Part shown: positions 1 through 64,000 of the stretch, piece by piece
How the letters are laid out: each line of letters starts with the position of its first letter
How positions within the stretch are numbered: position 1 is the stretch's first letter
NCBI GenBank assembly: GCA_002205965.3
Contig: NADL03000514.1
Span: 1 to 64,000 of the forward strand
DNA length: 64,000 bases
Direction: 5' to 3'
Source: Kappaphycus alvarezii
Lineage: Eukaryota; Rhodophyta; Florideophyceae; Gigartinales; Solieriaceae
Notes under the pieces: model-generated
Database searches by the model: none
What the model saw: the letters and a program-made list of their open reading frames with translations, nothing else
Told to the model about the DNA's origin: nothing
Made by a program: the position numbers and the translations under genes

Positions 1-1
1 C

Positions 2-420
2 AAACCTCATTTCAGAAACTTTGGTGACAGATCTAGGTCTCGAAATTACTCCAACGACTCGAAAATAACTGTAGCGGATGGAACCGTCTCAAAATGCATG
101 GGCACTGTTGACAAGGTTTCCGTGTTCTTTGGGGACTCTAAAGTTGATGTAGACTTTCTTGTCATGCCGGATCTCCCTTTCGATGCAATCATTGGCTGCC
201 CCACAATGGAAAGACTAGGACATGCATTGACTTGGGCAACCAAATGGTTTCAGTTAATATTGACGGCAGAACCGTGAAGATGCCCCTGGATTTCGACAAA
301 AGCACGCATCCTGAAGATTTAAAAGAAACGGACAGTGAAGATTTCACTTCTAGCTATGACAGCGAAGATTCGGAACCAACTAACACTTTCGGAAGTGGAA
401 AAGGGTACCCTCGGGGGTAA
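2..420 (+). pseudogene. Ty3/Gypsy pol: aspartic protease remnant (left edge)
   Basis: This is the C-terminal part of a retropepsin-like protease and the linker to reverse transcriptase, cut by the window edge. In the frame starting at base 2 the reading includes ITVADGT and DLPFDAIIGCP, the usual late strands of a Ty3 protease. That frame ends at the TGA at 275-277. The continuation (NIDGRTVKMPLDF, then an acidic Ser/Glu-rich linker) lies one frame away and ends at 420, so a one-base indel sits at roughly 225-240. The catalytic Asp-Ser/Thr-Gly should lie left of the window. The downstream RT frame is again in the first frame. I infer a decayed genomic copy, because a programmed frameshift inside a protease would be unusual. 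Confidence 0.7.
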
Positions 421-445
421 TGAACATGGCATGGGACGATTATGA

Positions 446-2299
446 TTCGGGTTTGAAACAGATGACGACTGGAATTCTAGGATAAGTTTGAAACCCGAAT
501 GTGTTTCTTTTTGCGATGATATCGAATCAAAGGACAGAATTCGGAGCATGAAAGAAGATTACCTTTGCAAAGAAAATAAGAATACGTCGAATTCCATATA
601 TGAAGATGTGAGCACGACGGAAGAGGTCCTTCAAAATATTGAGGTTGAGGATCAAGAAGAAAAAGGGCGCCAAATGGCAGAAATCCAAGGAAAAGTGCAG
701 CACCTTCCCGCCCCCGCCTCACTGAAAATATCCGACATGTTAACATCTTCCGAAGTAATTGCATGGAGCGTTTCAGATTTAAGACAAGCAAGTGTACCGG
801 TTACTCACTCGTTCGAACTTACCGACACTCAACCGATTTACCACAAGCCTAGACGTCAACCGCCAAAATATGACCAATTTATCTCAGAAAATGTTACAAG
901 TATGCTGAAAAATGATATTATTCGACCAGTTTCATCCCCATGGTCGTTTCCAGTTGTGGTCGCACCAAAGAAGGATGGAAAGCTGCGTTTTTGCGTCGAT
1001 TACCGACAACTGAACCAGAGAATGATACCCGATCGATTTCCGATTCCGAACATGGAGGAGATCCTCGAGGACCTGAAGGACGGGAGATATTTCACCTCAA
1101 TTGACCTTTACACTGGCTATTGGCAGATTCCATTGGATGAAAAATGTAAGGAAAAAACAACCTTTACCAGCAAAGCCGGTACGTTCAGGTTCGAAGTGAT
1201 GCCTTTTGGTCTCATGAATGCACCAGCTACATTCCAAAGAATGATGAACGAGGTTTTGAAAGGACTTCCATTCGCAAGAGTCTATATCGATGATGTCGTC
1301 ATATTCTCAGAAACATTGGATCAGCACATCTCGCACGTCAAGACAGTTGTGGAGAGGATATCGGAGTATAGCTTGAAAATTAAGTTGAGCAAATGCTTCT
1401 TTGCGAAAACTTCTATCCAATTACTCGGTCATATCGTCGACCAAGAGGGAATTAGAGTGGATCCAGAGAAAACGAAAAAAATAAAGTTGGCACCAAGGCC
1501 CGCTTCAAAGACGGAGGTCCGAAGCTTCTTAGGACTGGCCTCATATTACAGAAGATTTATCAAAGATTTCGCCAAGACTGCAGCACCGTTACATGCCAGC
1601 ACTACGAAGAACGGAAAATTTTACTGGAACAAGGAAATGGAAACTGCATTTCAGGAGCTTAAAGATAAGCTATGTGTCCCCCCAGTTCTCATGTACCCAG
1701 ATTTCAAGAGACCATTCGTTGTGGAGACAGATGCCTCAGAACGGTCTTTGGGTGCCGTTTTGTCCCAAAAAGATGAAAACGGAAGACTACACCCTGTTCA
1801 ATTCGCAAGCCGAACTCTGAATGACGCGGAAAAGAGATACTCAGTCTGCGAGAAAGAAGCGCTAGCTGTCGTCTTCGCGCTGAAAAAGTTTCGCGTATAC
1901 CTTTTATCACTCGAGAAATTTGTCTTGATAACTGATCACCAGGCACTTAAAACAGCATTCCAAAAGAAGGATGTACATCACCGCTTGGCCCGATGGCTCG
2001 ACATTTTCGCAGAATATCGGTTTGAAATTGTGTATAGACCCGGACGCAATAATCAGCCTGCCGATTACCTATCCCGCTTGAGGGACGCACTGATTCCAAA
2101 TGAAAAAGCTTCGGAGGACATCGTCGGAGTCGCCGAGTTGCAGTTGCCGAACGATAACGAGTACGAAGCTAATATTCACGGACTGATCAAATTCCTCGAT
2201 GGACTAGAAATGAGAAAGGTTGATCTTGAACACCGAAATTGGGTACGCAGGAATCAAAAGGCTTTTACATTGTGGAATGGGAAACTTCCGGCACACTAA
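446..2299 (+). CDS. Ty3/Gypsy reverse transcriptase and RNase H
   Basis: This pol segment would copy element RNA into DNA in virus-like particles. It is open from 446 to the TGA at 2297-2299. It is an internal polyprotein part with no real start of its own (first in-frame TTG at 488). RT is clear: SSPWSFPVVVAPKKDGKLR, then RFCVDYRQLN, FTSIDLYTGYWQI, the MPFGLMNAPATFQRMM motif and the catalytic YIDD at 1283-1294. RNase H follows with VETDASERSLGAVLSQ, EKEALAVVFALKKF, TDHQALKTA and a late Asp in PADYLSRL. Both catalytic sets look complete and there is no internal stop over about 600 codons, so this part is young or recently conserved. Integrase continues in another frame from about 2285. Confidence 0.93.
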   Translation, partial: FGFETDDDWNSRISLKPECVSFCDDIESKDRIRSMKEDYLCKENKNTSNSIYEDVSTTEEVLQNIEVEDQEEKGRQMAEIQGKVQHLPAPASLKISDMLTSSEVIAWSVSDLRQASVPVTHSFELTDTQPIYHKPRRQPPKYDQFISENVTSMLKNDIIRPVSSPWSFPVVVAPKKDGKLRFCVDYRQLNQRMIPDRFPIPNMEEILEDLKDGRYFTSIDLYTGYWQIPLDEKCKEKTTFTSKAGTFRFEVMPFGLMNAPATFQRMMNEVLKGLPFARVYIDDVVIFSETLDQHISHVKTVVERISEYSLKIKLSKCFFAKTSIQLLGHIVDQEGIRVDPEKTKKIKLAPRPASKTEVRSFLGLASYYRRFIKDFAKTAAPLHASTTKNGKFYWNKEMETAFQELKDKLCVPPVLMYPDFKRPFVVETDASERSLGAVLSQKDENGRLHPVQFASRTLNDAEKRYSVCEKEALAVVFALKKFRVYLLSLEKFVLITDHQALKTAFQKKDVHHRLARWLDIFAEYRFEIVYRPGRNNQPADYLSRLRDALIPNEKASEDIVGVAELQLPNDNEYEANIHGLIKFLDGLEMRKVDLEHRNWVRRNQKAFTLWNGKLPAH

Positions 2300-3482
2300 A
2301 GCCGGTCCCCGACTAGTGGCCCCTTTGAAAGAAAGAATGAAGATCTTGAGGACTTTCCATGATGAGCTAGGGCATTGGGATCTCGAAACAACCAAAAAAT
2401 TCGTAACTGAGAGATTCTGGTGGCCCGGTATCCATAAGGACGTCTATAACTTCGTGAAAAGCTGCGACAACTGCCAAAAATTCACTCCAATACGGAAGTA
2501 TAAGACAACTCTAAGTTTTCCAGTTTCCGGTCTCTTTGAAACCTTCTCAATTGACTTCGCGGGCCCGTTCAAGGAAACTTCTTCCGGAAACAAATATCTC
2601 CTTATAGGGGTGGAACATCTTACTGGATGGCCAATAGCAGTTGCAGTCGAGGAGGCAAATGCTGAGGTGGTACTGAGATTCATCGAAAAAGAAATAATTG
2701 AACCGTTTGGTCTTCCAAAAAGGATCATCTCGGATAACGCCCTTTGTTTTACTGCAACTTCACTGCTTCGTTTTTTGGAAGAGAAAGGGATTCAGCTGAA
2801 GACCGTTCTCGCATACGCTCCTATGTCCAACGGGAAAGCGGAGAGGATGGTTGGAACCATCAAACGAGCAATATCGAAAACTATGTTGGAGAATGAAATC
2901 CAGTGGGAAGATGCCTTACCAAAAGTGTTATACGGCTACCGTCGAAGAAGAGGAAGAAATGGACGCTCACCATTCGAGCTAATGTACGGAAGGGCTCCTA
3001 GAATGTTACAGAGAGACATGGAAACAAATATTATCGATGAAGAGAGTAGGGAAGTTGAACTACTGGCCACCGAAGGCTGGAGATCACACCGCGCGCTAAC
3101 ACAGACAAGAAATAAGGATGCAGAACCTGCAGTCAGAACCTTTTCAGTTGGCTCTAAAGTACTTGTAGTACATGGAAAAGCAATGCAGCAGGCTGTGAAG
3201 TGGCCGGCCTTCCAAACCAAGTACTCGAACCCTTGCATCGTCACGGAGGAAAGACACCCGCACTATCAGCTCTGTTCAAGCTCAGGGAAGAGATCAAGGA
3301 GGGCCATCCATGCACGTCGTCTGGTCCCTTACCATCAGAGGCCTGAAGAATTCCTTCTCACACAGGACTATGCGCAACCACGGGGCATACTCATCTTTAA
3401 CTATAGAATGATTCCTATGGAGGAAAAAGGGCCTGGGAATGGATCATCTCGGTTACGCGGGACTACTACGAACTCCACGTAA
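2220..3482 (+). CDS. Ty3/Gypsy integrase
   Basis: This is the DDE integrase that would insert the cDNA into host DNA. The first codons (2220 to about 2285) overlap the RT frame and are probably out of phase. Sensible reading starts near RHTKAGPRLVAPLKERM. An N-terminal zinc-binding HHCC domain is seen (HDELGHWD, then FWWPGIHKDV and CDNCQKF). The catalytic core has Asp in SIDFAGPF, Asp in IISDNALCF and Glu in SNGKAERMVGTIK. A C-terminal GPY-like part follows (VGSKVLVV). I see no classical chromodomain. The 80-base overlap with RT-RNase H most simply reflects a one-base indel near 2285. The next frame opens at 3407, before the integrase stop at 3480-3482. Confidence 0.92.
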   Translation: MILNTEIGYAGIKRLLHCGMGNFRHTKAGPRLVAPLKERMKILRTFHDELGHWDLETTKKFVTERFWWPGIHKDVYNFVKSCDNCQKFTPIRKYKTTLSFPVSGLFETFSIDFAGPFKETSSGNKYLLIGVEHLTGWPIAVAVEEANAEVVLRFIEKEIIEPFGLPKRIISDNALCFTATSLLRFLEEKGIQLKTVLAYAPMSNGKAERMVGTIKRAISKTMLENEIQWEDALPKVLYGYRRRRGRNGRSPFELMYGRAPRMLQRDMETNIIDEESREVELLATEGWRSHRALTQTRNKDAEPAVRTFSVGSKVLVVHGKAMQQAVKWPAFQTKYSNPCIVTEERHPHYQLCSSSGKRSRRAIHARRLVPYHQRPEEFLLTQDYAQPRGILIFNYRMIPMEEKGPGNGSSRLRGTTTNST

Positions 3483-4504
3483 TCATCCATTTCTACATTA
3501 ATATATGCCTATGTTTTCGTACGTTGAACGGACCATTGCTACCTGAAGAAGATTTCCGACTATTAATAAGAGTTCTATTTTCATTCCAAAACGGAAGGTT
3601 CACGGAAGCAGGTCCAGAGTTTGTGGAGGTAATATATCATTACTCTATAGGAAGATATGGAATGGTAGCTGCTGGAGACTTGTCGCAAACGTATCTGAAT
3701 ATTATCCGTCCAATTTACGTATTTCTCAAGAACAACCAAGACGTGCGACTGAGAGGTTACGCCTTACCCCCGGATATGGAATACAGGCTGGTCCCGTATC
3801 CTCTATGGGAACCTTACGTTTCTCCGCCACAAATTGGGAACGTTGGAGGCGGCGAGGATCCTCCTGAAGCAGTGATGATGACCAGAGGAGGACCTTCAGG
3901 AGACAACAACCCGCCCAGAAGAGGTTCCGGTCGTCCCCCGAGAGGACCTCGTGCAGGTCCCAGTACGTCAGGAGCTGGTCGCGGCCATTCATCGGGACCG
4001 TCCACCACAACTTCATCTCTAGCTCTGCTTCACAACCATGCACAGCATACAGTCGGAAGAAGAAGATTATCTTTTTGGCTGCGCAATATCTCCGAGGATG
4101 CGAACGATGCGCAGGTCATTTCTTATTTCATGATAAGCATCTGTTTATGTTTTAGGGCGCTACATGGACCGCACTTATCTTACGAAGATTCGTTCTTGAT
4201 GATGCGCGTCTTCTTTTCTTATCGACATCCATTCCTCCGGCATCTTCCAGAAGAGTTTGCATATCACATATATTTTTTCACTCTTGGAAGATTCGGAAGA
4301 GTCACGGAAGAAGAATGTATTCAACCCCACCTCGATGTGATCAAACCAATATATGAGGCTATGCTACAAAGTGAGGTACCAGTAATGCGAACCTACTTTT
4401 TAGAGCATCATATTGGTAATCAGTTGCATCCGTACCCGTTTGAGAGACCATACATTTTATCAATAAGACAGCGAACACTAACGGAAGCAGAAGAAGAGCA
4501 GTGA
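3407..4504 (+). CDS. Unknown protein with a tandemly duplicated domain, 3' of integrase
   Basis: This frame is open from a TAG at 3404 to the TGA at 4502-4504, about 365 codons, with no ATG near its beginning, so it may be read as a pol extension by frameshift or splicing. It has two copies of a domain of about 106 residues. Copy 1 starts at ICLCFRTLNGP (3503) and copy 2 at ICLCFRALHGP (4139). Both end at a PYP motif (3794 and 4430). The offset is 636 bases at both ends, so the copies are collinear with no net indel. Shared residues include RV.FS, EF, IY, GR.G, PIY and PYP..PY, roughly 35-40% identity by eye. Between them lies a Gly/Pro/Arg/Ser-rich linker (PPRRGSGRPPRG). I do not recognise the fold. 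Its position suits an accessory or envelope-like third gene of a Ty3 element, but no signal peptide or clear membrane helix is seen. Confidence 0.6.
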   Translation, partial: NDSYGGKRAWEWIISVTRDYYELHVIIHFYINICLCFRTLNGPLLPEEDFRLLIRVLFSFQNGRFTEAGPEFVEVIYHYSIGRYGMVAAGDLSQTYLNIIRPIYVFLKNNQDVRLRGYALPPDMEYRLVPYPLWEPYVSPPQIGNVGGGEDPPEAVMMTRGGPSGDNNPPRRGSGRPPRGPRAGPSTSGAGRGHSSGPSTTTSSLALLHNHAQHTVGRRRLSFWLRNISEDANDAQVISYFMISICLCFRALHGPHLSYEDSFLMMRVFFSYRHPFLRHLPEEFAYHIYFFTLGRFGRVTEEECIQPHLDVIKPIYEAMLQSEVPVMRTYFLEHHIGNQLHPYPFERPYILSIRQRTLTEAEEEQ

Positions 4505-4539
4505 CGACCCGGGACGTTCGCCTTGAGAAAGGGGGCGTG

Positions 4540-4627
4540 TAATACAAAAAATGGTCCTCCCCTCATTTAATACAGGAAATGGTCCTCCCTTCACGTAATA
4601 CAGGAAATGGTCCTCCCTCGTGTAATC
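4540..4627 (+). repeat. 28-bp direct tandem repeat
   Basis: Units begin with TAATACA at 4540, 4568 and 4596, with a partial fourth at 4622. Each contains AAATGGTCCTCCC. It follows directly on a purine-rich run (GAGAAAGGGGGCG at 4525-4537) that resembles a polypurine tract. It might regulate element transcription or mark a subterminal repeat. Confidence 0.8.
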
Positions 4628-4907
4628 CAGCAACCTACAACGATCCCGCCCCTAACTTCTCCACCGTCATTTCCAAATTTACTTCCATTTTATCTAGATA
4701 TTTTTATACTGTATTTAACCCTCTGAATCGACCCCGAATCAAGTCCCTTTTCCCTTTTAGCTTACCTCCTCCTCCAAATTCGCCTTTTTTTGAGAAGAAG
4801 GGCGCAAATGCACTATTGCAAAATCCCTTGCAGATTTATTTTACCTATTCCTAATCTATAGAACCTGCCCCGGGAGCCTATTTAAACCCCTTTATTCTAA
4901 GTTCCAA

Positions 4908-5601
4908 ATGCCCCCGATCATTTTACTCATCACCCCTCTCCCCCACACACCCAAACACCCTACATTGCCTCCGTTCCCCAACGTCTATCAAATGAGCAAC
5001 CTTCGCCCCTCTGTCCCTATTTCCAAAAACCGCCCTTCCCGTTCCATCAATGGCCTTCGTCTCGCCGCCTACGGGCCAACCGATGCCGACGACTACATCC
5101 GGCGGCAAACAAAGAAGCAAATCATCGAGTTCGTCGCCGCCTCTTCATAGAAGAAGAAGCGAGGGAGGTAAGTCCGGGAGAGGCTGAGAAGGTCGAGGAG
5201 GAGAGCGGGGAGTCCTTCGAGGAATGGTTAGCCCCTGAGCTAGTGTACGAGGCTCAGGAGAGAGGAGGAGGAGGAGGAGGAGGAGGAGGAGGAAGAGGAG
5301 GAGAGGATGAGGAGGAGAGGATGAGGAGGAGGAAGAGAGGAAGAGGAGGAGGAGGAGGAGGAGGAGGAGGAGGAAGAGGGAACAGGGGGCATGGAAAGTG
5401 TTGGACTGGTGGGGCCTGGAATAGAGTATGGATCAAGTTGTGCCCACGATGGAACCGGATGGAGATATCTTTAGTAGTCTAGATATCTCCCAGGGGGAAA
5501 TAGAGAGTTGTGAGCCATTCGCAGATATTTGTGGGGACTGCTTGGACAGCATGGATATTTTAGAGGAGTTGTTTGGATCTGATTTAGAGAATGGGAAATA
5601 A
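4908..5601 (+). pseudogene. Second accessory frame of the Ty3 element, frameshifted
   Basis: Coding-like sequence runs through three frames. From ATG 4908 (or 4992, MSNLRPSVPISKNRPS) it reads a basic, Pro/Ser-rich start and LRLAAYGPTDADDYIRR up to a TAG near 5149. An acidic stretch follows in another frame (EVSPGEAEKVEEESGESFEE), then a long Gly/Arg/Glu run encoded by the GGA repeat. A third frame from ATG 5428 gives an acidic tail (MEPDGDIFSSLDISQGEIE, then DILEELFGSDLENGK) ending at the TAA 5599-5601. A CTATTTAAA box lies about 30 bases before the first ATG. I do not recognise the family. The basic start with acidic end might fit a regulatory or nucleic-acid-binding protein, but that is speculation. 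Confidence 0.4.
5263..5375 (+). repeat. GGA/GAG-rich simple repeat
   Basis: Nearly pure purine strand made of GGA and GAG triplets, interrupted by short AGGATGAGG blocks. In the accessory frame it codes poly-Gly with Arg and Glu. Confidence 0.9.
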
Positions 5602-5615
5602 GAGGACCAAATTAA

Positions 5616-6044
5616 TTGTTAGTTTCTTAAGTATCTTTTGCTTAGAGTATATTGTCCACACAAAGTATTTTTATGCATTTCTTGGTATCTTCTGTAGTTT
5701 TGTTCGGACTTTAGGGGTAGCCAAAAGTCTATATAAGCTGAGTAAACTGCTTCCTCATGGAGAGGTCAAGCAAGTTGGCAGACAACTTCAAGCCAAGTCC
5801 CGAGTAGTAGGAAGTTGAGAGTCAACTTCAGACCCAAGAAAACTTTTTCTTACGCTAGTCGCAGAGCGTCGGTGGTAGACCCTGCCCCTTTTATACTTGC
5901 TTGTAGCTTTCTCAACTCTCTTCTATATACACTCCCTTTTGTTCGTTCAACAATACCACGGCAGCACTTTTGTCGCTCGCAACACCTCCTTCTCAGGGTA
6001 ATTGGTTCTGAGATCTCTTCCCCCGCCGACTTACCCCTATCACA
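5616..6044 (+). repeat. LTR-like sequence, probable 3' LTR of the Ty3 element
   Basis: Starts TGTTAGTTTC just after a purine-rich tract (GGGAAATAAGAGGA) and ends about CCCCTATCACA. It has a TATA-like TCTATATAAG at 5728-5737. It is clearly related to the reverse complement of 59515-59907: shared blocks include CTTGGTAT, GAAGTTG.GAGTCAACTTCAGAC, CCTGCCCCTTTTATA and ATACCACGGCAGCACTTTTG. Homology ending near 6042 supports the right border. The left border is judged from TG and the purine tract only. The matching 5' LTR would lie outside the window. Confidence 0.6.
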
Positions 6045-6179
6045 GTGCAAATGCCGCGACATCAAAAGTAAAAAGAGACTTATTTCGGAAAGGAAAATTG
6101 AAACAAACAGTAGTCAAACCCGATACTGACCTGTAGTTATGTTGCGACACCGAAAGGTACCTTGTCTCACACTCCGATT

Positions 6180-6520
6180 CTCTGCAGTACTGGCAATGAT
6201 GGCTGAATGATATACTGTAAAAAGACAAGAGCTTAAGTACACAATGAGGAGATACGAAGGGAAAGTCCGGTAAATTTGAAACTTCAAGCTGGTTACAAGC
6301 TGTAATTCGGTTCCGACAACTCCATGAAATGCAGTACTGCATACCACCATCCGGTGAACTTGAAACCTAGCCTCAGACTGGCCACAACCTAAAATCAGAT
6401 TCCGATCACTCTAAAACAAAGCAGTACTGCAAAAGAACATCCAGGGAACTTGATACTTCAGGCCGGACACATAATGTAGTAGGCTTCCACGACTCCATGA
6501 ATGCAGTACTGCAGACTAAG
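6180..6520. repeat. Degenerate tandem repeat of about 75-90 bp with an AGTACT palindrome
   Basis: Three recognisable units (about 6270-6350, 6357-6445 and 6447-6520) each read AACTTGAAACTTCA..., then TTCCGACAACTCCATGAA or a variant, then GCAGTACTGCA. An earlier partial unit has TGCAGTACTGG at about 6184. A further GCAGTACTGCA occurs near 6760. No coding sequence is seen. Confidence 0.65.
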
Positions 6521-7521
6521 GAGAATTGTGCAGAAACTAATCACTTGTTCTTGTGTGTAACCTTCGTGGATTTACATGCACTGTTCAAAGCAGATAAAAG
6601 AGAATGAAAGGCAAGCAAGTACGCACTGCTTGGCCACTTGAGAAACCAAAATCGAACGCAATGTAAATCACTGCGGTACACTGAAGGCGGCTCTCAAGAT
6701 ATACTTCTGGCGTGAAACAATAGCTTATATAAATGATGAAATATACCCATTTGTTTTCGCAGTACTGCAAAGTTACAAAGGGATCACATTCTACACAAAA
6801 GCTGGACGTCCCTATCTGTAAGCGTATGTGCGTACATCGGGAGTTTTTAAGCCTCCAGAATCCTCGATTCAGGTGGTGAGGCTTTCTTCTGGTCCTTTTG
6901 TCGCTTGAATGGGAAATTGGTTTACCCATTGCCTGGAGTCGTCCATCTAACAGAACCCGCGGTTCTGTGTAGTGCGGACTTGTCTACATGCAATTAAGTG
7001 GAACGAAGTTTAGACAGTAAAACATTATGGTAGTATGTACGTTTCGTGTGTGTTTACTGAGGACGTACTGTACAATACTGGTACAGGATGCATTGATCCC
7101 AAAGAATGAAGCTGGAAAGCTGTCTAAAACTTTGGGATCAATCACAGTCGAAGAGGTAGTCTGCACACTCGTGATATGATAGTACCGAGCACGATAAAGT
7201 TTCCTCAATGGAGTAGTCCCTGGCTGCTTTATGGAATAATTGTAGCACCTTAGACAATACGGGGAGGGTAACCATTTTGGTCTTCTTGGATTAGCAAAGA
7301 TCCCCCGCTAAGTATAGATGATGTGCGCTTAATTTCGTACCTTGAGGTCACGATGCAAGTACTTGTATCCTCCCCACTAAAAACGCATGAGTTGTATAAA
7401 CCAATTCTTCGGACAAAGTACGACATTTGCAGGAGCTGCAGTTGGTTGAGTGTTCTTAATCCTCTAGGAGTTTGGATCATATTAACTGCTGTCTTTGCAC
7501 ATTTCACGGTAACTGCGAACA
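6521..7521. other. No supported gene
   Basis: Between the palindrome repeat and the decayed gene at 7522 I see only short open frames without codon-like composition. One GTACTGTAC-type motif occurs near 7065-7085. Confidence 0.6.
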
Positions 7522-9638
7522 ATGGCATTTCTTCAAGCTGCAGGAAGAACAAAGTTGCAAAGAAGCATGGACTTGAAGAAGTACTTCGAAAAGTCCCCGT
7601 TCATTGCGGTCATCCCAGTACTCCTTTCATCCCCCAGCCATGCCACTCAAACACTTCCACAATGATCCCATTCGTGCAACTACTCGCACTCCCCCTCCCG
7701 TTCAAACACCACCAGTCATTCCATTTGCCCCATATTTCCAAATTGCTGACCACCTCATCACTCCCCCTCACGCAATCGTCTCCAAGACTGACGATCTCGT
7801 CATCTGCGCAGCTCCGATGGAAGAACAAGGTCTATGGATTGCGCACAAGTATCTACACCATGCAGAACAACCGAAAAAGGCCGTAGGAGGGGAAGATACC
7901 GAGCCAAATATCACAGTGATGCAGAGCATACACCGTTGAGTACTGAGCCAAGTATTGCTCCTCACTTGACTACCGCACCGTGTGGTACTGCAACGCCGAG
8001 TATTGCACAATCCAGTTCTGTATCATCAAAAACTGCACAGCCGACTACTGCAGAAGCGACAACTGAACAACCGTCCACTGCATAGCAGCTACCAATATTA
8101 CATGATGCTATTCAATCGCGCCAATGGCATCGCTTTGTATACAGAAGGCATCGTTACTATGAATGCTACTGCAAGATAGAGCCCAGAATGTGGATGCCAT
8201 CCACAGAGTTCCATCCTAAGGTCACTTTTTTCTCAACAACCGATTTATGGGAGGATTTGCCGGCATACGTTGACAAAGACGTGCGGCAACCGCCAGCACT
8301 GCCGGTTCCTATGCCGCCGTCTGTGCACTTTTTTCATTATGTCATTGCCTGTGATGAAACACCATACGAGGAACTGAGTGAGAAGGAGAAGTCAGAGTTG
8401 AATGCGCTCGAAATAGTGTTACGTCGCGAATGCATGATTCTCTTCCTGGTGAAATGGTATAAAGAGTGTGTGCTGAGGGGTCGCGCTATCGTCGTGGAGG
8501 AAGTTACGATCGCGCTGTTAGACAGTACATATGAGCATCTAAATTTGGGTTTCAAGCATACAGTCCCAGATATCATTCGTTGCCTAAAGGACATCCTGAC
8601 TCGGAGACCACAGCGTGAGGTCTAGAATCGTGTTTTACGACAACTGGGGTAGATCTACGTTTTACGTGGCAAACAAGAAAGCCCTATTGAAAGAGGATGG
8701 GGAGGATATACCACTGCCTTCGGTACCGGAGCATGCCGTTTTGGGCGTTGATTTTGACACCCCCAGAGGCCAGGTTTGGGAAGTTAGCACCCGCAGAAAG
8801 CTATGGCGTTTGAATGAGAAGGGTGTGGGGGGTTCTCGAGAAAGAAGGGTGCAGGATCCATCCTTGGTAGGTGTTTCAGGTGTTTCACTCAAGATTAGGA
8901 ATAGAACAACTATCCTGCTCTACACTCCTTTGCCGCGTCGCAGAACAGGCTCAATATAGAGGGGGTATTTCAGCACATGATCTCGTCACTAACTTGTACG
9001 ACATGGCCCGTGGCTATTTAGCAAACTATGTCCATACTGCCGATTCCTATCGAACCACTCGTACGCAGTCAAATCACATAGATTACTTCGTGCGGGATGC
9101 CTTAAATACAAACACTTAGTACAGCGGACATGGAGGGGGCAAACGATGTTTTGAAGACGGCAGGTATTACTCGGTACCGTGGAATACTGGTAGTGGGTAC
9201 GGCGGCCACAGTGACCCAAAAGGAATTTTATCGAATGAGTACTATGGGCAAGGTACAGGTAACGACCAAGGCACATCGTATGGTGGCGGAAACAGCTCGC
9301 GGGACCAGTACAAGCAAGATAAATCTTATTGCAATGGCAGTATTCGATATGGAAACTACCCTTCCTCCTCTGGAGCCAGGGTTTCGTACGGATATAACCG
9401 TGGTAACCATGCATACGAGCATGGAGGTCAGTCTTCTGGGGGGGTACAGAATCAGGGTGAGCCAAATGCGCGTGGAAGTGATGAGCATGGAAACTACACT
9501 ACAACTATCGATTTGACACGCGAACAACAAGGATCTCACAGTAGAAATACTGGTACCAACATCAACACAACGGAACCGCACCGTCCAAACTACACTGATC
9601 CGTGTCGTGCAAACTACAAGAACCCTTACAACCAGTGA
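7522..9638 (+). pseudogene. Decayed gene of unknown family with a Gly/Asn/Tyr-rich tail
   Basis: Protein-like sequence continues for 2.1 kb through several frames. It starts at ATG 7522 (MAFLQAAGRTKLQRSMD), shifts near 7620 to a Pro-rich part (FAPYFQIADHLITPPHA, then KTDDLVICAAPMEEQGLWIA), and shifts again near 7860 to a Thr/Ser/Ala-rich linker with a TAG at 8083. The best part is 8086-8625 (DLWEDLPAYVDKDVRQPP; YEELSEKEKSELNALEIVL; FLVKWYKECVLRGR). A frame at 8626-8850 continues (ANKKALLKEDGEDIPLP), and a final frame from about 8871 to the TGA 9636-9638 has one TAG at 9117 and then a low-complexity tail (NTGSGYGGHS, YGQGTGNDQGTSYGGGN). I recognise no domain. The tail resembles RNA-binding or prion-like tails. 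At least three frameshifts and two stops suggest a pseudogene. Several introns would be the alternative, but I see no good splice sites. Confidence 0.5.
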
Positions 9639-10497
9639 AACTCTAATTGGTGTGGTCAGGAGAACCGAATATGTAGAATCCGCTTTCTAGTTTTGACCAT
9701 TGCTTTGCGTAAATTATTGCGTTCCTGAGTTAATTCATGAGTGTATGACTTGTTCTAGACACAGCCCTAGTTCCAAATAACTGTAGATCTGGAGTGAGGC
9801 TTGTAAAGGAGCCATATTCCGCCTGCAGTGGGTGCAAAGCCCTAACTTCAGATGAAATATTAATGAAATTTACAGTTAAAGAAGCTGAGGGCAGTCCAAA
9901 GCACTTGACACCATACCAGTACTGTATTGTTCTGAATTGTGGGAACTATAGCATTCCTCTCACCCCAATTATTTTCATCGGTTCGTATTCCTGCGTTCCT
10001 GTGATTCTCTAGTTTATGTATGACATCATATTCCTTGTCATGTACCCGCAAGCACTTTGTATAGAGTTGGGTGATGGTAGTGCGCTTCGCGGGCATGAAT
10101 GTGGCTAGTGTACACATACCACATGCGACTTCTTCAGGATCTGAAGTAACACAGTTATCCATGTTTGAGTACGGTATGAGCTCTTGCGTTAAGACACGGA
10201 ACAATGCAGCTAACGCATAAATTGGGCGAAAGGAACCCTTGTGCAGACGAAGTACAATTTCCATTGATTGTGGTTGTGAAAACTCCTTCATGTAGTTGGC
10301 CGCAACCTCCGCAACATTGATATCTCTTCGCAATCTACGCACATTCCCAGAACTCTTCCTCCGTAATTTGGCGTCACTTGGTATCACAGTGACGTCATGC
10401 TCCGCGATTAACAAAAAAATCTTCATAGAAGCTGAATAAATCCTCCAGTATGGCCTTGGTCTTCACATTAGCTTCCCTACTGTCACTGAGCGCACTG

Positions 10498-10505
10498 TCT
10501 TCACT
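10498..10505. repeat. Target site duplication of LINE copy 1 (left)
   Basis: TCTTCACT, identical to 11514-11521. On the minus strand it is AGTGAAGA, read as the Ser-Glu-Asp codons of the interrupted gene on both sides of the LINE. Confidence 0.85.
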
Positions 10506-11513
10506 GGTGGTAGATCTTTATTTGTCATACAATGTCGCACAGAGGCGTGCGGAGGGTATTTATAAATTAACTACGGATGCGGGCGGCGGGTAGAAACTTG
10601 TCGCGCCTGCATTATTTGGAGACTAAATGCAAAACGGGTAACGAAGTCGCGCAGCTCCTGTTGAGGGAGGAACCGCGACGGAAGCAGCGAAGGAAGCAAG
10701 GCGGCGGAAAAAAGCCTTACCGTCGTCGCCCAAGGCGCCATAGATATCAATCCCGACGGGGGAGAGGAGGATATCGTTTCGGTTGCAGTAAGTGCCGTAA
10801 TGACGATGTTTCTCGCGCTCTGCGAGTGTCGCGGCGGCGCCGGCAGTAACCGTACTTGGCGAAATGTGGCGGCGTGCGGAGGGGTGGGCAACAGTAACGT
10901 CGACGGCTATATCGGTACTGTGAAGCCCGTATGCAGCGGGTATGTAAATATCCATTCGTAGCACGGGGGACTCCGAATGCCCAGATGAGTCGGGAACCTG
11001 GTGGAGGAGCGGATGTTCGACGAGGGCGACGATCCCAACTTCCTTGCAGTAGCGGGCAAGAACGTTGCGGAGGATGTGGTGACGACGAGTCATTCCGTCT
11101 TCGTATTTGCAGGTCAACGCGTGTTGACCACTTGGATCTAAGACGGGTGCGATGTCGGCCGAGCGGCGGGAGCAGACCGGACAGCGAGTAGATCCAGGGA
11201 ATAGCGCGATGCCGAGACGTAGAGCCAGAGCGACTTTCCGCGCAGAAGAGGACATGTAGGTACCGTGGTGGGGGTGAGGAAGCGAAGAGAAAACAGTCGA
11301 TGCGGAGGATGTGCGCACGGAGAGGAGCCGTGCTCGGTCGTGGGCTGCCGCGGACGAGAACAAGCTATCGGACTTCGATAGCATGAGTTCAGTTGTGATC
11401 GCAGACTGGAGCCTTTCGCCGGGGACCGGCGATGAACAACGCTCGAAAAGAGCCGTAGCTGTAAGCGACGAAGACAGCTGCGGGTGGCGGGAGGATAAGA
11501 GCGAGATGGCAGA
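10506..11513 (-). mobile_element. 5'-truncated LINE (non-LTR retrotransposon), copy 1
   Basis: About 1.0 kb from the 3' end of the same family as the copy at 35.6-38.0 kb, in the opposite orientation and highly similar. It is bounded by the identical 8-bp TCTTCACT at 10498-10505 and 11514-11521, a target site duplication. Its minus-strand frame (11384-10623 open without a stop) codes the protein's C-terminal third: a zinc finger (CPVCSRR then HALTC), then a restriction-like endonuclease core (LRMDIYIPAAYG, STDIAVDVTVAHP, and Lys in EREKHRHYGTYC). The 3' end reads AATAAAGATCTACCACC with no poly-A. The 5' truncation fits normal target-primed insertion. RT is missing, so it cannot be autonomous. 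Confidence 0.88.
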
Positions 11514-11521
11514 TCTTCACT
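11514..11521. repeat. Target site duplication of LINE copy 1 (right)
   Basis: TCTTCACT, the partner of 10498-10505. It sets the LINE's truncated 5' border at 11513. Confidence 0.85.
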
Positions 11522-13129
11522 AGCGTCGTCAGTTTTATGATAAACAAGTCTCATTATTTTCTCGTTCTGCCGGTCGGAGGAGTACTCTTCCTTAAAATAT
11601 ATCTTGGCAGTTATCTGATCAAGGTCAGAGTTGAACTGGCACCAATCGACGAATAGGAACCCTATGCCGCAGAAAAACGCTGTTTTCACTTTCTCTATAG
11701 ATTGGTGGAGATGAGTAGCTTCTAGCCTATACAATTATCGAGCTCCATGAACAGCAACATCGTGCTGCGAGGGCTCACCCGTAAGCTTGTCTGTTCTCCC
11801 TCCCTCTTGCTTCGTCTCAATATACTATGCTCCGGGCTCAAAGAATATGTTCGGTACCAACACATCCCTTCTCCAACCAAGCAGGGCGTTTGATTCTATC
11901 CTTGGGTTGCATATTTGGGATGTAATCAGTTTCACAAATACAGTTGCCGCGGAGTGACTGCTCAAAGTTTCCCGGTCGTGACCCACTGCTTGTTCCTCGA
12001 TAAAAGTTTCCAATTGGTTATGTTGCATGTTGAATAAGGCAACACTGATCACTGCATACCGAAAATCACAATGCGCCAATACTAATCCCTCATAGTACAT
12101 CTCCTTCGTCTTGTCCGTTGGCAAGCTGCCGATAATCACTCGAACCAGCTCACCTACTGCTTCCGTCAGCCTAGAAGTACTTCTGTTGGAACACTTTTTT
12201 CTCTATCAAACTGTAGATGTTGAAACAAGTTAGATACGACAGTACCTATGTGCTGAAAAAACTTCACTGAAGGAGATGCAATTGTCCAAGAAGTCTGCTC
12301 TTCTCGTCTTGAAATTCGACTTGGAAAATTTCCCCCCTCCGTTACCCGTCATAACGGTCAAGTTTGCCATCCAGATATCTGATCTGATTCGATTTTTTTG
12401 TTGTACCTCAGGATCTCACTTTGCCCACCGTGAAACTCTCTTCTAAATTTCTCGAGTACTTCATACTGAAACGATATTAGCAAAGTTCTCATTGCATCAG
12501 CTTTCGTGTCCATGTCAAAGGGTGATCTGAAACCCGGCTCGACTGATCTAGGCGTTCTTCCCTCTTCATCGCTACCAATGGATTTCGGAAGCCTCCATCT
12601 GGTGATCCCCCAACTTCCCTTCGTTATGTTCTGAACACTCCCCGTTGGAGGGGTGCCGGTGATTGGTCAAGGATCAGTGGCCTTGTGTGATCATTTCTTT
12701 CTCTTCTCTCAACGATGGTTCCTTCCATGACATGGTAGGTGTGTTATGACATAGGTCAGGGCTAGGAGACCGGTTCAGAACAGCAGTGTTCTTTATTCAG
12801 GCATGTCACTCAACGACTGCTTCATTAACGAGAATTAACTTCTTTAAGGGACGCGTGTCTTCCGATCAGTCGCTGCCAGCGACTTCTTTGGACCCATCTG
12901 TGCGAATGCGCTTTCTGCCTGGAACAATTGATATATGCCTCCGCGATTCTACAGTAGCTGTCGCCAAAATATTCAACCGAAACACGAGTGATTCAATAGC
13001 ATCCTCTTCCCTACTTTTGGCTCCATTCTCACTGTCCGAACTGTCGGTACCGGAGTTCCTTTGCCTGCTTACGGGTCTCATTGCTTTCAGTTTTTTTCTT
13101 TTTTCAAGCTATTTCTTGTAATCGGCCAT

Positions 13130-16100
13130 TCTTTGAACCGTGCTACGGCTTGTCGAGAGACATTTGCTGGTATAGTGACACGTCAACTCGGCTTGAGAGG
13201 TCACTGAAGTATCTGTTTCTTAGCATGCGTGAGCACTTCAAGAGGATTCCATAGGACAATAGAAGGGATGACTCAATGAAGGCTGTAGTGCCAGAGTTTC
13301 AATTGGGAACAAGTTGGTTTTGCTCTCTCTTTTATGGTAGTTTTTCAATGGAAGAAGAAATGCTTTATATCTTTAAGATAACCTTGTTTTTATGTGTTTG
13401 CTCCAGTCATGTATTATTTAATCATTTTAATTCAAAATTAAAGGTTCTAACCCTTCTGCAGCACTCAACAGCATGATCTTCTCTGGAAGATAAAATGAGA
13501 AGGCATAGGTACAACTGTTTCGGTTTCGGTCCGATTACTGGCAAAAAGACTTCGTGCGTCCCCATGTGAACGTTTACCACTGTCACATCAGGTTGTTATC
13601 CGGTATCGCTCATATCAATGAATTACAGAAGTGAAGTACTACTCCGCACCGTTTCCAATGTGTGACTCACGCTCAACCCCACAGAGAAAGTGACATCCTT
13701 CCGTTTTAGATAGTACCTTTCTTCCCAAACGTGGCGGCCACATACAATTTTCTTAGACACTGAATGATTTGAGAGGCAAAACCGGACGTGTGGTGCCTTG
13801 CAGATGTGCTTTATATTGAAGAGTGCTCTTCAACTAACGTACTTGCGTATGGTGTTATTATTTACCCGGCTAGTCAAGGATCTGATATTGAGGTACATGA
13901 GGTATACTTTCTACGTTTTCGCTTATTGCGTAGACATTAAGGTGATGTTTAAATCGATGTTAACGAAAACCCCAACCTTTCCTGGCGATTCAGTAGAGAA
14001 TAAGTTTACGTGCCTGTACAGGCAAAGGAGTATGACCTAGGTCCAGATTAGAATGACTACGGGTAGTGTCAAAGCACGAAAAGAATAAAGGCCACTTGCA
14101 GCAATGAATGTTGTCATGTTCAATTTTATGTTGACATAAGTAACTTGAGACAGGTATATGTTAGTGTAGTTACACGTTTGGTCATGGTGCGTACGGATCT
14201 CAAGGCTCACGATGGCAGAATATTGAGATTAGAGTCGGTACAGACTACAAGTCTGGTCAACATCGAAGAGTTTTGAAGACTCGTCATGGAAGTTCATCAC
14301 ACTTTGGCTCTCCGCTGCAAAGAGCCACCCAAGCAAGGTAATCTGCAACACGCGCAAGCTTTCTGGTGCCGCTTTTTTCTGTGATAGATACATGCAGAGT
14401 ACTTTGAATGGAAACGAGCTATGCACCTGCAGAAATTCTCTACGGTTGCTCGCATGATGAGAGGAATGGTACCATTTCTCTCAGAGCTACAATTATGCCC
14501 AAGCTTTTCTGGAACACAGTGCCCATCCAGTACCAGCTATTTCTTTTCGATGAAGTTCTCCTCCTTTGCAGCTCTTTGAGACAGTATGAGCATACACTCA
14601 AAATCAGATATGTTGAATATGATGAGTAACTGTGGCAGTGGGGGAGAGAACGGTATCTTTAGGCTTCTAGGAACTTTTTGCTATGGAGATAAGCATACAG
14701 ATTCTTTCTTTGTTTACATTGTTGCAAGCTCAAACCCAGATTACAGGCTGGTTGTCTTGGAGCGTGATAATTCTATCAACGGCAAAAAAGCCGATCACGT
14801 CTGGGCTTTGTTGCGGTCAAACAGATTGTATGAAAGAATTATGGTACATACAAAACGAACATGCAGCTTCGAGGTGTGCCTCAGGTGGGGTCTGCAGGCC
14901 TTTCTGAATGTGCCTCACAAGGCGTTTACAGTTTCTACTTCGTAAGATGGAGGAGGCAACCGGAGTTATGGCGAGGATGTTCATCAGAACTACGTCAAGA
15001 ACATCGCATCCAAGGTACCTTGAAAGTAAATTTACCGTTCGTGTAAACGCATGGTACTGCGCTGTGCACCGAACTAGGAGGGCTCGGTTATGATCAGGTC
15101 TACATGGTAAATATACTTTGAAGAAGCTTGTAGATTCTGAGCGTAACGTGCTTTGTATAAAATAGGTCTTTGTTCTCACAAGTGTTTCAGCACCGTATTA
15201 CTCTCACAGGTAAGGAATAGAATAAATAAAACAAATCTCCGAACCTAAACATGTACATGTGTTTATGCACAGAACTTGTGGAAACTCTGGTGTGTAATGC
15301 GGTGTTCATGCATGCCACAGATATGTACGTATGTATGTTTCGGGCCATATGGGGGGCCGTTTGGCACGATTCGAGCTGGTCCCAGAGGGACTAGGCCGTG
15401 GTGGGGCCCTTGCCATGGCCAATTTTGCGAATTGCAAATGAACATCTTTTTTTTTGCACTGTACAGTGGCCATCCACAATCAATTCATCCCTGTGTGTCA
15501 CTCACGCTTAATATTTTTAAAAATCTATACAGGCACAGTCATTGGCCATTAAATTTAGTGAGGTTTTCAGAAACGTGCCTTGTGAAGAACTCGAATTCGA
15601 ATTCCTACTTCGCGGGGATTTCGGCGCCGGCACAGCTTCTCTAAGAGCCTCGGATCAATGTTCAGCTTGTCTTGAATTTGGCATACTGAACACTTCCACT
15701 CAATAGGGGCTAGTACAGTCAATTTTTGCTCCTCTTCGAAGTTGAAAGCCTGGGTGACGCCCAAACGGATCTAAAATACTTTGTGCCTCTGAATATTGGA
15801 TCAAAATGAACCATTCTGGAGCTACAGTTGTGCAAACTGCACTTAGAAACGAATATATGGTACAATTTCAGGCTATAGCGAGGAAAGGACCATAACTGCC
15901 ATTTTTTGAGTATGTGCGATTTTCCCTCATAACGGTTATTATGGATACGATATTAGTGCTATCGCGAATAGAAAAAGTATTAATGAGACCTTTTCAGTGT
16001 CTACCGGACAATTTTTCTCATATAAACAGCAAGTTTAGGGCAATATTTTAAGTAAAATACGCTCTATTTTTTTGTGCTATCTGTAGTTTAAGCAGTGAAA

Positions 16101-16856
16101 CTCGATCAAAGATAATTGCCGGTAATTTAAATGCTGCTCCGAGTACGCCCCAGTATTTTACCACTCTATAATCTTCGATTTTAGTGCTACTAATTTTCCA
16201 CATTTTCCCTTTCAGTACCTTCACGGGTGGATGCTTTACCAAAAGTAATGTAGAGTTTCGGGCTGCAATGTTTTGCTGTAATTCTATACTTCAACAGTAT
16301 CTTTGTTGTCACAGCAAGCGAGGGCTATCTGTTTCTGTCTGTTGTCCTACTGGTGTTACTCAAGATCGCCCACTTTGAGAATTCGTCGCTGTCGTCATCT
16401 CGTTCTGTAAGCACATTGCTTACAACGGGATTTTTCAACCTGTTGCTTTCTCAGCTTACCGATACTTCAATGGGGTAATTTTCTTCCATTCAATTGGCTG
16501 GAGTGCTATAGGCATCCGTCAAGCCCTTTCCGGGTTGTTTCTGTTTAGCAGGCCCAATAAAAATAAATAATATAATAAAATTAATTCTTTAAATAAAGGT
16601 CCCAGTTACTCCGTTCTCCCTTTAATTACCTTTTTTTATAAAGCACATATTTCAGCCTTTTACAGTAAATAATTGCGGGCCAAAAAATGTTTTAATCGCC
16701 TAACTTACTGTAACGCACTAGCAGCGTGGATTTAACCGACCACATCATCCATATATTAAAATAGCCCAAAAATGTCCCATACTTCAAGTATTTCTATGTA
16801 AACGAGACTTGCCCCCGTACGAAGACAAAGTTTGCCTCATTTTAGGACAGCACTAT
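13130..16856. other. No confident gene; weak coding-like traces
   Basis: Mostly AT-rich sequence. Around 14400-15180 both strands have open frames of 60-120 codons (for example plus-strand VYIVASSNPDYRLVVLERDN near 14720, and minus-strand LMNILAITPVASSILRS near 14960-15010), but neither can be preferred and none shows a known domain. A minus-strand 65-codon frame at 15567-15764 has one CSVC motif. From 15.8 to 16.86 kb I see nothing beyond AT-rich runs. Confidence 0.5.
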
Positions 16857-16858
16857 AC

Positions 16859-16878
16859 CAATCACTGCAATTAGATTG
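16859..16878 (+). repeat. Terminal inverted repeat, left
   Basis: CAATCACTGCAATTAGATTG. It matches the inverted right end at 21769-21788 in 19 of 20 positions and is preceded by TA. Confidence 0.8.
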
Positions 16879-17031
16879 TGTAACAAATTTAGATTTGATG
16901 CAGAATTAGATTATGCCAATTTAATTTTCGAACAGCCATTCTCAAAATAAGCTTATCATTATTACTTTGCAATAAACAAGTTATAGCTGCCAAGCGTCGG
17001 CCGATGCATCGATCCATCAAATGCCAACCCA

Positions 17032-17960
17032 TTGAGCGGAAAATCTGCACTTCTAAAACACAAACTAATCCCAACGACCATCTCCACTCTCCCCCAACCC
17101 AATCTCACACTCGCACCAATGACTCCTACTGGCAGTAACATAGAAAAATTTATAGCACGCGCCCTCCAATCAAGGGAATTTAGTCAAGCCTCATCCCTAT
17201 TCCCGACCCCAAGATAACCATCTGATGAAGACGTGATTTTCCTTAATAATTCAAATGGGCAAACCAAAAGGCGAATGGTTCATGTGACCATGATTTCAAA
17301 ATGGATACACCGTAACAAAAAGGATGGTTGAGACTGTACAAAATGAGGGAAACAAACACATCATTTCCAAAACTGTCAAGCGAGTCCCTCAGTTATTTCC
17401 AGGAACCGGGAATCCCAACTTAGCAAAAGATAGCTTTTGGTGGGAAAATCGGGAGAAGATATTGGCTTTGCGCCAAGAATCGAGAAAAGAAAACACTTTC
17501 GTGGGAAGAACTTCCTCAGGCTTTACGAGAGCTCACGTCAAATGTTTGACCAGTTGCAGGAGAAAACATACTAAATGGTACGCAGCGCTGTATGAAGAAC
17601 TTCTCAATTATTTTGATAGGCTGCGGTCTATGGGGATAAAGTTTTCTATCTCTGTGCTCCAGCTGCATACAAAATTAATTATTGCCAATGCAGCTAAAGA
17701 TATTCCTTTTCATTGTTCCGTCAAAAACAATGAACAACCGATCTAGAGAAGAATAAAAACTCGGTGGGTAACATTTCATGAACTGCAACAGAATCTTTCT
17801 GCGTGCCCAAACGGTAAAGCTCATAAAAGCCCAAAAAGTACTCAATTCATTGAACGGACTGTGGCCTTTTATTTGGGAGTGTTAAAGAGGGGTTTGAATG
17901 CTGACATCCCAATGAAGAAGACATGTAAAATGCCGACGAAACCCATTGGTACTCTCAATC
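17032..17960 (+). pseudogene. Pogo-type transposase, N-terminal half
   Basis: N-terminal DNA-binding part of a DDE_1 transposase, the half that recognises the element ends. Readable segments are FLNNSNGQTKRRMVHVTMI near 17240, an open frame at 17324-17743 (FPGTGNPNLAKDSFWWENRE; LYEELLNYFDRLRSMGIKFS, the HTH_CenpB-like signature of this family), then AFYLGVLKRGLNADIP near 17865-17910. The first catalytic Asp is in NADETHW at about 17930-17950. Protein similarity breaks off right after this and resumes at 20.75 kb. At least two frameshifts are needed. Confidence 0.7.
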
Positions 17961-18239
17961 AAACATGCAGGCACTGATATGAGAGCCAATGAAGTTCTAT
18001 TGCGCTAGTGTGAATTACCAAGATTTCCTTTTGTTTATCAGTTAATCCAGGTTATGAAAATTCCCGCGCAAAAAATATAAGCTTTTTAAAATGAGAAAAA
18101 ACCCGCCACTAAGTAAAATTGGCGGTAAATACGAAACTGCAATCGTTTCCAATCGAAGAAAGCGGCTTTTATGATTTTACTTAGTATATTACCAAAAACT
18201 CTATAGTTCGTCGAACGTCTACACTTTATCACAGAGTAC

Positions 18240-19450
18240 CGCACCAATTGTGTTTCCTTGCCCGACCCGAAATCCCTTCTCGCCCCATCACAGCCAATAA
18301 CGTCACCATCGAATTTAATGTCACTGTTTCCTCTCCTGTAGAAGCACAAAATGCGTTGGCAATTCTTACCGAAGCTGCTGTGGATAAGGCCGAAGAACTC
18401 GCTTGATTTGGAGCCTCCAAAAACGCGATTGAGAGTGAAGAAGAGAGTGATTCTGACAGCCCTGCCTTTGATGCATTTTACAATACTGGGAGAGCAACTG
18501 GCGTTCGCAAACTGATCTATTTTGACGCCGATGAATTAAGTACTATCTGGAATATGTTTGCGGATATCAGAAGGGCTTTTTCTCAACAACGGTCCCGGCA
18601 GAAAGTGCCCGTACACTGGTAAGGATGTTTTATTTATGCTTTTGGTGGTCCTCAAGTTTGGAACTCATTGTGATGTTGTTGTGAAAGTTATAAACATCAG
18701 GGGCCCAACTTTTGAAAAGATTATTGTTAAGTTTATTGATAATCTATTTGATGCTACTTACGATCCCTTTGTCAAAGACAATGAGGTGAAATTCAGGTTT
18801 TGGGAGCTGATTGAGTACAATGTGCGGTCTCGAAATTATCCCTTAGCCAGATATGATACGAACGTTACTTTCTAGCTGTGCAACCGTCCAGCTGGAAATA
18901 TGAAAGACGGAAAGTCGTAATTTTCAGGAAAACACAAGTTGTATGGGTATAAAGCAGAAATCAGTGCATTGAGGAATGGGGCCGCTGTGGATTTCACTGC
19001 GCACTACCCTGGAAGTGTTGCAGAGCTGGAAATTTTTCAATGAAATGCTCAGTTTCACAAGAAGGCCCTACGAAAGAAAGATGGTGAGGTTTCAGCAATT
19101 TCTGATATTGGACTTTTGTCGGGAGCGTATCCGAATCACTGCGGGGTGCTCACGGACAAGCGATATCAAAGAGCGGCGCATATATTTCTTTCTATCATCC
19201 CAAAGAAGTAGCCCAAGAATGGAAGGTTAACCGTGAAGAGGAGGTAACAAATAAGAAAATTTCATCTGACCGCATTATTGTTGAGAACTGGTTCGGGAGG
19301 TTGAATATGTTATGGGGCGTAATGGGAGGTAAGGAGAGATGGAAGGAGGACCATCACGGCTCAGTGTTCAGTTTATGCGCTGTACTTACCAATGTGCACG
19401 TTCAGATGCATCCGCTCGCACAGAAGATGCCGCCCATCACCGCCTCGTGA
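18240..19450 (+). pseudogene. DDE_4 (Harbinger/IS5-like) transposase relic
   Basis: Catalytic transposase of the DDE_Tnp_4 superfamily, decayed. In order: an acidic start (SEEESDSDSPAFDAFYNTGR, about 18430); an open block at 18558-18875 (GPGRKCPYTGKDVLFMLLVV) ending in DTNVTF with the first catalytic Asp; then NRPAGNMKDGKS, a stop, FSGKHKLYGYKAEISALRNG and HYPGSVAELEIF. After a frameshift come LTDKRYQRAA with the second Asp (about 19145), then SSDRIIVENWFGRLNMLWGV with the catalytic Glu (about 19285), and ALTNVHVQMHPL to the end at 19450. The motif order and the VENWFGRL signature make the family secure. At least five stops or frameshifts show it is inactive. Confidence 0.8.
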
Positions 19451-19849
19451 AAATCGCCAGTACACAATCAGAAACGAACTCAGCGAAAAGCGAAAGCAAA
19501 CGAACACGCTTTACCACAGAAACCGACGTAGATTGACCGCAATGAGATTTAAAGCCTTAGAGTTCTCCGAAACTCAGCCTTCTACCCAGTGAAAACTCCT
19601 CGCGTTCCCCAACCCTCCCCGCTTTCCAGCCATACCTTTCGGCCACATCACTCCACCAAACTCCAGCACAAACCTATGCTACCGCTGCACAATCCCGGCT
19701 CCCCTTCCCTCTCCATCGCAACACTTTCGAATACTCTAGCACCCGTCCCCTACCGAAGCACAATATCCATCCACACCCCCTCCCAGCCACAAGATCCAGC
19801 CATACCCCTCCGCCGCAGCACCTCACACCACTTTGGCACCTGTACCCTC

Positions 19850-20390
19850 TCCCCATGCACAGTCCCAACCCCCTCCCTCCCTAAGCCTCATCAAATCGCA
19901 TTATTGCAGAAACCATCTCCCCTACACATGCACAGTCCCCACCTATCCCTCCGCCATTCCCACGGCAGCCATCGCAGCCGCCACCTCTCCTCCCAAAGGC
20001 CCCCCCGTAGCCATGCCCATGTATAGTCCCCACCTCTCCCCCGCAAGCCCCCTAGTAGCCATGTACAGTGCCCACCTCTCCCTCTCCAAGCCCTCCCGTA
20101 GCCATGCACAGTCCCATACCTCTCCCCCTACAAGCCCCTCCGTAGCCATGCACAGTCCCAAACATCTACCCCTGCAAGCCCCGCCCTTATCCATGGAAAT
20201 TCCGCACTTTACCCCCACAATCCCCCCCTACCAATGCACAGTCCCCACCTCACCCCCACAAGCCCCCCTACCCATGTACACTCCCCACTTATCCCCAGCA
20301 ATTCCACTCGCAGCCATGCGCAGCCGCCACTTCTCCCCACACAAGCCCCCCCGTAGCCATGCACAATCGCCACCCAAAGCAGCCCCCGGC
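19850..20390 (+). repeat. Minisatellite, 40-49 bp unit
   Basis: About 11-12 units, each with GTAGCCATGCACAGTCCCCA followed by CCTCTCCCCCACAAGCCCCC or a variant. CCATG or its equivalent falls at 20010, 20059, 20102, 20146, 20191, 20231, 20271, 20313 and 20357, with earlier units at about 19853 and 19930. The long open frames through it on both strands come from its composition and I do not call them genes. The flanks (19590-19850, 20390-20500) share the same C-rich composition. Confidence 0.85.
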
Positions 20391-20748
20391 CGCACTTTGG
20401 CGCGTTACCGAAGATCCCACCCCATCCCCCCCAATGCTCGGTTCATCGTACTGCAGTTCCTCAGCACCTTCCCGTCGTAACGCCTACCATTGCATAATGT
20501 AATTAGCAAGATTGTGGGAGGAGCAATGGGGAGGAGAGCAGAAAGTAGTAATTTGAAATTGCGCAAATTCGCGTTGATTGCGTATTTGCTCAACTGTATG
20601 CTCCTTTGCAGTACCTGGTAATAGAAATACATTCTTCATCTATAATTATCAGTCGTCAATCAAATTTTAATGCATTGAGTACAATAATACTGTGAACCAT
20701 AAACATAACTTGCATTAATTATTGCTCAGAAAGCTAGCTTTTGCGTTT

Positions 20749-21550
20749 GAGATTTATTTTAACATGGATAATCGAAAAATGCTTTGGTTCCGCGGCGATA
20801 GCCATGTAAAGTACGCAGATTTTGCGTCGGGTGGAGATCCAATCACGATTATTTTACGTCTAACAGGATGCCCAAATGCTAGAATTGAGACACCCATGTT
20901 TATTTTGAAGAACATAAATAGGTCTTATCCAGTGCAGCGTCTCCCCAAAAATATTCCTGGTGTGTGCTATCGTACAGGACCAAAAGGATGGATATATGGA
21001 TCTACTTTTAAAGCCTGGTTGTCGGAGCCTAGGGTTATTAAGGCTCTGTCAAACAACCGTCGGCGTATACTGTATGTTGACAACGGCGCTTGGCATGTTG
21101 TGAATAATGAAACCGTTTCCTAACTGGGGAGGAGAAGGGTAGTCATTGAAAAGCTTCCAGCTGACGCTACTAACCTCGTTCAGCCCTGCGATTCTTTTCT
21201 CACTCATAATATGAAAGACGCGTGGGGAGCTCGCCGGGACCAGTACAAATGTGAGTATATTAGATCTGGGGAGTGAAAAGAGCGGTGCAGGAAGTTACCC
21301 ACCCCAGGGAGGCGTTTTTGACGTTCAGCAGCGGAAGCAGTTCGTGATGTGAATTCTCAAATCAAAATGTCAAAGATGGTATTCAGTAGGCTCGCTAAGC
21401 AATAATTCGTACCGGAATTTCCCTTAATTTGAATGAAAATTTGGAGGAAGGGCAGCTTAGTGATGATTTACCGAGGATCATTGCGAGGAAACGCGAGTAC
21501 TTTAACGGAAAATTGGTGGGAAGCCAACATGATTCCTGAATCCTAGGTAC
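20749..21550 (+). pseudogene. Pogo-type transposase, C-terminal half
   Basis: Catalytic half of the DDE_1 transposase. It is open to the TAA at 21121 with NMDNRKMLWFRGDSHVKYAD, GGDPITIILRLTGCPNARIE, TGPKGWIYGSTFKAWLSEP and the second catalytic Asp in RRRILYVDNGAWH (the usual His is kept). After that stop it goes on with VIEKLPADATNLVQPCDSFL, which carries the third Asp, then MKDAWGARRDQYK and AAEAVRDVNSQIK to about 21550, with further stops. It continues the half at 17.0-17.95 kb. Confidence 0.8.
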
Positions 21551-21768
21551 AGAGCCAATGGTACAGGATTCTAGGCAACTTGCATAGAATCGTATATCAT
21601 TGAATTGCGATTAATTTTTGTTCTTTCTCCAGAACGTATTTGTGAATATGCTACTTTAAGTTGGCCTGATTCATTTTCGCGCAATACCAAATTATATAAG
21701 GTGCGAAAATCTATTGGCGTAATTACTGCGTAACGGGTAACAAATGCTTGTTAATAACTAGATTAGGC

Positions 21769-21788
21769 CAATCTAATTGCAGCGATTG
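21769..21788 (-). repeat. Terminal inverted repeat, right
   Basis: The inverted partner of 16859-16878 with one mismatch. Sequence inside both ends is AT-rich and only loosely alike. Confidence 0.8.
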
Positions 21789-22249
21789 ATGTACAGGCGG
21801 ATAGACATTAGACAAGCATAGAAGGCACTAAGGTCTTACGGTACTTTTGCATCGCCCCACAGGACCAGGCTGCACCCCATTCCATTTTCTACTCTATGAT
21901 AGATACATTTGGGTAAATTATGCGATATTACAGGCTTGCTAAAATCTGTCGCGAATAGAGCTATAGAGCACTTCTCGAGGGCGATATAGATTCTTCTACA
22001 AAGGCATGTCGCGCCAGGGGTGTCTTCCAACGCGACATGTCCGTTATCTGGTCCCCACATATCTTTTCAGATAGGCTAAAGGCATCAGCCATGCTCTCCG
22101 TTGCACAGCGCCCACTTTAACCCCCCCCCTCCGGTTTACAGCTCTCCGAAGTCTCTCATTAAACAGAACCCCTATTTTCTCCAACCATGTGCACTTTATA
22201 GAATCATTAACGCAATCTGGCTGGGAACTATAGGTTACACAGGCCTCCT

Positions 22250-23410
22250 TTCAGATTTTCACACTGCTTCGGCTTTTGCAAGTAGAGCTACATCCTCCGG
22301 GGGTGCCGCCATCGCGCATAGTGGTAGGAGAGGATTACCTCGACGAAATGTCGGATCAAGAAATGAGAACGTTGGCAGAAAGTTTCCTCGCCACCGCAGT
22401 CTTTTGGGAGTTAAAATTCCCTCTCAGACCTACTGATGTAAGACCCTAACACCCGGATACGCCTCAACTCGGCCAAGAACGTCGTCGCGGCCGCCTTCCT
22501 TGCTTATAGCTCCAAAGTAAAAAAAGCCATGTGAGCGATTCCTGTCTTCTGTAGTGACCGACTTGGCAACTTACCGAGACGCCAAAGCAGCTTTCACCCT
22601 ATGGATTTCATCATGCAACCTTGTCGGCAGACTTTCTGCCAGTACTTTTTCCTCTAATCTCCCATTGCAAAAGCGACTGACTGACGCAAGCAATGCCGCA
22701 GTGTATGAAGAGCTTTACTGAAGCGATTGCCGCACACATACCTTCCGAGCCTCAATGAATCTCCCGTGAAATAATAAATGGGTTCACTGCCTCCCACCGC
22801 AGTTTTAAGACTATTGTTAGCACCTGATATTTCTCGGTATGATTAAAAAACATTTTTAGGCCACCTTTTTTGAACCGGGAACCCTCTAGCTTAGGTTTCG
22901 GTGCCCGGAAACCCTGGATGTCCATAACGCCCACCTCAACCTCTGCAGATATAGATCCAATTGGATCAACCGCCACGATGAAATGGTCACTCTGCTATGT
23001 GAAGATCCCAGCCTCGGTGAAGGGCATCTCTTCATCGAACACCGGTCGCACGGTGAACACAAGACGAGACCACTTATCAGCGCAACGAGCGCTGCCGCCA
23101 CAAATTACTCTGATTTTATCTTCTTGAACCCGCCGGGGCTTTCGCACCTCAGAAGGAGAACCTTCAACCCTCTCCCGAGATTGAACGCAGCCTGTTCTGA
23201 TAAACCACAAAAACAGCAGGGTTTTGTGGCCGAATTATCTTACAGGAAGAGCCTTGTCCCCGTTCCTATCTCTACACTCGGAGGGTGAAAATTCGATGCG
23301 GTCTCCCAGCTCAAGGAGGTGGCATGATCTGCCGCCGGCAAACCTTGAACCGATACTCCAGGGTGTTTTCATTAAACGACACGCTGCGTTGATGGTCAAC
23401 TCCAGCCCCG
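22250..23410 (+). pseudogene. Decayed coding sequence of unknown type
   Basis: Plus-strand coding-like blocks in changing frames: IVVGEDYLDEMSDQEMRTLA then SFLATAVFWELKFPLRPTD (about 22315-22440); SAKNVVAAAFLAYSSKVKKAM (about 22470-22530); ATYRDAKAAFTLWISSCN then LPLQKRLTDASNAAVYEELY (about 22570-22720); LDVHNAHLNLCRYRSNWINR (about 22915-22975), and an open frame to 23286 (MVTLLCEDPSLGEGHLFIEH). No motif I know appears. It could be part of a retroelement gag or an orphan gene. Confidence 0.35.
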
Positions 23411-23603
23411 CCTGATTTTTGACTGGGCTACCAGCTACTCTTTATTATTTTTAGATGCTCTGTTATTTTTATCGTAGATCCTGCCATACGATTTCAGTTC
23501 AAGTCCATAAGCTCCCAACCTTGGTACCACTCGCAATAAAACAACCTCATTCAACCTTTTTACACTGAACAGTATATTCCTGTGATTCAAGGGATAACAA
23601 TAT

Positions 23604-23828
23604 TGCTAGGGTTCAATTAGTACAGGACATGTGCACGAGTATTGTCAGCAGAGTGCATTAATACGTACAGTAGTATTCTGTCAGCAACGTACCTATTTTG
23701 CATTAAGACCCCCTCAAAGGTCTATATAAAGTGCCCCTGACCTGTTTTCCGGGACCAGAGAGGCATCAGTGATTGTGCTACTATCAGTCCTGGTCCGCGC
23801 TTTGCAACTTCAGACTGAATTTGTAACA
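23604..23828 (+). repeat. Left LTR
   Basis: From TGCTAGGGTTC to TTTGTAACA. It contains a TATA-like GGTCTATATAAAGTGCCCC, the likely promoter core, at about 23720-23738. It is paired with 26498-26721. Confidence 0.8.
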
Positions 23829-24659
23829 TAAAATCGATTTTACCAGCACGACTACCTAAACTAGTCAAGACGGGGTGCAATCAAGGTACAAGTGTATTGG
23901 AATCTGTGGACGGAACTCCGTCGTTGAGGCAAGGTAACGCTGGTTCAGAAGATGTTGTGTTTAATGAGTCTGTCGGGCACTTTGCAGACTCCTGTGATTT
24001 CGGCTGCTCGTAGGAACGTTAAACAAGATTATTTAATCACCGTATATTGGGAGGAGATTCTCTCAGCAATTTGAGTAGTCAAGGGCGACATTTCGCCAAA
24101 CAAAGAGAGGAGAAATCCTCAAGAACTTTATTGCGAAGGCATACAGTTGCCAAATTTTAGGCCAAGTTTCGCCTGGAAACATGGTTCGTCCAGGAACAAG
24201 GGCAAGTCCAAGCGAGAGCATACCAAAAGACGCCCAAAAAAGTGATGTGCTTCAGACATTTCAGCCAAATGCTCGAAAAGAAGTTTCTCAGTCTCCCGAC
24301 GTTGAAATTGAAATGTAAGATACACCAAAGGCCTGTTATTACTCCGTCGCAATGATGAAAGAAATCCGTGGGGCAGTAAATGGTATTTAGATGGCAATGA
24401 GGGAGGTCTTTCAGCTTACTGAGAAGTTTCGAAGGATGACAGAGCCCCCTATAGAGTATTCTGCGTAATTCAGTGCAAAAAAGGCACGCCCCGTGAATTC
24501 TGTGCAAAAAAAAAGATGGGAATAGAGGCTCTGAGGAGGAGGTGCCCGCCATATACCCAGTACACGTGGCCCGCAAAATATACAGAAGTTCTTTGCACAT
24601 TTCTCGTTGCCGAAAGGCCGGAGAGGGATCATTCTTTGATGCGAAGCGCACGTGATATC

Positions 24660-25228
24660 GTCTTCTTAAATACTTTCCAATTCAAGAGAAGGATGAAATA
24701 CGTCTGCTCTCCTGTGCCTTTGAAAGGGATGCAGCCAGAGTCTTTGAAACCGTGGCAGGCTTTTACTGGGATGCTACTGCGGATGAGCTCTGGGATCACC
24801 TGGAGGCTCGGCTATGCAATAAGTCTCAGCTTAGCGAATTACAGGACAAGTTCTTCAGCATGAAATGGAATGAACGAATGGAGTCAGTTTCTGCATTTGG
24901 AGAACGCCTCAGGTCCGCATCTATGACTATGCAGGTCCCAATCTCTGACGAAATAATGGTCAATCGCTTCAAAGCGGGTCTATTGGCACGTCTTCAGGAT
25001 CAAACTATGCTAATTTCTTGACATTTCGACACTTTGGTCGGCATAGTTTCCCAACTTTCATCGGTCCAATCGAATACAAGTAGGGAAAGAATAAGGCAGG
25101 TCCAGGAGACTGGGACCAGAAGCGGGGAAGCCGTACCCGCCGTGGCTGGATACAGCTACCCGCAGAAAATTTGCTTCTACTGCAAACAAAAGGGGCATAT
25201 GATCTGGGACTACCTCACGGAGATGTGA
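24660..25228 (+). pseudogene. Gag relic with a broken zinc knuckle
   Basis: Retrotransposon gag, which would package element RNA. One frame reads EKDEIRLLSCAFERDAARVF, then WDATADELWDHLEARLCNKS, FFSMKWNERMESVSAFGERL and MVNRFKAGLLARLQDQTML up to a TGA at 25019-25021. It then continues in the same frame through a basic linker (RERIRQVQETGTRSGE) to a CCHC-type knuckle CFYCKQKGHMIWDY near 25170. The first three ligands (C, C, H) are present, but the fourth position is Tyr instead of Cys. It ends at 25228. The single in-frame stop and lost ligand suggest an inactive copy. Confidence 0.75.
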
Positions 25229-25472
25229 GGTAGTCTCGGTGAAGAACTGAAGAAGAAGTTGTGCCGATGTGCCAATGTCGAACATATAGTGCCTACGCAG
25301 ACTATTCGCTCCTCTTTTATTCTATTGAGGACTACCTGTGGTTACTGCTAAGTGTGGATGACAGGAGGTTGATGATAAGGTATCAGACTCTCTCGACGCG
25401 ACGCATTTTGCGTAGATACTTTACTATTATGGTATTCTGCGAAATGTGGGCAATTCCAACAGAGGCTAGGCC

Positions 25473-25679
25473 ATGGACGAAGTGGAATCTTGTCTTGAGT
25501 ATGATGACGCAGATTTGCTTTGGCGTTACGTGTCCCGGTTTTCGACAAGTGATTCCACGTTGGCCGCAACTTATTTGTTCATTTTGCGCAACGCTGATGT
25601 TCGCAACGAAAGGGTGCGCAAACTTTTGCTTGAGATAACAGAGTTTAGATTGCTCCTGGGAACAGCTCGACGAAAGTAA
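25473..25679 (+). CDS. Short open frame inside the LTR element
   Basis: 69 codons from ATG 25473 (MDEVESCLEYDDADLLWRYV ... NERVRKLLLEITEFRLLL) with helical, charged composition. It lies between the gag relic and the coiled-coil frame. I do not recognise it. It may be part of a decayed longer frame. Confidence 0.3.
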   Translation: MDEVESCLEYDDADLLWRYVSRFSTSDSTLAATYLFILRNADVRNERVRKLLLEITEFRLLLGTARRK

Positions 25680-25979
25680 GTGATCGCGGGGTCGAAGAGG
25701 AGTTTCTTAAGATCTATGGCCGTTGGGTGGATGCGGAACCGCAATTAGGCGCAGAGAAAGACCACTTAGGTCCAAGGGGAGGCCACGGACGTAAGGCTCA
25801 GAATTGAGCAGGAGGGATTAGGAGGTTGGTTGGCGCATTTTGAGGAAATAGTTCGGACAGTCGATGGTCAGTGCCCAATTGGGCAAGATGGGCGAAGGAC
25901 CTAATTGGGGTGCAGCTGTTTTATAAGAGGAAGGGGCAGTCCGGTAGTGAAAGAGTAGGCAGGCCGAGCGCAGGAAAAA

Positions 25980-26440
25980 ATGATGGATCAATTGGAGAGC
26001 GCTTGTGTAACAGCGAGACAGGCTGAAGAGGGAAGGGTGGCGGTGTTGCAACTAGAGAAGAAGGTGGAGGAGGAGGTTGAGACAATGTGCAATAGGGAGG
26101 TGGAGAAGGTTGGAACGCGAGAAAGGGAACTACGAGAGGCGGTGATAATAGCGTTGTATGGAGTCCACAGGACCGTGAGAGAGACGCAAGGGTTGGAAGG
26201 GGAGTTGGTGGATCGGTGAGAGCGGACTTGGGTAGAGCTTCGTTCGCGGGATGAGAAAGAATTTATATTCGTCAGAGAGGTGCGCCGCCGGCAACGAGGA
26301 TGGTTGGCGAGCAAGGTTGGGGTCGACGAGTTGCAGTTCCGAAGGGAGGCGGTGCACATGGGTGCGAAGGGGAAAGGCAATTCGAACGGTACTGAGGATG
26401 CGGAGGCGGGGCTACATTTTGATGTGTTTTGTTTTTTTGT
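25980..26440 (+). pseudogene. Coiled-coil-like frame before the right LTR
   Basis: From ATG 25981 the reading is strongly heptad-like (VAVLQLEKKVEEEVETMC; EVEKVGTRERELREAVI) to a TGA at 26217-26219. Another frame then continues with similar composition (VELRSRDEKEFIFVREVRRR; DELQFRREAVHMGAKGKG) to about 26440. It suits a structural gag-like or accessory protein. No family is recognised. Confidence 0.4.
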
Positions 26441-26497
26441 TGTTGTATTTGTTTGATTTTTTAATTTATTGTACGATAGGAGTGCACAAGGTACGAA

Positions 26498-26721
26498 TGT
26501 TAGGTTTCGATTGGTACGTGGCATGTACACGTGTATTGTCAGCAAAGTGCATTAAAACGTACAGTAGTATACTGTCAGCAACGAACCTAGTTTGCATTTA
26601 GACTCCCTCAAAGGTCTATATAAAGTGCCCCTGACCTGGTCTTCAGGACCACAGCGGCATCAGTGATTGTGCACTATCAGTCCTGGTCCGTGCTTTGCAA
26701 CTTCGGAGTGAAGTTGTAACA
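26498..26721 (+). repeat. Right LTR
   Basis: From TGTTAGGTTTC to GTTGTAACA, with perfect 5-bp inverted ends TGTTA/TAACA. It has the same TATA-like block GGTCTATATAAAGTGCCCC as the left LTR. Confidence 0.8.
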
Positions 26722-26733
26722 GTACGGTACTGT

Positions 26734-27132
26734 GGTGCAGAAGTTTCGGTCGCTGACATTCGGCGAAGGATGAGCCGTCATGCATACTTGGAGATGCCTG
26801 CAGAAGCCATCCACACCGCGCATCAGTTTGTGATCAACTGAGCGTACAGCGAGATTTGGACAGTGATGTTGAATCGCCACCTGGAAGTTCCCGATCTTGA
26901 TGACACTGCACCGCTGCGGTGCGCGGAGTGTCGCAGGCACATGGATCATTCAGGCTTCTATGCGGCAGAACTGTGCACCAAAGGTCATGTATGGACCAAC
27001 CTGCACCCACTTGCGCTGAAAGCAATTCGGAGAGAGTTTTTCACGGCAGCACGAATCGACATTCAACACGAAGTGAACTACCTACCTCCTGGATTAAACT
27101 TGCGACCCACGAAAATTCTCGTGCCCCTGTAG
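26734..27132 (+). pseudogene. Unknown small protein with one CxxC motif, one in-frame stop
   Basis: One frame runs from the right LTR border to the TAG at 27130-27132, broken only by a TGA at 26839-26841. Readable parts are VADIRRRMSRHAYLEMPAEA, TVMLNRHLEVPDLDDTAPLR and CAECRRHMDHSGFYAAELC, then KAIRREFFTAARIDIQHEVN. Two CxxC-like ligands plus nearby His could bind zinc, but I know no match. It may be part of a host gene interrupted by the LTR element. Confidence 0.35.
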
Positions 27133-28253
27133 TCTGATGCAACGAGAACCCCGCCCCATCTCCCAGTATCGTACAACGCCACGGTACAGTCGCCATTCAA
27201 GAGAGCTATATGTCAAAGGGTGCCGGACGCTCGAGCCGTTGCCAATGCAGCCGAAAAGTCGATGAAGAGGGGCCTGGCCACGACAGTGGCAGTCATTCCT
27301 GGGGCACTGTCGGGGGGCCGATGCTAGGGCGGAATTTTGTGCCGCTAGCTTTCCACTCGTCTGGATCACCTTCTGAGACAGCTTCCAAGGTCATTGGGAA
27401 ATACGCAGCAGCTGTCGCGTCTCTCAACGGACGCTCGACAGGAGTGAAGATTCGCCCGCAACAGAAGCTTAGCCACGCAATCTGGTCAAAGCGTGCGGCA
27501 TCTGTAACATGTCGTGCCCCAAGAGGCACGTTGTTAAATCATTCCATGCAACCTTTTCTTCAGGACACTGCGGTGTTGCGCATTCGTATGTCCGTGATCA
27601 AGCACGTTGTTTACTCAACTGGACTTACAATTAGGTTTGGTTCAGTCTAAAAGTAGCCGTGAGCCAAGACAACTCTCAATTTAATTAGGTTACCATAAAT
27701 TGTCCGCACGGGAGTGATACTGTGCGTACATTACTGTACAGTGCAGTACATCTTGTGCAATGCCATAGAAACTGAAGAATGAAAAGTTTACATCAAATGA
27801 TTTCTACGGTGTCCACTGCAGGATTCGCCTATAGGGCTAGGAACTAACCGGATGGTCCACGTCGGTCACGTGCAGCAACGTGCGCGAGCAGATAGCCCTA
27901 GCGATAGACAATCAGATGATGCAAGTCAGGCGCTGATACACACGCCGGCGTTTCACGCCTGCAGTCGTATTACACTTCCGCGCTATTCGCGGGGTTAACT
28001 CCCAAGCAATAAAGTAGTGTGTGGGGCAGACGCACCGACAGAATTAAACCCAATCGGTTGCAACGCAAAGTTCGGTGCACGGGTCGGGGTGTCGGACTAC
28101 AGTGGTTGATGTAAACTTGTCATCAAAAGTACGCGGTTCCCCCTGCAAAGAAATGTACGATGGCTTTAATCCTACTGCTCCATACTCCGCAGAAAATTTC
28201 AAACGTCCCAACAATTTAGAACAGCCTCCTGAGTAGTACAAATCAAAGCTTCA
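27133..28253. other. No confident gene
   Basis: A plus-strand open frame at 27210-27650 (with SETASKVIGKYAAAVASLNG) has open frames opposite it on the minus strand, so neither can be preferred. A TACTGTACAGTGCAGTAC cluster lies near 27733. The last few hundred bases should contain the 3' UTR of the kinase gene. Confidence 0.5.
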
Positions 28254-30616
28254 CTAAAGGTGAATCTTTTCATCCTCGCTCACATTCCTTCTGTGAGCCG
28301 CGTGATGCGCGAGCCTTTTGGCGGCCTTTTGTTCCTTGGCATCTACAATTTTCATGATTGCTACCGCCGGAGGGAATCCCTTCTCCAGTAGTCCGTACCA
28401 TGCAGGATCGATGTGCTCATGCGCAAATGCCTTGAATCTCGTCTTGATGTCGGTTGAGCTATGCACAATCTGCTTCCGCACCAATTCAGCCGCCTTCTTT
28501 TCTGTGTCGTGTACGTTGAGACTGAGCTTTCCAGTTAGGTATGACCTGATTTGACCTTCCTCGTATCCGGCCTTTGCAAACATAATGACTGATGTCCGAA
28601 CAATTGCGGGTGCTACTCGCCGTAACGCAATGAAAGCGTCCACAAACATCGTCACAAATTTGTCCCATACCTTGAGACTTCGGAACACTGCTTCCATCTG
28701 CGGTGCAATGGCAATTCGGGGCCCATCTATCGGAGGAGACGTACCCATCAGAAATCCAAAGTCAATATGCAACAAGTATCTGTCGTCTTTGATCAGCACG
28801 TTGTCAAAGTGACGGTCCCTTCCACTGCGCAAGTACATGTCCCACGAAAAGTACAATTGTATCAAAGGCATTCGTAACACGAAACCAGGTTAGTAGGTGC
28901 CAAGTGAGGCCAAAAAAACAGGGTGAGAAAATCCCAAACACAGCAAAAATCGCGTTGCTACGGTGACAATAACTTACCCACATACGTATGTCCCAACATA
29001 AGCCCCGACAGTGGATCGCACCATTTCATTGACGCGAGCGGGGTCTTTCCGTACTTGTTCCTCCACATGTGCCAGTCGTATTCCTTCAAACTTGTCAACC
29101 CCGTCACGGCCTCCATGAAACCTTGATTCGGAGATGTGGGAAATACTTCGTAGCTCCAACTAAATGGCACATCTTTCCCCTCACCTTCAAATAATGGTGA
29201 TTGTGCCCACACATGGTTGAAACACTGGAACATAATTTCGACACCCAAATCCTGCATCAAGTTATCTCCTTCTTTCACCAACAACCCTGGCTTGTAAACG
29301 ATGTAGCTGTCCTCCTCGTCTAAATCATGCCCCTCCATCGGGACACGCAACTCTATGATCATTGGTCGTGCAATACTCGAAAACACCTTGCGCACGACGA
29401 CCGAACCAACGACTGCTTCATCTTGATTAACCGTGTTAATTTCATCCAAGGAGAGCTGCGTCGTGGCCAGAGACTCATCACTCGTCAATTCTATCGAGCT
29501 GCCTGCGTCCGATCCATTCGAAATCCCATTGAACCCCGTTGGCGGGTTGACCAACTCTGCTCGACTCCCTGCATGGAGACAATGCATAGGATGTGCAATA
29601 GCGCGGTAGCCATATCGGTATCCCTTTTCCAAGCCCTTGACATACACACTGTCTGTCCAAAAGCTGTAACTCTGTAAATCGACCAGGTCCATCGGCAACT
29701 GAACCTCAATCTGCGATACTTTGGACCCACAGTGCTTCCGAAGCATTTCCCAGCTTCCCAGTTCTTTTCCATCGGTTGTGACAACCTTGCAGTGCCCCTC
29801 ATCGTCCCTTTGGGTTGCAATTCGACTCTGATACACCCTTCTGCGCTCGTCAGTGAAACGTTTCCCCCTGGCAGTAAGGGAATGAATAATACCAAGGTCT
29901 AGCATACGCTGGCCCATTGCGACAGCCTCGTCCCTCTTTTCAAAGTTTGCACGTTCCATGATACCGTCAACCAACTCATACGAGTAGAAGGCGTTTTTGA
30001 TGACGCGCATGTGCCATTTGATATTGCGAGTCCGAATGCCATGTTCACGATGTAGCAGCTTACTGATGGCAAATTCGACGACCAAATCTTGATTGGTCTC
30101 CCAACCATCGACGTCCTTACTATGCGCCTTGTGATGAAAGGTGCGAAGACTCTTGGCCATCTCAAAGCTTCGGTCCGACTGACCAACGCAATGCAAATTT
30201 TTAGCCTTCTCCGCCAAGATCAATCTGGCGGCGGTGTAGCAATCCCTGCGATGAATGAGGCGGACGTCCCAATGCTTTGCAAACTCTGCATTTCGAATGA
30301 GTAAGAGAAAGCGAAGCTTGAGACCGCGACACGAGGCAATTCGTAGTCGGAGAATGGAAACCAATCCGACGAAACGGTCACGCCTTTTTGGGGAGCTGCC
30401 AATTTTATGGATGGCAGCGAGGATGAGAGGAAGGAGACGAAAGAGGGCGTCGTTGTCGACACCGACAAGGGCGCCCGGGGAGAGGGATTCCTCGAGGTCG
30501 GGGGCGAGAAGGAGGGAGAGTAGTTCGGCGGAGTGGATTTGCTGAATGGCTTGGAGGGCGGTAGAATTGAGGGAGGTGGTGACGGAAGAGGTGGATGTGG
30601 CGGTGGATAGCGACAT
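28254..30616 (-). CDS. PI3/PI4-kinase-like protein with a DEP-like domain (2 exons)
   Basis: Predicted lipid kinase phosphorylating a phosphatidylinositol headgroup, or a related protein kinase, with exons 30616-28986 and 28824-28254 giving 733 residues. The start is the first ATG of the frame (MSLSTATSTSS). Residues ~180-265 look like a DEP domain (SYELVDGIMERANF, DEAVAMGQRMLDLGIIHSL), which usually targets membranes or receptors. The kinase starts near residue 405: IIELRVPMEG, YKPGLLVKEGDNLMQD (phosphate-binding Lys and QD as in this superfamily), then after the splice GRDRHFDN (Asp547, Arg548, His549, Asn552) and HIDFGF (Asp565). All catalytic residues are present. The C-terminus is long and basic. 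No C2, helical PIK or FATC domain is visible, so I cannot say which class it is. No stops occur in either exon. Confidence 0.85.
28825..28985 (-). other. Intron of the kinase gene (161 bp)
   Basis: On the minus strand the donor is GTATGT at 28985, the branch site CTACTAAC at about 28897-28890, and the acceptor GCGCAG ending at 28825, the first AG after the branch site. Only this donor joins the frames (phase 2) and restores the DRHxxN catalytic loop. The nearby GTAAGT would shift the frame. Confidence 0.8.
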
Positions 30617-33600
30617 AGTGAATGTAGGTGGTGCGGTAGCTTTGGCGGGGCGTAGCGGATGGTGAACGGGGCGAGTGGGGGATATGTGTGGAGGCTGTGA
30701 GATATAAATAAGATTGAGCGTTTTTCATATTCATTAGATTTTCGACAGGAACCGCAACTATGGTCTTAAAAATGACGTTTGTTATAGTGCTTGACATGGC
30801 CTTGCTGCGAGTGTCGAATACAAGCGTGTTTTGAAAACATGGAAATGAATGTTTTTTCAAATGTTTTCGGTGCCAAGGGAGCCTTTGAGTCAGAAAACGT
30901 GGCTTTGTCATTTCGCTAATTTGCACTGTGCACCGCCACTCTCGGTTCAGTGCGCTGTAACGTTGTACCGTACTGTACCGTACAGTGCACTATGCTACAC
31001 AAAGCCACATAGGGATGGGCACTTTGGCCTAATTCTCCACGACCGAGGTTTTCATAGGACAAGAGCGACGTATTCAAGCTTTTGTTCGTTTAAGCTTACG
31101 ACCTATCTGACTACATTCATATTCAACATTTTCAACTTGTTCTGCTCTCTACTTTTCGAGATACTTTCAAGCGCTCTTAGTTGCAATGGCGTTGCAATCT
31201 GGTAACGTACACTGTCGTTCTCGCAAGACAGTCGTGATCAAAATTTTCTGTTTTTTTATATTATGCTTTTTCTCTGGCGATATGCTAAGCCTTCCGAGTC
31301 CCGACTACAGCAAAACTCCCTCCCACCAAATTCCCGTCTCACAGTCTCAAACGCGAACAAGTCAACACTTCCAAACTGCATCGTAAACCTTTTCAAAAAC
31401 ATATGCATTTCATGGCAAACCACCAATTTCTAAGGGCAACACTACATATTGTATTAGATGCCAATGTGTGGCTGCCAAAAGTATGTACTGCACCAAGACA
31501 GTAAAAATCGACCCAATACCCACCAATGACTATCTCGTAGTAAGCAAGCCGATGCCGTACCTTGTTGAGGGTGGCACACATCCTACCGTCATTGGAGAAG
31601 TAATGCTCAACGTACTGTACAGGTTAGGGTAGATTTGTTCTTTCATTCTGTTTGCAATGTCACCAATTGGAATGGCCTCCGTGTCCCGAATGCTTAGAGG
31701 TGCTGCTACCGCTTTTCTCTTGAGACGCCTTACAGAGGGGGTCCCGCCTGTGCTTTCGCTGTATTGATGTGAGAGTTTAGTGTAAGCACTACTCCTTGGG
31801 CCTTACAGCATTGTTTGCGCGCATTTGCAATGATCTGTTCTACGGTACAGTACTGTAGATGGGTACAATACGTACAGTACAGTACACGACTGTACTCGGT
31901 CGTGCAGTTCATTTCTCATTTACTACCGTATTTCAACGCGTTTGTCGCTCAATGCATTAACCGACATTACAGTTCCAGTAGGAGCAAACCGGATATGCCA
32001 TGTCAGCAGTGGTACGGGAAAGAGCTGGGGAGAGAGCCCAACTGCAACGCTTGCGGTCAGGGGAGCTTGCAGTTGGGTTTTCTGCCACAGGATGTGCACA
32101 GACATTTCATTTCCACTGCACATGGGATGCAAATAGTATCGTAATTACTCCATTGGATACGATGCTTAGCGCAATCGCATTGATTCCGCATTACTAGTTT
32201 CTAGATAAGTAATGAGTAGATACAGTACAGTATCATCTCGTTCTAATTCCAAAAGCATTCGGGAGAAACTGCATTCAGTGGAAGAGCGGACCAGATGAAG
32301 TAAATGCACCTCCTCATTCAAAACGCAGTGAAATGCCAATATTGCAAACAAATTAATAAGAATGATATTTCGCACCTGTACGGGTAGACCCTTTTCAGAC
32401 GCCCACTGTCAGTTAACTTGCTGATCCGCTTGCCAACCCTTTTCATCCATTCTATAAAACATAAAGATAATGACACGTATAGTAGGTGTACCGTTAGATA
32501 CAACCATGAACACATTGACTCGTTCAATAGCTGATCAGGAGGTCTTGTTGTACTTTATGCCGTAGCATTCCTACCAGTCGTCATCCATGGATCCAATTCG
32601 CCGGGTCATGTCCTACAGCTTCCACGGTGCTGACCCGCTATGCCTTTTTGTGGAGGTTACCTAACCTTACGCTTTTGATTCTTTTACGTCCTTGAGGCTA
32701 CCGTAGTAGCCCTCTGCGTTGCTCTCAGAGTAATGATATTGAATACAATGCCAGTTTAATGCCGTAGAATTCAGAGAGCCCGCAGTACCGAATCGCCGCC
32801 GACAACAAGGGTACTGTACCTACACAAAAAGGCCATATCAGATTGGGAGAGGATTAGAATGGAACCAACTATTTTTGGTCCCTCCAATTGTGAGCCAAAA
32901 AGGGGAAAGTTGGGGTGTCTTTACTGTTGAAGGATATATTCGATCTATCCTAAAGTTTTCCAGACAACTAAATCGACTCAAAAAGTTGTGCTGACACAGT
33001 AATGGGGGAGGAACTACGATCCCGTAAAGGCTGCCTTCAGGCCAGCCATCAAGCAAGCTACATTGGACATGAGCCAGAAATGCATCCCAGCAAAGGTCCC
33101 GGAGTTCAGCATCAATTAGAATTAAGTCAGCAAGCGGAAGGTAGTTCAAAAGAGTCGAGTTTGAACAACGTGGACGCGACTTCGAAGATGCAAAATACGG
33201 AGAAACCGTCCAATTGGGAGCGCTCAAGAATCGCAACTCGCACCACGGAACCCTCCCGAATTCCTCAATGGGATATGTACATGACGAAGAGTTTCCACTA
33301 TCGCTCAACTCCCTCAGCTTTTCGTCGTTTTCCTGCATTCCTCAACTTTTTTCTTCATTTCTTTACTCCCTCAGCCCCCCTCCCCTACTTTTTCCATACT
33401 TACTCTGTGCTACTTGCTTAATACAGATATATATACCTAAAGTATTCCAATGTGACTGTCAGCGTGTCCGATGATCATCATCCAGTACCCGCAACTGTAG
33501 AGAGACTTTTCTTTGTAACTTGTCTAGTCACTCCGTTTCGGACAAATTCATTTACTAATGCAGTGCGCGTGTTGGACGGCGACGTTTGCGAGGTGAAATG

Positions 33601-35557
33601 GCGGGAACAACAAGAAAATTGATCCATGTTACACGTTGCAGAGCTGTCGTCTTACAGGAGCTTCGCGCTCTTTCTGTCGACCAAACGTGCGGGCGACGGC
33701 GGGCAGGAACACTCTCCCCAACGAATGTCGTTTATTTAGCGATTAGACGAAAGTAAAGCAATCCGAACTCCATTCCTGTTGGCGTTCAACGTCAGTTTAT
33801 TTCTGAGCAATCAGCTGTCTTGGACCGTGATTTCAACAGCGCGTGCCACAACTTCAAATGTTTATTAAGATAGAGTCTCTATAGGCGGCGCGGGTGCACC
33901 TCAAATTATTTTGGCAGGTTCAAGGCCAAGAGTTGCACCGCTATCAACATTTCCGAGTCCCTTTTCGGTTTCCCTCTCTCCTTTATTCCACCTAATTTAA
34001 ACTCTCTATCTCATCTTCTGCACTCTACCCAAGACAGACGACACAATTTAGATCGAGCCGTTTGAAAAAAGTCAGACTGCCACATTTGGCGCCGCTGTAC
34101 CATTGATCTGGTGGTAGAGTAGGGCCTTAAATAGATCCTCGACGAATCTGGGTGGGATAGCACTGCCGTGACTCCCATGGACACCGCGTTGATATCAAAG
34201 GCGCAAAGAGACCGAAAGACTGCGAGATTTTTCATTAAGAGTGCGCCTGATGATCACGTCGTTAGTGTTATTTCGCCTGTTGTCGGACGACAAGCGGTTA
34301 TGATCGAACAGCTTGAAGTTAGGTGGATACAGTCGGATATGCTTTCCAAAAGTAAGACACCCAAACTGTCTCCCCTACGTGTCGCTAGAAAGCGGTCGCA
34401 TCGTATGTCATCGATTTTTTGAGCTAGAGACTGCTTAGTATGCCTCTGGCGTTGGGAATACCAAGTCAGATATTCTTCGTTTCGCGTAACTTGCATCACT
34501 TCTTTGTTGACTTCTATCATTCCCTTGGCCCACTTTCCCCTATCGCATACTGCAGTTCGCTCCTCGGCACTTGCGCTATGGTTCGAGCCAATCTACACCC
34601 GCCCATCCAACAGTCACTGCATATCTTCCAAGAGTAAAACACCCAAACCTTTCCCCCCTACATAATGTGAAAATTGAAACTCTATTTTGAAAGAAGAAGA
34701 AGACTTTACCAAGCATAAAAGGGGGAGCTAGCGGCCCTCAAAAGGGGAAAAATCTATCCGAGCCAGGAACGGTTGAGTAGTCGTCGGTTGATCGCGACAG
34801 AAGTTCGTTGTTGTACGAGCGAACTGATAATCGTGAACAAGCGATCGCGCTCGAAGGCAGGGCTACTGCCTTTACGTAGTGCGATGTACTCAGCAATTCT
34901 GGACAGACCTCGTTCGGCATCGGGACCGGCAGACCCGTATACAAAAGCCATCGGGTGGAAGTCGATACGTAGTTCGGCGCAGAGGTGGCCATAGCGGAGA
35001 GATTTCGTGCGCTCAGATGCAGTAGGGGCAGCGAGTGGCGTGCGAATCCTCTGTTGAAAGTACTGAAAAATCTATTAACTTGTTTTCCGAATACAATATA
35101 AATAATACTTTACTGCATTAGTATCGGGGGTCCAGTGCAGGAACCGACTATGTTGCTAGCTAAGAGCTAACTGGTGAAAAATTGTGGAACAATATTTTAT
35201 CACAGACCCATAATTTTTATTTATCGAAAATAATTTTATCTATTTTCACTGGCCCATGTCTTATGTTGTATTACACGTGAAGCAAATTTCATACCCATCA
35301 GTTGGTTTTTAAATTCTTACAGTTGTAATTACTAGAATTATATTACCAGAAAAATATTATTTGGATAATTCTCACCGGGAAAATTATTCTATAATTATTA
35401 CTGAGCAAGAAATTGGCCTACAAAAATAATTATGTTGATGGAATCATTTTGAAGCTTTTCTACTCTTATCCACACTGTATTACAGTATAATAGTCCTAGA
35501 CTTCTAGAAAATTTAAAAAGTCCTGGCCCATCGGACTATCCCCGTCGATAAATAAAT
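30617..35557. other. No confident gene; motif-rich intergenic DNA
   Basis: The first few hundred bases upstream of 30616 must hold the kinase promoter, but no TATA or known box stands out. GTACTGTAC-type motifs cluster at 30965-30990, 31840-31895 and 32220. A minus-strand open frame at 32838-33338 (166 codons) and a plus-strand one at 33002-33421 overlap, and neither is supported. A coding-like block at 34168-34422 (RQAVMIEQLEVRWIQSDML) contains one of three copies of a repeated motif. From 35040 to 35560 the DNA is very AT-rich. Confidence 0.5.
34345..34660 (+). repeat. Two copies of a dispersed 28-bp motif
   Basis: CCAAAAGTAAGACACCCAAA at about 34347 and CCAAGAGTAAAACACCCAAA at about 34627, each followed by a C/T-rich run. 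A third copy, CCAAAGGTAAAACACCCAAA, lies near 38736. Surroundings of the three are otherwise different. Confidence 0.6.
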
Positions 35558-35639
35558 ATTGGTTCTCTTTTTATGCTCAGTCCTATTCAGTTTATTTTAT
35601 TATTCATTTATTTTGAACTATCTACTTTGGATCTATCCT

Positions 35640-38026
35640 CCACCCCCCATTCCAATCATTCCTATGCCCCCTCACGGTTTGCCTCCGGCGCTGAAGTTCT
35701 CGGTCTCGGATGTCCGCCGTGCCATTCACAGCCTGGATCCTTCAACTGCTCCGGGGGCCGATGGTCTATCCCAGTGCTCCTGCGAATGCTGCTCCGCCCT
35801 GCAGGTGGGGTCACGCCCGGGAGGGATTGCCTACATGCCTTGACAAAGTTCCTCAACCTCTGTTTGAACAGCGATCTGCCGGCCGCGTGCCGCCCGTATT
35901 TCTGCGGAGGCCGTCTTACTGCGCTGCCGGAGCCAAGCGGGGGAATCCGTCCGATCGCGGTTGGGCTTCTCTACCGACGCCTAATTTCTAGGCTCGCGGC
36001 ACACAAAGCCACCCCCGCCATCCGCTCCTACCTTCTGCCCCATCAGGTCGGGGTAGGCGTCAAGAACGGCACCGATGCAATAATTCATTCTGTGCGTCGT
36101 CTTTCCCAAAGATCCGAGTTCCACGATCATGTCTTGGTCCAGATCGTTGCCCGCAACGCTTTCAATTGCATCTCCCGCCAGCGCATTCTGGAAGCCGTAT
36201 AGACACATGCCCCAGGCCTCGCACGGTGGGTACACTCTAGTTACGATGCTCCTACAGAGCTTGCTTTCGGACCCTACTATGTCCGTAGTTCAGAGGGCAC
36301 TCAGCAAGGTGATCCCCTCGGTCCCTTGCTCTTTGCCCTAGCTCTCCATCCCCTCTTGCTATCGTAACAGGAGAAGTTCTCACCTGCCCTGAACGCTTGG
36401 TACGCAGATGACGGTAACATTGTTCTTCCTCGGTCCCACGCCGCTGCTGCCATCTGTTTCATCCAGCATGAAGGAGGTCCACTAGGGTTCCAGCTCAACC
36501 TTGCCAAGACCCGAGTTTACGGCTTCTCCCCTTCCCACTCCCCTTTGGCACTTCCTTGCCCTTTTCAACCCCCCCTGGTTTCATCGTCCTGGGATCCCCG
36601 ATTGGCTCGGACGCTTTTGTTTCCCAATTTTTCGCAGGCCGCCAAAACGCATTTGACCGCATCTTCCAATCCCTTCGAGACTTGGATGATGCTCAATTGG
36701 CTTTCCACTTACACCGCTTCTGCGCGAACGCCTCCAAGGTCATGCACTTGCTACGTACGCTTCCCTCCACTCAATCTGCGGTTCTCGCCGCTAGCTTCGA
36801 TCAGAAGCAGAGGGAAGCGTTCCACCAATTGCAGCTGCCCTGTCTAGAGCGAGCCTGGCTCCAAGCCTCTCTCCCCTTCTCCATGGGCGGTCTAGGTCTC
36901 CTGCAAACTTCAGATATTACCGAGGCTGCATACGCAGCATCTGCAATTGATTCTTTTGGACTTATCTCCGACCTGCTTACTCTTTCCCAGGACCGCCACT
37001 TGGAAGAGATCCCTCGGTCTGCCATCTCGCTCTTATCCTCCCGCCACCCGCAGCTGTCTTCGTCGCTTACAGCTACGGCCCTTTTCGAGCGTTGTTCTTC
37101 GCCGGTCCCCGGCGAAAGGCTCCAGTCTGCGATCACAACTGAACTCATGCTATCGAAGTCCGATAGGTTGTTCTGGTCCGCGGCAGCCCGCGACCGAGCA
37201 CGGCTCCTCTCCGTGCGCACATCATCCGCATAGTCTGTTTTCTCTTCGCTTCCTCACACCCACCACGGTACCTACATGTCCTCTTCTGCGCGGAAAGTCG
37301 CTCTGGCTCTACGTCTTGGCATCGCGCTTTTCCCGGGATCTACTCGCTGTCCGGTCTGCTCCCGCCGCTCGGCCGACATCGCAACCGTCTTAGATCCAAG
37401 TGATCAACACGCGTTGACCTGCCAATACGAAGACGGAATGACTCGTCGTCATCACATCCGCCGCAACTTTCTTGCCCGCTATTGCAAGGAAGTTGGGATC
37501 GTCGCCCTTGTCGAACATCCGCTCCTCTACCAGGTTCCCAACTCATCTGGGCGTTCGGAGTCCCCCGTGCTACGAATGGACATTTACATACCCGCTGCAT
37601 ACGGGCTTCACAGTACCGATATCGCCGTCGACGTTACTGTTGCCCACCCCTCCGCACGCCGCCACATTTCGCTAAGTACGGTTACTGCAGGCGCTGCCGC
37701 AACACTCGCAGAGCGCGAGAAACATCGTCATTACGGCACTTACTGCGGCCAAAACGATATCCTCCTCTCCCCCGTCGGGATTGATATTTATGGCGCCATG
37801 GGCGACGACGGCAAGGGTTTTTTCCGCCGCCTTGCTTCCTGCGCTGCTTCCCGTCGCGATTCCTCCCTCAACAGGAGCCCCGCGACTTCGTTACCCGTTT
37901 TGCATTTAGTATCCAAATAATGCAGGCGCGACAGGTTTCTACCCGCCGCCCGCATCCGTAGTTAATTCATGATTACCCTCCGCACGCCTCTGTGCGACAT
38001 TGTAGGACCCATAAAGATCTACCACC
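35640..38026 (+). mobile_element. LINE (non-LTR retrotransposon) with restriction-like endonuclease, copy 2
   Basis: The longer copy of the family at 10.5-11.5 kb. It begins coding-like at about 35660 (LKFSVSDVRRAIHSLDPSTA) and ends at the conserved 3' terminus ATAAAGATCTACCACC (38011-38026), which equals the end fixed by a target duplication in copy 1. No target duplication was found here, and the 5' border is unknown and possibly truncated. The order RT, zinc finger, restriction-like endonuclease is that of early-branching LINEs (R2/NeSL/HERO/CRE type), which usually pick specific targets. Confidence 0.85.
35660..37920 (+). pseudogene. LINE polyprotein: RT, zinc finger, restriction-like endonuclease (decayed)
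   Basis: RT motifs in order: SVSDVRRAIHSLDPSTAPGA, SGGIRPIAVGLLYRRLISRL, LPHQVGVGVKNGTDAI, then LVQIVARNAFNCISR, where the usual catalytic Asp is Val. Next are EGTQQGDPLGPLLFALALHP and WYADDGNIVLPR with YADD at 36401-36412. The RT part has TAG at 36200 and TAA at 36365. A frameshift near 36550 leads to an open frame with one TAG at 37231 (a Ser codon, TCG, in copy 1). The tail has a zinc finger CPVCSRR...HALTC (about 37348) and the nuclease core RMDIYIPAAYG, DIAVDVTV and the later Lys (37570-37740), ending at TAA 37918-37920. The stops and lost Asp make RT inactive. Confidence 0.85.
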
Positions 38027-39002
38027 ACAGATCTACGCATTTCATTTAATTTTCACGCAAAATGCCTTGTACTGCTCGCATGCTTACCTCCCGTCTCAGC
38101 TAGATATTCTTCCTCTCCTTTCCAGCTTACCTCCACCCTCCACTACCTCCAACGCCACGGGCACCTTTCAGGTGCACGAGAAACCCTAACCGCTGCCTTC
38201 CACCGTTCTCGTCGTTATTCGTGCCTCCAGGCTCCTGACACCTTCGAGCCTCCCGCCCATCGTCTTGCGCAGAACTTGTCCTGTCGAACGCAATCTTCCT
38301 ACTGAAATTTCTCCGAACAACCCGTCGCCAAGCTGTCTACCAAAGCTGACCCTGAAATTTGAACTATGATAGTGATGCTACGGCTCGGTAAACCGATCTT
38401 CCCAGGAAACTAGCCCTGCCCCGCTGTGTGCCCTCTTCCTGTCCCTCCCCGCCACTCCTCGACCCGCTTGCAGTCCACGCCACCACTTGCCCCTCCTCGG
38501 AAGGTTACGTCGGACGTACTAAATCCCTTTAGCTCTCACAACGCCCACAGGCAATTGATGTCTTCATATTCAGCCCCCACACCGCTCGCGCCCCACCTCA
38601 GTCTCGCCGCCGTCAAGCAAGCGCCAGTGCCGGATTCGAAGCACATAAAACGCAACGCTACGCCGCCATGTGCTCTTCCATTAACGCCAAGTTTCACCGT
38701 TTCGGCCCCGACACATATGGTGCGGATATTTATTCCAAAGGTAAAACACCCAAACCTTTCCCAATGTGGTAGCGTCGGGAAATCTGCCCATACACTGCTC
38801 GCCTTCCTAGCTTCCTACTTCGCTCGTCGCCGTGGTACGAGTTCGACTACTGAATACCTCCGCCTCCTTACTACGATCTCGTCCCTCACCCTGCTGCTCA
38901 CCGCACAAGCCGTAACTCGTAGATCTCTTGCACTGGCCACTCCAGATTGACCCCTGTCCTCATTCAATAAGTATTCGCCTCTCTCTTGTATACGGGATCC
39001 GG
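38027..39002. other. No supported gene
   Basis: C/T-rich sequence between the LINE and the piggyBac element. An open frame at 38426-38950 is Pro/Ser/Thr-rich, with no known motif and an equally open minus strand. One copy of the CCAAAGGTAAAACACCCAAA motif lies near 38736. Confidence 0.55.
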
Positions 39003-39006
39003 TTAA

Positions 39007-39053
39007 ACTACTCATGAGCCTAGTGTCCAGAGGACAATTGTACTCATATGAGT
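39007..39053 (+). repeat. piggyBac left terminal inverted repeat
   Basis: It has an imperfect outer part, then CTAGTGTCC.GAGGACAA and the palindrome ACTCATATGAGT. It pairs with 41783-41830. Confidence 0.85.
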
Positions 39054-39228
39054 CCATATTTCTAACGACTAGATTTTATATAAAAAACTTACAGAATGAC
39101 ACCATTAGCTTTTCACCATATCTAATAGCACCCTTAGGTAGTCAACCGTGCAAAAATTCGGAGTTTGCTCCTCAACAGTTCATTCGACCACACAATAAGT
39201 TTGTCAACATCGAAAAATTGAACCAAAA

Positions 39229-41272
39229 ATGACGAATCTAAATGACCCCCGTCAACAGCCCGGAAACCTTGTCAACACTCGCGCAACCCTTGTCACGTCA
39301 GCGGCTGAGTGTAAGCGACTATTCGGTTACCTTTGGAGAAGTAAACGCGTCAACAGAACCGTGGTCAACATCGAAGTTGACACATCTACCGGAAGACGTC
39401 AGACTTCAGTCACCGCAGACTGGTCCATTCAGGACAGGACAAAGCGCGTCAGCTTGAAACTCGTCAACATCAAGCCAGGAGAAGCATCTGAAGGTGACCT
39501 AGCAACGTCCAATGAAATGGAGCCAACTGCTGCTGGGGTCGACCTACCGAATCGTCAACCTTCTGTTGAAGAACCTCGAGAAGAAGCCAATGGGATGGCC
39601 GGAGTAGGAGGGGTATGCAAAGAAGTGCATGGAAAAATTTGGACCAATCAGGAGGTAGTATTACCGTTGAATGGATCAACGGCATGTCGGCCATTGAAGG
39701 TAATTGACCCAGCAGGGAACACGTACATACAAGGTCATACCGAGTATGCGAAGACCCCGTATGATTTTTTCCTTTGCATGTTTACCGTCGAACACCTTTC
39801 TACAATTACCGAACTTACAAACCGGAAACTCGCTAATGGTGGGCACATGCGTACATTAGCTGGTGAAATTCGAAAGTTTTTTGGAATTCTCATATTGCTA
39901 TGCAGATTCGAGTTTACAAGCAGAAGGTCACTTTGAAGTACACAGTCTACATCCAAATACATTCCATTGGCGGCTTTTGGAAAAATAATTTCGAGGAACC
40001 GTTTTGAAGCACTGGTCTCATGTATTGCATTCAGTCGCTACACTGAAACTGAAAGCACTGACTGAAGATGATCATTTGTCAGCGGATTCGTGGAGGCCAT
40101 AAAACGGCATAGGAGGTCAAGTTTTTCGCCATCGGAGAGAATTTGCGTGGATGAATGCATGTCGCGCTGGTACGGAATGGGGGGGGACTGGATGTCAGAA
40201 GGACTACCGCACTATGTCGCCATGGACCGTAAGTCTGAAAACGATTGTGAGATCGAGACTGCATGCTGCGATGTCAGTGGAATTGTATTGAATTTGGAGA
40301 TTGTTTTGTCAGCATCTGACAGCAGTAATCGGCGTTATGAGTCAAATTTCCCTCATGGTACTGCTATTGTTCTTCGCCTTAAAGACCCTTGGTTTCATTC
40401 AAATCGACTTGTCTGTGCAGACTCTGCATTTGCTTCTGTGGCCACAGCAAATGCGCTTTTCGAATATGGACTGAGGTTTACAGGTGTCGTCAAGAATGCG
40501 ACAAGGCAGTTTCCTATGTCATTTTTGTCAGGGCTGGAAATCTTCAGGCGCGGAGATCATATCTGTATGGTAAGTCCCAGGACGGAAAGCCACCCTTCTA
40601 TGATGGCCGTTCTGTAGATGGATAGAGACAGAAGATACTTTGTCAGTACTTCCGGTACAACACTTCCGTCAGAGCCTATCAGAAGATCTCGTTGGAGATC
40701 TTCTGGTAATGAAACGGTGCTTGTTGAAATGGAAAATCCAGTTCCAGCGGTTGTCAGCACATATTATCAAACGTGCTCCCAGATTGACAGGCATAACAGA
40801 TGCAGACAGTATGATCTTGGATTGGAGAAGAAATTCGAAGTCAATGATTGGTCACTGAGGGTTGATACATCTTTGCTTGCAATTTGCATCGTTGAATCAT
40901 GGCTGCTATACAAGGGTTTGATGGGTGCAAGATTTTTATGCAAAACTTGCAGAGCAACTCATTGACAATTCATTTGATGCTATTGGACTCCGCAGATCTG
41001 ACATTGACGTTCCAGAGGATTCTATTCCCTCATTGGCCTGCGGTACTGGAATGCACCTGGTGCCCACAGTGAAAAAGCGCAAAGGAGCCAATGGGGCCCC
41101 AACGAAAGCGGCGTTTCAAAGCAGATGCAAAATTTGCAAACCTGACAAGAAGTACAAGTTTCTCTGCTCTGAGTGCCTGAAACTGAACAAAGAGGTTTGG
41201 ATATGCCATTCAGAGACAGGACGTAACTGCTTTCAAAATCACTTACGCGATGTCCACTTCTGTCATAATTAG
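39229..41272 (+). pseudogene. piggyBac-type transposase (DDE_Tnp_1_7), decayed
   Basis: Cut-and-paste transposase starting at ATG 39229. The N-terminus is charged and hydrophilic. The conserved part begins with AKTPYDFFLCMFTVEHLSTI, TNRKLANGG and GEIRKFFGILILL. The frame stops at TGA 39934 and has a short frameshifted patch near 40060-40090. It then resumes with RICVDECMSRWYGMGGDW (first Asp), EGLPHYVAMDRKSENDCEIE, LVCADSAFASVATANALFEY (second Asp) and LRFTGVVKNATRQFPM to a TAG at 40615, then MDRDRRYFVSTSGT and TCSQIDRHNRCRQYDLGLEK (third Asp). After a last frameshift near 40925 the Cys-rich end follows (CKICKPDKKYKFLCSECL, WICHSETGRNCFQNH), ending at 41272. All three catalytic Asp are kept. 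Only stops and indels disable it. Confidence 0.9.
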
Positions 41273-41782
41273 AAGATGCTTTAGACTACTCTATAGTGAT
41301 ATTTACTTGTCTACGCTTACATTTTATGTAGGCTGAATGAGTAAAAATGAAAAAAATTGAGTCGCTGACTATAGCCGCCTAGATTTCTGATTCGCGTCGT
41401 TCGACTTGCGGAATTAGCATACGTACCTATGGCGTTATTCCCCTTTATGAGTGATCAGTGAATTAAACCCTCTGCTCATGTTCAAGTGGGCGCGCTAAGG
41501 TAAACTGAGGTAGCAGCTGTCGCAGAAATGTCGACCTTCCTGAAGGAAGTTTTTGCCCTCCTGTGGAGCGCAGCGAGTCTGACTCACGATTTCTTTGTTC
41601 ATTCTTTACTTGAAGCCCATCAGGCCACAGCGGTTGTTGTGAATGAGGATGAAACTACTTCTTTTATAGTTAGGGGAAGTTAGTTTTCAGGGATTCAGCA
41701 CAGCATGCCAGTGTATAATTTTAATTAAAAAAATCTAGGTAACTTCGAACAATCATTTGTAGTCATATGAATACATTACTCT

Positions 41783-41830
41783 ACTCATATGAGTACATTT
41801 GCTTGTCCTTTGGACACTAGTGTATCAGGT
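41783..41830 (-). repeat. piggyBac right terminal inverted repeat
   Basis: The inverted partner of 39007-39053. The outermost ten bases and the spacer before the palindrome differ slightly in length. Confidence 0.85.
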
Positions 41831-42208
41831 TTAATCATGTTGCAACTTGGTGAGTATAGATAAATCGGGCGATGTCATTTTTTTGATTGGATGAAGAGCA
41901 AGTCAGTTTGGAGTCGTTGTTGCCTGTGGTGTGAAATCCACTGACGATGGAGTGAGCTGGCCCCTAAGTTATGCTTATCTTGTGCAGGGAGCAGATCTGC
42001 AATCGACGAATGGCTTTGCACTGTATAGTGTTTCCGGGATAAATTCATACCGCTTAAGCGCATTTCACGCATAACATGCATGCAAAATGGGTCCACCGAC
42101 CCCAATTCTTCGAAATTGGGCCATATATGAAACATTCTTGTTTTCCCGCATACCGTGCAAACCTTAAAAATTCGTGAACTTAATTTTTACTTATTTTTTT
42201 TGAAACAT

Positions 42209-42232
42209 CCGTATGCATGTGGATGCATACGG
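42209..42232. repeat. Perfect 10-bp inverted repeat, 4-nt loop
   Basis: CCGTATGCAT and ATGCATACGG separated by GTGG, in the 5' non-coding part of the second pogo-type element. It could be a subterminal transposase site or a chance palindrome. Confidence 0.7.
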
Positions 42233-42428
42233 GTAATGACGAAAACACCCCTCTGATGCAGGCAACCGTTACATCGTTCCTACCTTTTGGATCATGAGGA
42301 GAAAGCGATGGCCGTTTACGCTGTGATTGGGAGAGGACCCGAAAGAAGGATCCAAAAGGGACTCAATATCTGCAATAAATAGGATCAAACAGTAGTATTC
42401 TGCATAAGCTGGCACATTCACCTTCCGA

Positions 42429-44125
42429 TTGCAAGCTTCACTCGTTCCATCGGGCACTGCAATGCTCACAGAAAAACAAAGGTCTTTAATCTATGCGGAG
42501 TACTCGCGCCACATAGCAGACGGGGAGTGCCACGACCAGAGGGTGATAGCAAAGTGGGCACATGAAAAGTTCTCATTACCTAAGCCCCTAATCAGTCCAC
42601 AATTTCCCGCATTCTCCAAACGTTTAAGGAAAAAAGACTAACAAAGCGACTCGGGGTAAACAAGCGGGATAGGACTGGCGGCAACCACGCTCTCGAGCAG
42701 GCGCTTTGTGGGTGGGTGTGCGATCAGTATAGTCGACGTATATGCCTCTCAGGCGCAATGATTCAACAGAAAGCTCACAAGCTGAAAGACCTCGTAAACC
42801 GTAAGCTCCCGGACGACAAAAACTTGATTTCCCTTACGATACCGGTTGGCTATCTCAGTTTCAGAAAAGATGGCACTTAAAGTGCCGGAAGACAAGGGGG
42901 GAGGCCGGGGATGCCAACGTAGATGGGGCTGCAACGGTGCTAAAGGCTTTCTGGAAAACATTTCGGTTGTATCAGGTTGATGATATTTGGAATGCCGATG
43001 AGTTTGGCTAATATTACAATATGCCGCCGGATACAACATTTTCAGAACAGGAACTGGAAGGGCGCAAAAAAGAAAAGACACGGTTGACGGGCTTGGCGTG
43101 CTGCAACGCGGATGGTAGTCGGAAGTACCCCCTAATGATAATCGGGAAGGCTCGCTGCCCGAGGTGGTTCAAGAAAATGAGTGGGCAGGAACTGGGATTT
43201 GACTACTATCACAAGAGTAATGCTTGGATGACTTCTGTTATATTCTTTGAGTGGCTTGGAAGATTCGACAATTTTGAAAATTGTGAAGGAGAAAGTTGGG
43301 GGAAAATTTTTGCTACTCATTGACAACTGTTCGGCGCATAGAACGATGGAGACAATTCCAAAGTTTTCGTGCTTTCGCGTCGAATTTTTGCCTCCAAACA
43401 CGACCTTGAAACTGCAAACTTGTGACGCAGGTATCATTAAGGCTTTAAAGTCTGGATTTCGGAGGCTACAGATGGATCGCGTTTTGGATCTGATGGATGT
43501 AGATGTAACAAGGCTTTACAAGCTCGATCAACTAACCGCTATGACATGGTTGAAATCTTTGTGGGCCAATATGTCTCCAACAGCCATCGCGAACTGTTGG
43601 AGACATATGGGTTTACTGCATCTTGATAATTCCACAGTAATGTCTGTTTCTAATTTGGTTGGCACTAGAGAAGAAAGTGCCGTGTAGTCGGCTATTACTT
43701 CAGCGGTTCGCCAGGAGAATCGTATGTCTATCAGTGAGTTTTTGAATCCGGTTTGTGAAGATGATGTTTTTGAAAGGGTCGGTGATAGCGATTTAGTTGA
43801 TGGCATTGTGGCTGCTGTTATTCCTGGGGTTGATATTTCTGTCTGTGATAGAGAGGAGGAGTCCGATTTAGTTTTACCCAGTTTGAATGAGCAGAAGAAG
43901 GCAGTCGCAATGACTAAAGTTATTGCTACATCTTTTATGTCGGAGGATGGGGATTTGGTACGGGGCCTTCGTCGTCTGCAAGATGCCCTTAGAAAGAAGA
44001 TGCAGGAGGCACAGACTCAGAGCAGTATTGATACTTTCTTTGGCCGATGCTGGACACTGATCCCAGTAGCTGTTAGTACTGTAAAGGCTGGGCCTTTTTT
44101 TCTGCTTGATAGTCTTCTCGCTTAA
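42429..44125 (+). pseudogene. Tigger/pogo-type transposase (DDE_1), decayed
   Basis: The N-terminal helix-turn-helix is readable at 42429-42641 (LTEKQRSLIYAEYSRHIADG; RVIAKWAHEKFSLP). A second DNA-binding part in shifted frames follows to about 42900. The catalytic core starts with DDIWNADEFG (first Asp, about 42990), then a TAA, and from 43021 RKKEKTRLTGLACCNADGSR and KYPLMIIGKARCPRWFKKMS. A frameshift at about 43260-43320 leads to KFLLLIDNCSAHRTMETIP (second Asp) and FLPPNTTLKLQTCDAGIIKA (third Asp). A TAG at 43685 precedes an acidic C-terminal part ending at 44125. The family assignment is secure and the copy is inactive. Confidence 0.82.
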
Positions 44126-44194
44126 GTCCATTTACCGTTTAAGTTGCATATCGCATCGGTCCACGTATCGCATGAAATTCAGCGGGAAACACTG

Positions 44195-45329
44195 TTGTCA
44201 TTCAGTACGTATTGTGACGTGTGAGTACACGACGGCTAATTTTCATTTATGCTATCTGCAGCTTTGTACGAAAGGGCTCCCCGAGTTGCTTGTCGAAAAA
44301 AAGGACTACACAAAGTTGGGAGTGAATTTTTTAAATCATCGACTCAGTTCTGCAACGCATCAAATCGAGAATGACAAAACGCATCTACTATGCGGTCGGG
44401 GCAGTTGAGGAGTTTATTCGTACGAGCATTCTGTCCTCCATCATTTTTTTGGTGCGAACTTTTGCGGGGAGGCAGTTGCCGAGTGACACCAATCGTAAAA
44501 CTGTATCCCTTCATGAAACATTCCCCGGTCATTGCTGTTCTGTATTAACTAGCTTAGAGCAATGAAGAAAGACCTCTGCGGTTCCTTCGTAGAAGGGTTT
44601 GTGTCAAGTATCTTAAGGTGGAGTTACGAATAGTAACGGTACCGAAGTAAGACTGGGAACGATACTGGAAGGAAGACTTTAGAAGCGGAGGAGAAAATGT
44701 TGCATTTTAAACACGTCGGAAGTGAAATTTTAAGTACTGTACCGTAATTTGTCACATAAGAAATATCCTAGACTCTGTTGGCACAATTGTTGTACGGTGA
44801 GCGGCAATACTGCAAGCTTCAACATGGGAATTGTAGCAGCATACTTAAAATATGCAACAGGAAGTCTAAAGTAGGGATAGGAGGGGTTAGCAATTTTGAT
44901 GAAAATAAATTAAAAACAAAGGAAAAATTCCCCCAGCACTCTTCACCACAAATCAATGCTGTTTGATGGCTCTAAAACAATCACCGTCATGGTAATCTTG
45001 CGGAAGTTCGGTAAAAGTCAAGCTATGTCCTCAAATTGGACTGGAGTCAGAATATTGAATGGAAAATATGATGTTTATTGTTATTTAGGTGCTTGGCGGA
45101 GATTGCTCGGAAGCCTCTGGCTGCGATAATCATGACCCAAATGGAACTTTCTACTTTCCGCTTGATGATCATCACCCGAATAGAAGTTGAGAAATATAAG
45201 GGTGGGTTGCGGGTGACATTGTTCAAGCCAGTTTAATGGGTTTTTGCACGGTATAAATGCGCCCTGCTATTTAATCAGATGCCACGGATGCATTAAATAT
45301 CCTTCCATTACTTCTGCACCTCTAGGATC
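44195..45329. other. No supported gene
   Basis: AT-rich, with only short open frames of mixed composition. One GTACTGTACCG motif lies near 44735. Confidence 0.6.
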
Positions 45330-46440
45330 GTTCTGAGACACCGTCAAGCCGAGATAGTACTCGCAAAACTTGAAAACCCGGAGCACTTGAGGTAATATGC
45401 GAACCCGGTGATGTGGGCATCCAAGATGTGCAGATATTTACGCTTCTTTTGCTGAAAGCGATGAGTATCTAGAAGCTTTGGTCATACCAAAGAAAATGGA
45501 ATACCAACGGGTTAGCGAGGCTTGAAGGGTTTAGGCATTGCTTGATTTGTTCTCGTCTACTACTCTTACAAGACGCAAAATAAAAAACAAATTTCTTAAC
45601 TGAATCAATGGTAATTCCGCTGAGTCTCTCAGTAACCAGTTCAGTGACATTCACTGCCACCAAATATGTGTTTTTCATTTCCCCAACTTCAGACGTAATT
45701 GTTGATCCGCTCCCTTCGTATCCCTCAGTTCTAAATACTTGAATGTGACGAGTAGCCCACAACTTGGGGCTTCACAAATCACACAAATACAGGCATATGA
45801 ACGGATACAGTGGAGGCTGACGGAGAAATAATGGCGTATATGGTGTCCTAGGGGGTGTTACAGTATTGACGGGGCATATGTACATAGAGTTAAAGCAAAC
45901 GTAGCTCAATCAAATAAAAAGCGTAAGCAAGGAATTACATGAATTCATTCCCTCAATCTCAAATGTGCTTCCATCTCTTTCACCTTTGTACCAAGGTCAC
46001 AGAGAATTGATTGGTGTAACTCCTCATGGCTTGGAAAGGCTCATTTAAAACATGGAAATACAAGAAATGGTCACATTACAACAGTAAATAACAAAAGTAG
46101 AGCGGAAGCTCGGCAGAGTGGTGCACGATTTTCTGGATGTCATTCCTTCGTAAGAACCTGTGGACGACGAGTCCCTCGATCGTAAACAGGGTTTATTCTT
46201 TTGATCGGGGCGCATGGGCCGCCTTGGGAGATGACAACGGAAGTAATGGAGACGGCGGAATTGGGGGGCAAATGAGGCAGAACCCGAATATTTTTCGAGA
46301 GAAAGGATATATTGTGCTCGATTCAGCGAGTAGAGCCCTCTTTTATGCAATATGTGGCGTTCTCTTGCTGAATTTTCAAGCCAGTGACTTATTCGTTTGG
46401 TCGCCTCCGTACCCAAGTCGACCAGTTACTTACTAGATTA
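45330..46440 (-). pseudogene. Unidentified coding repeat, copy A
   Basis: Minus-strand coding-like DNA shared in part with 47560-47830. On the minus strand it reads VHRFLRRNDIQKIVHH near 46150-46105, and at the other end VLRVLSRLDGVSERS near 45370-45325. Between them lies a separate minus-strand open frame at 45762-45469 (GEMKNTYLVAVNVTELVTER; SVKKFVFYFASCKSSRREQ) that copy B lacks. The upstream part up to 46416 is also open. I know no matching family. It may be a decayed element or a dispersed gene fragment. Confidence 0.4.
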
Positions 46441-47559
46441 CGAAGCGGGTTTCACACTACCCATGCGCCTCAAAATCCAATTCCAGGCAGAGAGAGGGCG
46501 TAGATGAGCGATGCGTGAGTAGTAGAGCCTTTATATACAAGAAATACTTGGACATTAGAGAGGCGTAGACTTAATCGTAACTGGGGGAAAAGGAGTAAAG
46601 TGGGGTCATTCAAGTTGGCATTATGTGGAATAATGGTTGAGCGTACACTGAGTGCGAGGACTATAAGTTAAAAAAAGTGACCAACAGACAGAAAACGTTA
46701 ATCATACGCCGCCTCAGTCGCAAAAAACTGATCCTCCGTGACGTCAAAGGAATACTGCATGTATTCGGACCTTTTCGTAAAATTTTAAGAGTAGCTATAA
46801 CATATAGCGTAATACTAGTGGGACGGTCAAAAAGACCGAGCAAGAAAATCTTTGGACACGTAAGCTATACAGAGCGACCGGATCTAGTACCGTATATGAA
46901 ATTGGAGAAAAATATGATTGTACGGGTTTGAAACACAAAGAAGAGTACAAATACAAAACAAGCTGAACAAGAATATTAATAAAAAGACTAAAAACTTGTC
47001 AAATAGGACTACCTCAGGCATTAACTTGTGTCGTTCGCAGATATGCTGAGCAATATTTCTTTATCATTGCACATATATTTATATCATTGGGGCTACCTTA
47101 TATTTCTACTCCCATGCTTCAGTCCACGCCTTTATCCTCGATGCCGCTTTTCTCCCCACTATCTAAGACCTCCTTCCTTCTCTACAACCCAATCCTAAAA
47201 TCAGATCCGTACTCCACATTTTTCTTCTTCCGCCAATTTTACACGTACCCCGGCTTGTACTTCTCCGCCCACCTCTGCCGAATTTCCTTCACCGTTTCCC
47301 TACTTGAATGAAGTTCGACTCCCAGCCAAGCAAAATGCTACCAAGAAATTTCTTCTTCTTGGTCGCACGAAACGAGCTGCCCATCCGCTACTCTCCGACA
47401 TTTTCCTATATAAAATTTCTGCGTGTCCTGTTCTCTGTGTCACTGGAGGCTTGTTTTTGAGGCACTACAAGATAATCTTTTTTGTCCCTACTCCATTCGG
47501 ATTTGATACTTACGATACTTACCGATTCTACCGGGTTCTGGAATTTGGTGGCTCACTTC

Positions 47560-47830
47560 TTTTTAGCATTCATAGAAGTCGCTTCGGAACACTGTCAAGC
47601 CGAGATAGTACGCGCCTAAATTTCTTTTTTCCGCGGTGTAGAGACAGTGGGCAAGCAAGATGATGTATTGACCTAGATAAATAGTGCACTGCAATTCACT
47701 TACCTTGATGAGCATTACGAAACCGGAGATGTACACCCTAAATTTGGGCGTAAGCTTGTAAGTGGTGCACGATTTTCTGGACATCGTTCTTTCCCATGTA
47801 TCTGCAAGCGACTGGTCCATCGGTAATCGA
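47560..47830 (-). pseudogene. Unidentified coding repeat, copy B
   Basis: Minus-strand reading CRYMGKNDVQKIVHHLQAYA at about 47800-47740 and RRVLSRLDSVPKRLL near 47615-47570. It is related to copy A by protein pattern and by DNA blocks TGGTGCACGATTTTCTGGA and GTCAAGCCGAGATAGTAC. It is much shorter between the two blocks than copy A. Confidence 0.4.
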
Positions 47831-50740
47831 ATGGGGATATCTTTGAGGTCTCACAAACATTGTTTATTTTCGTAGGCGTCGACATAAATGTAGGGAACGC
47901 AGGGTGGGGAATAAAGTAGGGTCGAGATCAGGTATGGTTAGGCACAAAGAGATAGTGGGCTGTTTCAAAAATAGGAGGCCTTTCCTACCCGATGGGTGTT
48001 ACGATCTGGTATTTACCCCTGTATAAAGTACCGTACACGTACGTCTGTTTGTTTCCCCGAGCCGACGGATCACTTCACTGATTACAAACAGTGGGGTTGG
48101 CCCCACCTTTGTGCCTCTAGGGGCAGTTTCTGAACATCAATAGGGCACAAGTGACCGACACGGGGGTGGCGAAGCGACTATCGCAAAACAGATATCAAAT
48201 ATGGGAGAGGTAAAGAAGAGATTACGGTGATTACAGATTCACAGGTTATTTATTGATTTTTAACAAAGGACGTTCGAATTCCCCTTGTTTGAATCGCCTT
48301 GCACAAATAGTTGCCATACTTTTTCTCTCATGTGCCATCAGACTTTCCCCAGTCTCGATTCCCCCTGAACAAAACAAAGCTGATGGGCATCCACAATTGA
48401 CTTAAAATAAGGAATATTGACACAATTTTCACAATTTACTACTTTTTTGTGCTAAAACGAAACATTATTTCGATGAATTTGAAGATATGGGTGACTTTAT
48501 GGTGGATTACATCCACTGCTTTTTCATTTGGATGATCCGCTACAACACAAAAGCCTGGCATGGAAAAAAAAGTACTGCATATGAAATTCTTCGCCCCTGG
48601 AATACCAACTACGCTCATGTCCGGTAAATCACTGCACAGCTGGGACAGATGCGCTCCTGGCCAGTAGTATACACCATATCTACAAGATTTAGCATTCGTA
48701 ATCGATCCCTTCTTGCTCCGCCAGGATAAGTTTGTAATGGAAGTTACCGTTCTGCTTTCCCATGAATTATATCTTAGCCGCGATTAATTTCGACGGTTAC
48801 GCCAATTAAAAATTATTTTCGACCCAAGTCAAAAATGTCTCGTTTTTGCTGCAATTATGTTACCCATCACCAAGTCCAGACATTCCTATTTTTTTACTAT
48901 GCATCTCTTTTGCTTTATGTTTGCTGAGATGCCTCATTACTTCCATGAAGCCAGCTAAAAACGATTGAGTCTTCCACTTCAGCCAAGAAGTGTTCCGCTG
49001 GGCCATTCAAAACGTAGTTCGGCACCCGCATGGTTCTCATCTGTCTCATTCGTCCATTACGCAGAATTCTTTGCTGTACGGAGGAGCCTCGCTCGACTTT
49101 CACTCTGGAAGGTTAAATATTCTCGATATTAACCAAAGTGGCTGTTTAGCTCGCTTCAAGAAACCCGATCATCACGTCAGAGCAGGAGAAATGAAGGTCG
49201 TCAACTACAATTTCTAGAAGAAGTTCGCAAGATTATTTCCCTTTTACATGTAACCCAAGGACGCTTCTTCAATGTAACTGATGTAAATGCGGGATGAAAT
49301 AGTCAAGGTCCACGCTCTGAGTTAGATCTCTGAGTTTTTTGAATGTTTCGTGTATTCAAAAAGAAGAAAAGTCTATTAAACTATTGTTTCTTTTTGAAAG
49401 TCGTTGTCGTTGTTTTATTCAGTTATTTACGCTCAGAGTAGTGTTAGAGAAGAAGAATGCAGTTGCTCAAATGGAGGAGAGGAGTAAAGGGGGACAGTTA
49501 TTCTTGGTACTGTGCAGACCCAAGGTTGGGCCCATGCTGACTTTCGGGACTGTAATCTTTTTCATAGTGGCCAAAAATAACCAGAAAGTCTCAATCAGTC
49601 ATTCGAAGATATCTGAGTCTCCATGAATTCATTCAAACGCAATATTTTCAAAACTTTTTCACACAAGCTGAGGAGACTCTATCTTTTAGGTCCAGAATAA
49701 TGCAATGGTAAGCAATATCAAGCTTTAAAATATCTAGTTATGTAAGGCGGTCAAAGATTCCAAATATATTTTGGTATAGAGCCCATGGATCTATGGTTTC
49801 CAACTTTGAAGCACACGATAAAGAAAATTGAATGACCAAAAATTTCAAGCATAAGAAGCAAGAAATGAAAATAACCAAAACAAGTGACAAAGAATGTCAA
49901 TCTTACTACTAATACTCTTTCAAAGCAGGAAAACACAGATATCATAAATTCATCGTTATGTTAATAGAATGTAAGTAACAATTATCTGCTTTAACAACAA
50001 AAAAACAACTAAATACAGTAGAAAATATTAGATAAACAAACTAAGAAAAGAAAACATTGTAAACGATGTTAAGGCAGTTTTCTACGCGAGGAGGGAGAGG
50101 AGTGGTGGATGCGGCGATGAAGGAGGGGTAGGAAAGGTCTTGGTGACGATTGGGGCTTCTTTCGCGCTTTGGAGTTCCGTTGAGCCCCTCTCCTAGATAA
50201 GAATACTCGCGTAATATTTATTTCAGGCCGTCCTTCCCTTAAAAAAAACGCCTTTGAATATCGATAAAATCAATGAAATATAAATATATCTAAAGTTCAG
50301 ATAGCGTAGTCTTCTGTATCCACCAAGTGAGCATCCAGAAGCTCTATCTGTTCGCTACAATGTGGCCCTTGTGGAATCATGCAGTAGGCCTGGGCCCAAC
50401 GAATTTGACTAGCGGGGAGGGCATAGAGGGCATAGAAAGGGTGGCGATACTACGGTTCCTTCGCACTTACAGCCCTCCTCCCGTACCAAATCTCGTACCT
50501 GCGCATCTCCACCAACGCCCACAACACCACCATCACCCTACAGCATACTACGGGGTGACGAAGACGGCGTTAGAGATCGTCTTCCTACTTTCTCCAACCC
50601 GTAAACTGTCTGCTCCATCGGTCGTAACCTCGTCGTTGTGTTGGGTCAATTCTTCCGACCACTGATCGTAGTAAGCGCGGAACAAACAGGCAGCCTAGCG
50701 CTCGACGGGTGAGAAGGCCTCTAGAAAAAAGCTGCAATCT
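47831..50740. other. No supported gene
   Basis: AT-rich intergenic DNA. Open frames are short, overlap on both strands and have no known motif. A plus-strand frame at 50327-50665 is His/Pro-rich and unconvincing. Confidence 0.55.
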
Positions 50741-51176
50741 GTGTACGCGCGAAAGGCGTGGGGAGGGGAGAGGATAATTCTCCGGCGTAGGGGCAGAGAG
50801 CAGTTTCGGTGGGCGTACGACAGGGTTCGTATTTTTGAGGCGAAATTGATTTCTGACCTCCAAAAAATAGAGAGATACAACCCGAATCAGGCCTCTATGT
50901 GGCTGTTACGATCTCTAAAAAGTTCATGAAAATAAGGATGGGAGAATCGAAGTTACATTCGAGGGTGAAAAGGTCTATGAGAAGGTCAACGAAGAAATAG
51001 CACGAGTTTTTGGTATTCATCTCGCGGAATTCGCTACGGCGTCGATTACAGATGTTGGGAAAAGGACTATTTCGAGGCCTGCCTTGACAGAATCCGTTCA
51101 TGATGACGGGGAATGTGGGGAACTAAATGCAGACCCGGATTCGATGATACACTATATTTACCTCTCCATCAGTTAG
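50741..51176 (+). pseudogene. Coding-like relic, possibly retroelement
   Basis: Reads RRGREQFRWAYDRVRIFEAK, then ISDLQKIERYNPNQASMWLL to a TGA at 50927-50929. It then continues one frame over with KDGRIEVTFEGEKVYEKVNE and EEIARVFGIHLAEFATASIT to TAG 51174-51176. A tryptophan-bearing helix followed by a Gly-rich turn and helix ending in phenylalanine recalls the linker before RT in some LINEs, but this is weak. No RT is seen downstream. Confidence 0.3.
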
Positions 51177-51643
51177 AGGGAAGAGGAATAAGTGGAGTAT
51201 TAAGCCATATCGGAGACTAACCCTACTTCTCATGACACTTTGCTCTACACAACCGAATGACAGGCTCTTGTTTCATCTCCAAAACTTCCAGGCGACACGA
51301 TCGCGACTATAAATGAAGGGTCTGTAGTCCGTTGTATCCTATATATAGAAGATTGGTACAAGAGCCATCCCAGAGGAATGAAGGAAGCCAATTTCGCCTT
51401 GCCTTGTCCACCGTCTCCTTATGCATCCCGTTATTTTATTCGGGAGTATCAAGTTGTCATTAATGACTCGACGCATCACTGCATGCTAGTGGCGGTAGCG
51501 AATAGTATTTCACTTCTCCATGGAGCTGCTCAAGGTCGATATATTTGGTAAAATTTTTACCAGGAGCTCTTTACCGGGCGCCACCAAAGGGAATACCCCA
51601 CTCCACTTCGTGCATCCGAAGAAGTGGGGCGCATTCTACGTCC

Positions 51644-51764
51644 AACGAGGAAGCGCAGCAAGGTTAGAGTTGCTTTTGCTGCTTCAGCTTCGTGTCTCAG
51701 CCCATATTTCGAGCCCGTGCTTCGAGCAGCAAACGCAACTCCAACCTTGCTGCGCTTCCTCGTT
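51644..51764. repeat. Inverted repeat with 39-bp arms
   Basis: Arms 51644-51682 and 51726-51764 pair with two mismatches (37 of 39) around a 43-base spacer. The outer end is AACGAGGAAGCGCAGCAAGG. The spacer itself shows weaker self-pairing (AGCTTCGTG with CGTGCTTCG). Transcripts would form a long hairpin. The open frames through it on both strands come from this symmetry. Confidence 0.85.
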
Positions 51765-53879
51765 CCGCCCATACGTCTACTACCACCCCTTCTACCTTCA
51801 GATGACATGGCAGATTGGCCGAGCCTCCTTGAGCAACTTTTGGTGCACCCAAAGCAACTACAGGCATAAGTTCTCCAACAATGTTGCGACTGTGAGACAA
51901 CGCTTTACCAGAACCTACTGCCGCAAGTTCTTCGTCTTCAGTGCTCCTAGAAAGCACTGTTATATCGTACTATCAGTTTCCCACGAGCATTTAATTGTTA
52001 GCCTTTACTTGTTAGCGTTTTGTACTTTCAAAGTCTTGTTGAAAGGATCGTCCTGGAAGGGGTTTTTGATAGTGTAGTCAGTTATTTTCTTAAAAAAACT
52101 AAATGCTGCCAATAATTTGTTGCTATCAATACCTCGTGTCTGGCCTTTAACTTCCAGTCGGGACTGCAAGTGTATTTCCGCTCCACATTGCTCTGTGGGT
52201 GTTAATTTTGGGTTTTCGTCCCCCAGGGCTAAACTTAGGATTTTAGTCCCGAAGGGCTAAATTTCGAATGGCGCGAGGGGAGCGAAGAGATTAAAGTACC
52301 TATTGTGCCTGAAAATATATGAAACGTTACAGCAGCTAGTCAGTGTGGATTGAAAATATGCACATTTTCTCTCAAAAAGATTCATTTAAAGACCCATAAG
52401 TGCTAACGCAGTACTTTTGTAAGAATAAGTTAAGGATAAAAAGGACTAAGGAGTCGGGCCCGAGGGAATTGACGTGAAGTTGCTCGTTTCTTCACCGTTA
52501 CTCAGTTTACACCGGAGCTGAAGCTTCCTAGAGGTACAAAGTTGACTCTTAGTCCCGTGACCACTTGATTATGCACTTGAATTTATATCAGAGTTAGCTC
52601 GATATTTCTCCTAATATACAGTTTACTAAGCCTAACCAGAAATTTCAGCTGAAGCTAAAATATCCATGTCACATTCTAAAACCATTAAATATATTCAATT
52701 GAATCATCTTGACGAGGAAGGGTACAATTGAGCTATTTTCAGGACAAAGATTTGTTCCTCATCTTCATATTAATTCTCAAAAACAGAACCAAACAGTTCC
52801 AGTAGTAATTTGTACGTCCCACACATTTACTTATCGCTTACAGACGCTGTTAGTCATTCCTTGGCAAAAGACAACCCTATATTTTGCTTTTTATTCATCG
52901 AAGGCCAATATTATGGAGAAATGGCAGTGCTGTTTATTTGACTCAACTCTACTAGTTTATTTCGATGACGTCTGTAGAATAGTAAATTCATCGTCCGAAG
53001 TTTTAACGCATACAGTATTTTGCGATGTTAAATACTCTTTATGCAACAGTAAAATACGAGACTCAGAAACTATGTCAATTTTCAAGTCATATGCCTTATT
53101 ATGGGATATGGGACAAGAGCCTACACTTTCTCTGCACACGATATTAAGAATACTTCTTTTTAAGTAATTTACAGCAATTCACATATACGCGTCTGACGAA
53201 GTAAAGCTTCGCATCAAGCCGCTAGACGACAATTAACACTATCCTCTCTTGCAGACTCGATTCATTACTGTAATCGAGGCTAAGGGACTGCAGGATGTTC
53301 CAAACTAAAGTCAAGAAAGAAAAGATTTGAATCAGGACGAACGAGAACTCCAGGTGATCCACCTATTTAGCAGTCATTTATTGAATAATATCTTCAATTC
53401 GTTTGCGCCGCCATTGGAAATACATTCATCATGCTACAAAAGTTGGACCCTCGTTCCAATTCAAAATCGAAGGCCACAAAGATCTCAAAATTTTCCGAGC
53501 TCGTCTCCATGCGTCACACTTCTCTCAAATAGGATAAGGAGAGACACGACGCTCGCATGGATGGGCTGCTGTGGTAACTCAGAAGCGTGGGTACTACCAG
53601 TTCGGGCCCTCTTTTGATCGGTATATTGGTGGCCTTAATCGGCGTGACGCAACAAGTCAGTGACTACAGCCATCAAAACTCTCGCCGAGAAGATCATCAG
53701 CTAGTAAGATGTGAATAATCGCTTCATTGAGGAAGCGAACACGCCCGGCGAATTCTACTCACCATGTTTGCCAAAAGTCTAATCAAGACACTTCGATGTT
53801 ATTGCCGAACGCCAGGAGCCCATACAACAAGCTGAACTTGTCTGGTGCCTCTATCTAGAGGTATAATGAGAGCATCGAA
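51765..53879. other. No supported gene; short tandem repeat at 52210-52265
   Basis: AT-rich. At 52210-52265 two imperfect units of about 37 bp share TTTTCGTCCC or TTTTAGTCCC, then AGGGCTAAA. A plus-strand open frame at 52709-53167 and one at 53327-53617 have no recognised motif. The latter could belong to the Copia relic that follows. Confidence 0.5.
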
Positions 53880-54830
53880 ACCTTTTCGTCTTTTAAGAGG
53901 AAAGGAGAGACAAATTGAGCCTCTCAAGATATGCCAAGTTGATGTGACCCATGACTTCCAGTTTAAACAAACAGGTACCTCTACTGCATGATGTTAGATA
54001 GCGGGATTACTATCTTCATGTAGCACTACAGGGAACGTACAATTCCTCCCCCGTTATAGCGCAGCGTACAGTCCCATTACGAATGTCGTATGTCCAGCCA
54101 GCCGTGATTAGCCTATTTTGCGTCAAGCCTTGAAGTCGTTCGATCGTTACATGTAGCAACCTGCTACAAAGCACGGGCTCGATACCGTTGAAGGCAATGA
54201 AAACTGGGATAATGAAAAACTTCTCCCTACGTATGCATCAATTTTGCCGTCAGACATCGCCTTTAGCGTTTAGAGGGACGCTCAAGGTCAGATCGTACGG
54301 CAAAAGGCCCGATTAATCATTTGCGGAAATGTTAAACCAGACGAAATTTCCTTTTAAGAACTGTACGCCCGCGTTGCGTACATTGACTTTACGTGGCTTG
54401 TGATGGCGAAATTTGTCGAAAAAGAACTAAAATGTGCTTTACTTGTATGTGAGGGGTGTCTTACTACACAAGAATTTGCCGGGAGACGAAAAAATATAGG
54501 CTGGGTTGGGTGCGATGCAGAGGGTGTCGTCCACCAATGGTCAAGTCATTCGTCTGAAGAAGCCCAGCTATAGCTCTCGCCAAGCGCCAAAGCTGTTGTA
54601 TATAGCTCTTCCTACTGTATTCAGAAGCTTGGCCTGTATTGCAAAAAGTCGAGCGATAGTCTGCTCAAGATGAATTGAAATTGGACCAAATTCGTATTGC
54701 TACCCACATGGATGATATTTTACCTTTCAGCAAACCCGATGGTACTTTGTTCGCCAAAGACGACTCGCTGAGGTCCAGGAAGCGATAGACCTGTGAACTG
54801 CGCACAACTTCTTGAAATACCTATTGAGCA
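53880..54830 (+). pseudogene. Ty1/Copia reverse transcriptase relic
   Basis: Very degraded. Across changing frames I read DAQGQIVRQKARLIICGNVK near 54275, ELYARVAYIDFTWLVMAKFV near 54360 (matching the Copia pattern around APVARIETIR), then a tract equivalent to the DV.GAFL motif near 54430-54470, VKSFV.LKKPS near 54540 (the YGLKQ block) and THMDDILPFSKPDG near 54707, the YVDD region. The order and spacing fit Copia RT. Many stops and indels show it is old. LTRs were not found. Confidence 0.5.
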
Positions 54831-55302
54831 GCGTGTAGCCGGTATATTCTTGTTGAAAGTTGCCTTTTTCTCTTTATAGGTAGCTACAAATGTATGAACA
54901 TAAGCAAAAAAACGCCACTTCTTTCTCATCCTCTGCACGAGGAATGAATGCTGAAAATCGCTGTGGAGAAACATTAAATGCAGGACAAGCCATATTTCCA
55001 CGTGCTGGGGGGACTTTATATGGTGCAACGCATTATAACAGAGATTAGAAAGCTTATACTTACCTAAATTATGAAATAAAATTGGGTCGTAAGTATCTCA
55101 AAAACACTTGTGAAATACTTTTCTCATGGATTCTCACGGAAATATATAGGTTATTTCTAGCGTCTTAAATAGGACCATTTCACAATGGGGGTCATACTCT
55201 TACTTTTTTATATCTATGTTTCCATTCACTTACACAGAAACGGGACCATCGATATCGATTGTGCCATTGAAATCAACTGAGGCATACTAGTCTGGCACAA
55301 CC

Positions 55303-56421
55303 TTGACAGGATTAAAGGACTACTCTCAGGAGAATCGCCAGAGATTACAATGGAATATGATTCACATTCTTCTCACGATATCAAATTTATGCACTCCTGA
55401 TTTCAATGCTTATTTCTTATCCACCATGGCAGTCAGCACCATGCTTGGAGAATTATATCTTCAACGGTTAGACGCTAGCAAAATATTTCAATGGAGCAAT
55501 CGAGTCAGTTTGCCAAAATCCAAATTGAAACTTACCGCTATAAGCAACAGGGACTGTCTAGGTCTTTTGTACCTCAAAAAATGGCATATCGCTAATGTAA
55601 TTAACGTAACGGAGTGCCCTGATGTCCAGTTTGGAACAAAAAGAAATCGTTATGATATAACTTCAGAGCTATGCGGCTAAATCGTACTACGGAGATTAGC
55701 CACGCCGTCAAGCTTGATCGTATTAGAGGAAATTTGTGGAAAACCCCTTCAAAACTATCAGAGATATTTGTGGAGGGCCTAGAGTGTCTACTATTCACGA
55801 AAAGAAACCTCTTAACAGTTGTTATATCCCATTCTTTTAGAAACTTTCGAGACGCAATACACGCAGATCATAGTATAGAAAAGCTCAATAATTTTAATAA
55901 ATGTGATAGATTTGTAGATGTGACTGATATTTGTCACCGGGTATTTCGCGTATGATTCAGTTCGTTGTAAAAGATGGTCATTAAAGCCAACATTCCATGA
56001 AATTTAAGACAGTTACTGCGCCGAATTGAATTATAATGAACCTGTAAGGAACTTTAGAAGGGCTGCTTCAGGACGGGAATTTTCACTGTGGATTGAACTA
56101 GAAGAAACTATGCAGTCTTTGATGGAACGAAGGCAAGAAATATATTTCTTTTATAGAGAAAAAGGGTACAAAAGCCGCCGGTTTCTTGAAAAGCTTCACC
56201 AAGGAAGCTGTTTACAACCATGTCAGACTGACTTGAACAGTGGCATGGCTAAAAAGGGTGAGGTGGAGTATATTTTCAAGCAAACAGAGGGCGTTTTGGG
56301 GTGTGCTCAGAGGACTCAAATGGTGGGTAAGAGGAGGGAAGTAAGGCTTCCTGTGGTCGGGAGCCACAAAAGCTCATCTGAAGTGTCTTCTGTAACTAGC
56401 GGTATTTTAGAATGTATTTAG
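55303..56421 (+). other. Three consecutive open frames of unknown nature
   Basis: Open frames at 55303-55680 (125 codons), 55671-55955 (94 codons) and 56026-56421 (131 codons) follow one another on the plus strand, just after the Copia relic. Their composition is plausible for protein (for example LWIELEETMQSLMERRQEIY). No motif is recognised. They could be diverged Copia parts or chance frames in AT-rich DNA. Confidence 0.25.
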
Positions 56422-59400
56422 CCATCTGCAACCAAATTTCAGTACCTCATGACATTCTGTCCTTATATTATATAAATTAGCCATACGTATTTCTGAAAAG
56501 TCTGTGCATAAGCCCTGTACTACACTATCTGTACTGATTCATGCTAAGTTTCAAGTGGCATTGGCGCGTCATCATTGAAAAGCACTCGAACGCCTGGTTT
56601 CTGACGTATAAGGGACAAGTGATTATGTCATTTTAATTCCTCAGCATACCGAAAAACCCGGACTGTTAGTGTGGAAAGAGGATGATTGGGCAAGAGACAG
56701 TTGTAATCGTCGTTCGAGTAGTGGATTTCTTCTGTGCCAAATAATAGACGCCCGTTATTCTGTCATCTAGTCTGCAAGCGTCCACGGCATTCTCTATAAC
56801 CAAGGATGACTTTTCGGCTTTATCATCTTGCGCTTGCAATTTTTTCTGGACGCCCGACAATATTAAAGAACTATTCATCCTGCCACCGACCTCAATGGTA
56901 TCTTTTTCAAGATATTTTGTGATCCATAAATTTGATGTCCAACGTCAACAGTATACGTCGCATTATACATGCTGATATTCGCTACACTTACTTGCAAAGT
57001 TACGTGAAAGTTAATTCTCTCGTCTTATAATAAATTTCTTCGGGCAGCAAAAAAAACTGATTCCATAGCAAAATTGCTGTGTGCGGACCTTCATCGCACT
57101 CGCCGTCTTTCCACGAGCGTTACAGGGGCTCTCATTACGCATTATTACTAAAAGGGGCGTGGTTTGCATATGAAAAAAGCCAATACCTATTGTATTAGCT
57201 TATTTCATATGCACACTAAAACAAGTATCCTCATCTATCTATTGTTTTTGGTTCATTTTAAATCAATATTATGATAAACTTAAATCCCTATGAATTTTTG
57301 GTACCTCAGTAATTGATTTTTGATGACTGTCTCTAACTAACGGATCTTTTTTTCAGCAGCTGTAATGACATATCATTTGTGTATGTCAAAGTGCTCATTT
57401 CCACAACAAGATGCGAGAAGAAGACACTAAGTAAACTCTTAAATATTACGTTTCATAACAGCCCCACTAAAAGTTCAATTAACCAAATTCATTCCCTTCA
57501 ATTTTCCTCGAACTGATCATAATTTTGTATTTCCGCATATTTATGTAAGTTCTTAATTCTCCAATAATCCCTTTAAATCTAGATCTTTCGCTCATTAGGA
57601 TTTTGAAATCTCAATTCCTCAATGACACTATTTCCCCTCATTTGGCTCTAAATAACACATATAAAAACCTCTTTACGATTATACCACATCGGTTCCGAAG
57701 GTTTTGCTTTATCATCCTCACTCCCTTCATGTTCCTTATTTTCCCTTTTCTTCTGAACCCACAACCCTAGATCAATTATGGCTTTTAGATCACGAAAGTT
57801 AGTAAAATGCCGAGATTTGACATTTCAAGCACGCTTCAGTAGTAGTTTTTTGGGGTATTTTCAGTGGACTAAGGTCCAAATTGCGCTGATACTACTCTAC
57901 TACATACATTTTTAACATAAAATATACTTTTGAACATGTTCTGTGCGGGTTGACGTGTAGTCGTGGTGAAATTCACACCCCTCTCAATTTCAATAATCTG
58001 CAAGCACAAGTCAAACCTTCTGACTGTTGAAGTTATCGGTTGAATTCTGGTAGGGGTTTCACTTCTTTCAGTTTTTGAAAATTGCGGCCCAATCATCGCA
58101 GACCCACCCGTTATATGTTGAAGGGGTAAATCCTTTCATCTTTCCGTATATCTCGCCAATATCGCGTTAGATTAGGGGTATCTCCGACACTGGAACTCTC
58201 TTCATCAGAAAAAAAGTATATACCCAGTTCCAAATTGATAGAATTACGTGACTTTAGGCCATTCTAAGCGACTTTCTATTGCTTTTTGATGAAAAAAGTT
58301 CTCGAGCATTTATATAGTCTAAATTGGTCGCTTCTGAGATATTCTGCTGGGTGTGCCTCAGTATCACTTCTTCCTACTTTATTTGACTTTTCAACATGGA
58401 GCCGAGATATTGAACAAGCCTACACGCAGTCGGAGCCCCTTTAAAGCGAGGTCTAAACCAAACCGCCACCCGAGGCAAACCTACGAAAGGACAAGAGACT
58501 GAAAGTGCAGCTCCCACCATGCGGCCTTTTAGAGGTAAACTATTATTTTTTAGACAACAAATACCCGAATTTTGTCGAAAAAATACTTCCAGAGCTATAT
58601 TTTAGCGCATTTTCCTATAGTCATTTCTATACTGCGAAGATATAGAGCTGTATATCACGGCTTCAAAAGTTTTTAAATCAAGTTCGATGTATCGAATCAA
58701 AGCAAGAGTGCTATATTTCCGGTGCTGAGCCGTTCCGCCGAAAACTCTTCAGTTGGCGCGCAAATATTTCGCGCCAGCAGAAAAGCCCCTCTATCATTGA
58801 ATTATCAACCAAAACTGCCATTCAGGTGTAAACAATTGGTGCCAGTGGTTTCATATAGCTTTCTCTCATTCGGATGCTATCTAAATTAACTTATCCGTTC
58901 TCATCCACAGCTAGCTCAGTACTTTGCAGTTATTCCGCCTTTCATTTGACCTCTGCTCGGCTCTTCTGAGATCTTCCTCATAAAGTTCGGTGAACAGGTC
59001 CACATAGTGCCCCTCTTCATTTGCATCTTGTTGAAATTGTCCATCCTGATTCATTCTCACAAGCAATTAGTACAGTATTACACACGTTTCGCTTTCCGAA
59101 AGTAAATTTTTCTTCTTCCAGAGATAATATTATTTTCTGAGAACGGGTAAAATGGATTGAATAACTCCAAATTTGGGTTGGATGCCCTCTCAAAAGGCCT
59201 GTTGAGTCTTTGTATATCCACTCTCTTCTTCGTTGGCAGGATAGTAAAAAGGCCCCGCAGATATATTCCATCTCAGTTATATCCCGTCCACCATAAAATA
59301 TTCAATTCTTCTTCCCTATCCGCTGCTGTGTATTTTGAGCACTAGAGATAGTTCAGTAATATACGCACCGATCAGAATTGAAACAATTAAGTGTGAGACT

Positions 59401-59514
59401 TTCAAAATTATTTTATCATTGTTAGTTCCGCATCTTTATGCAAACTAATTCCACATATACAGGTCCCGATCAAACTATGCCTCTATTTCTATAGTTACTA
59501 ATTTCCCTTCCTTC
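56422..59514. other. No supported gene; AT-rich
   Basis: Only short open frames. It contains the hairpin at 57166-57212. No RNA gene, element end or domain is seen. Confidence 0.6.
57166..57212. repeat. Hairpin: 21-bp arms, 5-nt loop
   Basis: Arms 57166-57186 and 57192-57212 pair at 19 of 21 positions around CTATT. The outer end is GCATATGAAA. It could be a small foldback element, a structured transcript or a remnant of a MITE. Confidence 0.75.
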
Positions 59515-59907
59515 TGACAGGGATAAATCTTCAGTGGAAGAGATCTTCAGGATCAATTACCCCTAGGAGGTATTGTAAGCGAAAAAAGTGCTGCCGTGGT
59601 ATAGTTGTGCGAACAGAAAGAGGTGGTTAAGAACTACAGTTTAACGGGCTTCAAGTCAGTATAAAAGGGGCGGGATCTACCATCTAAGCTCTGCGAGCAG
59701 CGTAAAATAAACGGCTTTGGTCTGAAGTTGACTCCCAACTTCCCAAGTATTTGAAACTGACTTGATTTTATTTTCCAACTCTCTTGAACTCCACAAGAGT
59801 AAGAAGTTTATTCAGCTTGTATAAACTTTTTGGCTGAGCCTAAAGTCTCAAAAGAAACATACCAAGTACCACAAAATACATCAAATGGAATCTTGTGAAC
59901 GAGAACA
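59515..59907 (-). repeat. Solo LTR-like sequence, inverted relative to 5616-6044
   Basis: Its reverse complement starts TGTTCTCGTTCAC and ends CCCTGTCA. It matches the LTR-like sequence at 5.6-6.0 kb over most of its length, including the TATA-like region, GGAAGTTG.GAGTCAACTTCAGAC and ACCACGGCAGCACTTTT. No internal element sequence adjoins it, so it is probably a solo LTR. ACTAAT occurs right outside the left-hand part (59497-59502) and at 59908-59913, a possible target duplication if the LTR extends to 59503. Confidence 0.65.
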
Positions 59908-62900
59908 ACTAATAGAAGATATTTCTTCAGGGTAAATTTCTAGGTGCCATACCCGTGTCCGCCGCCCATCGGCAAGGGGTGTGAACTGACGCGACAATTA
60001 TAAAGATTTTTCAGAGTCACTCTGGGTATCACCCAGAACCTTTGCTTGTACTGACATCTATTAATGCCAGCGAGCCATAAAATAAAAAATCAACCCATAA
60101 AATTGCCACACTCATCCAAATTAAAAGTATCTCTCAATTTCAGATACTGTAAAAATATCTTTAAATTTCAGATACTGTATCCAAAATAGGATCTCTTCCA
60201 GATTCTTTTAGCGGTCGCAAGTTTGGTGTATATCACTTTATATTGTAATATTGTCTTTTAAGTTATGTAGGTCAGTTATCTTGCCGCCGTCGACGCACCC
60301 TATGCATCCATTTAATCCATTCTCTGCATGTTTGTCCTACATTTTTGAAATTTTTAGTTTAGTGGCCAAGCGATTCAAGAATATTGGACCACACAAGACT
60401 TTTAAACAGCGAAAACATACGAAATTAGCATCGCAATGAACCCATAGAAATGCGATATCCTTCATCAAAGTCTTCAAAAGACCTAGCTGTATCCAGTATA
60501 CGCAAACATGCTATTAACTTTATCTCTGGAGGTTTATTTTATTTTTGTAGTGTTTTTTTCTGTTTCTACATGGAAAGAAATTGTGTCGTCAGATCTTTAT
60601 GTATTTTGTAGAACATAATTCGTGGTTTTCGAAAGCATTGGTGGAAAAGACCCCTAAGATGTACCTGATCATCACCAAGATAGTAACTGTACCATGTGAT
60701 TTCGCCTCTGTGAATATGTTTATCTCTTTTTCTGCTTTTACGTTTTTTATTCTTCCTTGTAATAATTTCCACATCTATTATCTCTGCTGTTGCAGAAGAG
60801 GCGCGTTTGCCCGAAAAATAAATCTATAGTGATCTATGATGTTTAAAAGTACTAAAACTCTCGTACGAAAGCACCCCTGTACTATCTGGACGAATTTTGC
60901 TTCTAGAAGAATTTCTGTTCATACCCGGGTGAATTTTTTGAATTTTTGAATGACTGACTGTGAACGAGTACTACCTGTCTACTCCAAGTCGGAAATTCGC
61001 ATTTTAGCGCACACTAGTAGAGATGCGTACTACTTGTGCGCTATATGATGTGTTATTTCGTGCTCTTGCGTGTTATATTTCGGTGCAGCTGATAGCCTCT
61101 CTCTGAATGTAGCACGTTTCACCTAGCGCTCCCGATCTCCCCTTCGCAAGATAAAATTTTCACATTACCTACTTAAGACCCACAAAGCACTGTTTCCGAA
61201 TCATAGTAACAGTAATAGAATTAGGAAATAATAGTCCTACCTTTTACTTCCAATTTAGTAACTATTTTTTTCCATCCGATTTTTTCATCCAACTGTTTAA
61301 GGGGTTTTCTGAGGGTTTCAAGTTTTTATGGTGGAAAAAGAGTACGGTAATAGTACTATACTGCGGTAAATTGCTTTAAAGTGCGTCAATTGTAGCCAAT
61401 AGCTCTATGATCTTATTTGTAGATGGTCATTATATGATTTCGGGGGTTTTAACACCTCTTCTTCTCTATCTAATAAATAGATCAAAACATATGTCGTTCA
61501 AATCCGCTCATCGAGAGGAATGCAGCTATGTAAATTTTTATGTAATCGAAATCTTTATGAAGTTTAAGACCCGTTGGAAAAAACTACCTTGGTCTGTTTT
61601 GTATAATCAATCCAAAAATTACAAAAAAATACCCTACCGTTCAGCAACCTCCCTTTCGGAAATTGGAAGAACAAACAAGGGGTGAATCTACGTACTTTTG
61701 AGCAGGAAAAATCACAATGAGAGACGTTCACCTAAGAACCTCACCAATTGTGCATTACGACCACTCGAACATGTACTGTCTCAGACAAGTACTTGTCTCA
61801 AATAGTACATATTTGTGCACAATTTTTTCGCAAAACTCTCAAAGAATCACATATACATTGAAAATTTTCTCACCTATTTAGTTCAGCAAGGATTCCCACT
61901 TGAACTTTGACGATATTAAAGCCAATACCTGTTTTCCACCCCAATCCTACCTAACAGTGCCCGCTTGAATTACCTCCCTCGAACCCGCTCCAACTCCTGG
62001 GGCTTCACATCCTCTCACCCAACTACTCCTTGCGCTCCGGGACGCCCTACTACACTTCATCCCATATCATTACCATTATAAGCCATCATATTTCACCTGG
62101 TACTGCCCTACCTCGTTAATCTTCCCGTTACCACTGGCAAGATGGTCCTCGAACGCTCTTCGACGATACACAATATGAACTTCAATCCAACAGTTAATGA
62201 ATAGCGAAAGGACTACATTATTGCTAGGCCGTACGCATTGCAATTTATTAGAACGATGACTCACATTTGATTTTGAGAATACCGGTAAAAGGGAGAGGCA
62301 AAAAATGAGTAAACCAAACAGCGCACGAAATTTTAGAGATGAAGACTGCTTTAAAACGACAGATAGCAAAAAATGACTCCTTCATCTAGTTTATTCGCTG
62401 TTTATTACACAAAACTAATTCAAATTCGTTCACTACATCTCTGGAGGGCTCCGCACGCTTAAGTTTGGCTTCCTTGTACCACTTATTCCAACAAGCAGAA
62501 CATATTGCCTGTTTACATGTAAGACACCATTGAACTTGTCGAGATCCCTTCATCATTATCTTTGGTTTTTTCACTGCATTCTACTGATATAAAATATTAC
62601 AGTCTGTCATTAAGCATCAGTCCTAAAAACAGATAAACCCTTGTTGACTCATGTAACTGAATATTGAAGTAATTGAAGACGAATTGTGTAATAGGAACCA
62701 CCTCTGTGAATAATTAATTGCAAGATTCGTTTTGCTCGATATCCTCAACATAAATTAAATGCCTGTATTTGTTTCTGATGCAAGTTTCAGTTCCAATCGT
62801 TCTGATAGCGGCTATTGTCTTTATATTGACAACAATTGCATAAATCATATCACTATCGTCTGCAAAACTCACGAAAGCATCCGTAATATCGGGGAGAAGC

Positions 62901-64000
62901 TGAGATTCTGCTCTCACTTAACCTAACCTGCCGTACATACCTAATTCTAAATGTCTTTGTGGATTCTCTACTCATCTATGAGTACGTACAGTGTCTCGTA
63001 TATTCCAAATGCTGTTCAGATGTAAAACTGGCAAGAGACTTGAGGCTCTCTATCTCATTCCGAAGGCCAAGGTTATAGCTGTTGCTGTGTTTTACATGTT
63101 GTTGACGGACGTGAAGAACCGTGAAGAAATGAGAAGGGCACTCCCAAAGTGTAGAATGTGCGAAAATGACCGCAGGGTGGGTTCTACAGTGTTGCTTGCT
63201 TGTTCCTTTTGAACCCTTTATCTTTAATTAATATATGACGATTACAATATTCCGGGCGACGAAGCTGATAATAAATACAATGATATCCATGGCCGGGTGG
63301 GGTTCGAACTCTTTCCGGCCTCCATCGTCTTGTTTACAGAACTTTCTTGTCGCGTTCTGTTTCGCCGACGGAAAGAGCGCTCCGCGAAAAATGCAGGTCG
63401 GTCGAAGGCCTGTCTGCAGACGAGAACTTCAACGACACTAAATAGTAAGTTGCTTACCCCCCATTATCCGGCGGTCACATTTCACCGCCCATTTTCAAAC
63501 AGAAATTTCATCCACCGCCGCCGGTTCCACCCGCGAACAACTCTCCACATGTCCCCCCTTCAATCCTAAAACCCATCATCCCCCCAATCTTCCTCCTTTT
63601 TCCCTCGAATTTCTCCCCGCACATTTTTATTTCGTTCACTCCAGATTTCGCTAATTTTTTTCGATACTGTCCTACGACGCGGAATAGCTAGGTCCCGAGA
63701 GGTGTCGTGGCGTTGTATAGGTACCCCCACAGGCAAATGCTTACAGCCCTGGATATTTTACATTATTTTAACGTACTTTATTTTTGCTGTCAATTGCGGC
63801 CCTTCGTCGCTCATGAACTGCACGGTAATGGCCTGTGTAGTGCTGCTCAGGGCCCGCTATGCCCCAAAATCTACATCGCGTTCAAAAAAATGAATTTGTT
63901 AGTTTTCCCGAAGTCTCTAGTGTGTTCAGTGTACATTTTCATTTGTGAATCGCCAATCATTGTGATGTGTGTAATATTGTACCGGAAGTGTCAGGCACCA
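59908..64000. other. No supported gene; AT-rich
   Basis: Short open frames only. A minus-strand frame at 62386-62574 has a compact Cys cluster (CLTCKQAICSACWNKWY) like the zinc-binding ends of some transposases, and a plus frame at 62991-63212 has one CRMC. Neither has supporting context. From 63240 to 64000 nothing is recognised. Confidence 0.5.

Follow-up and report, generated by a model that had tools for sequence, protein, structure and literature searches.

The Ty3/Gypsy retroelement at the start of the window (the whole 64,000-nucleotide stretch of Kappaphycus alvarezii DNA analyzed here) encodes a Pol polyprotein whose integrase continues into a long C-terminal tail, and the order of its parts is almost certainly PR-RT-RNaseH-IN-[domain copy 1]-[Gly/Pro/Arg linker]-[domain copy 2]. 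The tail is fused in frame to the integrase, is internally duplicated, is conserved as protein and occupies the end of Pol, where a first-pass annotation had placed an extra gene. Our fuller reading, in which an integrase tail of two old, probably helical domain copies stands in the place of a chromodomain and is perhaps a tether, we regard as evenly poised between right and wrong. The features on which the argument draws are as follows.

2..420, forward strand: end of the protease region, in two frames, cut by the start of the window, which is also the start of the contig (Pfam protease matches below cut-off, E 0.018-0.16)
446..2299, forward strand: reverse transcriptase and RNase H frame of Pol (Pfam RVT_1 2.3e-35, RT_RNaseH 7.1e-39)
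2214..3482, forward strand: integrase frame of Pol (Pfam Integrase_H2C2 2.9e-18 at ~2322-2486, rve 1.4e-9 at ~2547-2813)
3407..4504, forward strand: C-terminal extension of Pol, the frame under study (365 codons, open)
3419..3820, forward strand: domain copy 1 (frame residues 5-138), modeled as helical at low confidence
3821..4054, forward strand: linker rich in Gly, Pro, Arg and Ser, residues 139-216, mostly coil in a low-confidence model
4055..4456, forward strand: domain copy 2 (frame residues 217-350), modeled as helical at low confidence
4538..6042, forward strand: 3' LTR of 1505 bp, TG...CA, behind a purine tract
4992..5601, forward strand: reading frame in the LTR, on its U3 side, with an acidic product of ~200 aa; interrupted in the window copy

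Reverse transcriptase, RNase H, H2C2 and rve domains follow one another in this order above the Pfam cut-offs and the LTRs have TG...CA ends, so that the Ty3-type (Metaviridae) assignment of the first-pass annotation is borne out by domain order and LTR structure alike. The stretch behind the rve core in the integrase frame is presumably the usual SH3-like C-terminal part. Inspection by eye revealed a purine tract at ~4524-4537 that precedes the 3' LTR, a primer site behind the 5' LTR and a protease-like motif in frames of L031-L035; at four of these loci (L031, L032, L033 and L035) the same end of the LTR leads into the 5' internal region of the element. The tail is common to two LTR forms: that of the window occurs in L001 and L003-L022 (L005 is cut by a contig end and L008 has a diverged LTR), and the other, found in L002 and L023-L030, has a different U3, which begins right behind the purine tract. 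At L050/L052 (G000:C788) two copies are arranged in tandem, the LTR of one being followed directly by the internal region of the other, with one LTR shared. A fragment on the reverse strand of the window (59515-59885) is 74% identical to the 3' LTR part 5669-6042 and comes from a divergent relative.

In the window copy a one-base difference at ~3418, true or an assembly error, sets the tail in a frame of its own, which the integrase frame overlaps at 3407-3482. Thirty loci ranked by the tail frame itself were fetched from the same genome (336 Mb, 884 contigs), and the junction is in frame in 28 of them, each with a net one-base difference from the window copy at ~3418. Because this first sample had been ranked by the tail itself, a second was drawn by ranking on bases 2300-2900 of the integrase, where 1943 candidates yielded 40 scored places and 30 loci were fetched; this gave the same result, with 28 in-frame junctions and only the window and L068 out of frame. 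Two copies occur in both samples (by position, L001 = L060 and L013 = L061), and the pooled set comprises 58 distinct copies; in 55 the integrase frame reads straight into the tail, and in the other three, the window copy included, a one-base junction difference makes the tail look separate. L052, found as the neighbor of another copy, likewise has its junction in frame. A search of the same genome for other copies of the frame, the check that the first-pass annotation had proposed, returned at least 112 scored matches, 112 having been scored of 5653 first-look candidates: 110 of these start at residue 4 within frames of 434-1373 aa, and two, one in the window and one on C834, start at residue 1 within a frame of 365 aa. 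Six of the 30 second-sample loci (L060, L061, L063, L069, L072 and L079) are also among the 112. The frame is thus not one that family members lack, although many loci of the second sample have small indels in their tails.

A third gene of the ORF3 or env type downstream of pol was rejected, a separate frame being absent in 55 of the 58 distinct copies, and the extra gene of the first-pass annotation becomes a continuation of integrase. The integrase upstream, which had been described as intact-looking, belongs to a pol that is spread over several frames in the window copy and in most copies. A one-base difference in one copy can disguise a Pol extension as a new gene. The same count of separate frames weighs against the main rival to our functional reading, in which the tail is cut out of Pol by the protease of the element, or is started from a methionine just upstream, and acts on its own as an accessory protein, for instance in assembling particles, handling RNA or suppressing silencing. 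Fused copies do carry a methionine in frame directly before the tail, and bdelloid rotifer LTR elements have third-ORF proteins of several kinds (PMC5408684, in part); we consider a free protein unlikely, if still deserving of attention.

The 365-codon frame is open throughout as annotated, and so many stop-free codons would arise by chance, given the base composition, with a probability of 2e-9. Residues 217-350 pair without gaps with residues 5-138 at an offset of 212 codons, or 636 bases, and 48 of the 134 residue pairs are identical. The BLOSUM62 score of half against half was 234, compared with a mean of 29 (s.d. 4, maximum 51) over 500 shuffles; the remaining five frames, read from the same DNA and not independent of this one, scored 28-97. 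The gapless alignment and its score uphold the collinear halves with no net indel that had been noted previously, with the repeat unit corrected from 106 to 134 residues, and the Gly/Pro/Arg linker reported between them is present and is rich in Ser as well. A conserved hydrophobic stretch is present in each domain copy. The first ATG of the frame does not occur before residue 86, which was an early hint against a free-standing gene. The domain copies agree at 63, 84 and 53 of 134 codons for positions 1, 2 and 3, respectively, and their comparison gives a pS of 0.76, at which synonymous sites are saturated, and a dN of 0.64; the duplication is therefore old, and the protein sequence has been retained in both copies.

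Constraint is also apparent among copies of the element. The second sample contains 26 variable tail sites (3425 to ~4400), of which 15 are synonymous and 11 nonsynonymous, compared with a nonsynonymous expectation that ranges from 17.1 for transitions alone (P = 0.012) to 21.0 for transversions alone (P = 1.7e-5), with a ratio of ~0.27; these are distinct sites, each scored against the window copy, and not independent events. With the clustered sites of L065 left out, 7 of 19 are nonsynonymous (P = 0.0096 for transitions and 3.5e-5 for transversions), and among sites common to at least two loci the fraction is 1 of 6 (P = 0.02 and 0.0014). A dN/dS near 1 among element copies, named in the first-pass annotation as an outcome that would speak against the frame, was not observed, and its suggestion of selection on both copies gains support from the codon comparison between the domain copies and from these variable sites.

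Indels complicate this picture. Of the 24 second-sample loci outside the tail-search list, 23 have one or more tail indels of 1-3 bases (the sole tail indel of L082 is 3 bases long); the alignment of the remaining locus, L056, reaches only 3629. The second sample as a whole shows 54 indel events and 55 substitutions in the tail, 19 of the latter at site 4027, versus 5 indel events and 8 substitutions in the integrase from 2901 to ~3420. The higher density of indels in the tail than in the adjoining integrase speaks against strong frame retention across copies at large. These two observations, the 23 of 24 loci and the 54 versus 5 events relative to integrase 2901-3409, are what a chance or decaying frame without function would predict; this explanation is disfavored nonetheless, and we hold it to be barely credible, given the protein constraint in the duplicate copies and at the variable sites. 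Moreover, the indels resemble assembly error in part. Between the tail-ranked L002-L030 and the window, integrase region 1950-3424 has 125 indel events beside 27 substitutions. When L052 is included, 98 of the 133 indel events fall within 6 bp of a homopolymer of at least three bases, compared with 1189 of 2587 positions. Over 3425-4537 the same loci show 92 substitutions and no indels (bases behind the stop codon included), an absence that is expected because the sample was ranked by tail protein. In L052 the tail contains two indels and is free of substitutions. Since many indels stand beside few substitutions in near-identical repeats, we suspect that part of them are assembly errors.

Pol is nearly invariant beside variable LTRs (window 1950-6042, L003-L022). 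Among the window copy and L003-L022, diversity in 100-bp bins over 1950-4449 was 0-0.003 in 24 of 25 bins and 0.007 in one, and from 4550 on it was 0.001-0.15, with many LTR differences confined to single loci. The reading frame inside the LTR was surveyed in 19 loci (L005 cut short; L003 and L009 left out, the search motif not being found there) and is open from methionine to stop in L007, L013 and L015, where its tract lies partly in another frame. The product has basic residues in its N-terminal part, an Asp/Glu tract of variable length that arises from a purine microsatellite, and an acidic end, which we take to resemble an activation domain. Pfam returned only matches below cut-off for this product, mostly across the acidic tract, and the frame was not found among the examined loci of the other LTR form.

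Elsewhere in the window, 10505-11513 (reverse strand) and 37018-38027 (forward strand) form a 1-kb inverted repeat, 95% identical, that overlaps long frames at 10623-11516 and 36472-37920; these frames resemble retroelement pieces, and those tried gave no Pfam match. Two Pfam DDE_Tnp_1_7 pieces at 39199-40617 (forward strand), the first just under cut-off, are presumably from a piggyBac-type transposase. A host-like gene at 28254-30724 (reverse strand) has a DEP domain and, toward its C-terminus, a PI3/PI4-kinase-like region that falls just short of the Pfam cut-off.

The tail domain, of ~130 residues, is probably helical according to the structure models. No significant relative was found in Pfam, PHROGs, NCBIfam, PDB sequences, IMG/VR or GTDB, and within these libraries the domain is as unfamiliar as the first-pass annotation had judged it. 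A tandem Myb/SANT- or Sap1-like DNA-binding domain, by which the tail would read DNA directly, is improbable: copy 2 aligned with fission-yeast Sap1 over ~80 residues in three chains at an E of 0.68-1.0, which is not significant; copy 1 alone gave no match, nor did the two-copy profile against PDB sequences, and Sap1 was not listed in a structural second look. The likeness to Myb/SANT is our assumption. The helical models would also suit a structural, Gag-like (capsid) module duplicated onto the end of Pol, which we judge very improbable, as the tail profile reached an hhalign probability of 0.3 percent against 257 residues of the element's own Gag, with structure models too weak for a fold verdict, and the tail domain had no capsid match in Pfam or PDB.

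Where env is present in such elements, it is encoded downstream of integrase, as stated in part of the ICTV description (PMC7879559), and the 250-aa extension of the ostracod Gypsy_Ds1 offers a precedent for viewing the tail as what remains of an envelope-type or membrane protein joined to Pol, or as a relative of one (PMC7998251, in part). The conserved hydrophobic stretch in each copy would agree with such an origin; the collinear pair on a polar linker gives the impression of being unlike an envelope protein, however, and no Pfam family was matched at E up to 1, so that we assign this origin a low probability.

Eight other rve-bearing loci of the same genome, picked from 150 scored places, were examined; six are of Ty1/copia type and two, L089 and L090, of Ty3 type (typing by reading), and both of the latter have a Pfam Chromo match over cut-off near the end of the frame (E 4.5e-8 and 4.3e-7). 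The tail lies at the position where these two other Ty3-type integrases of the genome have their chromodomain. Integrase and tail of the present family show no Pfam Chromo match at E up to 1, and the family lacks the Pfam-detectable chromodomain at the integrase C-terminus that defines chromoviruses, although a vestigial chromodomain invisible to Pfam may be present. The chromodomain is a common integrase tail: in one survey it was present in the Pol of most of the fungal Gypsy elements detected (PMC3248453, in part). The CTD and chromodomain behind the catalytic core of Ty3 integrase contact TFIIIB and help to fix the integration site (PMC8632968, in part).

With a duplicated domain in the chromodomain's place, the simplest mechanism would be a tether. 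The tail would remain with the integrase in the particle, enter the nucleus along with the cDNA and bind chromatin, DNA or a host protein, keeping the integration complex at acceptable sites; labor would be divided between an integrase core that does the chemistry and a tail that holds on, and two domain copies on a linker could provide avidity or accommodate two ligands. A tethering or target role is the most likely of the functions that we can name, although we advance it tentatively and would put it at somewhat under an even chance; it is from the position of the tail alone that we infer function. No targeting trace was found in 17 3' flanks (16 fetched and that of the window), which had no tRNA genes in 400 bp and a G+C content of 0.34-0.59; two have a common 29-bp match, one resembles part of L008 and one runs into another copy. 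The boldest version of the tether proposal is doubtful: the tail would found a new integrase-tail class, in which an orphan tandem domain has replaced the chromodomain in a successful Ty3 lineage as a target-choice module, its copies reading different partners and, in one LTR form, standing beside an LTR-encoded acidic protein. Integrase tails help to set the landing sites of retroelements, and hence the survival of the host. With at least 112 copies whose tail protein is 99-100 percent identical, the family would, if the tether proposal is true, offer a new tether for study.

Chromoviral Ty3/Gypsy integrases, seen in this genome in L089 and L090, resemble the present family in that Pol ends with an additional domain fused behind the integrase core, whereas the present family lacks a Pfam chromodomain and has two copies of an apparently helical domain with a long linker. 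Yeast Ty3 integrase likewise has a domain behind its SH3-like CTD, where it serves target choice; the Ty3 chromodomain is recruited to TFIIIB at tRNA genes (PMC8632968, in part), whereas the flanks of the present family are free of tRNA genes over the distance searched. Gypsy_Ds1 of Darwinula stevensoni has a Pol extension of ~250 aa past the integrase with no detectable homologues, for which an env remnant or a protein-contact module are the possible roles given, but it differs in its remote coiled-coil/spike similarity and possible furin site, and the excerpted passages mention no duplication (PMC7998251). Bdelloid rotifer LTR elements also have coding matter between integrase and 3' LTR, reported in the part consulted as ORF3s (esterase, exonuclease, env-like), unlike the present tail, which is in frame with Pol (PMC5408684). 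The passages of the literature searched describe no orphan domain in tandem that continues the integrase frame, and the comparison suggests that, while a Ty3 integrase with a C-terminal module is already known, its tandem orphan-domain form is apparently new.
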